DNA from: Gloeobacter morelensis MG652769
GTDB lineage: Bacteria; Cyanobacteriota; Cyanobacteriia; Gloeobacterales; Gloeobacteraceae
Length of the DNA: 64,000 nucleotides
Assembly (NCBI RefSeq): GCF_021018745.1
Contig: NZ_CP063845.1
Coordinates: 1,674,001 to 1,738,000 of the forward strand
Direction: 5' to 3'
Shown: in pieces, positions 1 through 64,000 of the stretch
Layout of the letters: every line of letters begins with the position of its first letter
Position numbering within the stretch: position 1 is the stretch's first letter
Made by a program: the position numbers and the translations under genes
The notes under the pieces: generated by a model
Told to the model about the DNA's origin: nothing
Database searches by the model: none
What the model saw: only the letters and a program-made list of their open reading frames with translations

Positions 1-310
1 AATAGGGCACCTGCATCGAGGCGACGATCCGATCGGCCATGGTGGCATTTACGCGCAAATCGAACGACTGAGATAGCGCGAAGCAGGAAGCGGCATCGAG
101 ACCGAGGCACACCACCGCAGCCCCGGCCTGCAGGCAAGATTCAGCGGTCTGGGTGAGTACTGCTGCGCTCTCGGCGAGCAGTACCAGGTCGTATCCTTCC
201 TCGGCCAGGGCCAGGGCGATCGCGCCGCCGATCAGGCCGTCGGCACCCGCCACCAGGGCGACCCTTGCCTGCGCTTTTGCTGCCACACTTTGGGTCGTTC
301 TTTCTGCCAT
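1..310 (-). CDS. SDR-like NAD(P)-binding protein, N-terminal part only
   Basis: The minus-strand reading starts at an ATG at 310 and runs off the left edge without a stop, so only about the first 103 residues are visible. Residues 17-36 (VALVAGADGLIGGAIALALA) have the beta-strand, glycine-rich loop and helix of a Rossmann nucleotide-binding fold, as in short-chain dehydrogenases. The usual TGxxxGIG pattern is present in a variant form (AGADGLIG). The catalytic YxxxK region would lie outside the window, so neither enzymatic activity nor substrate can be assigned. The SDR family assignment is inferred from this first motif only. Confidence 0.55.
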   Translation of the reverse strand, partial: MAERTTQSVAAKAQARVALVAGADGLIGGAIALALAEEGYDLVLLAESAAVLTQTAESCLQAGAAVVCLGLDAASCFALSQSFDLRVNATMADRIVASMQVPY

Positions 311-607
311 GCCGCTTACCTCTTCATGCGTGGAGATGCTTGAGATTCGACAGCCCTGCCCTGCAGGAACTAGGCAAATACTAAAGACCCGGCGCTCGGG
401 AAACCAGGCGAGAACGACCGAGATTGGTCGACTTAAGCAATTTCGCCGACCCAAACGCCCAGAGTCTCTCCAGGAAAGCGTTGGCGCTCCTGAACAATTT
501 GAAGGACAGGCCTTAAGTGGCCGAAGTTGCGCAATTGTATCCGAGCGGTCGCTTCGTTTTAGAGCGCCCGAGTAATCTGAAGTGGCGATCTACGGCTGCC
601 TCTATTC

Positions 608-3600
608 GTGGTTCTACCTCCCAAACAACGCAAGCGCGGCGTCATCCTGACACCCGAAGGTTATCGGCGTCTGCAAGAAGCCCGGCGTCAGATCGAGCGC
701 CAGGAAAATCTGGGCGGGCGCTATTCTCTTGAAAACTTGAGTGAGCGCACCGGCCTCGCGCCCCGGACCGTCACCCGCGTTTTGGGCTGCGCGGAGGGCG
801 TCGACAAGCAGACCCTGGAGCAGTTGTTCTGGGGTTTCAGTCTGGAACTGACCCGGCGCGATTACACCAGCGTCGGAGCCGCTGTCGCCCGTGAGCCTGC
901 CGCCCCGGACACGCGCGTGAGCCTAGGTGACGCCCCGGATGTGTCGGCTTTTCACGGCCGCACCGAAGAACTGGCGCTCTTGAAGGGCTGGCTCCTGGAG
1001 GACAACTGCCGACTGGTGGCCCTGGTAGGCATGGGGGGCGTCGGCAAGACGTCCCTCGCTCTCAAGTTGTGCGAGCAGGTCCAGGGATCGTTCGAGTACG
1101 TAATCTGGCGTTCGCTGCGCAACGCGCCGCCCGCCCAGGACCTTCTGGCCGAGAGCATCCGTTTTTTCTCGGCCGGCGTTCAGAGCGACCTGCCGCCGGG
1201 TTGCTTTGGCAAGCGCGTTCTGTTGCTGCTCGATCACCTGCGCCGATATCGCTGCTTAATCGTGCTCGACAACGCAGAAACAGTGCTGGGCAGCCAGGGT
1301 TTGAGCGGCTACTGCGACGGATTCGCAGACTACAGCGAGCTGTTGCGCTGCATCGGCAGCACCGCCCACCGCAGTTGCCTGATCCTGACCAGCCGCGAGA
1401 AACCCCAGGAAGTGGCAGTCGGCGAAGGGCGGACCCAGCCGGTCCGCTCGCTCCTGGTGGGCGGTTTACCGGCGGAGTTCGGCCAGAAGATTTTGCTTGA
1501 AAAAGACCTGCAATCGCCGAGCGACGAGGCGGCGCGTGCCCTAGTTCAGCACTACTCGGGCAATCCCCTCGCGCTCAAGATGGCGGCCAGCACAATCCAG
1601 GACCTCTTCGCGGGCAGCATCTCCGACTTTATGGCCCAGGGCACGACTATCTTCGGTGAAATTCGCAACCTGCTCGCTCAGCAGTTCAACCGGCTTTCCG
1701 AGATCGAGCGCGAAATCGCCTACTGGCTTGCCATCAACCGCGAGCCGGCTTCCCAGGCGCAGTTGCGCGAAGACCTACTCTCGCCCGTCTCTAAGCTGCG
1801 GTTGCTCGAAGCGCTCGAATCACTCGGGCGGCGCTCCCTGACCGAGTCGCAGGCCACCCGCTTTACCCTGCAACCCGTTGCCCTCGAATATTTGACCGGG
1901 CGGTTGGTAGAGCAGATCTACGAAGAACTGGTCTGCGGTCGGCTGGTGCTCTTGAAAAGCCACGCCCTGCTCAAACCCCAGGGCACGGAGTATATCCAGA
2001 GCATGCAGGTCCGCTTCATCCTGGTGCCCCTGCTCGAACAATTGGTCGCCACTTTCGGCGGCAAAGAAGCGGCCGTACAACACCTCAGCCGCCTGCTGCC
2101 GGTCCTGCGCCAGGACGGCACGGAGCCCGGCTACGCTGCGGGCAACTTATTTAATCTGCTGCGCCGCCTGGGTGCCGATTTGAGCGGCTGCGACTTTTCT
2201 AACTTGAGCGTCTGGCAGGCCGACTTGCGGGGTGCCGATTTGCACCGCCTCAATTTTGCCGGTGCCAACCTGGCAAAGTCGGTCTTCACCGAGGCGGTGG
2301 GCAACGTCACCTCCCTCGCTTTCAGTCCCGACGGACGGTTGCTGGCGACGGGAGACGCAGGCAGTGTCGTTCGGTTGTGGCAGGTGGCCGATGGCAAGCA
2401 ACTGGCCCTCTGCGAGGGCCACACGAGCTGGGTGTGGGCGGTCGCCTTCAGCCCCGACGGCCGCTTGATTGCCAGCGGCAGCATGGATCAGACCGTCAAG
2501 TTGTGGGACGCACGCACCTGCGAATGCATCAAGACCCTGCGTGGCCACGTCGGCCGCGTGCTGACAGTTGCCTTCAGCCCCGACGGGCGTACCCTGCTGA
2601 GCGCCGGCGACGACCAGGTAATCCGGCTCTGGGACGTCAGCTCGGGCGAGCCTGGCCTGCACCTGCCAGGCCACAACCGCTGCGTTTCCTCCGCCTGTTT
2701 TAGCCCCGACGGCCGCTTGATTGCCAGCGGCAGCATGGACCGCACCGTGCGCCTCTGGGACGCTTCCGGCCAGTGTCTTAAGACGCTCGAGGGCCACGAC
2801 CACTGCGTCTTTTCAGTCGCCTTCGCGCCGGATGGCCAGACGATCGCCAGCGCCAGCCAGGACGAGACGATCAAACTCTGGCAGGTCGCAACTGGCGAAT
2901 GCGAGGGCACCCTGCGCGGCCACACCAGCGTCGTCCACTCGCTGAGCTTCAGCCCCGACGGCCGGACCATCGCCAGCGCCAGCCAGGACGAGACGATCAA
3001 ACTCTGGCAGGTCGCAACTGGCGAATGCGAGGGCACCCTGCGCGGCCACGAAGGTTGGGTGTGGGCAGTTGCCTTCAGCCCCGACGGCGAGACAATTGCC
3101 AGCGGCTGCGCCGCCCGGTCGGTGCGCTTCTGGGACACCATGGCCGGGATTTGCCGCATCGCCCTGCAGGGACACGCCAACTTGATGTTCTCGGTGGCCT
3201 TTGCCCCCGACGGCCGCACGCTCGCCAGCAGCAGTTCCGACCGGCGGGTTTACCTGTGGGATGTCGAAGGCAAAAGCTGCCTGGATACGTTGCGCGGCCA
3301 CGAGGGTTGGGTACTCTCGGTCGCTACTTCCCCGGACGGCCGCACGCTCGCGAGTACCGGCATGGACCGTACGATCCGGCTCTGGAATACCCGTAGCGGC
3401 GCGTGCTCGAAAATTTTGCGCGGCCACGAGGGCTGGGTCTGGTCGGTGGCCTTCAGTCCAGATAGTCAGACCATCGCCAGTGCCAGCACCGATCAGACTG
3501 TGCGGCTGTGGGATGCGCGCACGGGGCAGTGCTTGCAGGTCCTGCGCGGCCACAGCGACTGGGTGTGCACGGCCAACTTCAGCCCCGACGGCCGCCTGGT

Positions 3601-4186
3601 GGCAAGCGGCAGCCAGGACGGTACGACCCGACTCTGGCAGACCGATACCGGCGATTGCCTGCACACCCTCGCAGGGGAAGGTGGCAGCGTGCGGGCGGTG
3701 AGCTTCAGCCCGACTGCGCCGCTTGTCGCCTGTGTTGGCGACGGGCGCACCGTCCGCATCTGGGACATCCAGGCTAAAAGCTGGCTCCATGTCCTGGAGG
3801 GCCACACCAACGGGATCTGGGCTGCTGCCTTCGCTCCTGATGGGCAAACGCTTGCCACCGCCGGTGCCGACCGGACAATCAGGCTGTGGGATGTGAAAGC
3901 GGGCTGCAACCTGCGCGTTCTGGAGGGCCACACCAATCTGGTCTTCGACGTCACCTTCAGCCCGGACGGAGGCCTGATGGCGAGCGGCAGCCAGGACGAG
4001 ACGGTCAAACTCTGGCAACCCGACGGCACCTGCGACACCCTGGTGGCGACCAAACCTTACGAAGGGATGAACATCGCCGGCGTCCTGGGGTTGACCAGGG
4101 CTCAGAAGCTCACCCTCAAAGCGCTGGGAGCGGTAGAGGTGTTCGCTGAGGACTCTAGTCAGACCCGGCCAAACTCCAATACTTAG
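608..4186 (+). CDS. STAND-type NB-ARC ATPase with pentapeptide and 14 WD40 repeats
   Basis: This is a 1192-residue protein. Residues 1-85 are a basic, helical domain often found at the start of cyanobacterial WD40 ATPases. Residues 115-430 are an NB-ARC/STAND ATPase with Walker A at about 141-149 (GMGGVGKTS) and a Walker B-like strand (CLIVLDNAE). Residues 525-555 have pentapeptide-like A(D/N)L repeats. From about 558 to the end there are 14 WD40 repeats, each about 42 residues with GH, SPDG and LWD signatures, enough for two seven-bladed propellers. Such proteins bind a ligand or partner through the propellers and switch by nucleotide exchange and oligomerisation. Roles in signalling or defence are known for the family, but nothing here fixes the ligand. 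The start is a GTG and an upstream alternative cannot be excluded. Confidence 0.9.
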   Translation: MVLPPKQRKRGVILTPEGYRRLQEARRQIERQENLGGRYSLENLSERTGLAPRTVTRVLGCAEGVDKQTLEQLFWGFSLELTRRDYTSVGAAVAREPAAPDTRVSLGDAPDVSAFHGRTEELALLKGWLLEDNCRLVALVGMGGVGKTSLALKLCEQVQGSFEYVIWRSLRNAPPAQDLLAESIRFFSAGVQSDLPPGCFGKRVLLLLDHLRRYRCLIVLDNAETVLGSQGLSGYCDGFADYSELLRCIGSTAHRSCLILTSREKPQEVAVGEGRTQPVRSLLVGGLPAEFGQKILLEKDLQSPSDEAARALVQHYSGNPLALKMAASTIQDLFAGSISDFMAQGTTIFGEIRNLLAQQFNRLSEIEREIAYWLAINREPASQAQLREDLLSPVSKLRLLEALESLGRRSLTESQATRFTLQPVALEYLTGRLVEQIYEELVCGRLVLLKSHALLKPQGTEYIQSMQVRFILVPLLEQLVATFGGKEAAVQHLSRLLPVLRQDGTEPGYAAGNLFNLLRRLGADLSGCDFSNLSVWQADLRGADLHRLNFAGANLAKSVFTEAVGNVTSLAFSPDGRLLATGDAGSVVRLWQVADGKQLALCEGHTSWVWAVAFSPDGRLIASGSMDQTVKLWDARTCECIKTLRGHVGRVLTVAFSPDGRTLLSAGDDQVIRLWDVSSGEPGLHLPGHNRCVSSACFSPDGRLIASGSMDRTVRLWDASGQCLKTLEGHDHCVFSVAFAPDGQTIASASQDETIKLWQVATGECEGTLRGHTSVVHSLSFSPDGRTIASASQDETIKLWQVATGECEGTLRGHEGWVWAVAFSPDGETIASGCAARSVRFWDTMAGICRIALQGHANLMFSVAFAPDGRTLASSSSDRRVYLWDVEGKSCLDTLRGHEGWVLSVATSPDGRTLASTGMDRTIRLWNTRSGACSKILRGHEGWVWSVAFSPDSQTIASASTDQTVRLWDARTGQCLQVLRGHSDWVCTANFSPDGRLVASGSQDGTTRLWQTDTGDCLHTLAGEGGSVRAVSFSPTAPLVACVGDGRTVRIWDIQAKSWLHVLEGHTNGIWAAAFAPDGQTLATAGADRTIRLWDVKAGCNLRVLEGHTNLVFDVTFSPDGGLMASGSQDETVKLWQPDGTCDTLVATKPYEGMNIAGVLGLTRAQKLTLKALGAVEVFAEDSSQTRPNSNT
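2843..3049 (+). repeat. Two identical 81-bp WD40 blade segments
   Basis: Positions 2843-2923 and 2969-3049 are identical at DNA level over 81 bases and are offset by 126 bases, exactly one 42-residue WD40 repeat. The other blades of the same gene differ much more. This indicates a recent blade duplication or gene conversion within the propeller. Confidence 0.85.
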
Positions 4187-4266
4187 CCGCCAAATGCCAG
4201 GTACCTGCCGGACCAATGCCAGAAAATCGGTCAGCCTGTCTTGTTGACCGGCCCCACAGCGATATA

Positions 4267-4289
4267 TAGTAAGTTACCTAATTACTAGG
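4267..4289. promoter_or_regulatory. Inverted repeat upstream of marR, possible operator
   Basis: TAGTAA (4267-4272) and TTACTA (4282-4287) are perfect inverted arms separated by 9 bases, and CCTA/TAGG half-sites lie inside the same stretch. The site ends about 8 bases before the ATG of the MarR-family gene, where an autorepressor would be expected to bind. The assignment is by position and symmetry only. Confidence 0.35.
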
Positions 4290-4296
4290 CCCTACT

Positions 4297-4806
4297 ATGT
4301 TCACACTGCCCGACATGCCACAGGATAGGGCGTTGCTGGAGTTGGCGGACCGGTTCTCCGAATCGGAAGCGACTTCTTTGAGAGCTTTCCTCGCCTTCCT
4401 GCACGTATCTGCTGAGACTTACGAAGCTTACAACGTCCACTTTGCCCGCTACGGCCTCTCGGACGGCCGCTTCAGCCTGTTGATTTTTCTGCTCACCGAG
4501 CGCGAGCGGGTGCCGACGCCCTCCGACTGTGCCGAGCGGTTGGGAGTCACCCGCGCGACCGTCACGGGGTTGCTCGACGGTCTGGAGCGCGAAGGGTTGA
4601 TCAGAAGGGAGCCACGCCCCGGAGACGGACGGATGTTGGCGGTGCGCCTGACCGAACAGGGTCAAAAACTGCTCGAAGGCATGCTGCCAGACCATTTTCG
4701 GCGGATCACGGCCTGTACCTCCCACCTCACCGAAATCGAAAAAATGCTGCTGATCTCGCTCGTTGTCAGGCTGCGGTCCGGGCTACCTGCCTTGAGCGAG
4801 CGTTAA
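4297..4806 (+). CDS. MarR-family transcriptional regulator
   Basis: The 169-residue length is normal for MarR proteins. The central winged helix is clear: a helix pair around PTPSDCAERLGVTRATVTGL, then a wing with REPRPGDGRMLAVRLTEQG, close to the family DxRxxxxxLT signature. These proteins bind palindromic operators as dimers and are usually released by a small aromatic or lipid ligand. It sits just upstream of, and on the same strand as, the acyl carrier protein/ketosynthase cluster, so control of that cluster is a reasonable guess. A hairpin between them suggests a separate transcript. Confidence 0.9.
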   Translation: MFTLPDMPQDRALLELADRFSESEATSLRAFLAFLHVSAETYEAYNVHFARYGLSDGRFSLLIFLLTERERVPTPSDCAERLGVTRATVTGLLDGLEREGLIRREPRPGDGRMLAVRLTEQGQKLLEGMLPDHFRRITACTSHLTEIEKMLLISLVVRLRSGLPALSER

Positions 4807-4827
4807 AGCGTCAAATCGAGCACTCTC

Positions 4828-4870
4828 AGAGCCCTCTGCCAGGAAATGGCAGGAAATGGCAGAGGGCTCT
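4828..4870 (+). terminator. Hairpin after marR, possible terminator
   Basis: A perfect 14-bp stem (4828-4841 with 4857-4870) and a 15-base loop that contains a direct repeat of GGAAATGGCA. No T-run follows, so it is not a classical intrinsic terminator. It may act as a weak terminator or protect the 3' end. Confidence 0.5.
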
Positions 4871-4955
4871 ACTGAACATCGGCAAAGGGAATCCGATGGC
4901 AAAAATAAAATTTTTATTAGCCGCCATACTAAACTGAGATTCTCTGCTATCCTAT

Positions 4956-4970
4956 GTTTAGGTGCCTAAC
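4956..4970. promoter_or_regulatory. Palindrome upstream of the acyl-carrier cluster
   Basis: The stretch GTTTAGGTGCCTAAC has TTAGG/CCTAA arms with a 2-base centre, a form used by MarR-type dimers. It lies in the 376-base non-coding leader (4807-5182) before the acyl carrier protein gene. That leader also holds the hairpin above and an AT-rich stretch at 4901-4935, and no gene is seen in it. Confidence 0.3.
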
Positions 4971-5182
4971 AAATAGGCTCCTCCCCGCGCTAGCACCGCT
5001 GAATCCTTCCCCGGTGCTCCGACGTCTTCCAGAAGTCCGTTGAAGCGACGGCCAGCGAACGAAGTTTCTTTATTTTCAGACCCAAGCGGAACGTCCTGCC
5101 CAGTGACTCCGCGTGCTCGTTGACAAAGACGGGCTGTTTTAAGCAAAACCTTAGACCGCATCCATCTAAATAGGAGCGAGAA

Positions 5183-5455
5183 ATGAACCTCAACAGCATT
5201 GCTCATGTCCTCGACCAGATGCACATCTCGTTTGCAGAGTTGACCGTCTATTCGAAGCTCAAGGCGGATGTCGGGATGGATTCACTGGAACTGATCGACT
5301 TCGAGTGTTTCTTTGAGGAACTATTTGATGTCCGTCTCGATTGGGAGACCATGCAGGCCGATCCGTCGGTGCAGGAAGTGATCGACCAGGCTCTCTCAAA
5401 GCTGAGTGCAGGGGCAGTCCAGACCAGATGCTGCCACTCCGCTCTGGCCGCTTAG
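5183..5455 (+). CDS. Acyl carrier protein-like protein
   Basis: The 90-residue protein contains the phosphopantetheine attachment motif GMDSLELIDFE with Ser34 as the predicted carrier serine, followed by the helix pattern of an ACP (FFEELFDVRLDWETM). The N-terminal helix is short and the acidic character is moderate. It would carry acyl chains for the two ketosynthase-like proteins encoded immediately downstream. A good Shine-Dalgarno (TAGGAG) precedes the ATG. It is probably not the housekeeping fatty-acid ACP, because of its context and unusual sequence, but this was not tested against the rest of the genome. Confidence 0.85.
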   Translation: MNLNSIAHVLDQMHISFAELTVYSKLKADVGMDSLELIDFECFFEELFDVRLDWETMQADPSVQEVIDQALSKLSAGAVQTRCCHSALAA

Positions 5456-5490
5456 CTGCCACTGATCTCAACCGCAAGAGGGCTCATTTC

Positions 5491-6738
5491 ATGAAAATCA
5501 GGCGAGTCGTAGTCACCGGCATGGGAACCATCAATCCGATTGGTGGCAACTTGAAAGACTTCTGGTCCAACTGTTGCCGTGGAACCTCAGGAGTGCAGCC
5601 GATTTCGGCGTTCGAGATTCCAGACGGGCAGAGTAAGATTGCCGGTCTTGTTAAAGAAGGTGGCCCGACGGCTGCGCTGGTGGACCGCAGCTACCACTTC
5701 ACCCTGACCTGTGCTGCAGAAGCGCTGCAAATGGCGGGCCTCGGAGACGGGCAAGCCGCGCAGAACCTGGACCCGGAGCGCTGCGGCGTCTTTCTCGGCA
5801 CCTCCACAGCGCAACTGGGCAGCATGGAACAGGAGTATCTCGACCGAACCGGCGCCCCTGCGCAGCCCAATCTGCTGAGTGCACCGGACACTTTTCATTT
5901 CAATACCGTCGCCAGGCTCCTGGCTAGGCACTTTAACTTTCAAGGCGGGCACGCAACGCTTTCCACCGCCTGCGCCAGTGCGCTCGATGCCATCGGCTAC
6001 GCCGTGGATGCGATCCGCTGCGGGGAGGTCGATGTGGCGGTTACCGGGGCGTCCGAGGCACCGATTACCCCTTTGATGGTGGCCAGTTTCGCCAAGATTG
6101 GGGCCACCTCCCTGCACAACGCCGAACCCCAGAAGGCGAGCCGTCCTTTCGACCAAGACCGCGACGGCTTTGTGCTCGCCGAGGGCTGCGGCATCCTCGT
6201 CCTAGAAGCGCTTGAACACGCCCTCGCTCGCGGTGCCCGAATCTATGCAGAACTGCCCGGCCACGCGAGCACTAATAGCTACCACCACATGACCGGCATT
6301 CCCAAAGACGGCGCGAGCATCGCCCGCTCTGCAATGTTGGCACTCGCAGACGCCGGACTCAGGCCCGCCGACATCGACGCCATCTATGCCCACGGCTCCT
6401 CGACCCCGGCAAATGACCTCGCGGAGTCAAACGCCTTTCACCAGTTGCTTCAGGAGCGGGCCTGCACCGTGCCGGTCACCTCTCTCAAGTCGCAATACGG
6501 AAATCCGCTCTCGGCGTCGAGCAGCATCGAGGTGATCGCGGCGGTGATGTCCATCAACACAGGTCTCATCCCACCTACTATCAACCTGGAGCGACAAGAT
6601 CCGCTGATTGCGCTCGATGTCGTTGCACCCGAGGCCCGGCAGATTCCGGTGCGCTGCGTGCTGAAGACCGGCAGCGGTTTTTCTGGAATCCACTCAAGCT
6701 TGATCATTCGCCAATACGAGGGGGCAGCTCATGGATAA
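5491..6738 (+). CDS. Beta-ketoacyl synthase (KS-alpha-like) with Cys-His-Asn triad
   Basis: The 415-residue thiolase-fold condensing enzyme resembles FabF and type II polyketide KS-alpha subunits. The nucleophile Cys161 is present in LSTACASALDAI, and His301 is present in YAHGSSTPANDL. The second catalytic histidine, normally in KSxxGH, is replaced by Asn338 (LKSQYGNPLS). The glycine-rich C-terminal loop (GSGFSGIHSSL) is retained. The ATG at 5491 was chosen because it has an AGAGG ribosome site and because homology to the family begins there; an in-frame extension upstream lies across the ACP gene. The gene overlaps the next by 8 bases, as in KS-alpha/chain-length-factor pairs. Confidence 0.88.
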   Translation: MKIRRVVVTGMGTINPIGGNLKDFWSNCCRGTSGVQPISAFEIPDGQSKIAGLVKEGGPTAALVDRSYHFTLTCAAEALQMAGLGDGQAAQNLDPERCGVFLGTSTAQLGSMEQEYLDRTGAPAQPNLLSAPDTFHFNTVARLLARHFNFQGGHATLSTACASALDAIGYAVDAIRCGEVDVAVTGASEAPITPLMVASFAKIGATSLHNAEPQKASRPFDQDRDGFVLAEGCGILVLEALEHALARGARIYAELPGHASTNSYHHMTGIPKDGASIARSAMLALADAGLRPADIDAIYAHGSSTPANDLAESNAFHQLLQERACTVPVTSLKSQYGNPLSASSSIEVIAAVMSINTGLIPPTINLERQDPLIALDVVAPEARQIPVRCVLKTGSGFSGIHSSLIIRQYEGAAHG

Positions 6739-7906
6739 CCACCAACCCTGCGCAATCACCGGAGCCGGCTTTGCAACGCCGATGGGCAACGACCCAGATG
6801 CGCTCTGGAACACCTTGCAGCAGGGCAAGCCTCTGTTTGACGCCTTCGCACCCCAGCGAAACGGCCCGACCTACCAGGTCGCCCGCGTCGACGACAGCAC
6901 TCTCGACCACCGACTACCCAGTCGGCAGCTGCGCAAGCTCGACCGCTTCACGATCCTGGCGTTGGCGGCCTCGCACCAGGCACTCGCCAGTTGCGGCCTC
7001 GAAATTAGCGACAGTAATCGCGATCGGATCGGCATCTACCTTGGCAACAGCACCGGCGGCTGGGGTTTTGTGGAGCCAATCCTGGGAGCGGTCTACGCAA
7101 CCCAGATGCAGACAGCCAGTCCTTACGCAATCACCGCCTGGTTTCCCTCGGCTCCCCAGGGTGAGATTTCGATCCTCTACAAGATTGGCGGCTTCAGCAA
7201 AACAATCGCCGCCGACCGGATCAGTGCCGGGCTGGCCCTGGAGCAGGCCGTCCGCAAAATTGACGCCGGCTCGATGGATGTGATGCTCGTCGGCGGTGCC
7301 GAATCGCCCTTCAGCGGCATGTTGTTAAACGCCTACCAGGCGAGCGGACACTCCTCGAGCAGCGGGCAATACCGGCCCTTCAGCCGTGCGGCGGACGGTA
7401 GCCTGCTCGGCGAAGGGGCAGCTCTGTTCGTCGTCGAAGGGGAAGCACAGGCCCGTGCGCGCGGCGCCAAGATCCACTGCCGGGTACTGGGCATCGGCAA
7501 GGGGCGCTCCTTGGCCTCGGCCATCTGGAATTGCCTGCGCGCGGCGAACGTACCGCAGGAGGCAATCGACTACGTCGTCCTCGACGGCAGTGGCCGCCCG
7601 GACGCAGACCAGGGCGAGTACCAGGCAATTGCCGAAACCCTCGGCCGCAATCCAAATCTGCGCATGAGCGCACCCAAATCCATGTACGGCAACCTCCTGG
7701 GTGCTGGCATGGCGGTAGATCTGTTGATCGGCGCATTGAGTCTGGAGCGACAGGCCGTGCTCCCGACCGCGATATCGGGCTTAATCGAAGTGCCGCCCGT
7801 CGGCAAACATGTCTTGGCCGCCGAGTCCTGCCCTCTAGAGTACGTACTCGTCAACGGGCGCGACGAGGCCGGGCAGAGCCTGGTAGCGCTGCTTGGTCGG
7901 GCCTGA
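6731..7906 (+). CDS. Degenerate ketosynthase, chain-length-factor-like (KS-beta)
   Basis: The 391-residue protein has the overall ketosynthase fold pattern (GNSTGGWGFVEP, MLVGGAESPF, APKSMYGNLLGAG) but lacks all three catalytic residues. The Cys position aligns with Arg163 in IAADRISAGL, the first His with Asp in LDGSGRPDADQ, and the second with Asn in MYGN. Such catalytically dead partners form heterodimers with an active KS and set chain length in type II polyketide and aryl-polyene systems. The start overlaps the KS-alpha stop by 8 bases, suggesting translational coupling and 1:1 synthesis. The chain-length role is inferred from this pairing. Confidence 0.82.
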   Translation: MDNHQPCAITGAGFATPMGNDPDALWNTLQQGKPLFDAFAPQRNGPTYQVARVDDSTLDHRLPSRQLRKLDRFTILALAASHQALASCGLEISDSNRDRIGIYLGNSTGGWGFVEPILGAVYATQMQTASPYAITAWFPSAPQGEISILYKIGGFSKTIAADRISAGLALEQAVRKIDAGSMDVMLVGGAESPFSGMLLNAYQASGHSSSSGQYRPFSRAADGSLLGEGAALFVVEGEAQARARGAKIHCRVLGIGKGRSLASAIWNCLRAANVPQEAIDYVVLDGSGRPDADQGEYQAIAETLGRNPNLRMSAPKSMYGNLLGAGMAVDLLIGALSLERQAVLPTAISGLIEVPPVGKHVLAAESCPLEYVLVNGRDEAGQSLVALLGRA

Positions 7907-7921
7907 CCCGCTTCTGGCGGC

Positions 7922-8035
7922 AGCTTGGCTTGGTGCTCCGGGGTGTCGGGGAGGGGCACCCCCTTGACCCGGGGCGGTTGGAGAGCGCGAGAGGGGGTGC
8001 CCCCTCTCGCCCATCCGCAGTCGTGCGAAGCCAAA
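7922..8035. repeat. Large GC-rich inverted repeat, dispersed element
   Basis: Two copies of a roughly 45-base motif face each other. One, read on the minus strand, lies at about 7922-7972 and the other, on plus, at about 7991-8035; both end in a CAAGCCAA/GAAGCCAA-like tail. The plus copy contains an 11-bp perfect stem (7987-7997 with 8000-8010, centre TG). A third, single copy lies at about 18545-18592. It fills the gap between the ketosynthase pair and ribF and looks like a small non-autonomous or REP-like repeat. Confidence 0.6.
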
Positions 8036-8131
8036 AAGCCCCAGCAGGCCCAGGAAAAATCTTTCATGTGTACCATGCCGCTCAACCCGGATGCGATAGG
8101 ACATCCGGCACCTGAAACCTGCTTTCAGCGT

Positions 8132-9040
8132 TTATGGGTGACCGGCGATCACTTTGAGAGCGGCTTCCCGGTCGCGGTGCAACTGCGCCACCAGTTCGCC
8201 CGGCGAGCCGAATTTTTGCTCGGGGCGCAAGTAGCGCTCCAGGGCAATTTTCATGTGCTGGCCGTACAGATCGCCCTCCCAATCGAGCACGTGCACCTCG
8301 ATGGTGCGCCTGAGGCCGTCGAAGGTGGGGCGCAGCCCGAGATTGAGCAATCCCCAGCGCTGCTGCACTCCCCAGCGGGCGCTCACCAGGTACACACCGT
8401 CCTTGGGCAGAAACTTGCGCCCGCTCACCTGCAAATTCGCAGTCGCAAATCCCAACAAACGGCCGCGCTGATCGCCGCGCACCACCTCGCCTTCGAGGCC
8501 GTAGGCGCGGCCGAGCAGCAACCGGGCCAGATCGAGATCGCCGCAGCCTAGAGCTTCGCGAATGGCCGAACTGCTGACGCGCCGGCCCCCTACCTGCCGC
8601 TCCGCCAGAATCTCGATATCAAACGCCCCCGCGCGCGAATAGCTCTGGAGCATCTCGGTGGTGCCGGCGCGCTCCTTGCCGAAGCGAAAGTTCCAGCCCA
8701 CCGAGACAAAGCGCGCCCCCAGCCCCGCCACCAGCACCCGCTCGACAAACGCGCCCGCCTCGGTGGCCGCAATTTGTTCATCAAAAGGCAACACCAGCAC
8801 CTGGGCGATCCCCAGGGCCAAAATCGCGGCGGTGCGCTCGCGCTCCGGAGCCAGCAAAAACCCGGTTTTGCCCGTGAAATATTCGCGCGGATGCGGGTCG
8901 AAGGTCAGAACCGTCGGGATGCCCGCCCGGCCCAGGACTGCCTGGATTACCGCCTGATGGCCGAGGTGAACGCCGTCGAAGTTGCCCAGCGCCACCGCAC
9001 AGGGCGTCGCTACCTCCAAGAGCGATCGAAACACCGCCAT
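8132..9040 (-). CDS. ribF: Bifunctional riboflavin kinase/FAD synthetase
   Basis: The 302-residue protein makes FMN from riboflavin and then FAD. The N-terminal adenylyltransferase half carries GNFDGVHLGHQAVI with the HxGH nucleotidyl-transfer motif. The C-terminal flavokinase half shows GFATANL (usually GFPTANL, so Pro is replaced by Ala), the segment DGVYLV, and NLGLRPTFDG before the catalytic Glu in TIEVHVLDWEGDLYG. Length and domain order are standard. It faces the ketosynthase cluster and is divergent from ndhF, with a 304-base gap (9041-9344) in which no other gene is apparent. Confidence 0.95.
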   Translation of the reverse strand: MAVFRSLLEVATPCAVALGNFDGVHLGHQAVIQAVLGRAGIPTVLTFDPHPREYFTGKTGFLLAPERERTAAILALGIAQVLVLPFDEQIAATEAGAFVERVLVAGLGARFVSVGWNFRFGKERAGTTEMLQSYSRAGAFDIEILAERQVGGRRVSSSAIREALGCGDLDLARLLLGRAYGLEGEVVRGDQRGRLLGFATANLQVSGRKFLPKDGVYLVSARWGVQQRWGLLNLGLRPTFDGLRRTIEVHVLDWEGDLYGQHMKIALERYLRPEQKFGSPGELVAQLHRDREAALKVIAGHP

Positions 9041-9344
9041 GTCACGCTCCTTTACCCGCGGGAATTTTTGTAAAGATCTCGCAATATGTCCAGGGTATCT
9101 GAAAAGAGTCTTAAGGCTCCTTCGAAAGGACCGGAAGCTTGCCTACACTCCAGAAAAGGCACTCCCTGCTGTTGCGACCGAGATGCAAAGTTTTATTGCA
9201 TTCCAGTTAAAAAAATCTGCATCCGGAAAGATTCCTTTGATTGGGTTGCTTACAATAAGCTCTCGGAAGGAATTGCACTTGCCCGGCTCGGGCGATTGAC
9301 CCCGTGTGCGGTCGTTTTTGCAGGGATTTGACAAGGAAAGTCTC

Positions 9345-11420
9345 ATGGAATGGGTTTACACGTTTGCCTGGCTGATTCCGGTGCTGCCCCTGGCGGCGGC
9401 GACCCTGGTGGGCCTGGGATTTATCTCGGTGCCCGAGTGGACGAAGCGCCAGCGCCTGCCGGTGGCGGCACTGAGTATCGGCACCCTCGCCGTCACCTTC
9501 GTCCATTCGCTGCTGATTCTATTGCAGGCTATCGGCGGTCACGAAGCGTATACCTGGCAGTTTGAGTGGGCGGCGATGGGCGGCATCGTCGTACCTATGG
9601 GCTTTACGGTCGATAATCTGGGAGCGGCGATGCTCACGGTGGTCACCGGCGTCGCCATGCTGGTGATGATCTACTCCCACGGCTATATGGAGCACGATCC
9701 CGGCTACGTGCGCTTTTTTTGCTATTTGAGCCTGTTTAGCTGCTCGATGCTGGGATTGGTGGTCTCGCCGAACCTGATCCAGATTTATGTCTTCTGGGAA
9801 CTGGTGGGCATGTGCTCCTACCTGCTGGTGGGCTTCTGGTTCTACAAGAAGGCGGCGGCCGATGCCGCCCAAAAGGCGTTCATCGTCAACCGCGTCGGCG
9901 ACTTCGGGCTGCTGTTGGGCATCCTGGGGGTCTACTCGATCACCCGCACGTTCGATTTTCCGGGTCTCGCCCCGGCCATGCAGGCCGCCATCGAAAGCGG
10001 CGCGGTGCCGCTGGCCCTGGTGGTCGTCTACTGTTTGCTGGTGTTCATGGGTCCGATGGCCAAATCCGCCCAGGTGCCGCTGCACGTCTGGCTACCGGAT
10101 GCGATGGAAGGCCCGACGCCGATCTCCGCCCTCATCCACGCCGCGACGATGGTGGCGGCGGGGGTCTTCCTGGTCGCCCGCGTCTTTCCGGTCTTCTCCG
10201 AGGTGCCGGGGGTACTCGAAGTGATCGCCTGGACGGGTGCCGTCACCGCCTTTGTCGGTGCCACCATCGCCATCACCCAGAACGATATCAAGAAGGGCCT
10301 CGCCTATTCGACCATCTCCCAACTGGGCTACATGATGATGGCCATGGGGGTGGGCGCCTACGGGGCGGGTCTGTTTCACCTGGTTACCCACGCCTGCTTC
10401 AAGGCGATGTTGTTTCTGGGTTCCGGTTCGGTGATCCACGGGGTCCACGACAACCAGGACATGCGTTTGATGGGCGGTTTGCGCAAGTACATGCCTATCA
10501 CCTCGGCGACCTTTTTGATTGGCGTGCTCGCCATCAGCGGTATTCCGCCCTTCTCGGGCTTCTGGTCCAAAGACGAAATCTTGAGCGCCACCTTCGACCA
10601 CAGCCTGGTGCTCTGGGGTATCGGGGCGACCACCGCCGCGATCACCGCCTTTTACATGGCTCGCATGTACTTTATGACCTTCGAAGGAGCCTACCGCGGC
10701 GAGAACGCGGCGGCCCTTACGGCGGTGCGCGCCTGGCGGCAGAACGTCGATAGAGAAGGGGTCGTGCGCGGCTTTGGCAGTCTGCCCAGCTTCGGTCCCG
10801 GGGCGATGCACACCGATGAGTTGGCGGCCCACGGCCACGGTGAGGAACACGAGCACGGCGAGGAACACGGCCACGGCGGCACGCCCCACGAGTCGCCCTG
10901 GTCGATGACCCTGCCGCTGGTGGTGCTCGCGGTGCCGTCGATTTTGATCGGCTTTGTGGGTCTGCCCTGGGACAACGCCTTCGGCCACTTTCTCGAGGAG
11001 GGCAGCGGCTACCACGGCGCCAAGCATGCCTTCGAGCTGAGCCACTTCCTGCTGATTGCCGGCTCCTCGACGCTGCTGTCGGTGGGCGGCATCGCCCTCG
11101 CTTACTATCTGTACATCCTGCGGCCGGAACTGCCGGGGCAGATCGCCCGCCGCTTCGAAGCGGTCTACTTGTTCTTTATCAACAAGTGGAACTTCGACTG
11201 GCTCTACGAGCAAGCCTTTGTCAAGACCTCGCGCCTGCTGGCCCGCGGCACCCTCCAAGTCGATCAAAAGGGCGTCGACGGCGTGGTCAATTTCTCGGGC
11301 CTGACGACGCTGCTTGCGGGCGAGGGGCTCAAGTACTTCGAGTCGGGCCGCGCCCAGTTCTATGTGCTCATCATCTTCGGTTCGCTGCTCGGCCTTGTCG
11401 CCGTGCTCGGCCTTCTCTAA
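9345..11420 (+). CDS. ndhF: NAD(P)H-quinone oxidoreductase subunit 5 (NdhF)
   Basis: The 691-residue, many-helix membrane protein is the distal antiporter-like subunit of the cyanobacterial NDH-1 complex, which takes part in respiration and cyclic electron flow around photosystem I. Family motifs include [16 protein letters not shown], the proton-channel residues in [17 protein letters not shown], and [19 protein letters not shown] His/Glu-rich loop (residues 487-517) precedes the C-terminal helices. The ATG at 9345 is preferred over an upstream GTG because it has an AAGGAAAG ribosome site and because the first helix begins there. ndhD follows after 14 bases. Confidence 0.96.
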
Positions 11421-11434
11421 GCACAGGTGCAAAC

Positions 11435-13006
11435 ATGTTTCCTTGGTTGACTGTCATCATTCTTTTGCCCCTGGTGGCGGCCCTCGCGGTGCCCCTCATC
11501 CCCGAAAAGCAGGTCAAGTGGTACAGCTTTGCCGTCTGCCTCGTGGACTTTGTCCTGATGGTGGCCGCCTTTTTTACCAGCTACGACCTGAGCAATCCGG
11601 ACATCCAGCTGGCCGAACGCTACCGCTGGATGCCCCAGATCGGCCTGGAGTGGTCGGTGGGGGCCGACGGCCTCTCGATGCCGCTGATTTTGCTCACGGG
11701 CTTCATCACGGCCCTGGCCACCCTCGCCGCCTGGCCGGTGACCCTCAGGCCGCGCATGTTCCACTTTCTCATGCTCGCCATGCTCGCGGGCATGGTAGGG
11801 GTGTTCGCCGTCCAGGACATAGTGCTGTTTTTCTTGTTCTTTGAACTGGAACTGGTGCCGGTCTACCTGATGCTCGCCATCTGGGGCGGCAAGGGGCGGC
11901 TGTACGCGGCCACCAAGTTCATCCTCTACACGGCCGTCGGTTCGCTTTTTATCCTGGTGGTCGGTCTTGCCATGTACTTCTACGGCGACCTGCGCACCTT
12001 CAATATGGTCGAACTGGCCGCAAAGAACTACGATCCGACTTTTCAGAATCTCTGTTTTTTGGGCCTGCTGATTGCCTATGCGGTCAAGCTGCCCATCTTC
12101 CCGCTGCACACCTGGCTGCCGGACGCCCACGGTGAAGCGACCGCTCCAGTGCACATGCTGCTGGCGGGCATCCTGCTGAAGATGGGCGGCTACGCGCTCA
12201 TCCGCATGAACGTCGGCTTCTTCCCGGAGGCTACCCAGGTCTTTGCGCCCCTGCTCATCGTGCTGGGGATCGTCAACATCATCTACGCGGCCTTGACCTC
12301 CTTCGGCCAGCGCAACCTCAAGCGCAAAATCGCCTACTCGTCGATTTCGCACATGGGCTTTGTGCTCATCGGCGTCGGTTCACTCAGCGAAATCGGCATG
12401 GGCGGCGCGATGCTGCAGATGATCTCCCACGGTTTAATTGGCGCGTCGCTGTTCTTCCTGGTCGGGGCCACCTACGACCGCACCCATACCCTGATCTTGA
12501 GTGAGATGGGCGGCATCGCCCCGAAGATGCCCAAGATCTTCGCGATGTTCACCGCCTGCTCGATGGCTTCGCTGGCGCTGCCCGGCATGAGCGGCTTCGT
12601 GGCCGAGTTGATGGTCTTTGTCGGCATGGCCACCACCGACGCCTACAGCTTCGAGTTCAAGGCGCTGGTGGTGCTGTTCGCCGCCTTTGGGGTCATCCTC
12701 ACCCCCATCTATCTGCTCTCGATGCTGCGGGAAATCTTCTACGGCACGCTCAACCACGCGGTGGTGCACGAAGAAGACCTGGTAGACGCCGAACCGCGGG
12801 AGGTCTTTATCATCGCGAGCCTGCTGGTGCCCATCTTCGGCATCGGGCTCTACCCGAAGCTCACCACCGACCTCTACGCACCCACCACCGATCAACTGAC
12901 TCGGGTGACCCGCGAGCGCATCGCCCGCGCCGCACCGCCGCCTGCCCTACTCAGCGGCGTCTACAGCGTCGAATTTGCCGACAGGGACCGCGTCAGCTTG
13001 CGCTAA
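11435..13006 (+). CDS. ndhD: NAD(P)H-quinone oxidoreductase subunit 4 (NdhD)
   Basis: The 523-residue membrane subunit of NDH-1 is homologous to NuoM. Diagnostic stretches are [34 protein letters not shown] and [17 protein letters not shown], which hold the conserved Glu and Lys residues of the proton pathway. The ATG at 11435 follows ndhF by 14 bases, making a two-gene operon; an in-frame upstream reading overlaps ndhF and is not credible. The pairing with ndhF fits the ndhF1/ndhD1 type used in respiratory and cyclic flow rather than the CO2-uptake forms, though this subtype call is tentative. A strong terminator follows. Confidence 0.96.
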
Positions 13007-13024
13007 GGTGCCACAACAAAAGCC

Positions 13025-13054
13025 AAAAACCCCGGCCATAGGTCGGGGTTTTTT
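13025..13054 (+). terminator. Intrinsic terminator of ndhF-ndhD
   Basis: CCCCGGCC (13030-13037), the loop ATA and GGTCGGGG (13041-13048) form an 8-bp stem with one G-T pair, flanked by A-rich sequence upstream and TTTTTT downstream. Confidence 0.9.
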
Positions 13055-13060
13055 CTTGAC

Positions 13061-13413
13061 TATTGGGTTGATTGAAAATCTGGCTTTGACTGTCGATGGG
13101 CCTGGAATCAAAAGCAGCCCTTGCAACCGCGCCGAGCATTGCGCCGAGGCCAGGGAGGTGGAAGGGGGGCCGACCCGACGCGCGGGTTGCAGGTCACTGC
13201 AGGACCGGCTTGGTACACCAGAAGAGGGAACCGAAGCCTCCTGTGCTTATTTAGCGCCGGGTTTGAAGATTTATGCAGGCAGCGCCCCGGGTTAACCATT
13301 CATGACCGATTGTTTTTTAATTTCGGCTTTCTCCGATAGAATGTACGGCCTGATGCCGTAGACTCCTATCGCCCCATTGCCGCCCTCAGTCCCGTTCTAT
13401 CCCCGGGGTACCC
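13061..13413 (+). other. 353-base gap: sigma-factor leader with promoter-like site and hairpin
   Basis: No gene is seen. Near the downstream gene there is a TAGAAT -10-like hexamer (13337-13342). Two stacked inverted pairs surround it: CGATAG/CTATCG (13334-13339 with 13366-13371) enclosing TACGGC/GCCGTA (13344-13349 with 13355-13360). This could be an operator overlapping the promoter or a 5' mRNA hairpin. Confidence 0.4.
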
Positions 13414-14601
13414 ATGCAACCGCGCACACAGATCGTTCAGGTGTTTTGCACCTACGCGATGTTGGACGACAGCCAATGGATCGGCTGGCGGGTGGACGCT
13501 GAGTTGCGGCGCAACATGGAGGCGCATCTGCAGCGTCCACCCGCCGGAGTACAGACTGTCGAGCAGTGGTGCTTGTTCTGGTTCGAGCGCTGGCGGGTGG
13601 GCGAGGACCGCCTTGCCCGCGCCCATTTGATCGCATTTTTGTACGAGCCGGCCTACTGGTCGGCCCGGTTCGTGCGGGCGGGCTTTCACCGGCAATTGAC
13701 CCTTACGGATCTTTGCCAGACGGCCGTGGCCAATGTCGATCTGGTGCTGCAGGGCTTTAATCCGGTGCGAGGCAGCGATCTCAAGCGCTTTGCCACCCGC
13801 GTCTTTCGCAATATCCTCTACAAGGCTTTGCGCGAATTTCACGAGGCGGAGGTGTGCACCACCTGGTCGCTGCTGCGCAAGTACAGCCTCAGGCGCCTGG
13901 AAGAAGCCCTGCAGCGGCAGGGTTACGATGAGCGGCAGACCAAAAGTTTTCTGCTCGCCTGCCGCTGCTACAAAGACACCTACGTGCCGGTGCCCCTGGC
14001 GGGCACCCGCCATCTGCAGCCGCCCACCGAGCAAGATTGGCAGCGGATGGCCGGGCTGTACGCGGTGCGCCGAGAGCCGCAGCTACACCAGCCGACGGCG
14101 GCAGCCGGGCAGTTTCGAGAATGGCTCGAACTGTGCGCCAAGGCCCTGCGTCAGATGCTCACACCCGAGAACTTCTCGATTGGCGTCGGTGGTACGGACG
14201 AACCAGGAGACGGCGTCGAGTTGCTGCGCGACCCCGAATTGAATCCCCTCGACGCTGCGGGCGAGCGCGAGGAGGAGACCGACCGTCAGGCGTTTCGCCT
14301 GCAACTGCGCTCGGTGCTCACAGGGGCGCTGCGAGCCCTCGCAGCGCCCCTGCCCGAGGTTCTCGAACTGTATTACACGCAGCAGTTCAATCAGCAGCAG
14401 ATCGCCGAGCATCTGGGTATTAAGCAGTACACGGTCTCGCGCCGCCTGAACAAGGCGAAAAAGCACCTGGCCACCGCCCTGGGCCAGTGGGCCCAACAAA
14501 AGCTGCATGATCCTCTGGAGTTGGATGTAGTGGAAGGTATGAACCGATTGCTCGAAGAGTGGCTTCAAATGCATTTCCAACCTTCCGACGAAGGGGAGTA
14601 A
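13414..14601 (+). CDS. Sigma-70 family factor of the DUF1822-linked type
   Basis: The 395-residue protein has a long N-terminal half rich in Trp, Arg and Gln with no recognised domain. At its C-terminus is a clear sigma region 4 helix-turn-helix (PLPEVLELYYTQQFNQQQIAEHLGIK, then YTVSRRLNKAKKHL). A region-2-like segment may lie around residues 130-160 (RGSDLKRFATRVFRNILYKAL). In cyanobacteria such large sigma-like proteins are often encoded directly before a DUF1822 gene, as here, where the gap is 6 bases. Promoter specificity is unknown. Confidence 0.8.
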   Translation: MQPRTQIVQVFCTYAMLDDSQWIGWRVDAELRRNMEAHLQRPPAGVQTVEQWCLFWFERWRVGEDRLARAHLIAFLYEPAYWSARFVRAGFHRQLTLTDLCQTAVANVDLVLQGFNPVRGSDLKRFATRVFRNILYKALREFHEAEVCTTWSLLRKYSLRRLEEALQRQGYDERQTKSFLLACRCYKDTYVPVPLAGTRHLQPPTEQDWQRMAGLYAVRREPQLHQPTAAAGQFREWLELCAKALRQMLTPENFSIGVGGTDEPGDGVELLRDPELNPLDAAGEREEETDRQAFRLQLRSVLTGALRALAAPLPEVLELYYTQQFNQQQIAEHLGIKQYTVSRRLNKAKKHLATALGQWAQQKLHDPLELDVVEGMNRLLEEWLQMHFQPSDEGE

Positions 14602-14607
14602 ATTGTT

Positions 14608-15744
14608 GTGACCATCGACCCTGTTGTGTTGTGTCCGCAGACCCTCTGGCTTGAAATTCCTACGGCTGCGCTAGATCTGGAGCTGCGCGCCTTCTCCCAC
14701 GCCGGTGCCCGCTGGAACGCCTATCTCAACCGACTGGCTCAAATGGCTGTTCTTGCCTGGATTCAGGAAGATTTTGAGCCTGGAGCGCGGGTGTGGCCTT
14801 CGGTGGATGCCCTGGCGAACTTCCACGAATTTCTCAACGGCACCGCGATCACCTGCGGCCCGATGCGGCTGGTGTGCATCCCCACCGAGCAGGTCGACCG
14901 CGAAGAAGTGCGTATCCCGCGCGAATGGGTCGATATTCCCGAGTGGGCGGCGGACTACTATTTGCCCGTAGAAGTCGACTGCGAGCGCGAGCTGGTGGGC
15001 GTCTGGGGCTACATCAGCCACGCCCGGCTGCTCAAATGCGCCCAGCGCGACGCCGCCGACCGCACCTACTGCCTGGCCGGCTGCGACATCCACCCCGAGT
15101 TGTACACCATCTGGACGGCCCAGCAGCTCAAGGTACCCCTGCAGAGCCGGCCCGCGCCCCTGCGCTCGCTCTCGCTGACCCACGCCCGCAGCTTGATCGA
15201 ACGGCTGGGCAGGGCGGAGGTGACCTTTCCCCGGCTGGAGGTGCCCTTTGAGGAGTGCTGGGCACCGCTTGTCGGCCACGGCGGCTGGCGCCAGCAGCTC
15301 TACGAGCAACGGGTCGGCCTGCCCGGGCAGTGGTCGATCGGCGAATGGCTGCGCCGGGGGGTGAGCGAGTTGGGCCATAGCCAGGGTTGGCAGCTGCGCA
15401 CCGCCCAGGCGGGGGGCCGCAGCAGCCATCAGATGGCGGGCCGGACGCTGGTGCGCCAGATGGTTGTTGCCGGTCAGCCCTACGAACTGCGCATCTATCC
15501 GCTATACGAAGAGCAGGAGTACATCTGGCGCTTTGAGCTACGCAATCTGGCCGGCCGCATCCCCGGCGGCTTGAAGCTCAGGCTGCTCACCGAGGATCTG
15601 CAGCCGTTCACCAACAACGAAGATGTCGCCCAGACAGCGGTAGACGAGCTGTATATCGATGTGCGGCTTGAACCTGGAGATGGCCTGGTCTGGGAGGTCG
15701 AGCCGCAACCGCTCGATTACGACCGCGAGGTGCTGATTTTCTAG
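14608..15744 (+). CDS. DUF1822 family protein
   Basis: The 378-residue soluble protein matches the cyanobacterial DUF1822 pattern. It has an early LWLEIPTAALDLELRAFS stretch, then a Trp- and Tyr-rich central domain (VWGYISHARLL) and a C-terminal beta-rich segment that ends in PGDGLVWEVEP. The family is almost always encoded next to a sigma factor and is thought to act as its partner or regulator, though the mechanism is not established. It starts at a GTG with a strong AAGGGGAG site that lies inside the end of the sigma gene, indicating coupled translation. Its stop overlaps the stop of the convergent response-regulator gene within CTAG. Confidence 0.8.
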   Translation: MTIDPVVLCPQTLWLEIPTAALDLELRAFSHAGARWNAYLNRLAQMAVLAWIQEDFEPGARVWPSVDALANFHEFLNGTAITCGPMRLVCIPTEQVDREEVRIPREWVDIPEWAADYYLPVEVDCERELVGVWGYISHARLLKCAQRDAADRTYCLAGCDIHPELYTIWTAQQLKVPLQSRPAPLRSLSLTHARSLIERLGRAEVTFPRLEVPFEECWAPLVGHGGWRQQLYEQRVGLPGQWSIGEWLRRGVSELGHSQGWQLRTAQAGGRSSHQMAGRTLVRQMVVAGQPYELRIYPLYEEQEYIWRFELRNLAGRIPGGLKLRLLTEDLQPFTNNEDVAQTAVDELYIDVRLEPGDGLVWEVEPQPLDYDREVLIF

Positions 15745-16442
15745 CCCGGCGGGGCGCCGGGCAGCCAGCGCGCCACCAGCGAGCGCAGGGCACCCTGGCT
15801 GAAGGGTTTGGCAAGCACCGCCGCCGCGCCGCACAGCCGGGCGTGGGCCTGCTCGGTGCGCTCGTCGCCATCGATCATCAACAGGACAGGCATGCGGTTC
15901 AGGCCCGGCAACTGGCGCAGCACCCGGCAAAGTCGGCGTCCGTCGAGCCCGGGCATGGCGCGGTCGAGCAGCACGAGATCGGCGGGGGCCTCCCGGAACA
16001 GCGCGAGCGCCTGCAGCGGGTCGCTACAGGCGTGGATTTCACAGCAGACTCCCTCCAGACCAGCGGCAACCCACCGCTGGACAGCCGTGCTGTCGTCGAT
16101 GCAGACCACGCGCCCGGTGGGGGCTGGCGGCACCGGGGGCAAGGGTAGGCGGGCCGTAAGCCGGTCGAGCCAAACCGCAGGCTCCACCCCCTGCCCCCCG
16201 TCCGGAGGTGCGGCCTCCGCGTCGAAGCAAAACCAGCCTTCCTCCAGAACCGCCAGTTCGTCAATTTGACGCGGCAGGAGCTCAGGCTCCTCCTCAGCAG
16301 ACGTCCACAGGCGGCCGCCGTCCCAGAACAGCGACCAGATGCGGTCGTCGGGAGCGCCCACCAGCAGTTCGCCGGTCGAGCGCCGGGCAGCCAGCCACTC
16401 GATGAGCGTGCGGATGTCAATGTCGTGCAGATAGCCTCGCAT
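15741..16442 (-). CDS. PatA-like response regulator (DUF4388 + receiver)
   Basis: The 233-residue protein has an N-terminal DUF4388/PatA-type domain (GYLHDIDIRTLIEWLAARRSTGELLV) and a C-terminal receiver domain. The receiver has the acidic pocket (VVCIDDS), phosphorylatable Asp in LVLLDRAMPGLDG and Lys in LAKPF. PatA-family regulators of this form control type IV pilus function and phototaxis in other cyanobacteria. The divergent neighbour encodes an HmpF-like protein, which supports a pilus-motility role here. The 176-base divergent gap probably holds both promoters. Confidence 0.85.
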   Translation of the reverse strand: MRGYLHDIDIRTLIEWLAARRSTGELLVGAPDDRIWSLFWDGGRLWTSAEEEPELLPRQIDELAVLEEGWFCFDAEAAPPDGGQGVEPAVWLDRLTARLPLPPVPPAPTGRVVCIDDSTAVQRWVAAGLEGVCCEIHACSDPLQALALFREAPADLVLLDRAMPGLDGRRLCRVLRQLPGLNRMPVLLMIDGDERTEQAHARLCGAAAVLAKPFSQGALRSLVARWLPGAPPG

Positions 16443-16618
16443 AGCCCTTCCCCATCAGGTCGAACTGCGGTCTATCTTGGCGCGGCGGCTCCGGCGGGTG
16501 CCCCTCCGCGCGGCGGCCGCACACCGCCGCACAGCCCCGGCGCCCCTGCGCGGGACGGTTTGGCCGTCCGGGGAGCGGCTGGGTAGACTGTGCCGGTCCT
16601 TGAGGGTGGGGATAGGCC

Positions 16619-17629
16619 GTGCGCTACCTGGCAAGCGTTCAACGCAAAGGTTTTCTGGAGCAGCGGGCGCTGCGACTGTTGGCCAAGGAACTGGACGAGT
16701 ACGGCTGGGCGAGCGCCCAGGGGGAGGTCGGCTGTGCGGCGGCCGGCCGCTTTGCCTGCGGCGCGCTGGTGATCGCTCACATCGATGCGGCCGGCCGGGT
16801 GGAGCGCCTGGAGGCCGCCGACGCACCGCTGACGGCGCTGCTGGTGGGTATGGTGCACTGGCGGGAGAATCTGCGCGCCCAGGCGGAGGAGATTGCCGCC
16901 TGGCGAGAGTCGCTGGCGCTGCAGAGTGAGGAATTGTCCCGCCGCCACAGCGCACCGGGCCATCCCCTCGACCCTGACCCGCGCCCGCTGCCCGCAGGTG
17001 AAGCGGTGGTGCGGCGGTTGCGCCGCGCCCTGGAGCGGCTGTGGGCCGAGGGGGCGGCAGAGGTGCCGCTTGCCGAGGAGCGGCACCTCTGGCAGCGGCA
17101 ATGGCAGGATACCCTTGCGCAGATCCAGCTGCTGAGCGAGGGGCTGGCCGCCTTCGAGCGGTTGGACAGCGCACAAAGCGACGGGTGCAAACAGCTGCTG
17201 AGCGCTCAGCAGGCAGAACTGTCGGAGCGCCAGGCCCACCAGACGGCGCTTGCCGAACGACTTGCCGCGGACAGGCACCTCGACATCGAGGAGCGCCGGC
17301 GTCTGAAAGCTGCCCTGGAACGCGCTCAGGAGCGCTGGGCGAATCTCGCCGGGTCCATCGACCGCCAGCACCGGCGGCTTGAGCGCGAGCGGGCCGAAGA
17401 CGAGCGATGTCTAGCCCGGCTGGGCAACGGGCCATACCAGCGCGAACGGCTTGCCCAGCGGCTGGGGGAGACCGAGCAGCGCCGCGAGCAACTCCAACAG
17501 CACAAACACGACCTCGAACACCGCCTCGCCGCCGCCGACGCCCGCCGCATCCTCTACGACGTCCAGATTCAGCCGCTGCTCGGTGAACTTGAAGCCCTGG
17601 TGGGCAAGTCGTCAGAGCCATCCGCTTGA
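16619..17629 (+). CDS. HmpF-like pilus motility protein (coiled coil)
   Basis: The 336-residue protein begins with RYLASVQRKGFL, similar to the N-terminal beta-domain start of cyanobacterial HmpF, and continues as a long coiled coil from about residue 80 to 325 with dense heptads of Glu, Arg, Gln and Leu. HmpF sits at the junctional pores or pilus base of gliding filaments and is needed for type IV pilus activity. The start is a GTG. The divergent PatA-like regulator supports the assignment, but the coiled coil alone is not specific, so the name rests on the N-terminus and context. Confidence 0.6.
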   Translation: MRYLASVQRKGFLEQRALRLLAKELDEYGWASAQGEVGCAAAGRFACGALVIAHIDAAGRVERLEAADAPLTALLVGMVHWRENLRAQAEEIAAWRESLALQSEELSRRHSAPGHPLDPDPRPLPAGEAVVRRLRRALERLWAEGAAEVPLAEERHLWQRQWQDTLAQIQLLSEGLAAFERLDSAQSDGCKQLLSAQQAELSERQAHQTALAERLAADRHLDIEERRRLKAALERAQERWANLAGSIDRQHRRLERERAEDERCLARLGNGPYQRERLAQRLGETEQRREQLQQHKHDLEHRLAAADARRILYDVQIQPLLGELEALVGKSSEPSA

Positions 17630-17689
17630 GCCGGGCCGCCTTGGTTCGTCTGCCGGCGGCAGCCACCCGGAGTGGACCTGCCTGAAACG

Positions 17690-17705
17690 ATATATCGCGA
17701 TAGAT
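17690..17705. promoter_or_regulatory. Palindrome upstream of padR, likely PadR operator
   Basis: The sequence ATATATCGCGATAGAT has a perfect 10-bp core (TATCGCGATA, 17693-17702) and one mismatched outer pair. Many PadR-family proteins bind ATAT-core palindromes of this kind. It lies about 47 bases before the PadR start, consistent with autoregulation. Confidence 0.6.
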
Positions 17706-17751
17706 TTGATTGTGCTAGCTTGGGGGCACTCAGCCGCAAAGGGGTGCAGCC

Positions 17752-18324
17752 ATGTTCTCGCAGGGGTGGCCATTTTCATTTGAATTTGCAAGCCGGCGCG
17801 ATTGTCGCGGCGGCGGGCCGGACTGGACCAAGTTTGCGAACGCCTTCGGCTTTGGGGGGCCGTGGAGCGACGAGCCGCGCACCCGCCGCGGCGACGTCAA
17901 ATTTTTGCTGCTGGAGCTGTTGGCGGAGCAGCCCCGCCACGGCTACGAACTGATCAAAGAACTGGAGAGGCGCCACGGCGGTTTTTATCGCCCGAGTGCC
18001 GGTTCGGTCTACCCGACGCTGCAGTTGCTCGAAGAAGGCGGTCATCTCACCAGCGAAATGCTGGAGGGCAAGCGCGTCTACACGATCACCGACAGCGGCA
18101 GGCAACTGCTGGCCGAAGGGCAAAATGCAAACCGGCGCAAGCGGAGCACAGCCGAAGGGGCCGAGTCTGTGGGAGCGCTGATGGCACTCAAAGACGCCAT
18201 GCTGGGCCTGGCGGCGGCGGTGATGGAGACCGCCCGGCCCGGCAACCAGGGGCGGGTGGACAAAGTGCGCGAGGTGCTGGAGCGCTCCCGCCGCGAGATC
18301 TACCGCATTCTTGCGGAGGATTGA
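17752..18324 (+). CDS. PadR-family transcriptional regulator
   Basis: The 190-residue protein has an N-terminal extension of about 50 residues rich in Gly, Trp and Phe, then the PadR winged helix: VKFLLLELLAEQPRHGYELIKEL, then PSAGSVYPTLQLLEEGG, and the wing (GKRVYTITDSG). The C-terminal helices mediate dimerisation. Members repress genes for stress, efflux or phenolic-acid response. No obvious target gene lies in the same operon, since the following genes are convergent. The N-terminal W- and G-rich tail is also seen in VirR/PadR members preceding an ABC pump, so the target may be elsewhere. Confidence 0.9.
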   Translation: MFSQGWPFSFEFASRRDCRGGGPDWTKFANAFGFGGPWSDEPRTRRGDVKFLLLELLAEQPRHGYELIKELERRHGGFYRPSAGSVYPTLQLLEEGGHLTSEMLEGKRVYTITDSGRQLLAEGQNANRRKRSTAEGAESVGALMALKDAMLGLAAAVMETARPGNQGRVDKVREVLERSRREIYRILAED

Positions 18325-18544
18325 GAGCGACGGCGATGCGGTTGCCTAATTTTTTAGGTGTCAGGGAAAAACAGTGGACCATCGGGTTTCGTGCGCCCTA
18401 TATCTGAGCTGCCTCACTCCCCGATACATGTGCAGCCCAGCGACCAGCCATCCCCTTCGCCGCAGTCGACACGCGTCGTGCAGGCCCTAGAATAAACCGA
18501 TCCCACCCACCAAGCCTCGCTCCCAACTATGCCGCTCAGTCCGG

Positions 18545-18592
18545 GGGGTGCCACCCCTCGCGACCCAGACTCGCGTGCCAAGCCAACCGCCA
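18545..18592 (+). repeat. Single copy of the dispersed GC-rich repeat
   Basis: The stretch starting GGGGTGCCACCCCTCGC and ending in GCCAAGCCAA resembles each arm of the inverted repeat at 7922-8035. The TGCCGCTCA block before it also recurs near 8075. It sits in the 287-base gap 18325-18611, which holds no gene; an AT-rich palindrome (CCTAATTTTTTAGG, 18345-18358) lies shortly after padR. Confidence 0.5.
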
Positions 18593-18611
18593 GGTGTCAA
18601 ACCAATTTTGG

Positions 18612-18827
18612 CTACGGGCCGGATGCCTTCAGTTGAACCGTATAGTGCATCTGCGCAAGAGTCACTTGATCGCCTGCCTGCAGTTTGCGGCCCCGGCGGG
18701 TCTCGACTTCGCCGTTGACGAGCACCTCACCCTCTTGAATCAGGATCTTCGCCTGACCGCCGGTCTGGACGGCACCCACCAGTTTCAAAAACTGGTCGAG
18801 CTTGATAAAGGCCTGCGCCTCGCTCAT
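18612..18827 (-). CDS. RNA-binding S4 domain protein
   Basis: The 71-residue protein is essentially one S4 domain: IKLDQFLKLVGAVQTGGQAK followed by the RNA-binding turn LVNGEVETRRGRKL and GDQV. Small free S4 proteins of this type (YbcJ/YaaA-like) bind RNA, often linked to ribosome assembly or quality control. The ATG overlaps the stop of the upstream yqeY-like gene as ATGA, giving a tight two-gene operon with translation-related content. Confidence 0.88.
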   Translation of the reverse strand: MSEAQAFIKLDQFLKLVGAVQTGGQAKILIQEGEVLVNGEVETRRGRKLQAGDQVTLAQMHYTVQLKASGP

Positions 18828-19294
18828 CTACCGTTCTCCGAGTGCAACACGGCGCGGACGACTTCACTGGCGGCCTTGCCGTCGTAGCGGCCGCCGTGGC
18901 GCTCTTTGAGCTGCTTCATCACCTCGCCCATCGCCCTGGCCGATCGATCGGCCAGGGTGCCGGCAATCTGCTCTACCGCCGCCGTCAACTCGGCGCGGTC
19001 CATCTGGCGCGGCAGGTAGCTCTCCAAGATCGCCTTTTCGGAGCACTGGAGGGTGGTGTTCTTGTGGACTTTTTCGAGGGCAGCGATCGTCTCATCCAGG
19101 TTTTTGAGAAATTTGCGCACGACGGCCATCACCTCTTCATCGGTGCTCGGCCGATTGCCTGCATCCTTGCCGACTTTGGCCGCCTCGGCAAACAACGTAC
19201 TGAGCAAATTGGCGCGCACCGCGTGCATCCCAGGTTCGCGGCTGTTGAGCTTGCGCGCTTCGAGACTGTCCGCTTTGATCGTGTCGATCAACAT
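18824..19294 (-). CDS. GatB/YqeY domain protein
   Basis: The 156-residue protein belongs to the YqeY family, related to the tail domain of the GatB subunit of tRNA amidotransferase. Visible hallmarks are the start IKADSLEARKLNS, a helical middle, YLPRQMDRAEL, and the closing GGRYDGKAASEVVRAVL. The family probably touches tRNA or translation, but no enzymatic role is proven. The ATG at 19294 fits the family start; an in-frame ATG 30 bases upstream (19324) adds residues that do not fit. Its stop overlaps the start of the S4 gene. Confidence 0.9.
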   Translation of the reverse strand: MLIDTIKADSLEARKLNSREPGMHAVRANLLSTLFAEAAKVGKDAGNRPSTDEEVMAVVRKFLKNLDETIAALEKVHKNTTLQCSEKAILESYLPRQMDRAELTAAVEQIAGTLADRSARAMGEVMKQLKERHGGRYDGKAASEVVRAVLHSENGR

Positions 19295-19431
19295 GGCCCA
19301 CCTACTTTCGAACGAACACTGCACCCGCGTTTCATACTACCAGCGTACTACATGTTTCGGTGTTCCCGCCGGGGCGCGAACCTGTCGGGGGGCAGGCGCG
19401 TACTTTTAACGCATGTCATTGGGAGGCGCCT

Positions 19432-19893
19432 ATGTCCGCCGAGGCCAACAAAGCCCTGGTCCGCAAGTTCTACGAAGAAGTCTTCAACCGCCGCAACCTG
19501 GCGCTGGCGGATGAACTGGTGACGCCGGACGGGATCAACCACGCCACTCCGCCGGGGGTACCCTCGGTCGGTCCCTCCGGGATCCGCTTCGTGGTGAGCA
19601 TGCTCACCGAAGGCTTTCCGGATCACCACCACGCCATCGAAGACCTCTTTGCCGAGGGCGACAAAGTGGCGATGCGCTGCACCTTCAGCGGCACCCACAC
19701 CGGAGGTATCCTGGGCCTGCCGCCCACGGGCAGGGCGTTTCGGCAGCAGCAGATGCATATTTTGCGGATAGAAGGCGGCAAACTGGCGGAGCACTGGGCA
19801 GTGCGCGACGATCTGGCGCTGATGCAGCAGTTGGGGGCGATTGCAAACCCGAACGGGCCGCAGCCAACCGGCAAATCCCCACAGCCGGGGTGA
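19432..19893 (+). CDS. SnoaL-like / ester cyclase family protein
   Basis: The 153-residue protein has the NTF2-like SnoaL pattern: an N-terminal helix (NKALVRKFYEEVFNRRNLALADELV), then FPDHHHAIEDLFAEGDKVAMRCTFSGTHTG and the C-terminal strand GKLAEHWAVRDDLALMQQLG. These small proteins catalyse ring closure of polyketides or other isomerisations, and many have unknown substrates. The ATG at 19432 follows a GGGAGGCG ribosome site and matches the family start. It stands alone; a link with the ketosynthases at 5491-7906 is not supported by proximity. Confidence 0.88.
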   Translation: MSAEANKALVRKFYEEVFNRRNLALADELVTPDGINHATPPGVPSVGPSGIRFVVSMLTEGFPDHHHAIEDLFAEGDKVAMRCTFSGTHTGGILGLPPTGRAFRQQQMHILRIEGGKLAEHWAVRDDLALMQQLGAIANPNGPQPTGKSPQPG

Positions 19894-19999
19894 ACCGCCA
19901 AGCGCTCCAGTAGCCATCGCGCCCCCGCGGCAAGTGGTCTCCGCCTCGGCTGGCTCGCCAGTTTGCCGGGGATGTGGGTGCCGCCGCTCTCCAAAATTT

Positions 20000-20014
20000 A
20001 GAGAATGATTTTCA
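20000..20014. promoter_or_regulatory. Fur/Zur-type box upstream of ZIP transporter
   Basis: AGAGAATGATTTTCA matches 12 of 14 fixed positions of the 7-1-7 Fur-family consensus TGATAATNATTATCA. It lies 25-39 bases before the predicted start of a metal transporter, where a Fur or Zur repressor would block transcription. Confidence 0.6.
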
Positions 20015-20038
20015 ATTTTATGTTCACTATGATGGGGA

Positions 20039-20815
20039 TTGCCCGCTACCGGATTTGCTGCGTTGCTCGCGATTGTCCTGAGTCTGTTTGCCCTGGTCGC
20101 CACTTTGATAGGGGGGGCGATCGTGCTGCGCTTCCAGCAGTTGCCGCGGGAGTTGCTAGGCTTTAGCGCCGGCACGTTGATGGCGATCGCCTGCCTGGAC
20201 CTGCTGCCCCATAGTTTGCAGGTGTGCGGACCCTACGCGCTTCTGGGGGCATTGGCGGGGTACGGCGCGCTGCAATTGTGGCACCGGCTGATCCATGTGG
20301 GCGACCACTCCCATGCGCCGGAAGCTCTGGCCCGGGCGGCCAAACCGACGCTGATCGGGGCGGCGGCGCTCATCGTCCATAAACTTTTTGACGGTGTCAT
20401 CCTCGGCGTCGGGGTGGGCGGGGGCGAGGCGCTCGGCCTTGGGGTCGGACTGGCGGTGATCATGCATAGCTTCTGCGACGGCATCAACACCGTCACCCTG
20501 GTGTTGCGCGCCCGCTCCAAGCGGGTACTGGCGGTCGGGTTTCTGATGGCTAACGCCCTGGCGCCGCTGGCGGCGGCTTTGCTTGTCGCCCGCCTGCCGC
20601 TCTCACCGTTGGCGCTCGGATGGCTGCTCACTTTTGTGGGTGGCACGTTTTTGTACGTCGCCTTGCACGACTTGTTGCCTGCGGCGGTGCAATCGAAGAC
20701 GACGCTGTTTGCCGGTGCCGATGGAGTCCTTTCAGCGGCGGAGACCCTCAGCCTGGGCAGCGGTTTGGCGGCTGGGGTACTGTTGACCTGGGCAATCACT
20801 CAACTGCCGGGATAA
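20039..20815 (+). CDS. ZIP-family divalent metal transporter
   Basis: The 258-residue protein has about eight hydrophobic segments. The metal-binding helices carry HKLFDGVILGVGVG and HSFCDGINTV, the His/Asp-Gly patterns of ZIP helices IV and V, and a short His-containing loop (HVGDHSHAPEA) lies between helices III and IV. ZIP proteins import Zn2+, Fe2+ or Mn2+ into the cytoplasm. The start is taken as TTG at 20039 because no ATG fits; the exact start is uncertain. The Fur/Zur-like box directly upstream points to repression by iron or zinc. Confidence 0.88.
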   Translation: MPATGFAALLAIVLSLFALVATLIGGAIVLRFQQLPRELLGFSAGTLMAIACLDLLPHSLQVCGPYALLGALAGYGALQLWHRLIHVGDHSHAPEALARAAKPTLIGAAALIVHKLFDGVILGVGVGGGEALGLGVGLAVIMHSFCDGINTVTLVLRARSKRVLAVGFLMANALAPLAAALLVARLPLSPLALGWLLTFVGGTFLYVALHDLLPAAVQSKTTLFAGADGVLSAAETLSLGSGLAAGVLLTWAITQLPG

Positions 20816-21005
20816 GGTTTCTCGTGGACGAGGGTCGCACTTTGAACATGCGGGCGGTTTTCAGTTTGTTGGAGGGCTGCCGCTGGAGAGCTCGACTGGG
20901 CCGGTGTACTCTGGAGCGCGCCGGATGAGCAACGCCTGCCCGAGTCGTGGGCGCATGGCTTTGCGGCGCCCCGTCTGCAAAGAGGAGCGCGACGCGGCCA
21001 TAATG

Positions 21006-21034
21006 CTGAAATGCCTGCGCCGCAGGCATTTCAG
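21006..21034. terminator. Perfect 14-bp hairpin between convergent genes
   Basis: CTGAAATGCCTGCG (21006-21019) and its exact complement (21021-21034) are separated by one base. It lies between the convergent ZIP and gdx genes. There is no T-run on either side, so bidirectional termination is only a guess. The surrounding 20816-21060 holds no credible gene. Confidence 0.45.
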
Positions 21035-21060
21035 CTGTCCCTGCATCTGCTGCTGTTGTA

Positions 21061-21381
21061 TTAATGTGAGGCTACCCATTTCAATCCGACGATACCCGCG
21101 ACGATAAGGCCGATGCAGGCAAGGCGCAGGGCACTCGCCGATTCGCCGAACAACCATATCCCCAAGAGGGCTGTACCAACGGTGCCGACACCGGTCCAGA
21201 TGGCGTAAGCGGTCCCGATGGGCAGGCTCTTAAGCGCGTAACCCAGCAGGCCAAGGCTCAAGACCATCGAAATGCCCGTCAGCACCGAAGGCAATAGACG
21301 AGTAAAGCCTTGCGAATACTTCAGACCGACAGCCCAACCGATTTCGAGCAATCCGGCGGCAATCAGGGCGACCCAGGCCAT
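21061..21381 (-). CDS. gdx: SMR-family guanidinium exporter (Gdx/SugE)
   Basis: The 106-residue protein has four transmembrane helices. Helix 1 contains the substrate/proton-binding Glu in [15 protein letters not shown], and helix 3 has the Gdx-type signature [17 protein letters not shown]. The Gdx subclass exports guanidinium by proton exchange, in contrast to EmrE-like multidrug members. The upstream guanidine-II riboswitch independently supports the substrate. The ATG at 21381 has a GGAGG site partly buried in a hairpin (see the riboswitch). Confidence 0.94.
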
Positions 21382-21384
21382 GGC

Positions 21385-21447
21385 GCACCTCCAGCAGGTG
21401 CGGGGTCGTCCCCGCGAATATTGGCAAAGGGTAGGGTCGTCCCTACC
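21385..21447 (-). promoter_or_regulatory. Guanidine-II (mini-ykkC) riboswitch with SD-sequestering hairpin
   Basis: Read on the minus strand, there are two stem-loops with identical ACGA loops: a 7-bp stem GGTAGGG/CCCTACC (21430-21447) and a 6-bp stem GCGGGG/CCCCGC (21400-21415), 14 bases apart. Two short hairpins with ACGR loops are the definition of the guanidine-II class. The 3' strand of the second stem overlaps by two bases a third hairpin, GCACCT/AGGTGC (21385-21401), which buries the Shine-Dalgarno of gdx. Ligand-stabilised hairpins would therefore free the ribosome site, giving a translational on-switch. The overlap mechanism is inferred. Confidence 0.92.
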
Positions 21448-21660
21448 AGATTCAAATTAGCAAATCCGGCCCTGTCGCGGCTCTGCCTCTTGGATCGCCG
21501 ATAACCCTTTCTCTGCAGCAGGAATCATTGTTCAATACTCTATTGACTACTAGTTGCAACAGCTTTACAGTAGCCACGGTGTAATAACGTGGCTGGGCCT
21601 GCCGTTTCCCGGTCTTGGGATCTCAGGACATTGTTAAACGTTGTAGGAGTGTGGGTCAGC

Positions 21661-21918
21661 GTGGGGGACAAGTCGCACTGCAGGCGTGCCGGACGGTTTG
21701 TCCTGGCCGCATCGTTGAGCATTATTGCTTGTGCTTCTCAAGTGGTTGCCAAGCCTGTTGCCGCCCAAAGCGAGCGGACCATTCCGCGCCTGGTGGATCT
21801 GGAGCCGGTGCAAACCGGGGCGCGGGGGTTGCTCGGAAGCCCCACAGCCCAGGCGACGCCCGAGCCTGCGGCACAGCGGTCCGAAGATGGCGCCGAAGAA
21901 CTGGAAGAACTGGAGTAG
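21661..21918 (+). pseudogene. N-terminal piece of TonB-dependent receptor, ends at in-frame TAG
   Basis: This 85-residue reading starts at a GTG (21661) with a GGAG site, although an upstream start in the same frame is possible. It has a signal-peptide-like segment (basic start, then FVLAASLSIIACASQVVA) and a linker ending in GAEELEELE. The next codon is TAG at 21916-21918, after which the same frame continues as the receptor plug domain. The piece is therefore the signal peptide and linker of the downstream receptor. A single base change (for example TAG to GAG or CAG) would rejoin them. Confidence 0.75.
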
Positions 21919-23895
21919 GTGACGGTGGAAGGCAACCGGGGCTACCGGGTCACCGATTCGACGACCGCCACCCGCACCGATACGCCCATCCGCGACATCC
22001 CCGCCAACGTCCAGGTCATCCCCCGGCAACTCATCGAGGATCAAGGGGCAATCCGCCTGTCCGATGTCCTCAGAAACGTTAGCGGCGTCAGCTTCGGCCA
22101 GGACTTCGGCGGCCAGGGAGCGGAGTTTAATGCCCGGGGATTTCGGCTCAACGAGTACCGCAACGGCTTTCAAGAAGCCGATTTGTTCGGTTCGCTCACG
22201 GATTTCGAGACGGCGGGCATCGAGCGCATCGAGGTGGTCAAGGGGCCGGGATCGGTGCTGTTTGGTTCGGCCGATCCCGCCGGAACGATCAACATCATCA
22301 CCAAGCGGCCGACGCTCACCCCCTACGCCGCCGTCAACCTGACCTTCGGCAGCTACGACCTTTACCGCCCGACGCTGGATGTCTCAGGCCCGCTCACCCC
22401 CGACGGCGCGCTCGCCTACCGCCTGAACATCGCCTACGAAAATTCGAGAAGCTACCGCGATTTTGTCCGCAAGGAGCGCGCCTTTATTGCTCCGGTGCTC
22501 ACCTGGAAACCGGGGCCGGATACGACCATCACCTTCGAAGGCGAATTTCTGCGCTACGTGCGGCCCATCGACCGGGGGCTGGTGGCGCAGGGTGACGGGG
22601 TGGTGCCGGTGCCGGTGAGCCGCTTTCTGGGAGACCCTAATGCCCCCAATATCTCCGAGGAATGGCGCGGCTATCTTTACTTCGATCAGCGCCTTGCCGA
22701 GAATCTCAACTGGCGCAGCGTCTTTCGCGCCGGGGCAACGCGCGCGTTCTACCGGTCGATCGAGTCGGACACGCTGCTTGCGGACAACCGCACCCTCACC
22801 CTCTTCGGCGGCGTCAGCCAGCAGAACCAGGAACTGTACACCTTCCGCAACGAGCTGGTCTGGAAATTCGCCACCGGCTCGATTCGCCACACCCTGCTTG
22901 CGGGTTTCGAATTTATCCGAGGTTACGGTTGGTTCGGCAACGACCGGCCCTTCGCGGGCAATTTGAGCATCGATATTTTTAATCCGGTCTATCAGTTCAA
23001 CTACGCCGTCCCGAGCCCCTCCGCCTTGAACTACGACGGCTACCTCAACACCTTCGGCGTCTACCTGCAAGATCAAATTACCGTCGCCGACAACCTGAAA
23101 GTGCTGCTGAGCGGTCGCTTTGACAACTTCAGCTATGGCGACAGATACAACGATCCGTCCTTCAACACCGTCGCTGTCGCCCGGGATTTTTCGCCGCGCG
23201 TCGGCATCGTCTACCAACCGATTCCCGAAATATCGCTGTACGCTAATACCGGTCGCTCCTTCGCGCCGCAGTTCGGCCTCAACGCCACCGGCACGCCATT
23301 TTTGCCCGAGCGGGGCACCAATTACGAGGCGGGCCTGAAAGCCGAGTTTCTGGGCGGCCGGCTGGCTACCACCCTGTCGGTCTATCGGATCGAAAAAGAC
23401 AACGTCCTGACGGCCGATCCGAGCGATTTTCGCTTTTCGATCCAGGTGGGTCAACAGCAAAGCAGTGGCTTCGAATTCGATATCGTCGGCGAGATCTTGC
23501 GGGGCTGGAATGTGATCGCTTCCTACGCCTACACCGACGCGCGCATCACCCGCGACAACACCTTCCCGGTGGGCAATCGGCTGCCCAGGGTGCCCTACAA
23601 CACCGCCAGCCTCTGGACGACCTACCGCATTCCCGAAGGCCCGCTGCGGGGGTTGGGCTTCGGTGCGGGCGCCTTTTTTGTCGACAACCGCAGCGGGGAT
23701 CTCGACAACACCTTCGAAGTACCCGGCTACACCCGGGTGGACGCGGCCGTCTACTACAACTTCGGCAACATCAAGACCGCCGTTAACCTCAAAAACCTGC
23801 TCGACGTGCGCTACTTCGAAGGGGTGCAAGCCCGCCGCAACGTACCACCCGGGGCACCCTTGACTGTTCAGGGCACCCTTTCGCTGGAGTTTTGA
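21919..23895 (+). CDS. TonB-dependent siderophore receptor, body after an in-frame stop
   Basis: The 658-residue reading has the plug domain (TVEGNRGYRVTDSTTATRTD, DIPANVQVIPRQLIEDQG, GIERIEVVKGPGSVLFGSADPAGTINIITKRP) and the 22-strand barrel, closing in LTVQGTLSLEF with the usual terminal Phe. It would import ferric siderophores across the outer membrane using TonB energy. The signal peptide is encoded upstream in the same frame, before a TAG at 21916-21918. If translation begins at the GTG at 21919 the protein lacks a signal and cannot reach the outer membrane. So the gene is either inactive, read through, or a sequence error. The PepSY gene downstream fits iron uptake. Confidence 0.85.
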   Translation: MTVEGNRGYRVTDSTTATRTDTPIRDIPANVQVIPRQLIEDQGAIRLSDVLRNVSGVSFGQDFGGQGAEFNARGFRLNEYRNGFQEADLFGSLTDFETAGIERIEVVKGPGSVLFGSADPAGTINIITKRPTLTPYAAVNLTFGSYDLYRPTLDVSGPLTPDGALAYRLNIAYENSRSYRDFVRKERAFIAPVLTWKPGPDTTITFEGEFLRYVRPIDRGLVAQGDGVVPVPVSRFLGDPNAPNISEEWRGYLYFDQRLAENLNWRSVFRAGATRAFYRSIESDTLLADNRTLTLFGGVSQQNQELYTFRNELVWKFATGSIRHTLLAGFEFIRGYGWFGNDRPFAGNLSIDIFNPVYQFNYAVPSPSALNYDGYLNTFGVYLQDQITVADNLKVLLSGRFDNFSYGDRYNDPSFNTVAVARDFSPRVGIVYQPIPEISLYANTGRSFAPQFGLNATGTPFLPERGTNYEAGLKAEFLGGRLATTLSVYRIEKDNVLTADPSDFRFSIQVGQQQSSGFEFDIVGEILRGWNVIASYAYTDARITRDNTFPVGNRLPRVPYNTASLWTTYRIPEGPLRGLGFGAGAFFVDNRSGDLDNTFEVPGYTRVDAAVYYNFGNIKTAVNLKNLLDVRYFEGVQARRNVPPGAPLTVQGTLSLEF

Positions 23896-23962
23896 CAGGG
23901 GGCGCCGCGCACTGGAGAACGGTTGATTTAAGATAGCGGCAAGCAGCGGATGCACCCAAGCC

Positions 23963-24706
23963 ATGGTCCTTTCTCCCGAGACAATCATCTATCCGGACTC
24001 CGACGGCAGACCGATGGCAGACAATACTGAGCAGTTTCGCTGGATTGTCTACATCAAAGAAGGTCTGGAGTGGCTGTTTGCCGGCGCTCCCAATGTGTTC
24101 GTAGCGGGGGATTTGCTGTGGTATCCGGCAGAAGGCAACCCCAGGCTATGCCAGGCTCCTGACGCCCTGGTCGCCTTCGGCCGGCCCAAGGGCAAGCGCG
24201 GCAGCTACCGGCAGTGGCAGGAAGCGGGTGTTCCCCCGCAGGTGGTCTTCGAGGTGCTCTCTCCAGGCAACGGCGTCTCCGAGATGACGCGCAAGTTTCA
24301 GTTCTACCAGCGCCACGGCGTCGAGGAATACTACATTTATGATCCCGAGGGCGGCACCCTGGACGGGTTTGTGCGCGAAGGAGCGGCGCTGCTGGGAATT
24401 GATCCCATTCAAGGCTGGGTGAGTCCAAGATTGGGCGTGCGCTTCGAACTGGGCGAGCGGGGTGAACTGTGCCTCTGGCGGCCGGACGGCATGCCGTTTG
24501 AAAGCTACGCAGAAATCGCGGCGCGCGCCGAGCACGCCGAGCAACGCGCCGAGCAGGAGCGGCAACGCGCCGAGCACGCCGAGCAACGCGCCGAGCAAGA
24601 ACAGCAACGCGCCGAGCAAGAACGGCAACGCGCCGAGCACGCCGAGCAGCAAACGCAACGCCTGGCACAGCGCTTGCGCGAACTGGGCATCGACCCACAA
24701 GCTTGA
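23963..24706 (+). CDS. Uma2 family putative nuclease with charged repeat tail
   Basis: The 247-residue protein belongs to the Uma2/DUF820 family of PD-(D/E)xK-like proteins that is hugely expanded in cyanobacteria. Visible core: AGDLLWYPAEGNP, the Asp in APDALVAFGRP, VVFEVLSPGN as the ExxS strand, then KFQFYQRHGVEEYYIYDPE. Function is unknown and nuclease activity is only predicted. The last 70 residues are a coiled coil of AEHAEQRAEQERQR-type repeats ending in LRELGIDPQA, a common tail of this family. Confidence 0.85.
   Translation: MVLSPETIIYPDSDGRPMADNTEQFRWIVYIKEGLEWLFAGAPNVFVAGDLLWYPAEGNPRLCQAPDALVAFGRPKGKRGSYRQWQEAGVPPQVVFEVLSPGNGVSEMTRKFQFYQRHGVEEYYIYDPEGGTLDGFVREGAALLGIDPIQGWVSPRLGVRFELGERGELCLWRPDGMPFESYAEIAARAEHAEQRAEQERQRAEHAEQRAEQEQQRAEQERQRAEHAEQQTQRLAQRLRELGIDPQA
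24528..24660 (+). repeat. Tandem Ala-Glu-Gln-Arg codon repeat in uma2-like gene
   Basis: Degenerate units of about 21-30 bases built from GCCGAGCAACGC and GCCGAGCACGCC repeat at least six times, giving an alternating acidic/basic coiled coil. Such repeats expand and contract by slippage. Confidence 0.8.
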
Positions 24707-24976
24707 ACGGCCAATCTGCCAACTATTGACATCTATTTTCAGTAGGCTTACCCTGGCCATCAGGCTGCGACTTGCCAACTGACCAGGATCCCCCACCACG
24801 GAGTTGCCGTTGTTTCTGGTTTTTTTGGATGTCGAGGGTACGGCGCGTCCGTACGTCATGGTCCACTGCCGTTGCCGCGCCGGAAGTTATTGCTTCCCTT
24901 TGCAAGTGATACCGGGTGTTAATGCGATTTGACCATGTCGATTAGAACGCCCAATTCATCGTGAACCGAGCACCGC

Positions 24977-26083
24977 ATGAACACGCGCAAGTTCGTCTTC
25001 GCCCTGCACCAGATTGCAGGTCTTGTCTTCGGCCTGATTTTGCTCGTCATCGGGCTGACCGGCAGCGCCATCGTCTTCTGGAAACCCATCGACCGGGCGC
25101 TCTACCCGGCGATGTACCAGCCGGGAGCAGCACCGGCTTCCTCGCTCGACAGGGTGATGGCTGCAGCCCAAAAGGCGCACCCGAACTTGAAACCCGAGGG
25201 TGTCTCCGTCCAGGAGAACCACGTCTATTCGGTCAGTTTCACTACCCCCGAGAAGCAGTATCTGGAGGTGGCGGTCGACCCGGTGAGCTACGAGCTGCGC
25301 GCCTCGCGCGTCTGGGAGCACAGCCTGGTGGGGGTGCTCTACCGACTCCACTACACGCTTTTGGCCGGTGAAGTTGGAGGTTGGATTACCGGCATTGCCG
25401 CGATGGCGCTTTTGGCCCTGGGAATTACCGGGGTAGCGCTTTGGCCGGGCTGGAAAAAGTGGCAAGCGGGAACCAAGTTCCGCTGGAGTGCCAACAGCCG
25501 TATCCTGTCCTACGACCTGCACAAGCTCACCGGCATCACTACTTCGGCGTTCATGGTCATTCTCGGGCTCAGCGGCGCCTACTTCATGTTTAATGTGCCG
25601 TTCAAAGCGGCCGTCTATGCCCTCACCGGCACCGCCCAAACCAAAGAACCGATGTCCACGATCGCAGCCGGAATGCCGATTTCGCCAGACGCTCTGCTGG
25701 CAAAAGCGCGGCCGGTGCTGGCGGGAGCTGAGTTTGAAGGACTGCGCCTGGCGGATAAACCGACCGGCACCGTCCGCATCTTCGGGCGGTTCAAAGGGGA
25801 AGGACCGGTCCGCGAACGGCTGCACATTCACCTTGACCAGTACAGCGGCCGGGTGCTGCAGGTGGAGGACGGCCGCCAGCCCAACACGGCCGACTTTCTG
25901 CTCGGCTGGCTGGCCACCTTGCACTTTGGCCACTACGGCGGGCTGTTCACCCAAGTCATGTACGTCTTTGTGGGCCTTGCTCCCGGGGGTCTCTTTTTGA
26001 GCGGCTTTTGGCTGTGGCTGAAGAAACTGCGCCGACCTGGCGCCCACAAGGCTTGCTCGGCGCGGGCTGCCTCCACCCGTTAG
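24977..26083 (+). CDS. PepSY-associated membrane protein
   Basis: The 368-residue protein is of the PepSY-TM (PiuB-like) family. Transmembrane helices lie at about residues 10-35 (IAGLVFGLILLVIGLTGSAIVFW), 130-160 (GWITGIAAMALLALGITGVALWP), 185-205 and 325-355, with His residues in LHYTLL and DLHKLTG that could bind haem or metal. PepSY-TM proteins are often iron-regulated and may act as periplasmic ferric-siderophore reductases. The TonB receptor nearby supports such a role by inference. The 270-base gap before it (24707-24976) contains no other gene that could be identified. Confidence 0.85.
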   Translation: MNTRKFVFALHQIAGLVFGLILLVIGLTGSAIVFWKPIDRALYPAMYQPGAAPASSLDRVMAAAQKAHPNLKPEGVSVQENHVYSVSFTTPEKQYLEVAVDPVSYELRASRVWEHSLVGVLYRLHYTLLAGEVGGWITGIAAMALLALGITGVALWPGWKKWQAGTKFRWSANSRILSYDLHKLTGITTSAFMVILGLSGAYFMFNVPFKAAVYALTGTAQTKEPMSTIAAGMPISPDALLAKARPVLAGAEFEGLRLADKPTGTVRIFGRFKGEGPVRERLHIHLDQYSGRVLQVEDGRQPNTADFLLGWLATLHFGHYGGLFTQVMYVFVGLAPGGLFLSGFWLWLKKLRRPGAHKACSARAASTR

Positions 26084-26340
26084 TTTATCGATTGCACCTC
26101 AAGACCACCCAACTCAGGCATCAGGCTCGATTCCTTGCTCCCGAAGGCGTGGACGCAGTAACTCTGCCGGCGGGCGGCCGCTTCCTGCAAAACCTGTTGT
26201 TGCGCCTCGGCGGCGCGCTCCTCCGGGGTCAGATAACGCTCACCTGCCTGGTCGTACCAGTACAACCATTCGCGCTCGATGCCCTGGTACACCCCCCGTC
26301 CGCAACCGATGGCCAGACCGACCTCGGCCAACTACACCGG
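26080..26340 (-). pseudogene. Remnant of a Uma2-type gene
   Basis: The frame encodes about 83 residues with LAIGCGRGVYQGIEREWLYWYDQAGERYLTPEERAAE, the C-terminal motif of cyanobacterial Uma2 proteins. It is closed upstream by a TAG just before LAEVGLA, and the expected preceding segment (FDFYPVT) appears in another frame up to about 26490. The catalytic core is missing. Its last bases overlap the end of the PepSY gene, tail to tail. Confidence 0.55.
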
Positions 26341-26514
26341 GTTACCGGATAGAAGTCGAAGGTCGTGTCCCCCGGCACCAACAGCGGGTTGATGGCCGCA
26401 AAGGTGTTCCGGCGCTTAGCGGTCCAAAATAGACCCGCCCCGGCACTTAACCCCTCAGATTCCCTCGAAGCGGCGCGCCGACTGTTGCCCATTTATAGGC
26501 GCGCTTCGCCACGG

Positions 26515-26543
26515 TTGACAGGCCGGGCGGGCGCCTCTATACT
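26515..26543 (+). promoter_or_regulatory. Consensus sigma-70 promoter
   Basis: TTGACA (26515-26520), a 17-base spacer and TATACT (26538-26543) form a near-perfect housekeeping promoter, the best in the window. The start of transcription would be at about 26550. Confidence 0.8.
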
Positions 26544-26549
26544 CCAGCT

Positions 26550-26640
26550 AATGCAAGTCATTCGCAATAACTTGCATCGTTCACTCCCGCCACAAGCTGC
26601 CTGATGACGCGCCCCAATGGGGTTGGGGCAGGCTTTTTTT
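26550..26640 (+). ncRNA. Candidate small RNA or attenuated leader
   Basis: The segment between the promoter and an intrinsic terminator would give an RNA of about 90 nt. Its 5' end has an inverted repeat ATGCAAGT/ACTTGCAT (26551-26558, 26570-26577). Part of it (TGCAAGTCATTCGCA) matches 9 of 14 positions of a Fur-type box, so it may be an operator as well. The 3' end is a stem (GCCT/AGGC enclosing GCCCCAA/TTGGGGC) followed by seven Ts. No convincing coding sequence lies within. Alternatively it is the leader of the Crp-family gene at 26726. Confidence 0.5.
26599..26640 (+). terminator. Intrinsic terminator upstream of Crp-type gene
   Basis: GCCT (26599-26602) pairs with AGGC (26630-26633) around a 7-bp inner stem (26611-26617 with 26623-26629), with a left-side bulge; TTTTTTT follows (26634-26640). 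It stands 85 bases before the Crp-type start, so it ends a short transcript or attenuates the gene. Confidence 0.75.
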
Positions 26641-26725
26641 CGACTACAAAGGCTATCTCAGTTCGCGATAGCCCTGGTATCCGGTTGCGGCGCGCAGCCA
26701 TTCGCCGATGATGAGGAGATCTCGC

Positions 26726-27397
26726 ATGTTCCAGACAGAATTGTCGCTCCCCACAGCCGCCCCCTGCGATCCGCCCAGGTGGATGGACGCCCCGGCGGAC
26801 CGAGCCGCCTGCAGGCGGTGTCCCGGCGGCAGCCTCCAGCACCACGGTGTCGGGCGCACTTTTGTGCTGAGCGGGGAAGCCTTCTGGGTAGTGCAATCCG
26901 GGGCTCTCTGGATTATGAAGCTCGATTATTGCGGCCGGCAGACACCGCTGGCCCTGCTCGGGCCGCAGATGGTCTTCAGCCGCCGGTTGCTCTCACCTTC
27001 GGGCTATTACTTTGCCCAGGCTGAGAGCGATGTGCAGTTGTGGGTGCTCGAATGGGCAGATATCGAGCGCTCCAGAGTGCTGAGCGCCCAGATCAACGGC
27101 AAGCTGGTGGACTTGCTTTTGCACATGGAGGCGTGGCTGGCTGTGCGCTGTCAGGGATCGGCTGTTGAGCAGCTGCGGGATTTTTTGTTGTTGGTTGGCG
27201 AGCAGTTCGGCCGGCCAAGACCGCAGGGGGTGCGTCTGGAATTGCGCCTTACGCACGCGCAGATCGCCATGGCCATCGGCAAGGAGCGGGTCACCGTGAG
27301 TGCGGCCATCGGCAGGCTGCGGGCGGACGGCTGGATCCGCGAGGAGGCCGACGGCCACCTGCTGCTCGGCTGGGATCTGGCGGCGGCGCGCTATTGA
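26726..27397 (+). CDS. Crp/Fnr-family transcriptional regulator
   Basis: The 223-residue protein has a cyclic-nucleotide-binding-type beta-barrel in the N-terminal half ([25 protein letters not shown]) without the canonical cAMP-binding Arg-Ser pair, and a C-terminal Crp helix-turn-helix ([24 protein letters not shown]). Residues CRRCPGG near the N-terminus contain two Cys that could bind a cofactor. The ATG at 26726 has a GAGGAG site 7 bases upstream; an earlier in-frame ATG at 26708 lacks one. The S4-like reading frame begins 20 bases after the stop, so the two were probably co-transcribed. Confidence 0.85.
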
Positions 27398-27417
27398 CTT
27401 ACAGGAGAACCGTTCTA

Positions 27418-28021
27418 TGTCCCGATACACCGGCCTGCGATTGCGCATCGTCCGGCGCCTGGGTGAGCTGCCCGGGCTCACCCGCAAAGTGCCCAAAAAG
27501 ACCACCCCACCCGGCCAGCACGGCGCTGCGCGCAAAAAGCTCTCCGAGTACGCCATTCGGCTGATGGAGAGGCAGAAGTTGCGCTTCAACTATGGCCTGA
27601 GCGAAACGCAACTGGTGCGCTACGTCGCCGAGGCCCGCCGCATCCGCGGTTCGACCGGCCAGTGCTTGGACTGCTGGAGATGCGCCTGGATAACACGGTC
27701 TTTCGCCTGGGGCTCGCTCCGACCATCCCGGCCGCCCGGCAGATGGTCAACCACGGTCACATCTGCGTCAACGGCCGCCCGATGACCATTCCAAGTTTCG
27801 GCTGCCGACCGGGGGATATCGTTTCGGTGCGCAACCGCGAGCATTCGGTCGATTTGGTAGCGGCCAACCTTTCTGTCGGCGCCCATCCGTTGATTCCCGG
27901 CCATCTGCAGTGGGATGCCGAGACGCTGACAGGCAGGGTTGTGGCCGCGGTCGAGCGCGAGAGTGTGTTACTCGAGATCAACGAACTGTTGGTGGTTGAG
28001 TACTACTCGCGCCGGATGTAG
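27418..28021 (+). pseudogene. Ribosomal protein S4 gene (rpsD-like) with single-base frameshift
   Basis: From the ATG at 27418 (AGGAG site) the frame encodes the S4 N-terminus ([56 protein letters not shown]). At about 27660 the frame is lost after RGSTGQ; the +1-related frame continues with [17 protein letters not shown], the S4 RNA-binding domain, and ends normally in NELLVVEYYSRRM. Restoring one G in CCAGTGCTT would rejoin the frames to give about 201 residues, the normal S4 length. The segment around 27840-27920 diverges from typical cyanobacterial S4, hinting at a second, decaying copy rather than the essential one. Confidence 0.8.
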
Positions 28022-28077
28022 GGTGCGTTTTTCGTCAATCTTAAGGATCAGAACATGCCAGAAAAAATTCGGCTATT

Positions 28078-28818
28078 TTACGAAGGAAACTGCTCGGCGT
28101 AGATTTCGACTAGAATTTGCAATGCCCCTGGGCGCACCTCGAATTCGAGCAGCTTCAGGGACATGCCTTCCAGTTCGAAGTTGCCGATATTGCCGAGATC
28201 GTTGGCCTTTTGCAGCAGACCTGCAGTGAGTGCTTGCGAGAGCGCTTCACCTTCGGAGTACTGCACATCCTCCAGGCGGACACGGTTGGCCTGACGGTCG
28301 CCTACCAGACGGGCGTCAAAGGTGACTCCGCGCTCTTCGCGGGTCTGGTGGATGAAAATACGCGCCTGCATGCGGATGCGTTCGCTTCCCGGCAACTTTA
28401 CCTCGACCTGGCGGGTGTCGATGGTGAGTTGCTGACCATCTGCCTCCACCTGCAGGTTCTGGAGCATGCCGAGGATGTATTCGGAGTTGAACGAGCGGTT
28501 AATATCCGCCTCGGTGAGCAGCACGCGGCAGGTGGCCTCGGTGGGATGCTCCAGTTCGATTTTGCCCATCGCCGCCGCCAGCGGGTTGATCGAGATGCGA
28601 CCGGCTTCGATCTCCATCTTCTCGACGCGCAGGTTCTTCTGCATTACCAAGCCTTCGCCCTCAACGCTGACTGAATCGACCTCGCCGGTGATCAATTTGA
28701 GCGGGTCGGTCTTGATGGAGACATCCATGTTCTCCACTTCGCGAAGTTGACTTGACAGGCCGATCTCGGCCACTTTATTGAGCGCCTGCTCCCCAAGTCC
28801 TGCCGTGTTCTCGGCCAT
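28078..28818 (-). CDS. DUF2993 family (LmeA-like) protein
   Basis: The 246-residue protein shows the DUF2993 pattern common in cyanobacteria: an N-terminal helix (GEQALNKVAEIGLSSQL) followed by repeated beta-strands such as VDSVSVEGEGLVMQKNLRVEKMEIEAG. The family is related to actinobacterial LmeA, a lipid-binding envelope protein. No signal peptide is visible, so membrane association at the cytoplasmic face is possible. Function is unknown here. It is encoded downstream of glpK on the same strand, with a 121-base gap. Confidence 0.82.
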   Translation of the reverse strand: MAENTAGLGEQALNKVAEIGLSSQLREVENMDVSIKTDPLKLITGEVDSVSVEGEGLVMQKNLRVEKMEIEAGRISINPLAAAMGKIELEHPTEATCRVLLTEADINRSFNSEYILGMLQNLQVEADGQQLTIDTRQVEVKLPGSERIRMQARIFIHQTREERGVTFDARLVGDRQANRVRLEDVQYSEGEALSQALTAGLLQKANDLGNIGNFELEGMSLKLLEFEVRPGALQILVEIYAEQFPS

Positions 28819-28939
28819 GGTGTCGCCTTTTGGTAATCGTTTCGACGACTACTGTAAGGGCTCACTGTGCAACGGGAGAGCAGCACCAGGATAGACAAAG
28901 GTGGTCAGGCGTCTCCCTCCTGCGGGGGAAGGTTTCTCG

Positions 28940-30406
28940 CTAACGCACCCACGCGCGCGAGCGCTCGACCGCCCGCTGCCAGACGGCATAATGCGCCTGC
29001 AGAGCCAGTTGCCGCTCGCCCGCTTCGAAGACGCGGTCGAGAGGTCGCGCTGCCACCAATTCGGCGTAGTCGCGCCAAAAGCCGATCCCCAGGCCGGCGG
29101 CAAAGGCGGCGCCCTGGGCGGTGGTATCGATAAGCTGCGGCCTCTCGACCGGCACCCCGAGCACATCCGCCTGCAACTGCATCAGCAAGTTGTTGCGCAC
29201 CGCGCCGCCGTCCACTTTGAGCCGGGTGAGGGGTGTTCCCATGTCGGCGGCGAGGGCGTCGGTCACTTCGCGCGTCTGAAAGGCGATCGCTTCGAGCACC
29301 GCCCTTGCTATCTGGCCCCGGCCGCTGCCGCGGGTGAGGCCAATCAGCAACCCGCGCGCCCCCATGTCCCAGTGGGGAGCCCCCAGACCGCTCAGGGCGG
29401 GGACAAAATAGACGCCGCCGCTGTCGGGGACGCTCGCGGCGAGCGCCTCACTCCCATCGGCAGTCTCGATGATCCCGAGGCCGTCGCGCAACCACTGCAC
29501 GCTCGCCCCGGTTGTAAATAGCGCCCCCTCCAGCGCGTAGCCGGTGGAGGTACGGTCGCTCCAGGCGACGGTGGTCAGCAGTTGGTGGTGTGAGCGGATG
29601 GGGTGATCGCCCGTGTGGGCCACCAGAAAAGAGCCCGTGCCGTAGGTGCATTTGACCAGGCCCGGCCGGTCGCAGCCGTGGGCGAAAAGCGCCGCCTGCT
29701 GGTCGCCCAGGACGCCCGCGATCGGCGCGCTGTAACCCAAAACCCGCGCGTCGGTCTCGGCGAGTACCCCGAGGGAGGGTTTGATCGCAGGCAAAATTTC
29801 TGCCGGGATGGCCAACAATTCCAAAAGTTCCGGATCCCAGTCGCGGGCGTGCAAATTGAACAGCATTGTGCGCGAGGCGTTGCTGGTGTCGGTGGCGTGC
29901 ACCCGCCCGCCGGTGAGCTTCCAGATAATCCAGCTGTCGATGGTGCCCGCTTTGAGGCCGGGATAGTAGGGCTGGCGGTGGGCCAGCAACCAGGCCAGTT
30001 TGGTGGCCGAAAAATAGGCGTCGATTACCAGACCGGTGCGCTGCTGGATAGGGGCTTGCCAACCTTCGGCGCGCAACTTCTGACACAGTGCGGCGGTGCG
30101 GCGGTCCTGCCAGACGATCGCGTTGCCGTGGGGGGTGCCGGTGGCCGCGTCCCACAGCAGGCACGTCTCGCGCTGGTTGGTGAGACCCACCGCGGCGATG
30201 CGCGCTGCACTTTGCGCCTGGACCTCGGCCACGACTTCGCTGGTAAGCTGCCAGATCGCCTGCGGGTCGTGCTCGACCCAGCCCGGCTGCGGATAGATCT
30301 GCGGCAGTTCCCGGTAGGCTCCTGCCACCACCGCCCCGGACGGGTCGAACAGCAGCGCCCGGATGCCCGTCGTCCCCAGATCGAGGGCCAGAATCGCCCC
30401 GCTCAC
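28940..30406 (-). CDS. glpK: Glycerol kinase
   Basis: The 488-residue FGGY-family kinase phosphorylates glycerol to glycerol 3-phosphate. Visible motifs: phosphate-binding LDLGTTGIRALLFD (glycerol kinases more often have DQGTTSSR), substrate region WVEHDPQAIW, NQRETCLLWD, IVWQDRRTA, and the C-terminal ATP site KVDGGAVRNNLLMQ. The GTG start at 30406 overlaps the stop of sixA as GTGA; an in-frame extension upstream lies in sixA and is unlikely. Substitutions in the first motif leave slight room for another FGGY sugar kinase. Confidence 0.88.
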   Translation of the reverse strand: MSGAILALDLGTTGIRALLFDPSGAVVAGAYRELPQIYPQPGWVEHDPQAIWQLTSEVVAEVQAQSAARIAAVGLTNQRETCLLWDAATGTPHGNAIVWQDRRTAALCQKLRAEGWQAPIQQRTGLVIDAYFSATKLAWLLAHRQPYYPGLKAGTIDSWIIWKLTGGRVHATDTSNASRTMLFNLHARDWDPELLELLAIPAEILPAIKPSLGVLAETDARVLGYSAPIAGVLGDQQAALFAHGCDRPGLVKCTYGTGSFLVAHTGDHPIRSHHQLLTTVAWSDRTSTGYALEGALFTTGASVQWLRDGLGIIETADGSEALAASVPDSGGVYFVPALSGLGAPHWDMGARGLLIGLTRGSGRGQIARAVLEAIAFQTREVTDALAADMGTPLTRLKVDGGAVRNNLLMQLQADVLGVPVERPQLIDTTAQGAAFAAGLGIGFWRDYAELVAARPLDRVFEAGERQLALQAHYAVWQRAVERSRAWVR

Positions 30407-30879
30407 AGCAGCACCCGCGGAGGCAAAAACCACACCAGCCGCCCCTGGCCTTCGGGATGGGGCAGGTCGATGCGCACCACCCCCGCCTTTTTGATGTCGA
30501 GCCCCTGCTGGGCGCTCCCCCAAAGCAAAGTCTCCGCCCACAAGCCAAGATCCGGCTGGTGACCCACCAGCCCCACCGCCTGCAACTCGGGATTGGACTC
30601 CAGCCAAACGCGCAGACCCGACAGGGCACCCCCCGGGGCCAGGGGAGCGAAGCGCTCCAGGCGTGGCGCGACGCCTTCGTCAATCAAGATCTCGGCCGTC
30701 TGCTGCGCGCGCACGAGGGGGCTGGTGAGCACGATTTGCAGTTTCACGTCCAGTTGGGTCAGACGCCGGGCGATGCGGCGCGTTTTTTTGCACCCCTCGT
30801 CGGTGAGAATCCGCTCGTCGTCGTTGTCGCGTGTACCGCGCTCCTCGGCGATGCCATGCCGCAGGATAAGAAGATCCAT
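30403..30879 (-). CDS. sixA: Phosphohistidine phosphatase SixA
   Basis: The 158-residue histidine phosphatase superfamily member has the catalytic LILRHGIAEE motif at the N-terminus, the acidic/Arg region TSPLVRAQQTAEIL, and the second His in GLVGHQPDL. SixA removes phosphate from phosphohistidine, known for HPt domains and PTS proteins. The ATG at 30879 fits the family start. The stop overlaps the GTG of glpK, so the two are translationally coupled. Confidence 0.9.
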   Translation of the reverse strand: MDLLILRHGIAEERGTRDNDDERILTDEGCKKTRRIARRLTQLDVKLQIVLTSPLVRAQQTAEILIDEGVAPRLERFAPLAPGGALSGLRVWLESNPELQAVGLVGHQPDLGLWAETLLWGSAQQGLDIKKAGVVRIDLPHPEGQGRLVWFLPPRVLL

Positions 30880-30942
30880 CGGAGCCCTTCCGGTCGTACC
30901 GGCACAATGAGCTAATATATCCCCGTGCAACTGGGTTACGCC

Positions 30943-31698
30943 ATGAATTTTTCCGGAGCTATGCCTTTCCGGTTGGTCGCCTCGGCCCTCGCCGCCCTCG
31001 CTTTTTTGTTCCAGGCGTCCTTCGCCTTTGCCCTTTCTGAAGATCAGCTTGTCGCCAAGCTCAACCTTGTCCCGGTCTTCACCATCGCCGACGCCAAGAA
31101 CACCCCGCTGCTGCTGGTTCCCAAAAACGACAAGAACACGGCAGTCTTGAACTTCTATCTCGACCCGGCCCTGGCCAAACAGGCGATGCAGGTGGTCAAG
31201 ACCCAGAACCCCGATAAGAACAAGACCTACCGGGTAGCAATCACCAGCCTCGGCCAGGCCTACAAAGTCGCCAAAGACGAACAAAAGAAACAGAGTGCCA
31301 AGGTGCGCTTTCAGTTTCTGAGCAGCCCCAAAAGCGTCGAGTATGCTACCGAGTTCTTCCGCAAAAAAGATCCCAACTTCAAGACGTTTCAAGGGGTGCC
31401 GGTGTTCTTTCTTTCCGGTGGCTCGGGCAACGGCATTCTGACACTCAAGCGCGAAGGCCAGGAGTACCTGCCGATGTTTTTCTCGGAGGTGGACCTGCAG
31501 CGCAACCTGCTTGAGCTGCGCAAAGTGCGCTCCGATCTGCCCAAGAACCTCTCCGTCGAAGCGACTACCCTCGATTCGATCGTCGGCACGATATTGAACG
31601 GCAAAAACGATAACGACTCGCAGAAGATCACTTTCATTCCGGCCAAAGACGCCCTCGATTATGTCAAGACTGTCCAGAAGGACAGCAAACCCAAATAG
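30943..31698 (+). CDS. Tic22 family protein, copy 1
   Basis: The 251-residue exported protein has a signal peptide (FRLVASALAALAFLFQASFAFA) followed by the Tic22 repeat fold: VPVFTIADAKNTPLLLVPK, ISLGQAYKVA, VPVFFLSGG and the C-terminal DALDYVKTV. Cyanobacterial Tic22 is a periplasmic protein implicated in outer-membrane biogenesis, the ancestor of the chloroplast import component. A second copy follows after 95 bases. The ATG at 30943 is taken; a GTG at 30925 and an ATG at 30961 are possible. Confidence 0.85.
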   Translation: MNFSGAMPFRLVASALAALAFLFQASFAFALSEDQLVAKLNLVPVFTIADAKNTPLLLVPKNDKNTAVLNFYLDPALAKQAMQVVKTQNPDKNKTYRVAITSLGQAYKVAKDEQKKQSAKVRFQFLSSPKSVEYATEFFRKKDPNFKTFQGVPVFFLSGGSGNGILTLKREGQEYLPMFFSEVDLQRNLLELRKVRSDLPKNLSVEATTLDSIVGTILNGKNDNDSQKITFIPAKDALDYVKTVQKDSKPK

Positions 31699-31793
31699 AG
31701 GAACCCCGTTTCCGGTTTTGCCGTCTTGGACTACGATGACAACGGCTGCTATCGGCTCGTCATTCAGACAACCCATACATTCCCTGGAGCATC

Positions 31794-32612
31794 ATGCAAC
31801 AACGTTCACTGCAGAGAGTCGCCGCGTTGGGCTTCGCCGCCTTCCTGACTTCGCTGATGACCTGCACGCCCGCCCGGGCGATCCCCGAGGACGAGGTGAT
31901 CAAAAAGCTCGATTCCGTCCCGGTCTTTTTGATCGCCGACACCAAGGGCAACCCCCTCATCGTCACCCTCAAAGACGACAAGACCAAAAAGGATACCTCC
32001 ATCCTCTGGCTGTTCCTGGACCAGAACGCGGCTAAGGAGGCCTACGGCAATCTCCAAAAGAGCAACGACAAAGCCGCCAAAGAATCGCAAATCGGTGTGA
32101 TTAGCCTCGGGCAAGCCTTTAAGGCGGCCAAAGAAGAACAAAAGAAAAAAGAGAACAAAGTTAATTTCCAGTTCCAGTCCGATCCCAAGACAGTCACCGC
32201 CGCCCTTGATCTGGCTAAAAAGGTCGACCCCAAGACCAAGGACTTCCCGGGCATCCCGGTTTTCTACGCCATGGGTACCGACGAGAAGACCAAGGCCAAA
32301 GGTTTTGTCACCTTCGAAAAGGACAACAAGCAGTACGTGCCGTTGTTCTTCGACAAAGACGATCTCGAACGCAACGTCGATCAAATAAAGCGCTCCAAGC
32401 CGGAACTGGCCAAGCAGATGAATATCGAGGTTGCTCCCCTCGACGCGGTGGTGGGCAACATGCTTGAAGGCAAGAATGACACCGAATTCAACAAGCTGAC
32501 CTTCGTGCCTTCATTCAAGGCGGTGGAGTACGTGCAGTCGCTCAAGAAGGCTGCCGCTCCGGGTGCGGCCCCGGCTTCGGTGACCCCGGCTTCTTCCGCC
32601 CCGAAGCCGTAG
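31794..32612 (+). CDS. Tic22 family protein, copy 2
   Basis: The 272-residue paralog of the preceding gene has the same order of motifs: a signal peptide ending in PARA, VPVFLIADTKGNPLIVTLK, VISLGQAFKAAKEEQKKK, IPVFYAMG, LDAVVGNMLEGKND and a low-complexity Ala/Pro/Ser tail. It lies in tandem with copy 1, and prmC starts 11 bases after its stop. The two copies may have split roles at the envelope, which is not testable from sequence. Confidence 0.87.
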   Translation: MQQRSLQRVAALGFAAFLTSLMTCTPARAIPEDEVIKKLDSVPVFLIADTKGNPLIVTLKDDKTKKDTSILWLFLDQNAAKEAYGNLQKSNDKAAKESQIGVISLGQAFKAAKEEQKKKENKVNFQFQSDPKTVTAALDLAKKVDPKTKDFPGIPVFYAMGTDEKTKAKGFVTFEKDNKQYVPLFFDKDDLERNVDQIKRSKPELAKQMNIEVAPLDAVVGNMLEGKNDTEFNKLTFVPSFKAVEYVQSLKKAAAPGAAPASVTPASSAPKP

Positions 32613-32622
32613 CGCTGCGGCG

Positions 32623-33483
32623 GTGAGACAGCCGGCCGACGGTTGGCGGGAGCAAGCCCTGGCCGAGGCCCGGGTTCGCAACATTGATGCGACCGAAATT
32701 GACTACCTGATCGAAGCGGTCACCGGTCTTGATCGGCTGCAGGTACGCCTTGGCGGGCCACAAGCACTCGAAGCGCACCGCGAAAAGCTCTGCGCCCTTT
32801 GGCGTCGGCGTATCGAAGAAGCGATGCCCCTGCAGTACCTGCTGGGCACCGCCCACTGGCGCGATCTGCAATTGCAGGTGAACCCTGCGGTGCTCATTCC
32901 CCGACCGGAGACCGAAGCGCTGGTGGATATTGCCGTCGATTTTTGCCGCTCCTGCGCCGGGGCGCGGGTGGTGGATTTGGGCACCGGTTCTGGGGCAATC
33001 GCCGTCGCCGTCGCCCGCGCCCTGCCGGCGGTCACCGTCTGGGCGGTGGACGCTTCAGAGGCGGCTCTCGCGGTGGCCGCAGCCAATGTCGGGCGCTACG
33101 GGCTTTCTGAACGGGTGCATTTGCTGCGGGGCGACTGGTTTGCACCTTTGCCCACGCAGCCCTTCGATGCCGTGTTGAGCAACCCGCCCTACATCCCGAG
33201 TACTGAAATTGCCGCGCTGATGCCCGAGGTACGCCTGCACGAACCGCTGTCGGCTCTCGACGGCGGTGCAGACGGTCTTGATGCAGTCCGGCAGATTATT
33301 GCCGATGCCGCCCGGCATCTGCGGCCGGGCGGCATCCTCGCTCTCGAAGTGATGGTGGGTCAGGCCCCGACGGTGGTGCAGCTATTGGCCCGCGACAGTC
33401 GCTACGGCTGCACCCGCACGGTGCGCGACTGGGCGGGGATCGAACGCATCGTGGTTACGTACGCTTGGGCGAGAGGATCATAA
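32623..33483 (+). CDS. prmC: Release-factor glutamine methyltransferase
   Basis: The 286-residue SAM-dependent methyltransferase modifies the GGQ glutamine of release factors RF1/RF2. The signature NPPY (SNPPYIPS) and the SAM loop [16 protein letters not shown] are intact, as is the N-terminal helical domain with [13 protein letters not shown] and the RPETE motif ([12 protein letters not shown]). The start is a GTG 11 bases after the tic22 stop. Its 3' end overlaps the convergent infC by 29 bases. Confidence 0.93.
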
Positions 33484-33997
33484 TCATGTTGCGCCCCTCC
33501 ACCGAGGGCTCCTGCTGCACCTCGCCGATCTCGGCGGAGTCGGCGGCAAGCTGCATGAGCAGATCTTTGGCCAGATTGGCATGCTGGATCTCACGGCCCC
33601 GGAACATGATGGTCGCTTTGACCTTGTCGCCGTCCTTGAGAAAGCGGATCGTATCGCGCAGACGCACCTGGTAATCGTGCTCGCCAATCGTATAGCGCAT
33701 CTTGACTTCTTTGACGTCGGCGGTGTGCTGTTTCTTGCGCGCTTCTTTGGCCCGTTTCTCTTGTTCGAATTTGTATTTGCCGTAATCCATGATTCGGCAG
33801 ACCGGCGGCTGGGCGTCTTCGCTGACCACCACCAGATCGAGATTGCGTTCCTCGGCAATGCGCAGGGCATCGCGCGGGTGCATGATCCCCAACTGGGTGC
33901 CATCGGCGTCGATGGCGCGGATCTTCGGAAAGCGGATCCGCTCGTTGATCATGGGGAGGTTAGCTTGACCCCGGTCAGAGCGCTTCTTAATGACCAA
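33455..33997 (-). CDS. infC: Translation initiation factor IF-3
   Basis: The 180-residue protein matches IF-3: [20 protein letters not shown] at the N-terminal domain, the linker [20 protein letters not shown] and the C-terminal domain ([34 protein letters not shown]). It binds the 30S subunit and controls start-codon choice. A TTG at 33997 preceded by GGAGG gives the extra residues [12 protein letters not shown] typical of cyanobacterial IF-3. An ATG at 33952 is the alternative but lacks a ribosome site. Non-AUG starts are a known feature of infC autoregulation. Confidence 0.92.
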
Positions 33998-34100
33998 TCT
34001 TTGAGGAGCCTCCAGGCGAGAAAATCTTCCAAAAAACAAAGCAAGCCAGAGCATTTGCCCAGGCCGCAATTGGATTGGAAATTTGGGTGTTGATACTATT

Positions 34101-34129
34101 AGGGTAAGTTTTCCAACCTGCCCTGTCAA
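34101..34129 (-). promoter_or_regulatory. Putative infC promoter
   Basis: On the minus strand TTGACA (34129-34124), a 17-base spacer and the weak -10 TACCCT (34106-34101) precede infC by about 100 bases. Confidence 0.4.
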
Positions 34130-34156
34130 GTTGCTAAAACCAACGGAATCCAGGCC

Positions 34157-34978
34157 TTGAGACCCTTTGACGCCTTTGAAATCGAAATTGCCCTGGCGGA
34201 CGGCACCGTGCTGGGGGGCGAATTGGTCGTCCCCGATACCCCGGTGGCCGGGGTGATCTTTGCACCGGCGACGGGCCTTGGCGATCGCGACGGCAACGAC
34301 ACCGACGTCGGCTTCGCTCCGCTCGCCCAGATCGCCGCAGGACTTGCCGGGCGCCGGATCGCCTCTTTGCGCAGCGAGGGACGCGGGGTGGGGCGCAGCG
34401 GCGGTGAATTTGTCGGGCCGCAGGCGGCCCTCGACGATTTTGTGGCCCTCGTCGAGCTTGCGGCCGGTCGCTTTGCGGAGTTGGGCGGGCGGCCCGTGTT
34501 GCTGGGCCACGCCATCGGCTGCACGCTCGCGGCGGTGGCGGCAAGCCGCCTGGGGCCGCAGCGACTGCGGGGCGTGGTGCTTATCGCCCCGCCCATCAGC
34601 CCCGTGAGCGAATTGATGGGCTTTCGCTCGGAGGCGGCCGCAGCGATGGCCGCTCTTCCCCCTGCCGATCAATGGCAGGCGCTCGCGCGGGTGCAGACCG
34701 AGTATGGCCGGCGCAAGTCGTTTTTGCCCGCCGGGATGCAGATTCGGGTACCGTTGCTGGCGGTGCAGGGGGAGCACGATTGGGTCTTCCCGCCCGCCGA
34801 GTCGGCGCGGCTGGCCGGCCAGGTGGATGGAGCGGTGCGCTTGCTGCTGGGCGGACTCGATCACTGGCTGGTGCGCGCCGACGGCTGGCGATCTCCTACC
34901 GAAAATTTGACGGCGGATCTGCTGGTGGATCCGCAAGCCGTCCAGGCGATTGCGGACTGGATTGCGGCCCTGCCGTAA
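34157..34978 (+). CDS. Alpha/beta-hydrolase fold protein lacking the Ser nucleophile
   Basis: The 273-residue protein follows the alpha/beta-hydrolase plan: [17 protein letters not shown], an Arg-rich [12 protein letters not shown] loop, the nucleophile elbow, then [15 protein letters not shown] with the acid and GLDHWLV with the His. In the elbow the usual GxSxG reads GHAIG (codon GCC), so the nucleophile serine is replaced by alanine. It is therefore probably not an active esterase unless another residue substitutes. The start is a TTG; the true start may differ. Confidence 0.8.
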
Positions 34979-35041
34979 CATCGGCGGGGCGCGGGTACAC
35001 CTCTGACTTAAAATAGGCGAGGTCTGGCCCGATGAGGATCT

Positions 35042-37120
35042 ATGCGTTCCGGATTGTGCTATTTGATGTGCTCGCCCACCCACTACGAGGTGGACTACAT
35101 CATCAACCCCTGGATGGAGGGCAACGTTCACCGCTCCTCGCGCGAAGAGGCGGCCCGCCAGTGGGAGGGACTGCACAAGATCCTGGACGAGCTTGCCGAT
35201 GTGCAGCTGGTCGAGCCCGCCCCCGGCTGGCCGGACATGGTCTTTACCGCCAACGCCGGGCTGGTGCTCGACAAAAATGTCGTGCTGAGCCGGTTCTTCC
35301 ACCCGGAGCGCCAGGGGGAGGAGCCCCACTTTCGCGAATGGTTCGAGGCGCAGGGCTATGTGGTCTGCGAACTGCCTACCGAGATCGCCTTTGAAGGGGC
35401 GGGCGACGCGCTGCTCGATCGAGAAGGTCGCTGGCTGTGGGCGGGCTACGGGTTTCGCTCGTCGCTGGAGTCGCACCCGTACCTGGCCAAGTACCTTGAC
35501 ATCGAAGTGCTCTCACTGCGGTTGGTGGACGAGCGCTTTTATCACCTTGACACCTGCTTTTGTCCGCTGTCGGACGGCTATTTGCTCTACTACCCGCCTG
35601 CCTTCGACGACGCTTCCAATCGCCTGATCGAATCGCGGGTGAGCCCGGACAAGCGGCTGGTGGTAGGCGAAGTCGACGCGGTCAACTTTGCCTGCAACGC
35701 CGTCAACGTCGAGCGCACGGTGATCGTCAATCAGGTGACGCCGGGGCTTGCGGCGCGGCTGGCCAGCTGCAACTTCGCGGTGCGCGAGACGCCTCTCAGT
35801 GAATTTCTCAAGGCGGGCGGAGCGGCCAAATGCCTGACACTGCGCCTCACCGAGCCGCGCACCGTCGAGATGCCCCAGGTGCAGGTCGCCACCCGCACCG
35901 TCGAGATGCAGGGGCACCTGCTCGATTCGGCCCTGATGACCGAGGTAATCGATCTCATTCTCAAAGGTGGTGCCAGCTTCCAGATTCTCGATTTTAAAGT
36001 CGGCCAGCGTCGCCAGGACACCTCCTACACGCGATTGCAGGTGACTGCCCCCACCGCCGAGACCCTCGAAAGTGTCCTGACCCAACTTATCGATCGCGGT
36101 GCGGTGCTCGCCGAGGAGGCCGTTCGCGATGCCGAACTGCAGGCGGCCACGCAGGACGGTGTGGCACCGCAGGACTTTTTTGTCACCAGTATTTATCCGA
36201 CGGAAGTGCGCCTGGGGGGACGCTGGGTGGTGGTGGCCCACCAGCGCATGGACGGCGCCATCGTCGTCGAGCCGCAGACTGGAACCGCCCGCTGCGCACT
36301 GCTGCGGGACATCAAAGCCGGTGAGCAGGTGGTGACCGGTGTCGAGGGTATCCGCACCCGCCACCAGAAGGCCCTTCCTGACCGCGAGCGCGAAGAGTTT
36401 TCGTTTATGGCCTCAGGGGTCTCCAGCGAGCGGCGCGTCGAACTGGTAGTCGAGCAGGTGGCCTGGCAGTTGCGCCGCCTGCGCACCCAGGGCGGCAAGG
36501 CGGTGGTGGTGGCCGGACCCGTCGTCATCCACACCGGCGGCGGTGCGCATCTGGCCAACCTCATCCGCGAAGGCTATGTGCAGGCGCTGTTGGGCGGCAA
36601 CGCCATCGCCGTCCACGACATCGAGCAGGCTTTCCACGGCACCTCGTTGGGGGTGGATTTGCAGCGGGGCGTCGTCATCCAGGGCGGCCATCGGCACCAC
36701 CTGAAGACCATCAACCTCATCCGCCGCTGCGGGAGCATCGCCGCCGCCGTCGAGCAGGGGGTGCTGCACTCGGGCATCTTCTACGAGTGCGTCAAAGCTG
36801 GGGTGCCCTTTTCGCTGGCAGGGTCGATCCGCGACGACGGACCATTGCCCGACACCGAGATGGATCTAATTCAAGCCCAAACCGACTACGCCCGCCTGAT
36901 TGAGGGGGCGGATCTGATCTTGATGCTCTCCTCGATGCTTCACTCCATCGGCGTCGGGAACATGACCCCGGCCGGGGTGAAGCTGGTGTGCGTCGATATC
37001 AACCCGGCGGTGGTCACCAAGCTAGCCGACCGCGGTTCGGTCGAATCGGTGGGCGTGGTCACCGACGTCGGTCTGTTCTTGAGCTTGCTCGTGCGGCAGC
37101 TGCATTATCTGGATCACTGA
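35042..37120 (+). CDS. agrE: Bifunctional arginine dihydrolase/ornithine cyclodeaminase
   Basis: The 692-residue protein corresponds to AgrE/ArgZ. The N-terminal guanidine-modifying domain converts arginine to ornithine, CO2 and ammonia; visible are [20 protein letters not shown] and the putative catalytic Cys at about residue 218 in [11 protein letters not shown]. The middle and C-terminal parts match the TIGR00300 ornithine cyclodeaminase-like domain with a nucleotide-binding [20 protein letters not shown], which makes proline from ornithine. It drives nitrogen release from cyanophycin-derived arginine. Length matches the roughly 700-residue family. Confidence 0.92.
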
Positions 37121-37156
37121 TCTCCAGTACGACTGCACGAGGCTAGACGCCTTGAA

Positions 37157-38470
37157 CTATGCGGGCTTGCCCTCGGTGCGGCGGCTGTAGAGGCTCATCA
37201 ATGGCGTCACCGAGATGCCGTGCACGACGATCGAAATCGCCACCACCGCGAGGGTGATTGCCGTCAGGGTGCGGGCGATGTCCCCGGGTAGACCGTGGGT
37301 AATCGCAAACATCAAATAGTAAATCGAACCGATGCCGCGAATGCCGAACCAGGCCATCAACCGGCGCTGCAATCCGGAGGTGTTGGAGCCTAATAGTCCG
37401 ATCCACACCGAGATCGGCCGAATCACCAGAAACAACAGCGGCACAAACCACAGCAAAGCGGCAGGCGGCGGCAAGAAAGTAGCGAGCAATCCGCCCACCA
37501 GCACGACTACCACCACCTCCCCGATGCGCTCGAGTTGTTCGTTGAATTCGAGCACCGCCTGGGCCATAAACAGCGGCGCCGACTCGGAGCCCGGGGGTAC
37601 TTCCTTCTCAGCACCCTGGCGGGCGACCGCCTGAACGTCCTCGGAGGGCTTTTCGCCGGCGGCTTGCAGTTCAATGCTGCGCAACGCCAATCCGGCGGCG
37701 AAGACGGCAAGGAATCCGTAGCCAGCTACCAACAGCGCCGCTCCGTACGACAGGGCGATCAATCCCAGGGCCAGAAAATCGTCGAGTTGGACGGCCTCCT
37801 CGCGGCGAGTGCGCAGATAGAGTACCAGTCTGCCCACCAGCAACCCACAAAGCCATCCCACGCCCAACCCGGCAGCCGTCGCCCAGAGGACATCGACCGC
37901 AATCCAGCGCCAACCTCCCTCACCCAGCTCGTGCAGGCCCAGCAGTCCCAACCCCAACATCACAAACGGAAAGGCGGTGCCGTCGTTGAGGCCCGCTTCG
38001 CCGGTGAGGCTGAAGCGCAATCGATCGGCGTCAAACGGATCTTCCAGTTGCACATCGGAGGCAAGCACCGGATCGGTTGGGGCAAGCACCGCCCCAAGCA
38101 AAATCGCCGCTCCCAGGGGTAGTCCCAGCCAGAACACTCCTGCACCGGCAATCAAGGCGACGGTGACCGTCATCGAGACGAAGGCAAGGCGCACGGGCAG
38201 TTGCCAGCGTTTTTGCGACAGCGGCGTGCGCAGCTTTAGCCCGGAGGTAAACAGCGAAATGATCACCGCCACCTCTGTGATTCGTTCGAGCCACCCGGCT
38301 TGCTCAATGGCATCGAGCCGTATGAGCCCCAGGCCGACGGGGCCGAGCACCAGTCCCACCAGAAGATACAACAACGAAGTGGTGAGCGGTAGACGACGCA
38401 GAATCGAGTTGGAGAGCGCCATAACGATAAATAGCGCCCCAACGATCACAAACCACCAGTTAAAGGTCAT
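37157..38470 (-). CDS. CPA1-family Na+/H+ antiporter (NhaP-like)
   Basis: The 437-residue protein has about 12 transmembrane helices and the CPA1 core: LAPTDPVLASDV and the paired Asn-Asp ion site in GEAGLNDGTAFPFVML, with the late helix WFGIRGIGSIYYL. It exchanges Na+ for H+ across the cytoplasmic membrane for pH and salt balance. The ATG at 38470 matches the first helix; an in-frame upstream extension is not plausible. A hydrophilic loop rich in Glu (residues 285-310) lies before the last helices. Confidence 0.9.
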   Translation of the reverse strand: MTFNWWFVIVGALFIVMALSNSILRRLPLTTSLLYLLVGLVLGPVGLGLIRLDAIEQAGWLERITEVAVIISLFTSGLKLRTPLSQKRWQLPVRLAFVSMTVTVALIAGAGVFWLGLPLGAAILLGAVLAPTDPVLASDVQLEDPFDADRLRFSLTGEAGLNDGTAFPFVMLGLGLLGLHELGEGGWRWIAVDVLWATAAGLGVGWLCGLLVGRLVLYLRTRREEAVQLDDFLALGLIALSYGAALLVAGYGFLAVFAAGLALRSIELQAAGEKPSEDVQAVARQGAEKEVPPGSESAPLFMAQAVLEFNEQLERIGEVVVVVLVGGLLATFLPPPAALLWFVPLLFLVIRPISVWIGLLGSNTSGLQRRLMAWFGIRGIGSIYYLMFAITHGLPGDIARTLTAITLAVVAISIVVHGISVTPLMSLYSRRTEGKPA

Positions 38471-38577
38471 GACTCGATCAACAATAGTTTTCTGGCGACC
38501 GCCTGGACAGTTGGAGTCCGGCCCGCCCATCTTTGCAGACGGTATGGCGTGGTACATCTCCCCGTTGGGATACTCCA

Positions 38578-38593
38578 CCGCCTGCGCAGGCGG
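38578..38593. repeat. 16-bp perfect palindrome in divergent gap
   Basis: CCGCCTGCGCAGGCGG lies between the antiporter gene and the divergent DUF4198 gene, close to an AT-rich GTTTAAAATA stretch. It could be a regulator site or an RNA hairpin. Confidence 0.4.
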
Positions 38594-38629
38594 AGTTTAA
38601 AATAGGGCTCGTCGCCCAAGCAAGTTGCT

Positions 38630-39475
38630 TTGATCTACACCAGAACCCTCATTACCACCCTTGCCGCCGCTGCCGTCGCCGCCTTACCGGCCGCGGCCCA
38701 CGACTACTGGTTGATGCCCGAGAAGTTCACGCCCGCCGCGGGCGAGCCGCTCAAGGTGCATCTTTATTACGGCGACGACTTTAAGCCAGAAAACGAGCGC
38801 CCCTTTCAGAAGGATCGCACCCCCAGCTTTGTGCTGATTTCCGCCACTGAAGCACGGGAGTTGAGCGCTACCACACCCGATCAGCAGCTGCCGCTGGCGG
38901 AGTTGACCTTTGCTGAGGCGGGCACCCGTCTGCTGGCCCTCGATCGCACCGCCCAGAACATCAATCTCGAACCCGAACAGTTCAACGAGTACCTGCGCCA
39001 CGAAGGGCTCACCGATATCCTGGCGGTGCGCAAAAAGACCAAAAAGCTGCAGACCCAGGGGCGCGAGCGCTACTCGCGCAACATCAAAGCGCTGGTGCAG
39101 ACCGGGGATGTCCGCAACGACGAAATTGCTCTGCGCACCCTGGGTAAGCCCATCGAGATCGTCCCTGAGCAGAACCCGGTGAACCTGCAGCCTGGGCAGA
39201 GCCTGGGGGTGCGCGTGTTCTTTGAGGGCAAACCGCTTGCAAACCGGCAGATCGATGCGCTCAATACCACCGGCGGCAAACTCGTGCGCCTCTCGGCGCG
39301 CACCGACAAAGAGGGCCGCGCCGGCTTCCGGCTCGATCGCCCCGGCCCCTGGATCGTGCGGCTGGTGCACATGCGCGCCTGCGCCCGGGACTGCCGCAAT
39401 ATCGATTGGGAAAGCTTCTGGAGTTCGCTGACTTTTGCCCTGGCGGACGCCCCGGCTCAAAGTGCGCGGCCGTAG
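38630..39475 (+). CDS. DUF4198 exported protein
   Basis: The 281-residue protein starts with a signal peptide (TRTLITTLAAAAVAALPAAA) and the DUF4198 opening HDYWLMPEKFTPAAGEPLKV. The middle contains LVQTGDVRN and the C-terminal part shows a CarboxypepD_reg-like beta-domain (GQSLGVRVFFEGKPLANRQI, RTDKEGRAGFRL, GPWIVRLVHM). Members are periplasmic and often linked to nickel or cobalt uptake, which is not shown here. The start codon is TTG. Confidence 0.82.
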   Translation: MIYTRTLITTLAAAAVAALPAAAHDYWLMPEKFTPAAGEPLKVHLYYGDDFKPENERPFQKDRTPSFVLISATEARELSATTPDQQLPLAELTFAEAGTRLLALDRTAQNINLEPEQFNEYLRHEGLTDILAVRKKTKKLQTQGRERYSRNIKALVQTGDVRNDEIALRTLGKPIEIVPEQNPVNLQPGQSLGVRVFFEGKPLANRQIDALNTTGGKLVRLSARTDKEGRAGFRLDRPGPWIVRLVHMRACARDCRNIDWESFWSSLTFALADAPAQSARP

Positions 39476-40578
39476 CGCGACCCGGCCTGCTGCACGAGCA
39501 ATCCCCGCAGTTCGAGGGTGAGCAGCGCGCTTGCGAGCCGGTCGGTCGCAAGTCCCGTCCCCAACGCCAACTCATCGAAGGAGCAGCAGTCGCCCTGGAT
39601 CTGATCCCAGATGCGCTTTTCGTCGCCGTCGAGCACCGGGGGTAGCGCGCAAGGCACCGTGGCGCGCACCAGTTGGGCTCCCAGATCGGCAAGCAGCGCT
39701 TCGAGGCCAAGGATGACCCGCGCTCCCTGGGAAATCAGCTTGAGGCACCCTTGCGCCTGGGGCGTATCGATGGCCCCGGGCAGAGCGAACAATTCCCGGT
39801 TGTAATCGCAGGCCAGATACGCCGAGATGAGCGCGCCGGACCGCTCGGGCGCTTCGATGACGATCGTGGCGAGGCTCATGCCCACGACAATCCGGTTGCG
39901 GCGGGGAAAGTTGTGGGTGAGGGTTTCTTCCTCAGGGGCATATTCGCTCAGCAACAGACCGCTATGGGCAATCTCGGCAGCCATACCCGCGTGCTCAGGC
40001 GGGTAGACGCGCGTCAGGCTGGTTGCGAGCACCGCTGCGGTCTTCCCGGCCCTGAGGGCGGCCCCGTGGGCGATGCCGTCGACGCCTGCGGCCAGCCCGG
40101 AAATCACCAGAAAGCCTGCAGCAGCAAGGGTTTCGGCGATGCGGGCAGCCCAGCGCCTGCCGTAGTCGCTGGGGCGGCGGGTGCCCACCACGGCGACCGC
40201 GGGAGTCAGCTGCCGCAGCGGCCCGCAGAAAAAAAGCAGAGGGGGCGGGTCGGGGATCTCGCGCAGCGGCGGTGGATAATCCCCGTCGGCCGGCGTCCAG
40301 AAGGATGGCCAACGGTCCTCCAGTGCTTCGAGCAAAAGCCCCGGATCGGTGCGCTCGCGGTAGCGACGGCTGTCGAGACCCCGGCGGACGCTCCAGCCTT
40401 CGACCGCCGAGAATTCGGTCTCCGCCGCTTCCCAGGCCGCCTGCAACGACCCGAAATGGTCCTTAAGTCGCCGGATGGTGATAGGACCAACCCCCGGCGA
40501 CTGCCGCCAGGCGACCCAATAAGCCCGCTCGCTTGTCAATGCCCTGCTCCATCCGACGATGGCAGCATCACCCCGCAT
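39457..40578 (-). CDS. dprA: DNA-processing protein DprA
   Basis: The 373-residue protein loads RecA on incoming single-stranded DNA during natural transformation. It has an N-terminal helix-hairpin-helix/SAM-like region (LKDHFGSLQAAWEAAETEF), the Rossmann-type core (VAVVGTRRPSDYGRRWA, SGLAAGVDGIAHGAAL, YPPEHAGMA, FPRRNRIVVGMS) and a C-terminal winged helix. The ATG at 40578 is chosen; a start at 40650 would overlap the deaminase gene. Its 3' end overlaps the convergent DUF4198 gene by 19 bases. Confidence 0.92.
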   Translation of the reverse strand: MRGDAAIVGWSRALTSERAYWVAWRQSPGVGPITIRRLKDHFGSLQAAWEAAETEFSAVEGWSVRRGLDSRRYRERTDPGLLLEALEDRWPSFWTPADGDYPPPLREIPDPPPLLFFCGPLRQLTPAVAVVGTRRPSDYGRRWAARIAETLAAAGFLVISGLAAGVDGIAHGAALRAGKTAAVLATSLTRVYPPEHAGMAAEIAHSGLLLSEYAPEEETLTHNFPRRNRIVVGMSLATIVIEAPERSGALISAYLACDYNRELFALPGAIDTPQAQGCLKLISQGARVILGLEALLADLGAQLVRATVPCALPPVLDGDEKRIWDQIQGDCCSFDELALGTGLATDRLASALLTLELRGLLVQQAGSRYGRAL

Positions 40579-40633
40579 CGCCCTTACCGGCAACAGTTCA
40601 GCGCTGCCAGCCGCCCACCGGACAGGTGCATGG

Positions 40634-41155
40634 TCAATCGGTGTGTCCAACCCCGGAATCGGGATCGCCCCGGCGCATGTCCATGCGCTCCAGAAGCTTG
40701 ATGCCTTCCTCGCGGCGCACCCCAGGCACCAGTTCGAGCGGTCCGCGCACCAGGGCGTCGTTGACGTTGCGGGCGGTGGCCCCCTCCAGCAGCGCCTGCT
40801 CGATGTTCGCGTCCTCGGACAGCGCCGCGTAGACCACCCTCGGGATGCCCGCCAGGGACATTGCCGATAGACACATCAGGCAGGGTTCCAGGGTGACGTA
40901 CATGCAGAGATCTTTTTTGTCCTCATCACTCATCCCATCGAGACGTTCGGCCTGCGCGCGCAGGATGAACATCTCGCCATGGGCGGTGATGTCGTGGGTC
41001 TCGGCGTACCGGTTGTGCTCGAGGGCAAGCACCTTGCCGCGCCAGGTGAGCATCGCTCCTACTCCCGCCTTGCCTTCGTCGAGGGCAGCGTTTGCCTCAG
41101 CAATAACCATGTCTATACAGTCAATATCGTATTTCGTCGGTGAGCCAATGCCCAT
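40634..41155 (-). CDS. Zinc-dependent nucleoside/cytosine deaminase
   Basis: The 173-residue protein has the CDA-fold zinc site with TAHGEM (His and catalytic Glu; most bacterial TadA proteins have HAE) and LEPCLMC. The HGE variant is also found in yeast-type cytosine deaminase. Substrate may be cytosine, guanine or a nucleoside; tRNA adenosine deamination is less likely because of the different flanks. It is on the same strand as dprA, 55 bases upstream of it. Confidence 0.82.
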   Translation of the reverse strand: MGIGSPTKYDIDCIDMVIAEANAALDEGKAGVGAMLTWRGKVLALEHNRYAETHDITAHGEMFILRAQAERLDGMSDEDKKDLCMYVTLEPCLMCLSAMSLAGIPRVVYAALSEDANIEQALLEGATARNVNDALVRGPLELVPGVRREEGIKLLERMDMRRGDPDSGVGHTD

Positions 41156-41282
41156 CGCTGTGATCCTCAGGCCTTCTGCCCTATACGCTACTGTTTAAGT
41201 GCGGCATGCGCCTACACACAAAGGAAGAATGTAGTACGCTTTATCTCTGGTAGGGTGGATCTATCCCTCGCAGGTTGCACTA

Positions 41283-42071
41283 ATGCTGAAATTCTGGTTG
41301 GTAGTTGTGTGTCTATTTTTTGTGGCGGTGGCGGCAACAGCCGCACCGATCGAGTTGATTGGTCTCGCCGAGAACAACACCTTGGTCCGTTTTGAAGCCG
41401 GGCGGCCCGCCGCGGCGACCACCCTCAAAGTGAGCGGTGTGAGCGGCACCCTGGTGGGGATCGACTACCGCCCGGCCGACGGCAAGCTCTACGGCCTCAG
41501 CGAAGCCCAGAACCTCTATACCATCGACCCGGCGGGCGGTTCGGCGTCTTTGGTGAGTACCCTCTCGGTGCCCTTTACCGGTGGGGTGCGCTCGGGCTTC
41601 GACTTCAACCCGTCGGCGGACCGGTTGCGGTTGGTGGGTGCCGACGGCCAGGATTTGCGGGTGAATGTCGATTTGGGGGCAACGGCGGTGGACGGCAAGC
41701 TGGCCTACGACCCCCGCGACCGCAACGCCAAGAAAACTCCCCAGGTGAGTGCTTCGGCCTACACCAACTCGGTGGCCAAAGCCGGGGCGACGAAGCTGTT
41801 GAATATCGACTTCAGCCTCGATGTGCTCACCCTTCAAGAGCCTCCCAACGACGGCGTGCTGAAGACCATCGGTCCGTTGGGGGTCGATTTTGGACCGGCA
41901 AGCGGGTTTGACATTCTCACCGGACCCGGCGGCAAAGACCGGGCGTTTGCCACCTCGGGTAGTGTGTTCTACACGGTCGATCTGGTCAGCGGCCGGGCGC
42001 GCAAGGTTGGTACTATCGGCGACGGCAAATTGGCAGTTTTTGGTCTGGCGGCCGTGCCCGGCCGACCTTGA
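41283..42071 (+). CDS. DUF4394 exported protein, copy 1
   Basis: The 262-residue protein has a signal peptide (LKFWLVVVCLFFVAVAATAA) and DUF4394 motifs: LIGLAENNTLVRFEAGRPA, VGIDYRPADGKLYGL, SGFDFNPSADRLRLVG, then PPNDGVLKTIGPLGVDFG. It probably folds as a beta-propeller of unknown function at the cell surface. It precedes the ECF sigma gene by 97 bases and has a paralog on the other side of the sigma/anti-sigma pair. Confidence 0.87.
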   Translation: MLKFWLVVVCLFFVAVAATAAPIELIGLAENNTLVRFEAGRPAAATTLKVSGVSGTLVGIDYRPADGKLYGLSEAQNLYTIDPAGGSASLVSTLSVPFTGGVRSGFDFNPSADRLRLVGADGQDLRVNVDLGATAVDGKLAYDPRDRNAKKTPQVSASAYTNSVAKAGATKLLNIDFSLDVLTLQEPPNDGVLKTIGPLGVDFGPASGFDILTGPGGKDRAFATSGSVFYTVDLVSGRARKVGTIGDGKLAVFGLAAVPGRP

Positions 42072-42168
42072 GGGCCTGCATCCAAACATCGCCAGGGTAC
42101 GTAGTGTTCAATAGGCAGTCATCCCTGCTTACCGACCCCATCCGTTCAGGGCCCTTCAGTAAGACCCC

Positions 42169-42762
42169 ATGCACCCTCCCGACTCATCGGACAGCCGGCC
42201 GGCAAATCTACGCGCAGGCGGGGATGTCGAGTTGTTCCGCTCGATCAAGGGCGGTCAGTTGGCCGCCCTGGGAACTCTTTACGACCGCTTCGGCGGTTTA
42301 GTCTACGGGCTGGCGCTCGCTATTCTCACCAATCCCCAAGAGGCGGAGGATCTCACCCAGGAGGTGTTTCTTTCTCTATTTCGTAACTGTACCTACGATC
42401 CGAGCAGGGGGGCGCCGAGCAGCTATCTCATCACCCTCACCCGCTCGCGGGCTATCGACAGGCTGCGGGCGAAGGGCCGGGCGGTGAAATTGATGCAGCG
42501 CTGGGGACAAAGCAGGGTGGTCGAGACCTCGCCAGTGACGCCGATGGAGAGCGCTTCGATCGACGAATGTTCACAGGTGGTGCGCGACGCCCTCGAAAAG
42601 CTTTCTCCCAACCACCGCCGGGTGTTGGAGATGTCTTACTTTAAAGAGTTGAGCCAAAGAGAAATCGCCGAGAAGTTAGGAACACCGCTCGGCACGGTCA
42701 AAAGTTGGGTGCGCAGGGGACTGTCGGAACTCAAAGAAACGTTGCAGGATTATGTCGGGTAG
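42169..42762 (+). CDS. ECF-type RNA polymerase sigma factor (SigK-like)
   Basis: The 197-residue protein has region 2 (ALGTLYDRFGGLVYGLALAI, AEDLTQEVFLSLFRN, SRAIDRLRAKGR) and region 4 (LSPNHRRVLEMSYFKELSQR, IAEKLGTPLGTVKSWVRRGL). It resembles SigK-type factors that respond to surface or oxidative stress via an anti-sigma protein, which is encoded right after it with a 9-base gap. Confidence 0.93.
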   Translation: MHPPDSSDSRPANLRAGGDVELFRSIKGGQLAALGTLYDRFGGLVYGLALAILTNPQEAEDLTQEVFLSLFRNCTYDPSRGAPSSYLITLTRSRAIDRLRAKGRAVKLMQRWGQSRVVETSPVTPMESASIDECSQVVRDALEKLSPNHRRVLEMSYFKELSQREIAEKLGTPLGTVKSWVRRGLSELKETLQDYVG

Positions 42763-42771
42763 TGTGGACTT

Positions 42772-43494
42772 ATGTACGGATCCCCGGGCCCTAAAAGCCG
42801 CGAAGATTTGATGATCGAATATGTTCTGGGCGAACTTTCCAGGCGCTCGCCCCAGGAAGCCGAAAAGTTTGAGCAGCTGCTTGCGCAGGACCTCGCCCTG
42901 AAGCGCGAGGTGCAGCAGTTGCGCCGGGTTTTGGGGCTGTTGCCCTACGCCACGGTGAGTGCACCTCCCAAGCACCTGCGCACCGCTATTCTCGATGCCG
43001 CCGCTCAGCCGGCGCGCCGGGCGGGCGGGCCGCGCGTCTCCCCAGGCTGGATCGCGGCGGTGGCAGCCGCTTGCATTGCCGCAGTCTTCGGCATCGACGG
43101 CTTGCGGCTGCGCCAGCAGCTGCAGGCGGTCCAAGACGCCAACGAAGCGCTCCAGCAGCCCAATGTGCTGTTGCAATTTACTTTGAAAGGGACCGGACCG
43201 CTCTCGAACGCCTTCGGCAGCGTCGCGATGGATCTCGACACCAAACGGGCGGCCGTCGCCATCAACAACCTGCCGGCCGCACCCGCAGGGCAGGTGTACC
43301 GCCTCTGGGCGATTGCGGGCAATAAAACCGTCCCCTGCGGGCAGTTCAACCCCGGGGCGGGGGGCAAGGTGATCACCCAGTTTGCGATTCCAGTTGAAGC
43401 CTACAGCGGCCCGATTGCCCAACTGCTCGTCACCTTGGAGCCTGCGAGCCTGCCGGCCCAACCCACCGGCCCGTCGGTGCTGGTAGCCGGCTGA
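42772..43494 (+). CDS. Anti-sigma factor, RskA-like
   Basis: The 240-residue protein has an N-terminal cytoplasmic sigma-binding segment (LMIEYVLGELSRRSPQEAEKF), one transmembrane helix at about residues 84-102 (WIAAVAAACIAAVFGI) and a C-terminal RskA domain outside the membrane (LPAAPAGQVYRLWAI, LLVTLEPA). It would hold the neighbouring sigma factor inactive until a surface signal triggers proteolysis. The zinc-type HxxxCxxC motif is absent. Confidence 0.9.
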   Translation: MYGSPGPKSREDLMIEYVLGELSRRSPQEAEKFEQLLAQDLALKREVQQLRRVLGLLPYATVSAPPKHLRTAILDAAAQPARRAGGPRVSPGWIAAVAAACIAAVFGIDGLRLRQQLQAVQDANEALQQPNVLLQFTLKGTGPLSNAFGSVAMDLDTKRAAVAINNLPAAPAGQVYRLWAIAGNKTVPCGQFNPGAGGKVITQFAIPVEAYSGPIAQLLVTLEPASLPAQPTGPSVLVAG

Positions 43495-43510
43495 GCGGCG
43501 CAACGCCGTA

Positions 43511-43542
43511 AAAAGCCCCCCGCCTGTGGGCGGGGGGCTTTT
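43511..43542. terminator. Bidirectional intrinsic terminator
   Basis: GCCCCCCGCC (43515-43524) and GGCGGGGGGC (43529-43538) make a 10-bp stem with loop TGTG, preceded by AAAA and followed by TTTT. It serves the anti-sigma gene and the convergent DUF4394 gene. Confidence 0.93.
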
Positions 43543-43588
43543 GGCAATTGGGGGGAAGGGGGGGCAGGAGTTTGCCGGTCGGTGGCAG

Positions 43589-44398
43589 TTATTGCGCCGG
43601 GACTGCGGCGAGGCCGACGAAGTTGAGCGAACCGTCGCCCACGGTGCCGACGTTGGTAGCTTTGCCGGTCACCAGATCGACCGCGTAGAGGGTGGCTCCA
43701 GAGATGGCAAAGGCGCTGTTGACGCCGTTGTCATCGATGAAAATGTCGAAGCCGGCGGTGTCGCCAAAATCGGCGCCAAGGGGACCAACCGTCTTCAAGA
43801 TGCCGTCGTTGGGCGGATCTTGAATGACCAGCACGTCGAGGGCGATGTCGATGTTATACAGCCGAGTGGCGGGGGCGGCGGCCACGTTGTTGATATAACC
43901 GGAGGCGGAGACGTTGGGATCTTTGCCGGCGTTGACATCGTTAGCGTCGTAGACAACATCTGTATCGGTAAAAACCTCGTTGGTGTCGACGTTGACGCGC
44001 AGGTTCTCGTTGGTGTGCTTACCGACCAGCCGCAGGCGGTCCGCCGACGGGTTGAAGTCGAAGCCGGACTTGTTGCCGCCGCCGAAGGGGGTGGGCAGCA
44101 CGCTGATGAACGTCGAGGCACCGGTGGCCGGGTTGATCGTGTAGAGGTAGTTGGTGTCGGTCAGGGCATAGAGCAGCTTGTTGGCCGGACGAAAGTCGAT
44201 GCCGATCACGGTGCCGTTGACGTCGCGGATCTTGATAGTCCGGGTCTGGCCAGGGCGGGCGGAATTGAACCGTACGAGGGTGTTGCCGTCGGTCAGTCCG
44301 ATGAGCGGGGACTCCGACGCCTCCACTGCTCCGGCGAACAGGGCCGAGGCGGCTACGGCGAGGGCGCCGGCCAGAGCAATCAGCTTGTTGGGTCGCAT
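43589..44398 (-). CDS. DUF4394 exported protein, copy 2
   Basis: The 269-residue paralog of the gene at 41283 has a signal peptide ending in AVEASE, then PLIGLTDGNTLVRFNSARPG, VIGIDFRPANKLLYAL, KSGFDFNPSADRLRLVG and PPNDGILKTVGPLGADFG. The ATG at 44398 has a GGAGG site; an upstream in-frame start at 44533 is unlikely. The mirror placement of both copies around the sigma/anti-sigma pair suggests they are targets or sensors of that system. Confidence 0.88.
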   Translation of the reverse strand: MRPNKLIALAGALAVAASALFAGAVEASESPLIGLTDGNTLVRFNSARPGQTRTIKIRDVNGTVIGIDFRPANKLLYALTDTNYLYTINPATGASTFISVLPTPFGGGNKSGFDFNPSADRLRLVGKHTNENLRVNVDTNEVFTDTDVVYDANDVNAGKDPNVSASGYINNVAAAPATRLYNIDIALDVLVIQDPPNDGILKTVGPLGADFGDTAGFDIFIDDNGVNSAFAISGATLYAVDLVTGKATNVGTVGDGSLNFVGLAAVPAQ

Positions 44399-44801
44399 GA
44401 AAAGCCTCCACAAAATTTGGGCGACGCGAAAACATACGCCGCCCACGCCGGGGTGGATGAGCCCCAGGGTCGAAATTGCCACGGAGGTCCGAGCAAAACC
44501 GGCCGGCCAGTTTCTCGGGACCTGAAAACCCAAAAAGTATGTTTATTTCCGCAAAGATGTTATTTGAAAACTGTCCCTTCGCCAACCGCAATCTAAGTAG
44601 GCGGGCGCAATTAAACATGAGGTACGATTGTGGAAGCAAAGGCTCTGGCTCTGAACCTTGTGTTTTTCTACAACCGGCTACTTAGAATGCTGATCGCGGG
44701 ATTTTTTGGCTTTTTTCAACCTCGACGGAGCTTAACTGGTCGACCAACTGGACATCAGGCTTCAGCAATTCTGTAATACATGTTTTGTTTATGCCTCGAG
44801 G
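44399..44801. other. 403-base gap before IS1: no gene recognised
   Basis: The first part is the leader of the DUF4394 gene. From about 44640 to the IS1 end, the minus strand carries an open reading (KTCITELLKPDVQLVDQLSS, stop at 44682) that runs into the IS1 end and may be the tail of a gene cut by the insertion, but no family is recognised. Confidence 0.3.
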
Positions 44802-45531
44802 GGCGTTGCAGAATAGAACTATGACAACGATGGAATATGCACAATTCCTGTGCGCAGATAGTGTACGAGTAGCCGTACCGACAGTTTCAGCATCTCTACT
44901 GTCTTTGAATAGCACAGAGTTTCGCGGTGCAATCGAGCCAGATAATGGCGTAAGCGGCAGTTTTCTCCTTCTACTCGTGTCATTTTTGTTTTACTAATTA
45001 CCTGTTCTTGGGCTTCAATGAATGACTTGTAGACCACGTAGCCATCGGTCACATGCCAGGCACATCGCCAGCTTTCGACGATCCGCCATAAGGGTTCAAA
45101 AGTCTTGGAACTAGGGTCGCCAATTACCCAAGCCAGAATGCCTGAAGCTCTCTGATTAACTGCTGTCCACAGCCAGATCTTGTTTTTTTCTCCCTACGTA
45201 AGTCTGAAGCTCATCTAACTGAGCAACGATGGGTATTTTCTCAACTTCAGGAGCATCCGGCAGGGCAGATGCCGCTTGTTTGACCCAATGAATGATAGTC
45301 GTGTGATGAACACCAGTAACCCGTTCGATAGCACGGAATCTCAGGCCATTGAGGTACATGGTCAGGCAGTTGCGCTTGACTTCCTCTGGATATCCTCGCG
45401 GGTGATGATAGGCAGGAAATTGCTTGCGACAGTGGTTACAAATAAAGTACTGCATGCCACGGCGGCGGCCGTTTTTCGAGAGGTGCTCGGACTGACAGGT
45501 AGGGCATTTCATACCTATATTATGCAACGCC
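44802..45531 (-). mobile_element. IS1-family insertion sequence, apparently complete
   Basis: A 730-bp element with terminal inverted repeats: the left end reads GGCGTTGCAGAATAGAAC inward from 44802 and the right end GGCGTTGCATAATATAGG inward from 45531. Size and end sequence fit IS1. It encodes a two-frame transposase. No clear target duplication was found at the borders. Parts of a second copy lie at 51291-51306 and 52295-52391. Confidence 0.88.
44819..45512 (-). CDS. IS1-family transposase, made by -1 frameshift
   Basis: The first frame (ATG at 45512) encodes a zinc-ribbon and helix-turn-helix protein like InsA: CPTCQSEHLSKNGRRRGMQY, FICNHCRKQFP, HHTTIIHWVKQA. It ends at 45156. The second frame supplies the DDE part: KIWLWTAVNQRASGILAWVI, VTDGYVVYKSF, KTKMTRVEGENCRLRHYLAR. 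They meet at AAAAAAAC (45189-45182), the slippery heptamer type used by IS1 to make InsAB by a -1 frameshift. Both frames are intact up to and after it, so the element may be active. Confidence 0.85.
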
Positions 45532-45618
45532 CGAAAACGAGCGCAGAGCAAGGGTTTCAGCCCCTCAAATCACACGGCGTTGCGCATCCCGTGGGCTAAC
45601 AGGCGAATATCTTTAGGG

Positions 45619-45652
45619 GAACTGCATCACAAATTATTTTTGCAACAGAACC
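45619..45652. repeat. IS6-type terminal sequence, left border of cassette
   Basis: The 34-base stretch ending in TTGCAACAGAACC is an inverted copy (33 of 34 bases by eye) of 50853-50886, the end of an IS6-family fragment. Both face inward around 5.2 kb of DNA. No IS6 transposase is recognisable left of it; IS1 occupies that side. Confidence 0.75.
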
Positions 45653-45664
45653 AGATCGTACCCC

Positions 45665-45720
45665 TTGACCCCCGGCAAGACAGTGTGATAAGTTCGGCAC
45701 AGTGTTGAACTCAACAGTGT
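45665..45720 (+). promoter_or_regulatory. Promoter-like region with three ACAGTGT repeats
   Basis: TTGACC (45665-45670) and GATAAG about 17 bases later resemble a promoter. ACAGTGT occurs at 45680, 45699 and 45714, i.e. over and after it. A repressor such as the TetR-type protein at the far end of the cassette could bind here. Confidence 0.4.
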
Positions 45721-45726
45721 GTTGAT

Positions 45727-46190
45727 ATGGCTTTGCAAGTTGCACATGTTCCGAGGGGTACCGTCAACCACGCTGTCATTGGGATTCCTTGGTTGGTGAC
45801 GCTGGGGTTGGGACTGGCGGACCTGGCTCGGGGTGGATTCCACTGGCTGGCTCCCGACAGTGGGGTGCTCAGCTTCCCTTGGATGAACCTTCACTATCCA
45901 ACGCCCCCGATGTCGTGTTCCTGCTCGCTACCGACGGGATCTCCCAGCTGTGTCTGGGGGTGCTGCTCGTCTGGGTGGCGCTGCGCAGGCGGGAGCTGGT
46001 GCCGCAGATGCTGATGTTCGAATCGGCGATGAATGCCCTGGTGCTGCTGATGGAGTACGCGATCAAGCCCCCGGTCTCCCCAGTGCCCGGTCGCTTTGCC
46101 CATATGGCGGTGCTGGCAGTAGCTCTTGCGGCGCTGGCCGTCGTCGTCCTGGGGCGCCGCAAGAACACCATTTCGACAGAAAGGAGCTGA
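45727..46190 (+). pseudogene. Four-helix membrane protein, frameshifted
   Basis: From an ATG at 45727 the frame gives RGTVNHAVIGIPWLVTLGLG and goes out of frame near 45895 after MNLHYP. Another frame continues with NAPDVVFLLATDGISQLCLG, FESAMNALVLLMEYAIKPP and HMAVLAVALAALAVVVLG to the stop at 46190. Joined, they would give about 153 residues with four transmembrane helices. The family is not recognised. The Coq4-like gene starts 2 bases after its stop. Confidence 0.65.
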
Positions 46191-46192
46191 CC

Positions 46193-46897
46193 ATGCGCAG
46201 ACTCGAAGAACTGGGCCGCACCGTCCGCAACCTGCGCCTGGTCACGGACCTGCTGCGCTCGATGGGCGACAACACCGAGAATGTGTTCGACATCGAGGAC
46301 AACATGCGCGACAGCCCGGCCATGGCTGCCTGCGCCGAGCGCGTGCGGGCGATCCCCGAGGCGCGGATGCTGATGGAGGCGCGCTACCTGGGGCCGGAGG
46401 TAGACCTCGCCGCGCTCCTGCAGTTGCCGCCACACTCCCTCGGCCGCACCTACGCCGAGGTGCTGAATGCGCTGGGGTTTGACCCGAACTTCTACCGCCG
46501 CCGCGAGATCGCCAGCGACAGCGACTGGGTGACGATGCGCCTCAGGAAGTGCCACGACATCATCCACGTCGTTTCGGGCTTCGGTCCCACGGGGGGCGAA
46601 CTGGGGGTGCTCTCGATCCAGGCGGTGCAGATCGGCTACCCGATGTCCGTGATGCTGCAGACGGCGGCCCTGGGACTGGCACTCAGGCAGAAGCCGGAGC
46701 AACTCCCGCAACTGACCGACCAGATGGCGCGCGGCATGGCCATTGGCCGCGAGGCTGCTCCCTTCATCGCTCAGCGCTGGGAGGAGGGGTGGGAGCGCCC
46801 CCTCGCTGAGTGGCGCGCCAGCCTCGGGATCACAAACCCGGTCATCTCGGAGCCCTACAGCCTGAAGAACCGACTGCCCGGACTGGCGTTCGCCTGA
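46193..46897 (+). CDS. Coq4 family protein
   Basis: The 234-residue protein has the Coq4 zinc motif HDIIH within RKCHDIIHVVSGFGPTGGE, the LGRTYAEVLNALGFDP segment and IQAVQIGYP. Coq4 supports ubiquinone biosynthesis in mitochondria and proteobacteria by C1 decarboxylation and hydroxylation. Cyanobacteria make plastoquinone instead, so a Coq4-like protein here could act on another ring or have been acquired with the cassette. The ATG at 46193 has an AAGGAG site; an earlier in-frame reading overlaps the preceding gene. The 282 bases after it (46898-47179) hold no gene. Confidence 0.85.
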   Translation: MRRLEELGRTVRNLRLVTDLLRSMGDNTENVFDIEDNMRDSPAMAACAERVRAIPEARMLMEARYLGPEVDLAALLQLPPHSLGRTYAEVLNALGFDPNFYRRREIASDSDWVTMRLRKCHDIIHVVSGFGPTGGELGVLSIQAVQIGYPMSVMLQTAALGLALRQKPEQLPQLTDQMARGMAIGREAAPFIAQRWEEGWERPLAEWRASLGITNPVISEPYSLKNRLPGLAFA

Positions 46898-47179
46898 GGT
46901 GGTCTGGGCGCATGGCCAGCTGCCGGGAACTGCACTCCCGGCAGCGAAGGGCTGACCCGAGCTTGAGATCGATACTGCCGCCCACTGGGTGCCCTGCCTT
47001 CGATGGGCCGGGTCGGCGTTTCCAGCCGACACTACAGTTTTTGGTTGCACAGCTGATCGAAGCTGTGCAGGGTTTCTCTGCCCATGCCCCAATGTGCAAG
47101 GTGCCGGTCACGCCTGCCGGTACTTTCTGCCGCGGCATCCCGTTGCCTGGTTATCGGGCGCTGTGCCCGAGGAGATGCT

Positions 47180-48663
47180 TATGGACAAAATGACCGTGTC
47201 TCAGCCGCCGCCAGGGGTCGCCCCCCTGCTGCCGGGCCGCCGAAACGTTCCGGTTCCCAGTGGTGGGGGTGGCTGGTGGGGGGGCTGGGCCTGGTGGTCG
47301 GGGCCGGCTACGTCGCCTACCGCCTGCGCCCGGCGGTACCCCCCGCCCCACCCGCAGCCGTGCCGGTAAAGACAGCGGTCGTGCGCACCCGGACGGGCCG
47401 CATCTTCGTGCGCCTCAAGCCCCGCGCCGAGCGTCCCCTCGGGGCCGACCAGGTGCTGCAGAAGCTGCGCCCCCAGCTTGCGAAGGTACCGGGCATCAAG
47501 AGCTTTGTGCAGAACCCGCCCACCATCCCCATCGGGGCCAAGGTCAGCAACGGCCTATACCAGTACACGCTGCAGAGCCCGGATGCCGCCGGACTCTACC
47601 GGGTCGCCACCGCCCTGGAGGCGAAGCTGCGCACCCTCAAGGAACTGCAGGATGTCAGCTCCGACCTGCTCCTCAAGAGCCCGCAACTGAGCGTGGCCAT
47701 CGACCGCGACCGGGCCGCCACCCTCGGGGTGAGCGCCGCTCAGATCGAGAGCGCCCTGGGCGAAGCCTATGGCTTCAAGCGGGTGTCACTCATCTACGGA
47801 GCCACCAACCAGTACTACGTGATCCTGGGGGTAGAACCGGCGTACCAGGGCGACCCTGCCACCCTGTCCCGCCTGTACGTGCGCTCTACGGGTGGCAACC
47901 TGGTCTCCCTCGACGCCCTGGTACGCCGCTCGATCGGTGCCGGTCCCCTCGCCGTCAACCACCTGGGTCAGTTCCCGGCGGTGACGATCTCGTTCAACCT
48001 GCGGCCCGACGTGTCGCTGTCGCAGGCGACCGCGAAGATTCAGGCGGCAGCGCAGGCGGTGGTGCCCGCCTCGGTGAGCGCCAGCTTCCAGGGGACCGCC
48101 CAGGAGTTCCAGTCCTCGATCACCTCGCTGGGGGTGCTGCTGGTGGTGGCGATCCTGGTGATCTACATCGTGCTGGGGGTGCTCTACGAGAGCTACATCC
48201 ATCCCGTCACGATCCTCTCCGGTGCCTGCCCTCGGCCGGGTTCGGGGCACTGCTGACGCTCGTGCTGTTCCGTAGCGAGCTGGACGTGTACTCGTTCATC
48301 GGCCTCATCCTGCTGGTGGGCATCGTCAAGAAGAACGCCATCATGATGATCGACTTCGCCCTCGAAGCCGAGCGCAACGACGGCAAGAGCCCGGAGGATG
48401 CTATCTTCAGCGCCTGCCTGGTGCGCTTCCGCCCGATCATGATGACCACGCTCGCGGCACTGGTGGGCAGTCTGCCGCTGGCTTTGGGCCTGGGGGCCGG
48501 GGCGCAATCCCGCCAGCCCCTCGGCCTCGCCGTGGTGGGAGGACTGCTGCTCTCACAGGTGGTAACGCTCTACATCACACCGGTCATCTACCTGTACCTG
48601 GATCGCTTCGAGCGCCGCGCCGAGCACACCGAGCCCACCCCGGTGAGGGCCTCAGAAGCCTGA
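47180..48663 (+). pseudogene. RND efflux wreck: adaptor start fused to pump C-terminal half
   Basis: The ATG at 47180 (after GAGGAG) begins an adaptor-like N-terminus. A frameshift before 47260 is followed by a membrane anchor and linker ([30 protein letters not shown]) typical of MFP subunits. This runs directly into the porter domain of an RND permease ([76 protein letters not shown]). A second frameshift near 48220 precedes the last helices ([40 protein letters not shown]). A deletion thus removed most of the adaptor and half of the pump. It cannot make a working efflux system. Confidence 0.85.
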
Positions 48664-48701
48664 TCCCCTTTCCCATTTCCTAACTGCAACAAGGAGATTT
48701 T

Positions 48702-49187
48702 ATGAGAAGCGTTTTCAGACTGCTCCTGGGTACCGTCCTCAGCTTCGGGTGGATGGGCACCTGCGCCGCCCAGACTCCGAAGATCTATATCTACCCGGAC
48801 CGTGGCCAGAGCGAGCAGCAGCAGGAGCAGGACAAGATCGCCTGCCACGACTGGGCTGTTCAGAAAACCGGTGTCGATCCGCTGCAGGCTACCTCCGCTC
48901 CATCCCCTGCCGCCCAGCCCCAGAAACCCCAGGCGGCCATGGCGCGCGGCGCGGCCCAGGGGGCTCTGCTCGGTACCGGGACCGGGGCCATCACCGGCAA
49001 TGTCGGCACTGGCGCGGCGGTGGGGGCCGGGGCGGGTCTGTTGCGCACCGGGAGATCCCAAAGACGCGCCCAGGCCGAGAAGGCCCAGCAGCAACAGGCT
49101 TTGCAGGTGAGCAAGCAGGCGGACATGAAGGAGTTCGGTCGGGCCTTCTCCGCCTGCCTCGAAGGCCGCGGCTACACCGTCAGGTGA
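48702..49187 (+). CDS. Glycine-zipper exported protein
   Basis: The 161-residue protein has a signal peptide ending in TCAAQ, a segment EQQQEQDKIACHDWAVQKTG typical of YMGG/glycine-zipper proteins, and a glycine zipper (residues 82-108: ARGAAQGALLGTGTGAITGN, VGTGAAVGAGAG). The C-terminus has FGRAFSACLEGRGYTVR, a second Cys. Such proteins insert in or line the outer membrane and often sit beside RND pump genes. ATG with an AAGGAG site; 38 bases after the RND remnant. Confidence 0.8.
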   Translation: MRSVFRLLLGTVLSFGWMGTCAAQTPKIYIYPDRGQSEQQQEQDKIACHDWAVQKTGVDPLQATSAPSPAAQPQKPQAAMARGAAQGALLGTGTGAITGNVGTGAAVGAGAGLLRTGRSQRRAQAEKAQQQQALQVSKQADMKEFGRAFSACLEGRGYTVR

Positions 49188-49258
49188 TCCTGTTGCACCC
49201 CGCGCCGCCCACAGCTTCCCCCCGTTCCCTGTTCTTTTCTTCTCAAGGAGTCGAAATC

Positions 49259-49627
49259 ATGCGCAATCAAGTGATCCCTGCTCTGCGTCCTGTTCTCTCG
49301 CTGCTGGCGGTGCTCGCCATGAGCGGTGCCGCCTCGGCTGAGCCCACCGACCTCACCGGCAACTGGCAGATCTCGCTGCCGGACTTCGGGCGGGAGTTCA
49401 GCGCGAGCCTCGTTCAGAAAGGCACGGTCCTGAGCGGCACGATCCGCGGCCAGCGCGGTGAAACCCCCTTGAGGGGCACCGTCGAAGGCAACCAGGTGAA
49501 GTTCGGTTTCAACCTGCCCATGGGCCGAGGTTCGGCGAGTCTCTCCGGTCAGGCTGACGGCAACACCATGCAGGGCAAGGCCGACCTCGCCGGTCGCAAC
49601 GGCAGCTGGAGCGCCCGCCGCAGTTGA
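49259..49627 (+). CDS. Small exported beta-rich protein
   Basis: The 122-residue protein has a signal peptide (PVLSLLAVLAMSGAASA) and then alternating strands (LTGNWQISLPDFGREFSASL, TIRGQRGETPLRGTVEGNQV, GKADLAGRNGSWSARRS). The GNW/GSW repeats at start and end resemble small lipocalin-like or cell-envelope proteins. No family can be named with confidence. AAGGAG precedes the ATG. Confidence 0.7.
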   Translation: MRNQVIPALRPVLSLLAVLAMSGAASAEPTDLTGNWQISLPDFGREFSASLVQKGTVLSGTIRGQRGETPLRGTVEGNQVKFGFNLPMGRGSASLSGQADGNTMQGKADLAGRNGSWSARRS

Positions 49628-49702
49628 TCTACCTCGGCACCGACACAGTGCAGCAACGTAGCGAGTATCCATCGTCTGGAGCGCTCAACGGTAGGTTAGT
49701 GA

Positions 49703-49773
49703 ATATCGAATCCGGCTACGCCGATCCCCTTAGGTGACTTCCTTTCGGGGGCTCAGCTTGCCGGATTCGATAT
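49703..49773. repeat. 14-bp inverted repeat with 43-bp spacer
   Basis: ATATCGAATCCGGC (49703-49716) and its exact complement (49760-49773) lie in the 248-base gap before tetR. This could be a small IS remnant, a recombination site or part of a terminator/operator. No gene is enclosed. Confidence 0.5.
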
Positions 49774-49875
49774 CAGTACCCCGGGGAAAACAACGAATAA
49801 TAGTTGGCGTAATTATATTTCATTTCGTAGAGAGCTTCTGTGTTAAGTTTATGTCATGAACCCAGGTACCGATCG

Positions 49876-50469
49876 ATGGCCCGGCTGAAGAACCTCACCG
49901 AACGGGGCAGAGAGACGCAGCGCGAACTCAGAAATATCACTATTCAGCTCATCCTGGAGAAGGGGTACGAGAACGTCACGGTCAAGGACATCACCGAGCG
50001 TGCCGGCATTGATCGCAGCACGTTTTACCTGCACTACAAGGACAAGCAGGACCTGCTCGAACAGAACCAGAAGCAGGTGATCGACGAACTTTTCGAGCGC
50101 TGCCGACAGACCGCGCAGATGGAGGACCGCCTGCGCATCGTCTTCAAGCACATCGCCGAGAATGCCGCGATCTACCGGGTGATGCTGACTACCGAGGATG
50201 GCTCGGCGCTCTACCTGCGCATGCACGACTACATCGTCGAGCAACTGCGCACAGTCATGCAGGAGCGGGTGGCTCAGCAGGGCCTGACCCCGGATGTGCC
50301 CCTTGAGATGCTGGCAAACTACTACACGGGTGCTCTGCGCGGGGCGGCAGTATGGTGGCTTGCACAGGGAATGCCCTGTCCACCGGAGCAGATGGTGCGC
50401 CTGTTTCAGCGCCTGATGCTTCAGGGGATCTCCGCTGTCGGGGGGCCACCGGTCCGGCCCGAAGCCTGA
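49876..50469 (+). CDS. TetR-family transcriptional regulator
   Basis: The 197-residue protein has an N-terminal TetR helix-turn-helix (IQLILEKGYENVTVKDITER, AGIDRSTFYLHYKDKQDLLE) and a C-terminal ligand domain ending in MVRLFQRLMLQGISA, similar to TetR_C proteins. It is the last intact gene of the cassette and likely represses the RND-related genes upstream, or did so before their decay. The ATG at 49876 is preferred to a GTG at 49840. Related TGTCATGAAYCC stretches lie just before (about 49853) and after (about 50506) it. Confidence 0.88.
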   Translation: MARLKNLTERGRETQRELRNITIQLILEKGYENVTVKDITERAGIDRSTFYLHYKDKQDLLEQNQKQVIDELFERCRQTAQMEDRLRIVFKHIAENAAIYRVMLTTEDGSALYLRMHDYIVEQLRTVMQERVAQQGLTPDVPLEMLANYYTGALRGAAVWWLAQGMPCPPEQMVRLFQRLMLQGISAVGGPPVRPEA

Positions 50470-50852
50470 GACGGGGGTGGACTGCTGTCGAGTATCAAAT
50501 TATTTGTCATGAATCCGGGGTAATTGTCGTGGGTCGCAAAGCCTATGAGCCTGATGCAGCAAGGGTTTGAGGAGAGATTACGCTGTAGTACAAAGAAGTG
50601 CGAACTTCTCGGAATAGTTGTCAAGAAACAGCTGTCAAGAAATCAGCGTGATTGCCCCTAATTTTCCGGTGAGGAGAAGCTTGGGGGCAGGGATTCTGGC
50701 CTGAGGGAGGTCAGAGAGATGTCAAGCAAGCATTGGGATGCATCGGAGCGCTCCGGTGCCCGGAAGGTCCGTAGGAAGCCTGCCAGAGGCTATGGTGCGC
50801 GGCAAGAAGCGTCTGCAAGCTCCGGAGGGAAGGGTGCGAAAGTGGGCGTGGG
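50470..50852. other. 383-base gap after tetR: nothing coding
   Basis: No gene was recognised. The stretch is GC-rich with several short inverted repeats (for example GGAGCGCTCC near 50745) and ends at the IS6-type border. Confidence 0.4.
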
Positions 50853-51290
50853 GGTTCTGTTGCAAAAATAATTTGTAATGCAGTTCTCTTGAGGATGTTT
50901 GTCTGTTAAGCGGCCAGTTCGAACAGGCGCTCGATGAACTTCACCTGCTTTTCAATTGCTCCTTTCTCGATACCTTGGATTTGACCTTTGCGGATCATAT
51001 GCATTGCGCCACGCCGTTCGCATTCGCTGAAATCCTAACCCTGCATTCGTCAGACGTTTGATGCTGCGATGGTCCTGTTCTATCAAGTTATTCAGATATT
51101 TCACCGGTCGTAGTTCACAGCTTTCACTCAAAACGCCTTCCGCCTGCAGTTCCTCCATCGCCTTCGGATAGGCGGCGTTCTTGTCCACATTCACCACCCG
51201 CGGAGTGCTGGTGTGACGGGCTTTCAGCACTCTGCGCAAAAATCGTTTGGCTGCCCTGGCATCTCGTCTGGCCGTCAGCAAAAAGTCAAG
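50853..51290 (-). mobile_element. IS6-family insertion sequence fragment
   Basis: The end GGTTCTGTTGCAAAAATAAT at 50853 matches IS6/IS26-type termini. The element extends to 51290, where an IS1 end (GGCGTTGCATAATATA) interrupts it. Only the C-terminal half of the transposase remains. Confidence 0.85.
50906..51281 (-). pseudogene. IS6-family transposase, truncated and frameshifted
   Basis: The reading from 51281 has the DDE region VVNVDKNAAYPKAMEELQAE, RPVKYLNNLIEQDHRSIKRL, then loses frame near 51020 (GFQRMRTAW). Another frame resumes with MHMIRKGQIQGIEKGAIEKQ and VKFIERLFELAA, stopping at 50906. The N-terminal half is absent, so it is dead. Confidence 0.85.
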
Positions 51291-51305
51291 GGCGTTGCAT
51301 AATAT

Positions 51306-52271
51306 AACGTCAGTTCTGGATAAGAAAAGGCGGTCCGCCTAGGCTGGGATTACCACATCACAAGCCAAGGACCGCTCGCTATGCCCAGTCTAGAAGCACT
51401 CTTTTGCCATGTCGATGACTTCTGCCAACGCTTCGAACCGCTCTGGCAGCAACAATTGCTCGACGATAGCCTGCGACACAGGCGACGGCCATCGTCGACT
51501 CTGTCTCAGCGAAATCCTGACAATTCTGATTGCTTTTCACCAATCCGCCTACCGCCACTTCAAGGCCTTCTACACCGAAATGGTCTGTGCTTACTGGCGC
51601 AGCGCTTTTGCTGGACTGGTCAGCTACGCACGCTTCGTCGAGTGGATGCCCTCTACCCTTGTGCCGCTCAGTGCCTACCTGCGCCACTGTTTTGGCCCCT
51701 GCACCGGCATCAGTTTTATCGATTCGACTCCACTTGCCGTCTGCCATGTGCGCCGCGTCCACGCCCACAAAGTCTTTGTCGGTCTGGCCGCCTGGGGCAA
51801 AAGCTCGGTGGGCTGGTTTTATGGCTTCAAGCTGCATCTGGTGGTGGGCGAGCGCGGCGAATTGCTGGCGATGAGCGTGACGGCTGGGAATACCGACGAT
51901 CGCAAGCCTGTGCCTGAATTGCTCAAAGACTTGCACGGCAAAGTGTTTGGCGACCGCGGCTATATCAGTGGCAAGCTCGGGAGGCAATTGCGCGAGGATT
52001 TCGGTATTGCGCTGATCACCAAGTTGCGGCGCAAGATGACCAATCGGCTGATGGTGATGACGGACAAGCTGCTGTTGCGCAAGCGCGGGATTATCGAAGC
52101 GATCAATGACCAGTTGAAGAACATTTCGCAGATAGAGCACACCCGCCATCGCAGCGAAGTGAACTTTTTGGTGAACCTGGTGTGTGGGTTGATTGCCTAC
52201 TGCCACAAACCGAACAAGCCGTCGGTGGCGTCTGATGCCGACCAGCTCAATGCTTAACCCGAACTGACGTT
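51306..52271 (+). mobile_element. IS982-family insertion sequence
   Basis: Imperfect terminal repeats AACGTCAGTTCTGGATAAG (from 51306) and AACGTCAGTTCGGGTTAAG (inward from 52271 on the minus strand) bound a 966-bp element, the normal IS982 size. Confidence 0.85.
51381..52257 (+). pseudogene. IS982-family transposase with N-terminal frameshift
   Basis: From the ATG at 51381 the first frame encodes [20 protein letters not shown] and then QQQLLDDSL. The frame shifts near 51480 into the one that ends at 52257 with [62 protein letters not shown] and [20 protein letters not shown]. All parts of the DDE transposase are present. Unless translated by frameshifting, it is inactive; an internal ATG at 51409 would give a shortened form. 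Confidence 0.82.
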
Positions 52272-52470
52272 TGGTTTAATCCGGGTCACTTACTTAGAGA
52301 TGCTGAAACTGTCGGTACGGCTACTCGTACACTATCTGCGCACAGGAATTGTGCATATTCCATCGTTGTCATAGTTCTATTCTGCAACGCCAACAGGGGT
52401 GGCTCACCCACGATTGCAGGCACCACCTGATCCTCAAAGACCGCCTGCTGAAGGCCGCCTCCGAGGAAGG

Positions 52471-55737
<3,267 letters not shown>

Positions 55738-55859
55738 CTAAGCAAACAGTCCTATCTTAGTCCTTCACCTCCACAGCGACGGTGGCCGGCGAACGTCCGG
55801 CACCCCCAGATGCCGCACCCGGCCGGACCTAGGATGGTGAGAGCCGCCAGGGTTTAGTC

Positions 55860-56444
55860 ATGGAAAGCTTCGTACTCGATTTTCATTCCGTCGTCGATCT
55901 CACAGACGATCAGTTCTTTCGCCTTTGCCAGAAGAACCGGGATTTGCGCATCGAGCGGACAGCCAGCGGAGAAATCATCGTCATGCCCCCCACCGGCGGC
56001 GACTCGGGTCATAGCAACTTTCGCCTCAGCCAGCAGCTTGCCAACTGGACCGACGACCATGACGGGCTGGGATTGGGCTTCGATTCGTCGATGGGGTTCA
56101 ACCTGCCCAACGGTGCCAGCCGTTCTCCGGATGCAGCCTGGGTAGCGCGCACCCGCTGGGAGAGCCTCACACCCGAGCAAAGACAAAAATTTCCACCCCT
56201 GTGCCCGGATTTCGTCGTCGAGCTCAAGTCCCCTACCGACCGGCTACGCACCTTGCAGGCCAAGATGTGCGAGTACATAGCCAACGGTGCTGCCCTGGGT
56301 TGGCTTATCAATCTCGAAGAGCGCACAGTCGAAATCTACCGGCCCAGAAAGGAAGTAGAGATCCTCATCAAGCCTACCGAAGTCTCAGCGGATCCGCTGT
56401 TGCCCAGCTTTGTGCTCCGACTTGCGCCAATCTGGGGGGCATAG
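55860..56444 (+). CDS. Uma2 family putative nuclease
   Basis: The 194-residue Uma2/DUF820 protein has the typical opening LTDDQFFRLCQKNRDLRIER, TASGEIIVMPPTGGDSG, SPDAAWVARTRWESLT and the PD-(D/E)xK core PDFVVELKSPTD, then MCEYIANGAALGWLINLEER. The N- and C-terminal motifs are complete, so the fold should be intact. Its cellular role is unknown. It precedes the AT-rich toxin-antitoxin-like pair, with a gap of 142 bases. Confidence 0.87.
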   Translation: MESFVLDFHSVVDLTDDQFFRLCQKNRDLRIERTASGEIIVMPPTGGDSGHSNFRLSQQLANWTDDHDGLGLGFDSSMGFNLPNGASRSPDAAWVARTRWESLTPEQRQKFPPLCPDFVVELKSPTDRLRTLQAKMCEYIANGAALGWLINLEERTVEIYRPRKEVEILIKPTEVSADPLLPSFVLRLAPIWGA

Positions 56445-56586
56445 ATGGCCGCTTTGTTTTGGCACATCTCGGCTGTTCGGATAAAGCATGTACTGTTGTG
56501 GAATAACTCGTAGTCAATGCGTGGGGCTTCACACTATACTCAACAGTAGGCTCAATTAAGAATGAATTTTCATTGCAAGGACGGAT

Positions 56587-57531
56587 ATGCCGATAGAGCC
56601 AGTCAATTCAAATTCTTCCAGCTGGCCGGAGTGGGCTAATCCTGTTTTGCAAGGATTATTTGGACTTGGCTCTGCTTATATGACGGCGTATTTTACCCGG
56701 GCAATAGCAGAGTTCAATTTCCGATCATCTTCCAAAGACTTGATTAAGTTTGTTCCGCCAGTCAGGCTCATCTATATTAATCATACTGTGACACCTCCTC
56801 TCAAGAGTGGGGAAAAATTTAAATATATAGGTACTACACTTCTTATCTTATTTTGTTTTACTGTTCTTATTGCTTTTCCCTCGATTTTTCCTAAAGAATT
56901 TCAAGCTGCAGCCAATACTAACTGGCTGTCCTACGCCAACTATATCGTGACAACACTATTTTGTTTCGCCATATTTATTCTACGAGTCGTCAATTACATT
57001 GATTTGGATAAACGGTACGGACCAGAAGCCAGAATTGAGCTTGAATCAGAACATGAGCATGTTTTATTTGTATGCCGCAAAGCCTTAAGAGCGATTGGCG
57101 CAAGTGTGACACTTGTTGAAACATTTGAAACGGAGAGTGGTCGTATTGGTGCGAAGGTGAACACTGGGCAAATGTTGATCATAGATGTTACTCGACAAAG
57201 TCGAGAGCCTTCAAAAAAGCAAAGGTACATCCTTAATGTAAGGGGAATCACACAAAATGCGCTGCATAGCGAATCCTCCAACAAAGGTAAAACACCAGGA
57301 ACTGATGGCATTCGTCCCTCTCCAGTCCACGGTCTGAACGTTAGTCGGTTTATTCAAGCTTTGAGCGATCTTGAAAAAAGTGAAAGCTTTGGTGAGGAAG
57401 TGTCAGAGCACAAAGTAAAACCAGAAATTGGAAAATTCAAACGCACATTTGGCTCGGCAAAAGGCTTGATCAAAGTTGCCACCGATTTTGACGCACCTTT
57501 GCCCGATGACATCATGAAACATTTTGAATGA
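56587..57531 (+). CDS. Membrane protein with VapB/DUF2281-like antitoxin tail
   Basis: The 314-residue protein is AT-rich compared with its neighbours. It has two transmembrane helices (about residues 80-101, KYIGTTLLILFCFTVLIAFP, and 116-137, YIVTTLFCFAIFILRVVNYI), a cytoplasmic alpha/beta domain at 150-225 (HVLFVCRKALRAIGASVTLV) and a C-terminal tail at 283-313 (KFKRTFGSAKGLIKVATDFD, then APLPDDIMKHF). The tail matches the ending of DUF2281-type antitoxins (GSAKGL..M..DFDxPL). Its TGA overlaps the ATG of the PIN toxin gene, as antitoxin genes usually do. This suggests an antitoxin built on a membrane anchor. The rest of the protein is not recognised. Confidence 0.75.
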   Translation: MPIEPVNSNSSSWPEWANPVLQGLFGLGSAYMTAYFTRAIAEFNFRSSSKDLIKFVPPVRLIYINHTVTPPLKSGEKFKYIGTTLLILFCFTVLIAFPSIFPKEFQAAANTNWLSYANYIVTTLFCFAIFILRVVNYIDLDKRYGPEARIELESEHEHVLFVCRKALRAIGASVTLVETFETESGRIGAKVNTGQMLIIDVTRQSREPSKKQRYILNVRGITQNALHSESSNKGKTPGTDGIRPSPVHGLNVSRFIQALSDLEKSESFGEEVSEHKVKPEIGKFKRTFGSAKGLIKVATDFDAPLPDDIMKHFE

Positions 57532-57914
57532 GCTATCTGCTCGATACCCATGCATTCCTTTGGTTCATTTCTGGTGATACGCGCCTTTCCACAAACGCAA
57601 GAACAATCATTGAGAACGAAGGCAATGAGATATATCTCAGCGTAGCCAGTATATGGGAAATATCTATCAAAGCGCGTCTGGGCAGACTCGAACTGATCGG
57701 TTCACCGGAGAAAGTGATCCAGGATAATATGGATTCAAACGGATTTATTTGTTTGCCTATCGAAAAGTCTCATGCACTCCAAATCTATAACTTGCCCGAC
57801 CACCATCGAGATCCCTTCGACAGAATTTTGATTGCACAAAGCCAAGTAGAAAGTTTGATTTTAATAACTACGGATTATCAAATTAAACAGTACAATATCG
57901 CCACGATTTGGTAA
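57528..57914 (+). CDS. VapC-family PIN-domain toxin
   Basis: The 128-residue protein has the PIN fold: LLDTHAFLWFISGD with Asp6, Glu45 in SIWEISIK, the acidic cluster DHHRDPFDRILIAQ with Asp95/98, and the last Asp in LILITTDYQIKQY. PIN toxins are Mg2+-dependent RNases that cut tRNA or rRNA. It starts inside the stop of the membrane antitoxin-like gene (ATGA), indicating coupled translation. It ends 7 bases before cobQ. Confidence 0.92.
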   Translation: MSYLLDTHAFLWFISGDTRLSTNARTIIENEGNEIYLSVASIWEISIKARLGRLELIGSPEKVIQDNMDSNGFICLPIEKSHALQIYNLPDHHRDPFDRILIAQSQVESLILITTDYQIKQYNIATIW

Positions 57915-57921
57915 TTTTCCA

Positions 57922-59394
57922 GTGGCTGCTTTGATGGTTGTCGGCACCTCCTCCCACGCGGGCAAGTCGCTTCTGGTGACGGCGCTGGGTCGCCTGTTCT
58001 ACCGGCGCGGGGTCAAAGTCGCTCCCTTCAAAGGCCAGAATATGGCCCTCAATGCCTACGTCACCGCCGAAGGCCACGAAATCGGCCACGCCCAGGCGGT
58101 GCAGGCTTGGGCCTGCGGGTTGGAGCCCAGCGTGGCGATGAATCCGATTTTGCTCAAGCCCCAGGGCAATATGACCAGCCAGGTGATCTTGAAGGGTAGG
58201 CCCGCCGGGGTGTGCGGGGCCGTCGATTACTACCGCGACTACTTCGAACCTGGCTGGCAGGCGGTGGTGGAGGCACTTGTCGAGTTGCAGTCGCAGTACG
58301 AACTGGTGATCTGCGAGGGAGCGGGCAGTCCGGCGGAGGTCAACCTGCGCCACCGGGATCTGACCAACATGCGCGTCGCATTGCACCTGGGAGCGCCCAC
58401 GCTGCTGGTCACCGACATCGACCGGGGAGGCGCCCTTGCTCACGTCGTCGGTACTTTGCAGGTGCTGCCCTCCGAGGAGCGCGCCCTCATCAAAGGCATC
58501 GTGATCAACAAGTTTCGCGGTTCGCTTGCACTGTTGCAGCCGGGCCTCGACTGGCTTGCCCAATACACCGGCGTGCCGGTGGTGGGTGTGCTGCCGTGGC
58601 TGGAGATAGCCCTGCCCGAGGAAGATTCAATGGGTTTGTTCGATCGGCGTGGATCGCGCCAACAGGCGCAACTGGAGATAGTTGTGATCCGCCTGCCGCG
58701 CATCGCCAATTTCACGGATTTCGACGCCTTGGAAGCAGAACCCACCGTCCGGGTGCGCTACGTGAGCCCCGACGGACAACTGGGCCATCCAGACGCGATC
58801 ATCCTGCCGGGATCAAAAGCCACCATCGCCGACTTGCTTACCCTCGAAGCGAGCGGTATGGCTGCGCAAATCCGGGCTTATCCGGGAGTGATCCTGGGAA
58901 TCTGCGGCGGTCTGCAGATGCTGGGAAGAACCATCGACGATCCTGAAGGATTTGAAGGCCGCCCCGGCCGCTATCTCGGCCTTGGACTCATCAAGGCCAC
59001 AACTGTTTTCGATTCGCTCAAGACCACCCGGCAGGTGCAGGTCGAATCGCGTCTGCCGGCCGGCGAGTCCGTCGTCGGTTACGAAATTCATCAGGGGCAG
59101 ACAGCCTTTGATCCTACCCTCGAAGCGCTGTTTGCCGATCCCCAGCTCGGAGTGGTCAGCAGTAATCGCCGCGTCTGGGGTACCTACTTACACGGCCTGT
59201 TGGACAACCACGCCTGGCGTCGCCACTGGCTCAACACGCTTCGGGAGCGCCGGGGATTGCCACCCCTCCCTATGCTGAGCGGCCATTACCGCGAACAGCG
59301 CGAGGAGATGTTCGAGCGTCTCGCCGACGCCTGGGAACCCCATCTGCCGATCGATGGGTTTGCCCAGTTGGCCGGGTTTGCCTCCCAGGTGTAA
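57922..59394 (+). CDS. cobQ: Cobyric acid synthase
   Basis: The 490-residue enzyme amidates adenosylcobyrinic diamide at four side chains in cobalamin synthesis. It has the N-terminal P-loop-like VVGTSSHAGKSLLVTALGRL, PFKGQNMALNAYVT, the GPSCEGAGSPAEVNL-like core (ICEGAGSPAEVNLRHRDLTN) and the C-terminal class I glutaminase with Cys in VILGICGGLQMLG and the His in GTYLHGLLDN. The start is a GTG. About 80 bases of its 3' end are repeated twice downstream (see repeats at 60997 and 62696). Confidence 0.95.
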   Translation: MAALMVVGTSSHAGKSLLVTALGRLFYRRGVKVAPFKGQNMALNAYVTAEGHEIGHAQAVQAWACGLEPSVAMNPILLKPQGNMTSQVILKGRPAGVCGAVDYYRDYFEPGWQAVVEALVELQSQYELVICEGAGSPAEVNLRHRDLTNMRVALHLGAPTLLVTDIDRGGALAHVVGTLQVLPSEERALIKGIVINKFRGSLALLQPGLDWLAQYTGVPVVGVLPWLEIALPEEDSMGLFDRRGSRQQAQLEIVVIRLPRIANFTDFDALEAEPTVRVRYVSPDGQLGHPDAIILPGSKATIADLLTLEASGMAAQIRAYPGVILGICGGLQMLGRTIDDPEGFEGRPGRYLGLGLIKATTVFDSLKTTRQVQVESRLPAGESVVGYEIHQGQTAFDPTLEALFADPQLGVVSSNRRVWGTYLHGLLDNHAWRRHWLNTLRERRGLPPLPMLSGHYREQREEMFERLADAWEPHLPIDGFAQLAGFASQV

Positions 59395-59479
59395 CAAGCG
59401 ATTAATGCTCCCATCTATTCTGTTTGCATATTTTGTTGCTGTGGGCAGCGAGAAAAGAGAAAAACTTCTCAGGAATATC

Positions 59480-59508
59480 TTGACAAAAATATATTCTTCG
59501 CATAGGCT
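59480..59508 (+). promoter_or_regulatory. Promoter of effector-like gene 1
   Basis: TTGACA (59480-59485) and CATAGGCT near 59501 stand about 30 bases before the first gene. The same TTGACAAAAATATATTCTTC stretch recurs upstream of gene 2. Confidence 0.5.
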
Positions 59509-59537
59509 CTGGAGGAGCAACTCTCTGCAGGTAGGCC

Positions 59538-60719
59538 ATGGAAGAAAAGTATTTTCTTCAGAACGAGTCAGATAGCAGTGGAGATGCCGCCTACATCGGT
59601 ACATTGGGTGAAGAAGGCGCACAAGTTAATGCTTTCAGCCAGAACGGTGAGTACAGCTATGGTAGCGACGGCAACCAGAATGTGTTGTGGGATCAGGGCA
59701 GCGACTACTACAGCGCGCAAAATCTGTATGCAAGCGAGGACGGCAGTAGTCTTGACAGTGGCACTGGCAGTACCAACTTCGGCAACTTTGAGAACGCATG
59801 GATAAGCGGCTCAGCGAGTCTATTCGACAATGAACAAGACATTGACACCAACTCAGATGTCTATGACAGCATTGCCCAGGGAGTGAGTGGTCTCGATTTT
59901 GACTTCGACAGCTTCTCCGATGCAAATGGCACGGTGTCCGCTACCAACGCGGATAGTCCGAACAGCAACTACCCAGGCACAGATACTTACGGCGCGATGA
60001 ACGACGATGGCTATAGACTACTACCGGGGGCCAGCGCCGTCACCGGCTCAGCTATCCCTCAATTCGAACAAGCAGCTACTGACCAAGATCTACCACTCGC
60101 TGCAGACGAACTACCCGTTGTTGACGCGCAAATTGAAGTTGAAAACGATATCCACGCGCTTTTGGTAAGCAGCGGCGAACAAGCGTCGATGGCCTTCTCG
60201 CTACCACAGGATGCCAGTGCAGATTTTATGAACGATTCCAGCGTGATGGCTATTGCCAAGTGGGATGAATTGGGTGGTAGTTCGAATGGGCAAACTGATA
60301 GTTGGAACGCTGACGAACTGGATGTAATCGCAGGCAGGCTACCTGCAGGTCCAAACGGCTATCCGGACGATAAGACCTGCAGGCTGGCGCATGAGTTGGA
60401 ACAAAAATATCCGGATACACCACAACAGAAACGCAGAGAAGAGGAGCGTAGGTCGATGGAGCAGATAACTTATCCAGGAGCAGGCGGTATGCTGGGCACC
60501 ATTGTCGGCAGCGGCCTGACAGGTGCGGCGGCAGCCTCTGCAGCGGGTCCCTTAGGTGGTGGAATCGGTGGACTCGTCGGGGGTGCAATAGGTGGGCTCG
60601 CCGGTACAATAGCTGGTGAACAGGCGCGCCAGGATAAAGTGTGGGTTGAGGATGCCTACAAACATTGTGAAGAACAAGGAACCCAAGCACCCTGGACTAG
60701 ACCAGAATCCCCACGATAG
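59538..60719 (+). CDS. Acidic Ser/Gly-rich effector-like protein 1 with glycine-zipper C-terminus
   Basis: The 393-residue protein matches no known family by eye. The first 125 residues (SSGDAAYIGTLGEEGAQV, FSQNGEYSYGSDGNQNVLWD) are acidic, low in basic residues and about 80 percent identical to gene 2. The middle (130-270) is unique. The C-terminal part has a pair of Cys (KTCRLAHELEQ and AYKHCEEQG) flanking a glycine zipper at about 319-365 (GGMLGTIVGSGLTGAAAASA, GGGIGGLVGGAIGGLAGTIA), able to insert in membranes. No signal peptide is seen. It is followed at 3 bases by a small membrane protein, in the pattern of effector plus immunity. Confidence 0.7.
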   Translation: MEEKYFLQNESDSSGDAAYIGTLGEEGAQVNAFSQNGEYSYGSDGNQNVLWDQGSDYYSAQNLYASEDGSSLDSGTGSTNFGNFENAWISGSASLFDNEQDIDTNSDVYDSIAQGVSGLDFDFDSFSDANGTVSATNADSPNSNYPGTDTYGAMNDDGYRLLPGASAVTGSAIPQFEQAATDQDLPLAADELPVVDAQIEVENDIHALLVSSGEQASMAFSLPQDASADFMNDSSVMAIAKWDELGGSSNGQTDSWNADELDVIAGRLPAGPNGYPDDKTCRLAHELEQKYPDTPQQKRREEERRSMEQITYPGAGGMLGTIVGSGLTGAAAASAAGPLGGGIGGLVGGAIGGLAGTIAGEQARQDKVWVEDAYKHCEEQGTQAPWTRPESPR

Positions 60720-60722
60720 GCG

Positions 60723-60995
60723 ATGCAAACGTTGGATGCATTAAAGCCGGAGTTTTTTGGCTGGGCCATTATCAATGGAGCCCTGATCGCAGTTGCGACT
60801 CAGCTGGCCTGGGCTCAAGCAGGCCTCAAGTGGTACAAATCGGTTGTCATTGTTGCTTTGCTTGTCGCACTACTGGCTGCAGGATGGAGCAGCTGGCTGA
60901 ATCCGAGAGGGACAGCGTTCTCCGTGGGGCTGTTTGTCTGTGCTATGGCTATTCTCTGGCCGCTGTACAGGCGATTATTTTCAGCACGATGGTAA
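60723..60995 (+). CDS. Small three-helix membrane protein, candidate immunity protein 1
   Basis: The 90-residue hydrophobic protein has three helices (FFGWAIINGALIAVATQLAW, WYKSVVIVALLVALLAAGWS, GTAFSVGLFVCAMAILWPLY) and a basic end. It starts 3 bases after gene 1. An almost identical copy is encoded at 62431, and a diverged relative at 62165. The position and hydrophobicity fit an immunity protein against a membrane-active partner; that function is inferred. Confidence 0.75.
   Translation: MQTLDALKPEFFGWAIINGALIAVATQLAWAQAGLKWYKSVVIVALLVALLAAGWSSWLNPRGTAFSVGLFVCAMAILWPLYRRLFSARW
60744..60976 (+). repeat. 233-bp perfect direct repeat, copy 1
   Basis: Identical over 233 bases to 62446-62678 (offset 1702). 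It covers most of the small membrane-protein gene. Confidence 0.9.
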
Positions 60996-60996
60996 C

Positions 60997-61219
60997 GAGC
61001 GTCTCGCCGACGCTGGGAACCCCATCTGCCGATCGATGGGTTTGCCCAGTGGGCCAGGTTCGCCTCCTAGGTGTAATGAATGATTGATTGATGCTCCTAT
61101 CTATTTGCATACTGTCGTTGCTTTGCGCAGCGAGAAAAGAGAAAAATTTCTCAGAGATATCTTGACAAAAATATATTCTTCGTATAAATTCCGGGGGAGG
61201 GATCCTCTGCAGGTGGACC
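60997..61219 (+). repeat. Duplicate of cobQ 3' end and intergenic promoter
   Basis: From GAGCGTCTCGCCGACGC at 60997 this follows the end of cobQ (59314 on) with scattered differences, and then the intergenic region up to gene 2. It marks the junction of a tandem duplication. Several point changes, including loss of the cobQ frame, show that it is not coding here. Confidence 0.85.
61162..61188 (+). promoter_or_regulatory. Promoter of effector-like gene 2
   Basis: TTGACA (61162-61167), then TATAAA (61183-61188) at 15-base spacing (TAAATT gives 17). It lies in the duplicated promoter segment and is closer to consensus than that of gene 1. Confidence 0.6.
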
Positions 61220-62161
61220 GTGGAAGAGGAGTATGTCTTTCAGAGCGAGCCAGATAGCAGTGGAGATGCCAGCTACATCGGCACATTTGGTGAAAAAGGC
61301 GCACAAGTTGAGGCTTTCAGCCAGAACGGCGAGTACAGCTACGGTAGCGACGACAACCAGAATGTGTTGTGGGATCAAAGCAGCGACGACTACGGCGCAC
61401 AAAATCTGTATGCAAGCGAGGACGGCAGTAGTCTTGACGGTGGCAGTGGCAGTACCAACTTCGGCAACTTTGAGAACGCATGGATGAGCGGATCAGCGAG
61501 TCTGTTCGACGATCAGCAAGACACAGATTCCAATCCAGATGTTTACGACGGCATTGCCCAGGGAGTGAGTAGTGTCGATTTCGGCTTCGATACTTACGGC
61601 GCGATCAGCGACGATGGTTACGGGCGGCCACCGGGAGCCGACAGTTTTACGGACTTGCTTGCAGGTAAGCCGAAAAGCCAAGGAGAAGAACGCTTACAGT
61701 TCGATGTGTACGGCAATATTCAAGGTGACGGACTGGAAGCGCCAACCATTCCTAATGGTGGAACTCCTATGGAGACCCTCAACCCGAGAGGATATCCGAC
61801 TGACCAAGAGTGCCGGGATTTGTACTGGAACGAGCAATCTGACTTGAGAAATGGCTTTGAGAAGCGGGAAGAAGAACATCAAAAAAGCATGGAGCAGGCA
61901 ATGTACCCAACTGCTGGAGGCATCATAGGGAGTACTATCGGCAGCGCTATTGGAAAAGTTCCTGGAATGATCATCGGCACTTTGGCAGGGACCTATTTGG
62001 GCGAGAAGATTCGGCAGGGCAAACAAGATCTTGACGATGCACAGGATTACTGCCGTGAACATGGCAAACACGCGCCTTATGTGGAGTTCGATTATGAGGG
62101 TGGGCCTTCTCCTGAACAGGCAGGGCCGCCAGCTCCAAATCCAAAACAGTCCAATAAATAA
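61220..62161 (+). CDS. Acidic Ser/Gly-rich effector-like protein 2 with glycine-zipper C-terminus
   Basis: The 313-residue paralog of gene 1 shares the N-terminal 125 residues (SSGDASYIGTFGEKGAQV; NLYASEDGSSLD; STNFGNFENAWMSGSASLFD) but lacks most of the long middle part. The C-terminal domain keeps the Cys pair (DQECRDLYW, DYCREHGKH) and a glycine zipper of different sequence (GGIIGSTIGSAIGKVPGMII, GTLAGTYLGEKI), plus a Pro-rich tail. Conserved front and diverged back is the hallmark of polymorphic effectors. The start is a GTG. It is followed by two small membrane proteins. Confidence 0.7.
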   Translation: MEEEYVFQSEPDSSGDASYIGTFGEKGAQVEAFSQNGEYSYGSDDNQNVLWDQSSDDYGAQNLYASEDGSSLDGGSGSTNFGNFENAWMSGSASLFDDQQDTDSNPDVYDGIAQGVSSVDFGFDTYGAISDDGYGRPPGADSFTDLLAGKPKSQGEERLQFDVYGNIQGDGLEAPTIPNGGTPMETLNPRGYPTDQECRDLYWNEQSDLRNGFEKREEEHQKSMEQAMYPTAGGIIGSTIGSAIGKVPGMIIGTLAGTYLGEKIRQGKQDLDDAQDYCREHGKHAPYVEFDYEGGPSPEQAGPPAPNPKQSNK

Positions 62162-62164
62162 CCT

Positions 62165-62428
62165 ATGGATCTAGATCTCATCAAGCCAGAATTCATTGGA
62201 TGGGCTGTTGCTAACGGCGGTACAATTTCCGTCGCAACCCAGATAGCTAAAGCTCAAACGGGGCAACCCTGGAGCAAAACAGTAATAGCTTTCTCTGTCC
62301 TGGTGATAATTTTGGCTTCAGGGTTTAGCGCCCTTCGTAGTCCTCTAGGAACGGTAGTCACCGTCAGTGGTTCTGCCCTTGTCGTAATTCTCCTCTGGCC
62401 GCTCTACAAAAGAGTGCTGAGTCGCTGA
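62165..62428 (+). CDS. Small membrane protein, candidate immunity protein 2
   Basis: The 87-residue protein has three helices (FIGWAVANGGTISVATQIAK, KTVIAFSVLVIILASGFSAL, VVTVSGSALVVILLWPLYKR). It is homologous to, but well diverged from, its neighbours, matching the divergence of the C-terminal domains of the two large proteins. It begins 3 bases after gene 2. Confidence 0.75.
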   Translation: MDLDLIKPEFIGWAVANGGTISVATQIAKAQTGQPWSKTVIAFSVLVIILASGFSALRSPLGTVVTVSGSALVVILLWPLYKRVLSR

Positions 62429-62430
62429 GA

Positions 62431-62694
62431 ATGCATTCTGAATTGAAGCCGGAGTTTTTTGGCTGGGCCATTATCAATGGAGCCCTGATCGCAGTTGCGA
62501 CTCAGCTGGCCTGGGCTCAAGCAGGCCTCAAGTGGTACAAATCGGTTGTCATTGTTGCTTTGCTTGTCGCACTACTGGCTGCAGGATGGAGCAGCTGGCT
62601 GAATCCGAGAGGGACAGCGTTCTCCGTGGGGCTGTTTGTCTGTGCTATGGCTATTCTCTGGCCGCTGTACAGGCGATTTTCGACACGATGGTAA
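62431..62694 (+). CDS. Small membrane protein, copy of candidate immunity protein 1
   Basis: The 87-residue protein is nearly identical to that at 60723 but has a different start and the end RRFSTRW. It has no large partner gene of its own, so it looks like an orphan kept after gene 2 and its own small protein were inserted or replaced. It begins 2 bases after the preceding stop. Confidence 0.8.
   Translation: MHSELKPEFFGWAIINGALIAVATQLAWAQAGLKWYKSVVIVALLVALLAAGWSSWLNPRGTAFSVGLFVCAMAILWPLYRRFSTRW
62446..62678 (+). repeat. 233-bp perfect direct repeat, copy 2
   Basis: Identical to 60744-60976; see there. Confidence 0.9.
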
Positions 62695-62695
62695 C

Positions 62696-62760
62696 GAGCG
62701 TCTCGCCGACGCTGGGAACCCCATCTGCCGGTCGATGGGTTTGCCAGGTGGGCTGGGTTG
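62696..62760 (+). repeat. Third copy of cobQ 3' end
   Basis: GAGCGTCTCGCCGACGC and the following roughly 45 bases resemble the end of cobQ again, with decay near CCAGGTGGGCTGGG. It marks the right border of the duplicated region, just before lysC. Confidence 0.8.
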
Positions 62761-62777
62761 AATTCCCATTTGGTCCT

Positions 62778-64000
62778 TTAGCTACTACGGCCTTCCACCG
62801 CGACTATCGCTGCGCTGCCCAGGCCGAAGGCCCGATGTACCGCCTTGAGAGAAGCTTCGCAGCGTGCGGCCTCCACGATACAGCTCACTTTGATGGTTGA
62901 GGTGGAGATCATCTCGATGTTGGTGCCCAGGGCTGCAAGCGTCTCGAACATGTGGGCGGCCACCCCTGGGGTGCCGACGATGCCCGCTCCCACCAGGCTG
63001 AGTTTGGCCACCGATTCGCGCACGACCACCCCGCCACAGCCCGCGAAGCCCGAGCACAAAGAATCGAGGGCGCGTTGGGCCGAGCGAACGGCGGAGCGGC
63101 TGACCGTAAAGCCGATGTCGTTGGTGTCGGCCCCGCGCTGCGATTGGACGATCATATCGACGGCGATGCCTTCGTGGGCCAGACATTCGAAGATAGCCGC
63201 CGCCACCCCCGGCCGGTCGGGAATCTGCAAAATCGCCACCTGGGCCTGGTCAGGATCGAGAGCCACGCCGCGCACCGCCTGGACGGCCGGGCGGACGGCG
63301 CTCAGCACCGGCGGATCTTCGTAAACCGGCGCGCGCAGGCCGAACTGGCGGCAGAGCACCTCGCCCGCCTTTGCGGCCAGATCGCCTGCGATCACGCAGC
63401 TGAGGCTGATTTCGGAGGTCGAGATCATCTGGATGTTGATGCCCGCTTCGGCGAGGGCTTTGAACATCTGGGCCACCACCCCCGGACGACCGATGATCCC
63501 CGCGCCGCGGATACTCACTTTGGTAGGAGCCGAATCCACTACCACCGCACAGCCGCCCAGTTCGGCGGCGGCGGTATTACTGGCGGCGACGGCAGCCGGC
63601 AGATCCTGGCGCTGGACGGTATAGGCGATATCGTTGGTCGGTTCCGGGGAGTTGGGGTGGTGAATCGACTGGATGATCAGATCCACATCGATACCGGCTT
63701 TTGCCAGGTGAGCAAACAAAGCCGCCGCCACGCCGGGGCGGTCGGGCACGCGCAACAGGGCAATTTTGGCCTGGTGGTTGTCGATGTAGACCGCGTCCAC
63801 GGGCCGTTCGGTCTCTAAGTTGTCGATAGCCCGATCCACCGGCAACCGCGGCGAGAGCACGATCGTACCGGGGGCGTCGCTCCAGCTGGAGCGGACCACC
63901 AACGGCACCGCGTAGTTGCGGGCAATCTCGACGGCGCGCGGATGGAGCACCTGGGCACCCAGGCTCGCCAATTCCAGCATCTCCTCGCTGGTAATCTCAT
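62778..64000 (-). CDS. lysC: Aspartate kinase, C-terminal part
   Basis: The visible 407 residues run off the right edge. The first part has EEMLELASLGAQVLHPRAVE and IARNYAVPLVVRSSWSD, the end of the kinase domain. Then come four ACT-type regulatory repeats (IALLRVPDRPGVAAALFAHL, KVSIRGAGIIGRPGVVAQMF, VAILQIPDRPGVAAAIFECL, KLSLVGAGIVGTPGVAAHMF), the duplicated regulatory tail characteristic of cyanobacterial aspartate kinases. The enzyme starts lysine, threonine and methionine synthesis and would be feedback-inhibited through these domains. Confidence 0.95.
   Translation of the reverse strand, partial: EITSEEMLELASLGAQVLHPRAVEIARNYAVPLVVRSSWSDAPGTIVLSPRLPVDRAIDNLETERPVDAVYIDNHQAKIALLRVPDRPGVAAALFAHLAKAGIDVDLIIQSIHHPNSPEPTNDIAYTVQRQDLPAAVAASNTAAAELGGCAVVVDSAPTKVSIRGAGIIGRPGVVAQMFKALAEAGINIQMISTSEISLSCVIAGDLAAKAGEVLCRQFGLRAPVYEDPPVLSAVRPAVQAVRGVALDPDQAQVAILQIPDRPGVAAAIFECLAHEGIAVDMIVQSQRGADTNDIGFTVSRSAVRSAQRALDSLCSGFAGCGGVVVRESVAKLSLVGAGIVGTPGVAAHMFETLAALGTNIEMISTSTIKVSCIVEAARCEASLKAVHRAFGLGSAAIVAVEGRSS

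Follow-up and report, generated by a model that had tools for sequence, protein, structure and literature searches.

The use of two histidines by elongating ketosynthases (KSs), as opposed to a His and an Asn by KAS III enzymes, is an old mechanistic question. Extending type II KSs carry a Cys-His-His triad plus a Lys, while FabH-like priming KSs carry Cys-His-Asn (PMC12664062), the residues that FabH employs for condensation (PMC8024396). In FabF, His303 and His340 each contact the substrate carbonyl (PMC7138838). A natural Cys-His-Asn triad is found in the KS domain of TAS1, which is type I-like in sequence and catalyses the final cyclisation of tenuazonic acid without any condensation (PMC4640141); besides TAS1, our literature search found no paper on Cys-His-Asn enzymes of the KAS I/II kind. 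Type II PKSs are already known from cyanobacteria, the gloPKS of Gloeocapsa having been reconstituted in vitro (PMC11744666), and the Gloeobacter pair presented here is a variant among them. In its type II KS-alpha, nature has exchanged a His for an Asn, and the genome supplies its own control in the form of a Cys-His-His paralogue, so that a direct test by reciprocal swaps is possible. The pair forms, in addition, a separate branch of type II PKSs among cyanobacteria, in an early-branching, thylakoid-less genus. The paralogous canonical module, the genomic island around the unit and the presence of the sole Asn among 34 active KSs aligned were newly found in this analysis.

The window, that is, the whole 64,000-nucleotide stretch analysed, belongs to a 5.1 Mb genome with a chromosome of 4,921,229 bp. 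It contains the following features:

1..8132, no strand: right-hand end of a 59.4-kb island (G000:C1:1,622,716-1,682,132, G000 being the window genome), absent from two other Gloeobacter genomes.
4297..4806, + strand: MarR-family regulator (Pfam MarR_2, 2.9e-12), first gene of a conserved MarR-ACP-KS-alpha-KS-beta unit whose order is kept in the paralogous module and in genome G001.
4828..4870, no strand: perfect 14-nt inverted repeat with a 15-nt loop, directly 3' of the MarR stop codon.
5183..5455, + strand: acyl carrier protein (ACP) of 90 aa, from its open reading frame and NCBIfam match, with the phosphopantetheine Ser34 in GMDSLEL (DSL motif), as in the paralogous ACP.
5491..6738, + strand: KS-alpha of 415 aa, a type II PKS ketosynthase by profile matches, PDB relatives, alignment and tree, with Cys161-His301-Lys333-Asn338.
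6502..6504, + strand: AAT codon of Asn338, from reading frame and alignment, where the second catalytic His is replaced.
6731..7906, + strand: KS-beta or chain-length factor (CLF) of 391 aa, by Pfam, alignment and tree, with Arg163 for Cys and a CLF-type AWF...QG motif.

All four genes of the unit are open frames on the + strand, and the KS-alpha codons for Cys161 (5971-5973), His301 (6391-6393) and Lys333 (6487-6489) are in frame. The reading of this DNA in the earlier note as an ACP followed by a KS-alpha/KS-beta pair overlapping by 8 bases was borne out by the open reading frames and coordinates (overlap at 6731-6738). Both the discrete ACP (5183-5455) and the translational coupling through this overlap are traits of a minimal PKS, the ACP matching the NCBIfam acyl carrier protein model at 2.2e-6, under its curated cut-off. 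Its description as a miniature cluster was right about the ACP/KS-alpha/KS-beta set and incomplete otherwise, as the module edges an NRPS-PKS island and the MarR gene is part of the unit. The inverted repeat at 4828-4870 is possibly a terminator, and the ACP-KS-alpha-KS-beta genes may therefore have their own promoter; a sigma-70-type promoter was looked for and none was found. The predicted structures reached pLDDT values of 35 and 38, below usable quality.

We then placed both KS proteins among their relatives. In the main tree (52 rows; an earlier first tree was also built), KS-alpha fell within a type II KS-alpha clade of 19 members, apart from FabF, and KS-beta within a CLF clade of 17, each with support 100/99; some branches are long and long-branch joins are possible, which leaves the finer order unsure. 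The alpha and beta trees broadly mirrored each other, as expected for partner proteins. The closest PDB relatives of KS-alpha were 6smo_B (298 bits), which we take to be the KS (AntD) of the AntD-AntE pair, and then the actinorhodin KS 1tqy_A. An ordinary duplication of FabF might be suspected from the NCBIfam searches, in which FabF was the top model for both proteins, although at 355.0 and 188.0 bits against a cut-off of 493.75. The tree and the CLF motif of KS-beta speak against it, and AU tests rejected grouping with cyanobacterial FabF for KS-alpha (p 1.9e-7) and for KS-beta (p 2.5e-5), so that we regard this origin as refuted and keep it as barely conceivable. The phylogeny thus agrees with the type II kind that the earlier note had assigned to the pair, and the FabF duplication that it had named as the outcome contradicting it did not appear. 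Because of the tree placement and the AU rejections, the unit is best classified from its sequences as a type II minimal PKS and not as a FabF duplicate. Likewise ruled out was an origin of alpha and beta from a single KS that duplicated locally in Gloeobacter, a Gloeobacter-only alpha/beta clade being rejected at p 3e-79. Gene conversion between the two KS genes at a shared YGN motif was also rejected, as the codons differ there.

The alignment of KS-beta revealed Arg163 at the Cys position and an Asp for the first His, which marks it as a dead partner, while KS-alpha keeps Cys161; an active-looking KS beside an inactive partner had been proposed before, and the residues agree. The CLF motif of KS-beta reads AWFPSAPQG. 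The same note had correctly seen Arg in place of Gln but had taken it for unusual, which did not hold. Gln occupied the Cys position in 9/10 of the actinobacterial CLFs aligned and Gly in 1/10, whereas all complete non-actinobacterial ones had Arg or Lys, with an Asp in the partial AntE. Since Arg or Lys is usual in the non-actinobacterial CLFs aligned, the Arg of KS-beta is a lineage trait and no peculiarity.

The triad of KS-alpha, in contrast, stands apart from its relatives. Asn338 aligned with the second His of E. coli FabB/FabF, of the act KS, of AntD and of the Gloeobacter paralogues, and the alignment offered no substitute His for the site, which makes the Cys161-His301-Asn338 triad reported earlier a genuine one by alignment. 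Position 338 was His in 33/34 of the Cys-bearing KSs aligned and Asn solely in the window copy, and a motif count over the loci collected gave 47 His and 1 Asn at the second-His position; the two samples overlap and neither is a survey of all KSs. Of the other active-site features, the Cys, the first His and the Lys were retained, and so was the GFSG gating loop. KS-alpha therefore departs from the Cys-His-His plus Lys set of extending KSs in having Asn338 for the second His, with Lys333 present, and it does not belong to the KAS III/FabH-like family either, as its matches were to KAS I/II and FabF models and to ketoacyl-synt Pfam domains. Judged from these comparisons, its likeness to KAS III is limited to the triad residues; it is a type II PKS enzyme by descent to which the label of an ordinary extending KS does not apply. 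Altered catalysis through this KAS III-like triad, such as the different decarboxylation or priming suggested earlier, is plausible.

The window genome carries a second module of this kind at G000:C1:2,972,127-2,975,607, with an orthologue in G001, presumably a G. violaceus-like genome; two further Gloeobacter genomes that were searched carried neither module. The paralogous module has the same four genes in identical order, an ACP with GMDSLEL and a KS-beta with Arg, and shares 57% identity with the window copy in KS-alpha and 47-51% in KS-beta. It differs in its Cys-His-His triad and in the LysR gene that precedes it, and its neighbours are iterative type I PKS genes (KS-AT-ACP, KR-DH) together with ACP, thioesterase and PPTase genes. 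Measured against the paralogues, dN/dS came to about 0.14-0.16 in KS-alpha and to 0.25-0.30 in KS-beta, rough values given that synonymous sites are near saturation. On these rough estimates, purifying selection acts on the KS-alpha gene. That the unit lacks a catalytic His conserved elsewhere, and has no partner genes beside it, would suit a decaying duplicate that has lost its condensing activity and is disappearing; with four open frames, the remaining catalytic residues kept and dN/dS well below 1, such decay is improbable.

Our preferred reading, to which we assign a probability of about 0.6, is that the unit would be a chain-extending minimal type II PKS under a MarR-type regulator, in which Asn338 acts as the Asn of KAS III enzymes does. 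A PPTase would load the ACP and the malonyltransferase of fatty acid synthesis would charge it, after which a KS-alpha/KS-beta heterodimer would elongate a poly-beta-ketoacyl chain attached to Cys161; KS-beta would determine the form of the tunnel and how long the chain grows. By replacing the second His, Asn338 would install the KAS III residue set (Cys-His-Asn) in a KAS II-type fold. Decarboxylative Claisen condensation would most likely be retained, His301 and Asn338 doing the work of the two histidines found elsewhere, and rate, priming or inhibitor sensitivity may be what changed. The heterodimer, its loading partners, its catalytic activity and its product are all predictions here. In favour of this explanation count the tree placements, the mirrored trees, the 8-base overlap, the retained catalytic residues and gating loop, the low dN/dS, the gene order shared with the canonical module, the condensation by FabH with Cys-His-Asn (PMC8024396) and the PPTase gene present in the island; against it count the departure from the Cys-His-His plus Lys rule (PMC12664062), the lack of adjoining aromatic tailoring genes, the low quality of the predicted structures and the roughness of the dN/dS values.

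A change in inhibitor sensitivity could also have been the advantage itself, with a duplicate that tolerates cerulenin or thiolactomycin-type inhibitors and lets polyketide synthesis continue in their presence. FabB His333Asn is reportedly less sensitive to both, and the unit sits within a biosynthetic island; our literature search for the FabB H333N mutant found no paper. Self-resistance KSs are mostly single FabF/FabB copies and no island gene hints at such an inhibitor, which makes a drug-tolerant duplicate very improbable.

The unit is located at the right edge of the 59.4-kb strain-specific island, which carries a hybrid NRPS-PKS. Its assembly-line genes encode an AprA-like protein, three type I PKS proteins and two NRPS proteins with a thioesterase; in addition to the unit, it holds genes for an Asp/Asn hydroxylase, a TEII, an ABC transporter, a PPTase, an HlyD protein and a WD40 protein. 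The last of these (1192 aa, window 608-4186) combines WD40 repeats with an apparent NB-ARC-like P-loop part, and its gene separates the MarR unit from the NRPS-PKS genes. In G001 and G002, the flanks of 1,622,715 and 1,682,133 adjoin, about 430 bp apart, and this empty site holds a small ORF. The simplest reading is that the island was gained in the lineage of the window genome, the alternative being its loss from the others. An interspersed repeat lies at the right island edge (window 7940-8036); a search with it matched 40 places each in G000 and G001 and 28 in G002, mainly further copies of the repeat.

This neighbourhood raises the question of whether Asn338 reflects a changed reaction. 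The pair might form a C-C bond without decarboxylation, as in a Dieckmann-type cyclisation or release, or might carry out just one priming step, perhaps on behalf of the island NRPS-PKS. The cyclisation of tenuazonic acid by the Cys-His-Asn KS domain of TAS1 (PMC4640141), the hybrid NRPS-PKS in the same island and the retention of Cys-His-His by the paralogue all fit such a change. TAS1, however, is a fungal single domain, a cyclase without a CLF, whereas the window unit has kept a CLF and an ACP, which suits chain extension. Moreover, the assembly line already has its own AprA-like protein and integral thioesterase, and the unit lies on the opposite strand to it with the WD40-NB-ARC gene intervening. 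We consider a changed reaction unlikely, and doubt further the fuller version, in which a type II KS-alpha/CLF switched naturally to a KAS III-like Cys-His-Asn and thereby took on another task for the island NRPS-PKS, either priming or closing a ring without decarboxylation.

Such pairs had been expected to be rare in cyanobacteria, and a KS-beta search over 339 genomes sampled across the phylum supports this: matches above 180 bits occurred only in the window genome itself, G043 and G119, and the next, at about 130 bits or less, resembled ordinary FabF. Scans of the genome_contigs and viral_contigs sets detected no true relative (L059 was a FabF), plasmid records had none at 60% identity, and phage records gave matches of at most 29%, among the matches listed. 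The Gloeocapsa gloPKS, G043 and G119 clusters share a cyanobacterial KS-CLF and an ACP with the window unit, and the CLFs of G043 and G119 also carry Arg at the Cys position. They differ in that the KSs of G043 and G119 have Cys-His-His and the KS-alphas lie on another branch; CoA ligase, PPTase and tailoring genes are present in these gloPKS-like clusters, while no CoA ligase or tailoring gene was found within window 4297-9040, which sets the unit apart from the aryl-primed gloPKS type. No KR, cyclase or other aromatic-type tailoring gene adjoins the unit, in contrast to related clusters. The Photorhabdus anthraquinone pair AntD-AntE (PDB 6smo) provides the closest solved KS-alpha, and AntE shares the AWF motif; it differs in its Cys-His-His triad and the Asp at the Cys position of AntE. 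The sole KS from an aryl-polyene-like cluster in the tree, that of Moellerella, branched separately from the Gloeobacter proteins.

The KS-alpha encoded among type II PKS genes on the Staphylococcus haemolyticus plasmid NZ_CP120084.1 was sister to the Gloeobacter KS-alpha (100/99). This cluster likewise has a MarR gene nearby and very similar KS-beta motifs, but it differs in its Cys-His-His triad, in a shorter KS-beta (325 aa) with Lys, and in the cyclase, methyltransferase and oxidoreductase genes alongside. An uncharacterised-looking type II PKS cluster was also seen on the Azospirillum brasilense Sp 7 plasmid NZ_CP012917.1; it includes genes for MarR, for a PPTase and for four antibiotic biosynthesis monooxygenases.

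What the first reader, a model, noticed from the sequence alone, without database searches (positions are those of the whole stretch)
59314..62760. Possible new polymorphic effector/immunity locus: two acidic glycine-zipper proteins with three small membrane proteins
Two large genes share an N-terminal 125 residues (about 80 percent identical by eye) but differ in length and C-terminal domain. Each ends with a Cys-flanked glycine zipper that could insert into membranes and is followed within 3 bases by a three-helix membrane protein. The second unit carries its own diverged small protein and then an orphan copy of the first one. Conserved front, variable toxic-looking back and retained orphan immunity genes are the known logic of polymorphic toxins (CDI, Rhs), but the N-terminus here matches no family that I recognise. 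Toxin activity and the secretion route are inference.
Basis: partly seen in the sequence, partly recalled or inferred. Interest (0 to 1): 0.85.

Follow-up and report, generated by a model that had tools for sequence, protein, structure and literature searches.

The report
Gloeobacter glycine-zipper effector/immunity gene cassettes
A thylakoid-less cyanobacterium carries small gene pairs that come and go between species, each a long acidic protein ending in a membrane-seeking glycine zipper plus a membrane protein, and they are shuffled and displaced the way bacteria shuffle toxins and their antidotes, although no toxicity has been tested.

Summary
L1 and L2 are alike in the first ~164 columns (third positions 114/139 identical) and saturated beyond (47/155; Fisher 2e-19). 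The small genes split the same way: S1/S2 54% nt, S1/orphan S1' 97.7%. So an L back half plus its small gene has one history and the old small gene remained. I found 14 intact L genes in three of four Gloeobacter genomes; all 14 have a membrane-protein gene 2-31 bp behind (11 S family, 3 STM3941-like). Four further S genes are orphans. L and S distances correlate (Mantel r 0.49, p 0.006, 10 pairs). Two cassettes are absent from clean sites in relatives; three independent cassettes lie between 36-66-bp direct repeats.

One correction: across loci the C-terminal Cys-zipper-Cys domain is the conserved part. The N-terminus is acidic, K/R-poor, probably disordered, alike only in composition, without recognised export signal.

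Most likely a genus-restricted polymorphic membrane-active toxin/immunity family that works like glycine-zipper toxins (TelE/EsxX, CdzC/D). It belongs to no named family tested. Toxicity, immunity and delivery are inferred; a contractile injection system is present but unlinked.

The parts
59313..59378 (+). direct repeat copy 0: 3' end of cobQ (ORF 57922-59394; gene named by eye)
   Evidence: blastn self-comparison: 59313-59378 matches 62695-62759 at 91%; such a pair also flanks the single cassette in G001 (87.7% over 65 bp)
59435..59537 (+). upstream region shared by L1 and L2 (contains a TTGACA -35-like sequence, read by eye)
   Evidence: part of the 300-nt direct repeat 59435-59734 / 61117-61416, 87%
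59538..60719 (+). L1, 393 aa putative effector; acidic N-terminus to about aa 270, Cys-zipper-Cys domain after
60339..60716 (+). L1 C-terminal Cys-glycine zipper-Cys domain
   Evidence: alignment A3; profile E 4.3e-52, L1 being one of the rows of the profile
60723..60995 (+). S1, 90 aa three-helix membrane protein, putative immunity to L1
60996..61060 (+). direct repeat copy 1 (cobQ 3' end), junction of the tandem unit
   Evidence: five-way alignment
61220..62161 (+). L2, 313 aa putative effector; N-terminus like L1, back half of different history
61589..61639 (+). last stretch of L2 still alike to L1 (80% to 59982-60032); identity breaks after it
61769..62158 (+). L2 C-terminal Cys-glycine zipper-Cys domain
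   Evidence: A3, profile E 2.5e-39, L2 being a row of the profile; Pfam Gly-zipper_Omp 25.7 bits over cut-off 25
62165..62428 (+). S2, 87 aa three-helix membrane protein, putative immunity to L2
62431..62694 (+). S1', orphan near-copy of S1 left behind S2
   Evidence: 255/261 nt identical to S1
62695..62759 (+). direct repeat copy 2 (cobQ 3' end), right boundary of the array

Best explanation
L and S form a polymorphic effector/immunity family confined, as far as searched, to Gloeobacter. L is made without a recognised export signal; its long acidic, basic-poor, probably disordered N-terminus serves delivery or solubility (inferred). Its C-terminal Cys-zipper-Cys domain inserts as a helical hairpin into the membrane of a competitor and depolarises it (inferred from known zipper toxins). 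S, a three-helix membrane protein encoded at once behind L, protects the producer (inferred). L back half and S diversify and recombine as one block, which leaves old S genes as orphans (the block is shown for this locus by sequence; the event is inferred). Several cassettes lie behind a gene end, between short direct repeats of that end; unequal recombination between such repeats best explains the tandem array here (repeats shown, event inferred).
For: Third-position identity L1/L2 114/139 up to column 164 and 47/155 after, whereas L1(window) and L1(G001) are even, 154/164 and 218/229. S1/S2 54% nt, S1/S1' 97.7% nt. 14 of 14 intact L genes have a membrane-protein gene 2-31 bp behind. Mantel L-domain against S: r 0.69 p 0.0008 (11 pairs), r 0.49 p 0.006 (10), r 0.40 p 0.03 (9, without the L1 pair). 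Four orphan S genes; the two in a row in G003 at 1206 kb are nearest (35%, 45%) to S of the 245-kb locus of G000. Partner type varies: 3 of 14 L have an STM3941-like protein instead (22.9 and 17.7 bits for the two scanned, cut-off 40). Cassette absent with flanks together in G002 (773-kb site) and in G001 and G002 (3447-kb site). Relics at the 921-kb site: S remnant without L in G000, L remnant in G002. Flanking repeats at three independent loci, E 2e-19 to 3e-12 in 500-bp flanks, against 0 of 300 random pairs of 500-bp flanks at E below 1e-9. Known zipper toxins mostly have polytopic membrane immunity proteins (passages of PMC12744356 and PMC10434224), and CdzI has three predicted TM segments (passages of PMC5380434).
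Against: No toxicity or protection assay exists. No secretion gene is linked. The zipper is the least confident part of both models (pLDDT 33-53 in its 10-residue blocks), so no L-S interface can be claimed. Hydrophobicity of the zipper is modest (best 19-residue mean 0.9-1.7 across the 14). The correlation of L and S is moderate and rests on 9-11 pairs. The nearest neighbour of the L2 domain is the 946-kb locus, that of S2 is S1 of G001, so no donor of the block was found. Only 3 of 12 independent loci tested show flanking repeats. S at 245 kb has a weak match to Peptidase_M50B (20.5 bits, cut-off 26). In the known cases TelE and EsxX the cytoplasmic antidote is a soluble protein, not the membrane one (passages of PMC12744356, PMC10434224). 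Genus-only distribution is also what a lineage-specific structural protein would show.
Confidence: 0.6

Rival explanations
1. L and S are an addiction or abortive-infection pair that acts inside the producing cell: L depolarises the own membrane when S is lost or a phage strikes.
For: Cassette gain and loss and short flanking repeats fit a selfish or defence pair; no recognised export signal; tight gene pair.
Against: No PADLOC match for the two L and the two of three S that gave none; S1 only weakly to a 4TM effector and a SAVED-TM model (E 0.053 and 0.071). Orphan S genes and diversifying pairs fit warfare with relatives better. An acidic N-terminus of about 80-470 aa has no place in the usual small membrane toxins (recalled).
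Confidence: 0.17
2. L is a structural or stress protein of the envelope (glycine-zipper protein of the OmpA/17-kDa kind) with a small membrane partner; not a toxin.
For: Weak profile matches to Gly-zipper_Omp, Rick_17kDa_Anti, TraT (mor_499: E 4e-5 over residues 73-173), PRK11280, PdsO and YiaD-like models; genus restriction.
Against: No hydrophobic start in the reading frames as I set them (at 773 kb an upstream start would add a hydrophobic stretch); apart from TraT in mor_499 the matches cover the zipper and little else, and only one passes its cut-off; presence/absence between close species, block exchange and orphan S genes do not fit a housekeeping part.
Confidence: 0.18
3. L1 and L2 are old tandem copies whose front halves were made alike by gene conversion; there was no block replacement. 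(A rival about the history only; not exclusive of the effector reading.)
For: The same step in identity would result; S1/S1' (97.7%) are much closer than the fronts of L1/L2 (87%), so the parts have several ages.
Against: Does not by itself explain why S2 shares the divergence of the L2 back half while S1' behind it equals S1; both versions still make L-back plus S one evolutionary unit.
Confidence: 0.25

Closest known systems
T7SSb LXG toxins with C-terminal glycine zipper: TelE/TipE, EsxX/ExiABCD
   Same: C-terminal extended glycine zipper; membrane-depolarising activity in the known case; polytopic membrane immunity pair (ExiCD) also found as orphans in non-producers (passages of PMC12744356, PMC10434224)
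   Different: No LXG match in the 9 L proteins scanned; acidic disordered front; two conserved Cys around the zipper; one three-helix partner of 83-130 aa; Gram-negative cyanobacterium; TipE and ExiAB are soluble
Cdz system of Caulobacter (CdzC, CdzD, CdzI)
   Same: Glycine zipper killers with a small immunity protein of three predicted TM segments (passages of PMC5380434)
   Different: CdzC/D are 86 and 84 aa with an RTX-like leader, encoded with type I secretion genes; L is 189-657 aa, one L per paired S, no such leader recognised by eye
CDI ionophore toxins (CdiA-CT/CdiI)
   Same: Diversified cognate pairs of membrane-depolarising domain and immunity protein, typically about 30% identical within a group (abstract and passages of PMC11630599)
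   Different: L has no CdiA parts; the putative toxin domain is a zipper hairpin, not a five-helix bundle with entry domain
eCIS payloads with disordered N-terminal signal (PVC/Afp)
   Same: Long probably disordered N-terminus; Pvc16- and tube-like genes exist in G000 and a sheath gene in all 4 genomes
   Different: Known signals are 50-70 aa and lie almost entirely at the eCIS loci (passages of PMC11495950); L loci are scattered and none was found beside the sheath gene of G000

Membership tests
polymorphic toxin systems (in the broad sense) | toxin back half and immunity gene exchanged or diversified as one unit | tested here: met
   step in identity in L1/L2 with S1/S2 following it; S1' left behind; L/S distance correlation. 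Met for the sequences; that they are toxin and immunity is not shown
polymorphic toxin systems (in the broad sense) | shared N-terminal trafficking module joined to unrelated C-terminal toxins | tested here: not met
   across loci the C-domain is conserved and the N-terminus is alike only in composition
polymorphic toxin systems (in the broad sense) | toxic activity neutralised by the neighbour | not testable with these tools
   needs an expression assay
CDI (CdiA/CdiI) and Rhs | TPS/haemagglutinin repeats or YD repeats in the large protein | tested here: not met
   no such Pfam match at E <= 1 in the 9 of 14 L proteins scanned
T7SSb LXG toxins | N-terminal LXG domain | tested here: not met
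   no LXG match in the same 9 of 14 L proteins
Cdz-like bacteriocins | zipper peptide of under about 100 aa with type I secretion genes alongside | tested here: not met
   size not met: L is 189-657 aa; neighbours were not scanned for type I secretion genes
eCIS effectors | gene beside the eCIS cluster and N-terminal loading signal | tested here: inconclusive
   eCIS-type genes present; in the 20-kb stretch around the sheath gene of G000 the composition filter found only a 127-aa acidic ORF, no L; loading not testable; other genomes' eCIS surroundings not read
glycine-zipper lipoproteins / envelope proteins (Gly-zipper_Omp, Rick_17kDa) | signal peptide or lipobox before the zipper, profile score above cut-off | tested here: not met
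   no hydrophobic start in L1, L2 (hydropathy only, no signal-peptide predictor); of 9 L proteins scanned only L2 reaches a Pfam cut-off, by 0.7 bits

The most novel reading that the evidence does not exclude
Gloeobacter carries a cassette-borne arsenal of zipper toxins whose acidic disordered N-termini load them into its own contractile injection particle; cassettes insert at gene ends, duplicating some tens of bases, and amplify, swap modules and shed toxins by recombination between those repeats, with two unrelated membrane immunity families (three-helix S and STM3941-like).
Probability: 0.15. Interest if true: 0.8.

Novelty: new variant of a known kind. Interest (0 to 1): 0.62.

Why it matters
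If true, it would be an apparently undescribed family of diversifying effector/immunity pairs in an early-branching cyanobacterial lineage, with module exchange and a displaced immunity gene caught in one array. It offers small, cloneable cognate pairs for asking how a three-helix membrane protein recognises and blocks a zipper hairpin, and gives a candidate cargo set for the contractile injection system of thylakoid-less cyanobacteria.

Tried and rejected
Gloeobacter's known toxin as a link: PMC3482391 (one passage seen) names gll0213 of G. violaceus as an Ntox36 toxin. I took G001:204001-244000; no ORF of 110 aa or more passed a filter for an acidic, basic-poor start. The likely gene, a 1973-aa reverse-strand ORF, starts with a hydrophobic stretch; that it is gll0213 was not confirmed. 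Rejected as a relative.

Relatives outside the genus: one genome-contig scan with S2: 355 stretches matched a pattern, none confirmed (records close to the window's genome may be left out there). Plasmids with L2 and with S2, phages with L2: no match. Profile of S in 386 genomes of the phylum: 3 match, G000 and two at 2e-4; I read one of the two (L113), which overlaps a 456-aa ORF that looks like MurF (recalled), and take both as chance. Profile of the L domain: 37 of 386 genomes, G000 included, at E <= 1e-4, but no listed match outside G000 spans the whole profile (best span 21-115 of 128). I looked at six of those loci, + strand ORFs only: two showed the zipper ORF (L117, L122) and neither has a cysteine; for the other four that listing did not show it.

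Acidic N-terminus as a marker for further effectors: in 20 evenly spaced 20-kb stretches of G000 (400 kb, 1468 ORFs of 90 aa or more) 14 passed a loose filter, none like L by eye. In the 343 kb (12 stretches around known loci and the eCIS, the 40 kb above, the window) a stricter filter passed 17: 12 were L genes, 5 others; the 4879-kb L did not pass. The two filters differ, so the counts are not directly comparable.

Structure: PDB fold search with the L2-S2 model gave 62 matches at E <= 10 and none at E <= 0.001. Sequence profiles against PDB gave six weak hits each (L: best 0.036, a tape-measure protein; S: best 7.6e-4, designed WD-40 chains without a passing stretch), taken as chance. PHROGs: L1 8 families at E 2e-4 to 0.05 and L2 3, all over the zipper region, several of them phage tail proteins; S none.

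Rows handled by choice: hits between E 0.0018 and 0.56 were not examined and are not counted. mor_499 was found at E 0.052, was not listed, and is included for its anatomy only; it and the two other STM3941-type loci are not in the Mantel test. For the hydropathy count mor_773 was started at a downstream ATG (the longest ORF begins with a hydrophobic stretch). In some searches mor_245 was started one codon before its nearest ATG reading. For kil_2214 one search took the wrong first Cys, so its N-terminus is about 469 aa, not the 590 printed; my figures use 469. Species and several gene names (cobQ, aspartate kinase, MurF) are recalled or by eye; no call named the G genomes.
Full report
Observation. 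The five genes lie as described. L1 and L2 have fronts 77-78% alike and C-domains 45-47% alike. Along the codon alignment the third-position identity is 72-100% per 25-codon window up to column 149, 60% in the window that reaches column 169, and 16-48% after it; pooled, 114/139 against 47/155 (Fisher 2e-19), while L1(window) and L1(G001) show 154/164 and 218/229. S1/S2 are 54% alike in DNA, S1/S1' 97.7%, S1/S1(G001) 98.9%. Thus the back half of L and its S share one depth of divergence, the front and upstream region another (87% over 476 nt), and S1/S1' a third.

Neighbourhood. G001 (4,659,019 bp; by recalled length G. violaceus PCC 7421; the window genome by recalled length G. morelensis, G003 G. 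kilaueensis) has a single L1-S1 between cobQ and an aspartate-kinase-like gene, both named by eye. There too the cassette lies between two copies of the cobQ 3' end (65 bp, 87.7%). In the window a third copy stands at the junction of the two units. An unequal exchange between these repeats explains the tandem unit; this is inference.

Family. Profile searches with the C-domain (A3) and with S (A2) in the four Gloeobacter genomes, with the reading of the loci, gave 14 intact L genes: eight in G000 (L1, L2, and at 245, 499, 773, 946, 3447, 4879 kb), three in G001 (1883, 921, 2811 kb), three in G003 (1205, 1238, 2214 kb); in G002 (a draft) only fragments were found. mor_499 rests on anatomy. The S profile gave 15 S genes at E below 1e-20: 11 directly behind an L and 4 orphans, S1' and three in G003, two of them in a row. 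The other three L genes are followed by a larger membrane protein with weak similarity to the STM3941 family (22.9 bits for the 4879-kb and 17.7 bits for the 499-kb partner, cut-off 40; the third, at 2811 kb in G001, was not scanned and is read as the orthologue of the 4879-kb one). In all 14 the partner starts 2-31 bp after the L stop.

Anatomy of L. From N to C: about 79-469 residues that are acidic, poor in K/R and rich in N/Q/S/T/G and aromatics (with the correction for kil_2214 told under Tried and rejected); Cys; a charged helix; the zipper (4-13 motifs in the last 150 aa against 0.8-2.2 in shuffles, p 0.000 to 0.044, the weakest being mor_499); Cys; a tail. Five columns are invariant among the 11 domains aligned, both Cys and three glycines. 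The highest 15-residue mean hydropathy within the first 60 residues is below 1.0 in all 14 as I set the starts; no signal-peptide predictor was at hand. AlphaFold2 on L2 domain plus S2 in one chain: mean pLDDT 73.0, pTM 0.50; L1 plus S1: 67.2, 0.43. Both show helices around the zipper and a three-helix S; the zipper is uncertain and no contact between L and S can be claimed.

Pairing. Distances between L domains and between their S proteins correlate: r 0.69 (p 0.0008) for 11 pairs, 0.49 (p 0.006) without the G001 orthologue, 0.40 (p 0.03) without the L1 pair. The closest partner of the L2 domain is the 946-kb locus, that of S2 is S1 of G001, so the donor of the L2 block is not found. The two neighbouring orphan S genes of G003 are closest to S at 245 kb in G000 (35% and 45%).

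Turnover. 3447-kb cassette: in G001 the flanks are 39 bp apart, in G002 53 bp, without cassette. 773-kb cassette: in G002 the flank matches meet and overlap by 57 bp, a stretch that in G000 stands on either side of 1227 bp holding S and L; in G001 the flanks are in separate places. 946-kb cassette: no match in G001, G002 or G003 covers it; its flanks are in separate places in G001 and on separate contigs in G002, so there is no clean empty site. 921-kb site of G001: G000 keeps a 62-residue S remnant (71% identical) and no L, G002 a 49-residue L remnant (59%) and a weak S fragment (E 0.0025). Direct repeats flank three independent cassettes (cobQ site, 773, 946; 36-66 bp); the other nine independent loci show none within 2 kb at E below 1e-3. 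In 300 random pairs of 500-bp stretches from the G000 sample no repeat at E below 1e-9 was seen, best 2e-4, against 2e-19 to 3e-12 at the three loci with flanks of the same length.

Delivery. Nothing links L to a secretion route. All four genomes have a sheath-like gene (PF04984); that family also rings in the E. coli, B. subtilis and S. elongatus controls, so alone it proves little, but in G000 it lies with a Pvc16-like (2e-22) and a tube-like gene (1.2e-31), so a contractile injection system is likely. Payloads of PVC-type systems carry disordered N-terminal signals of 50-70 aa (passages of PMC11495950). Whether L is such a payload is open.

Comparison with the known. Glycine zipper toxins that depolarise or breach membranes, with polytopic membrane immunity in most cases, are known from T7SSb, T6SS and the Cdz system (passages read: PMC12744356, PMC10434224, PMC5380434); diversified ionophore/immunity pairs from CDI (abstract and passages of PMC11630599). 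A survey lists Gloeobacteria among the classes rich in toxin genes (passage of PMC10790787). L/S works like the zipper systems by anatomy and evolution but lacks the defining parts of each (membership table). Searches of the paper library for Gloeobacter with 'glycine zipper' (0 papers), with 'toxin' and 'immunity protein' (2 papers; passages of both seen), with 'contractile injection' (1 paper; passages seen) and for 'Gloeobacter morelensis' (4 papers, listing only), and for 'STM3941' with 'immunity' (0 papers), showed no description of this family; the library holds open-licence papers only.

Verdict. A recurrent, gained-and-lost, diversifying gene-pair family; effector/immunity is the best reading at about 0.6. 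That L back half plus S is one evolutionary block is the firmest part; that they are toxin and antidote is the part that needs the bench.

Noticed in passing
L146:4377-5193 (G000 about 524.4-525.2 kb, about 3 kb before the Pvc16-like gene): 127-aa acidic protein with two Cys in L-like surroundings (EQYCREQTG ... DDAYDYCIEQ), followed by a DUF7660 gene (PF24693, E 2.4e-10); possibly another effector/immunity type.
   Followed up: partly
L140:2533-3204 (G000 about 765.5 kb, some 7 kb from the 773-kb cassette): Acidic 223-aa ORF with a Gly/Ala-rich hydrophobic stretch, no Pfam match.
   Followed up: partly
L031:1339-1908 against L106:1217-2062: The 4879-kb L gene reads as 189 aa, its G001 counterpart as 281 aa; the upstream part in G000 may be frameshifted or the start mis-set.
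   Followed up: no
L030:1532-1650: 119-bp stretch before the 3447-kb L gene has copies elsewhere in G002 (97%) and G001 (85%); may be a repeat element or cassette leader.
   Followed up: no
L057:1551-2127, L056:1900-2710: In G003 two and three S genes stand in a row behind one L, that is, small arrays of putative immunity genes.
   Followed up: partly
window 57528-57914: PIN-like toxin ORF (128 aa) beside a 314-aa ORF just upstream of cobQ; looks like a separate, ordinary toxin gene (recalled resemblance, not searched).
   Followed up: no
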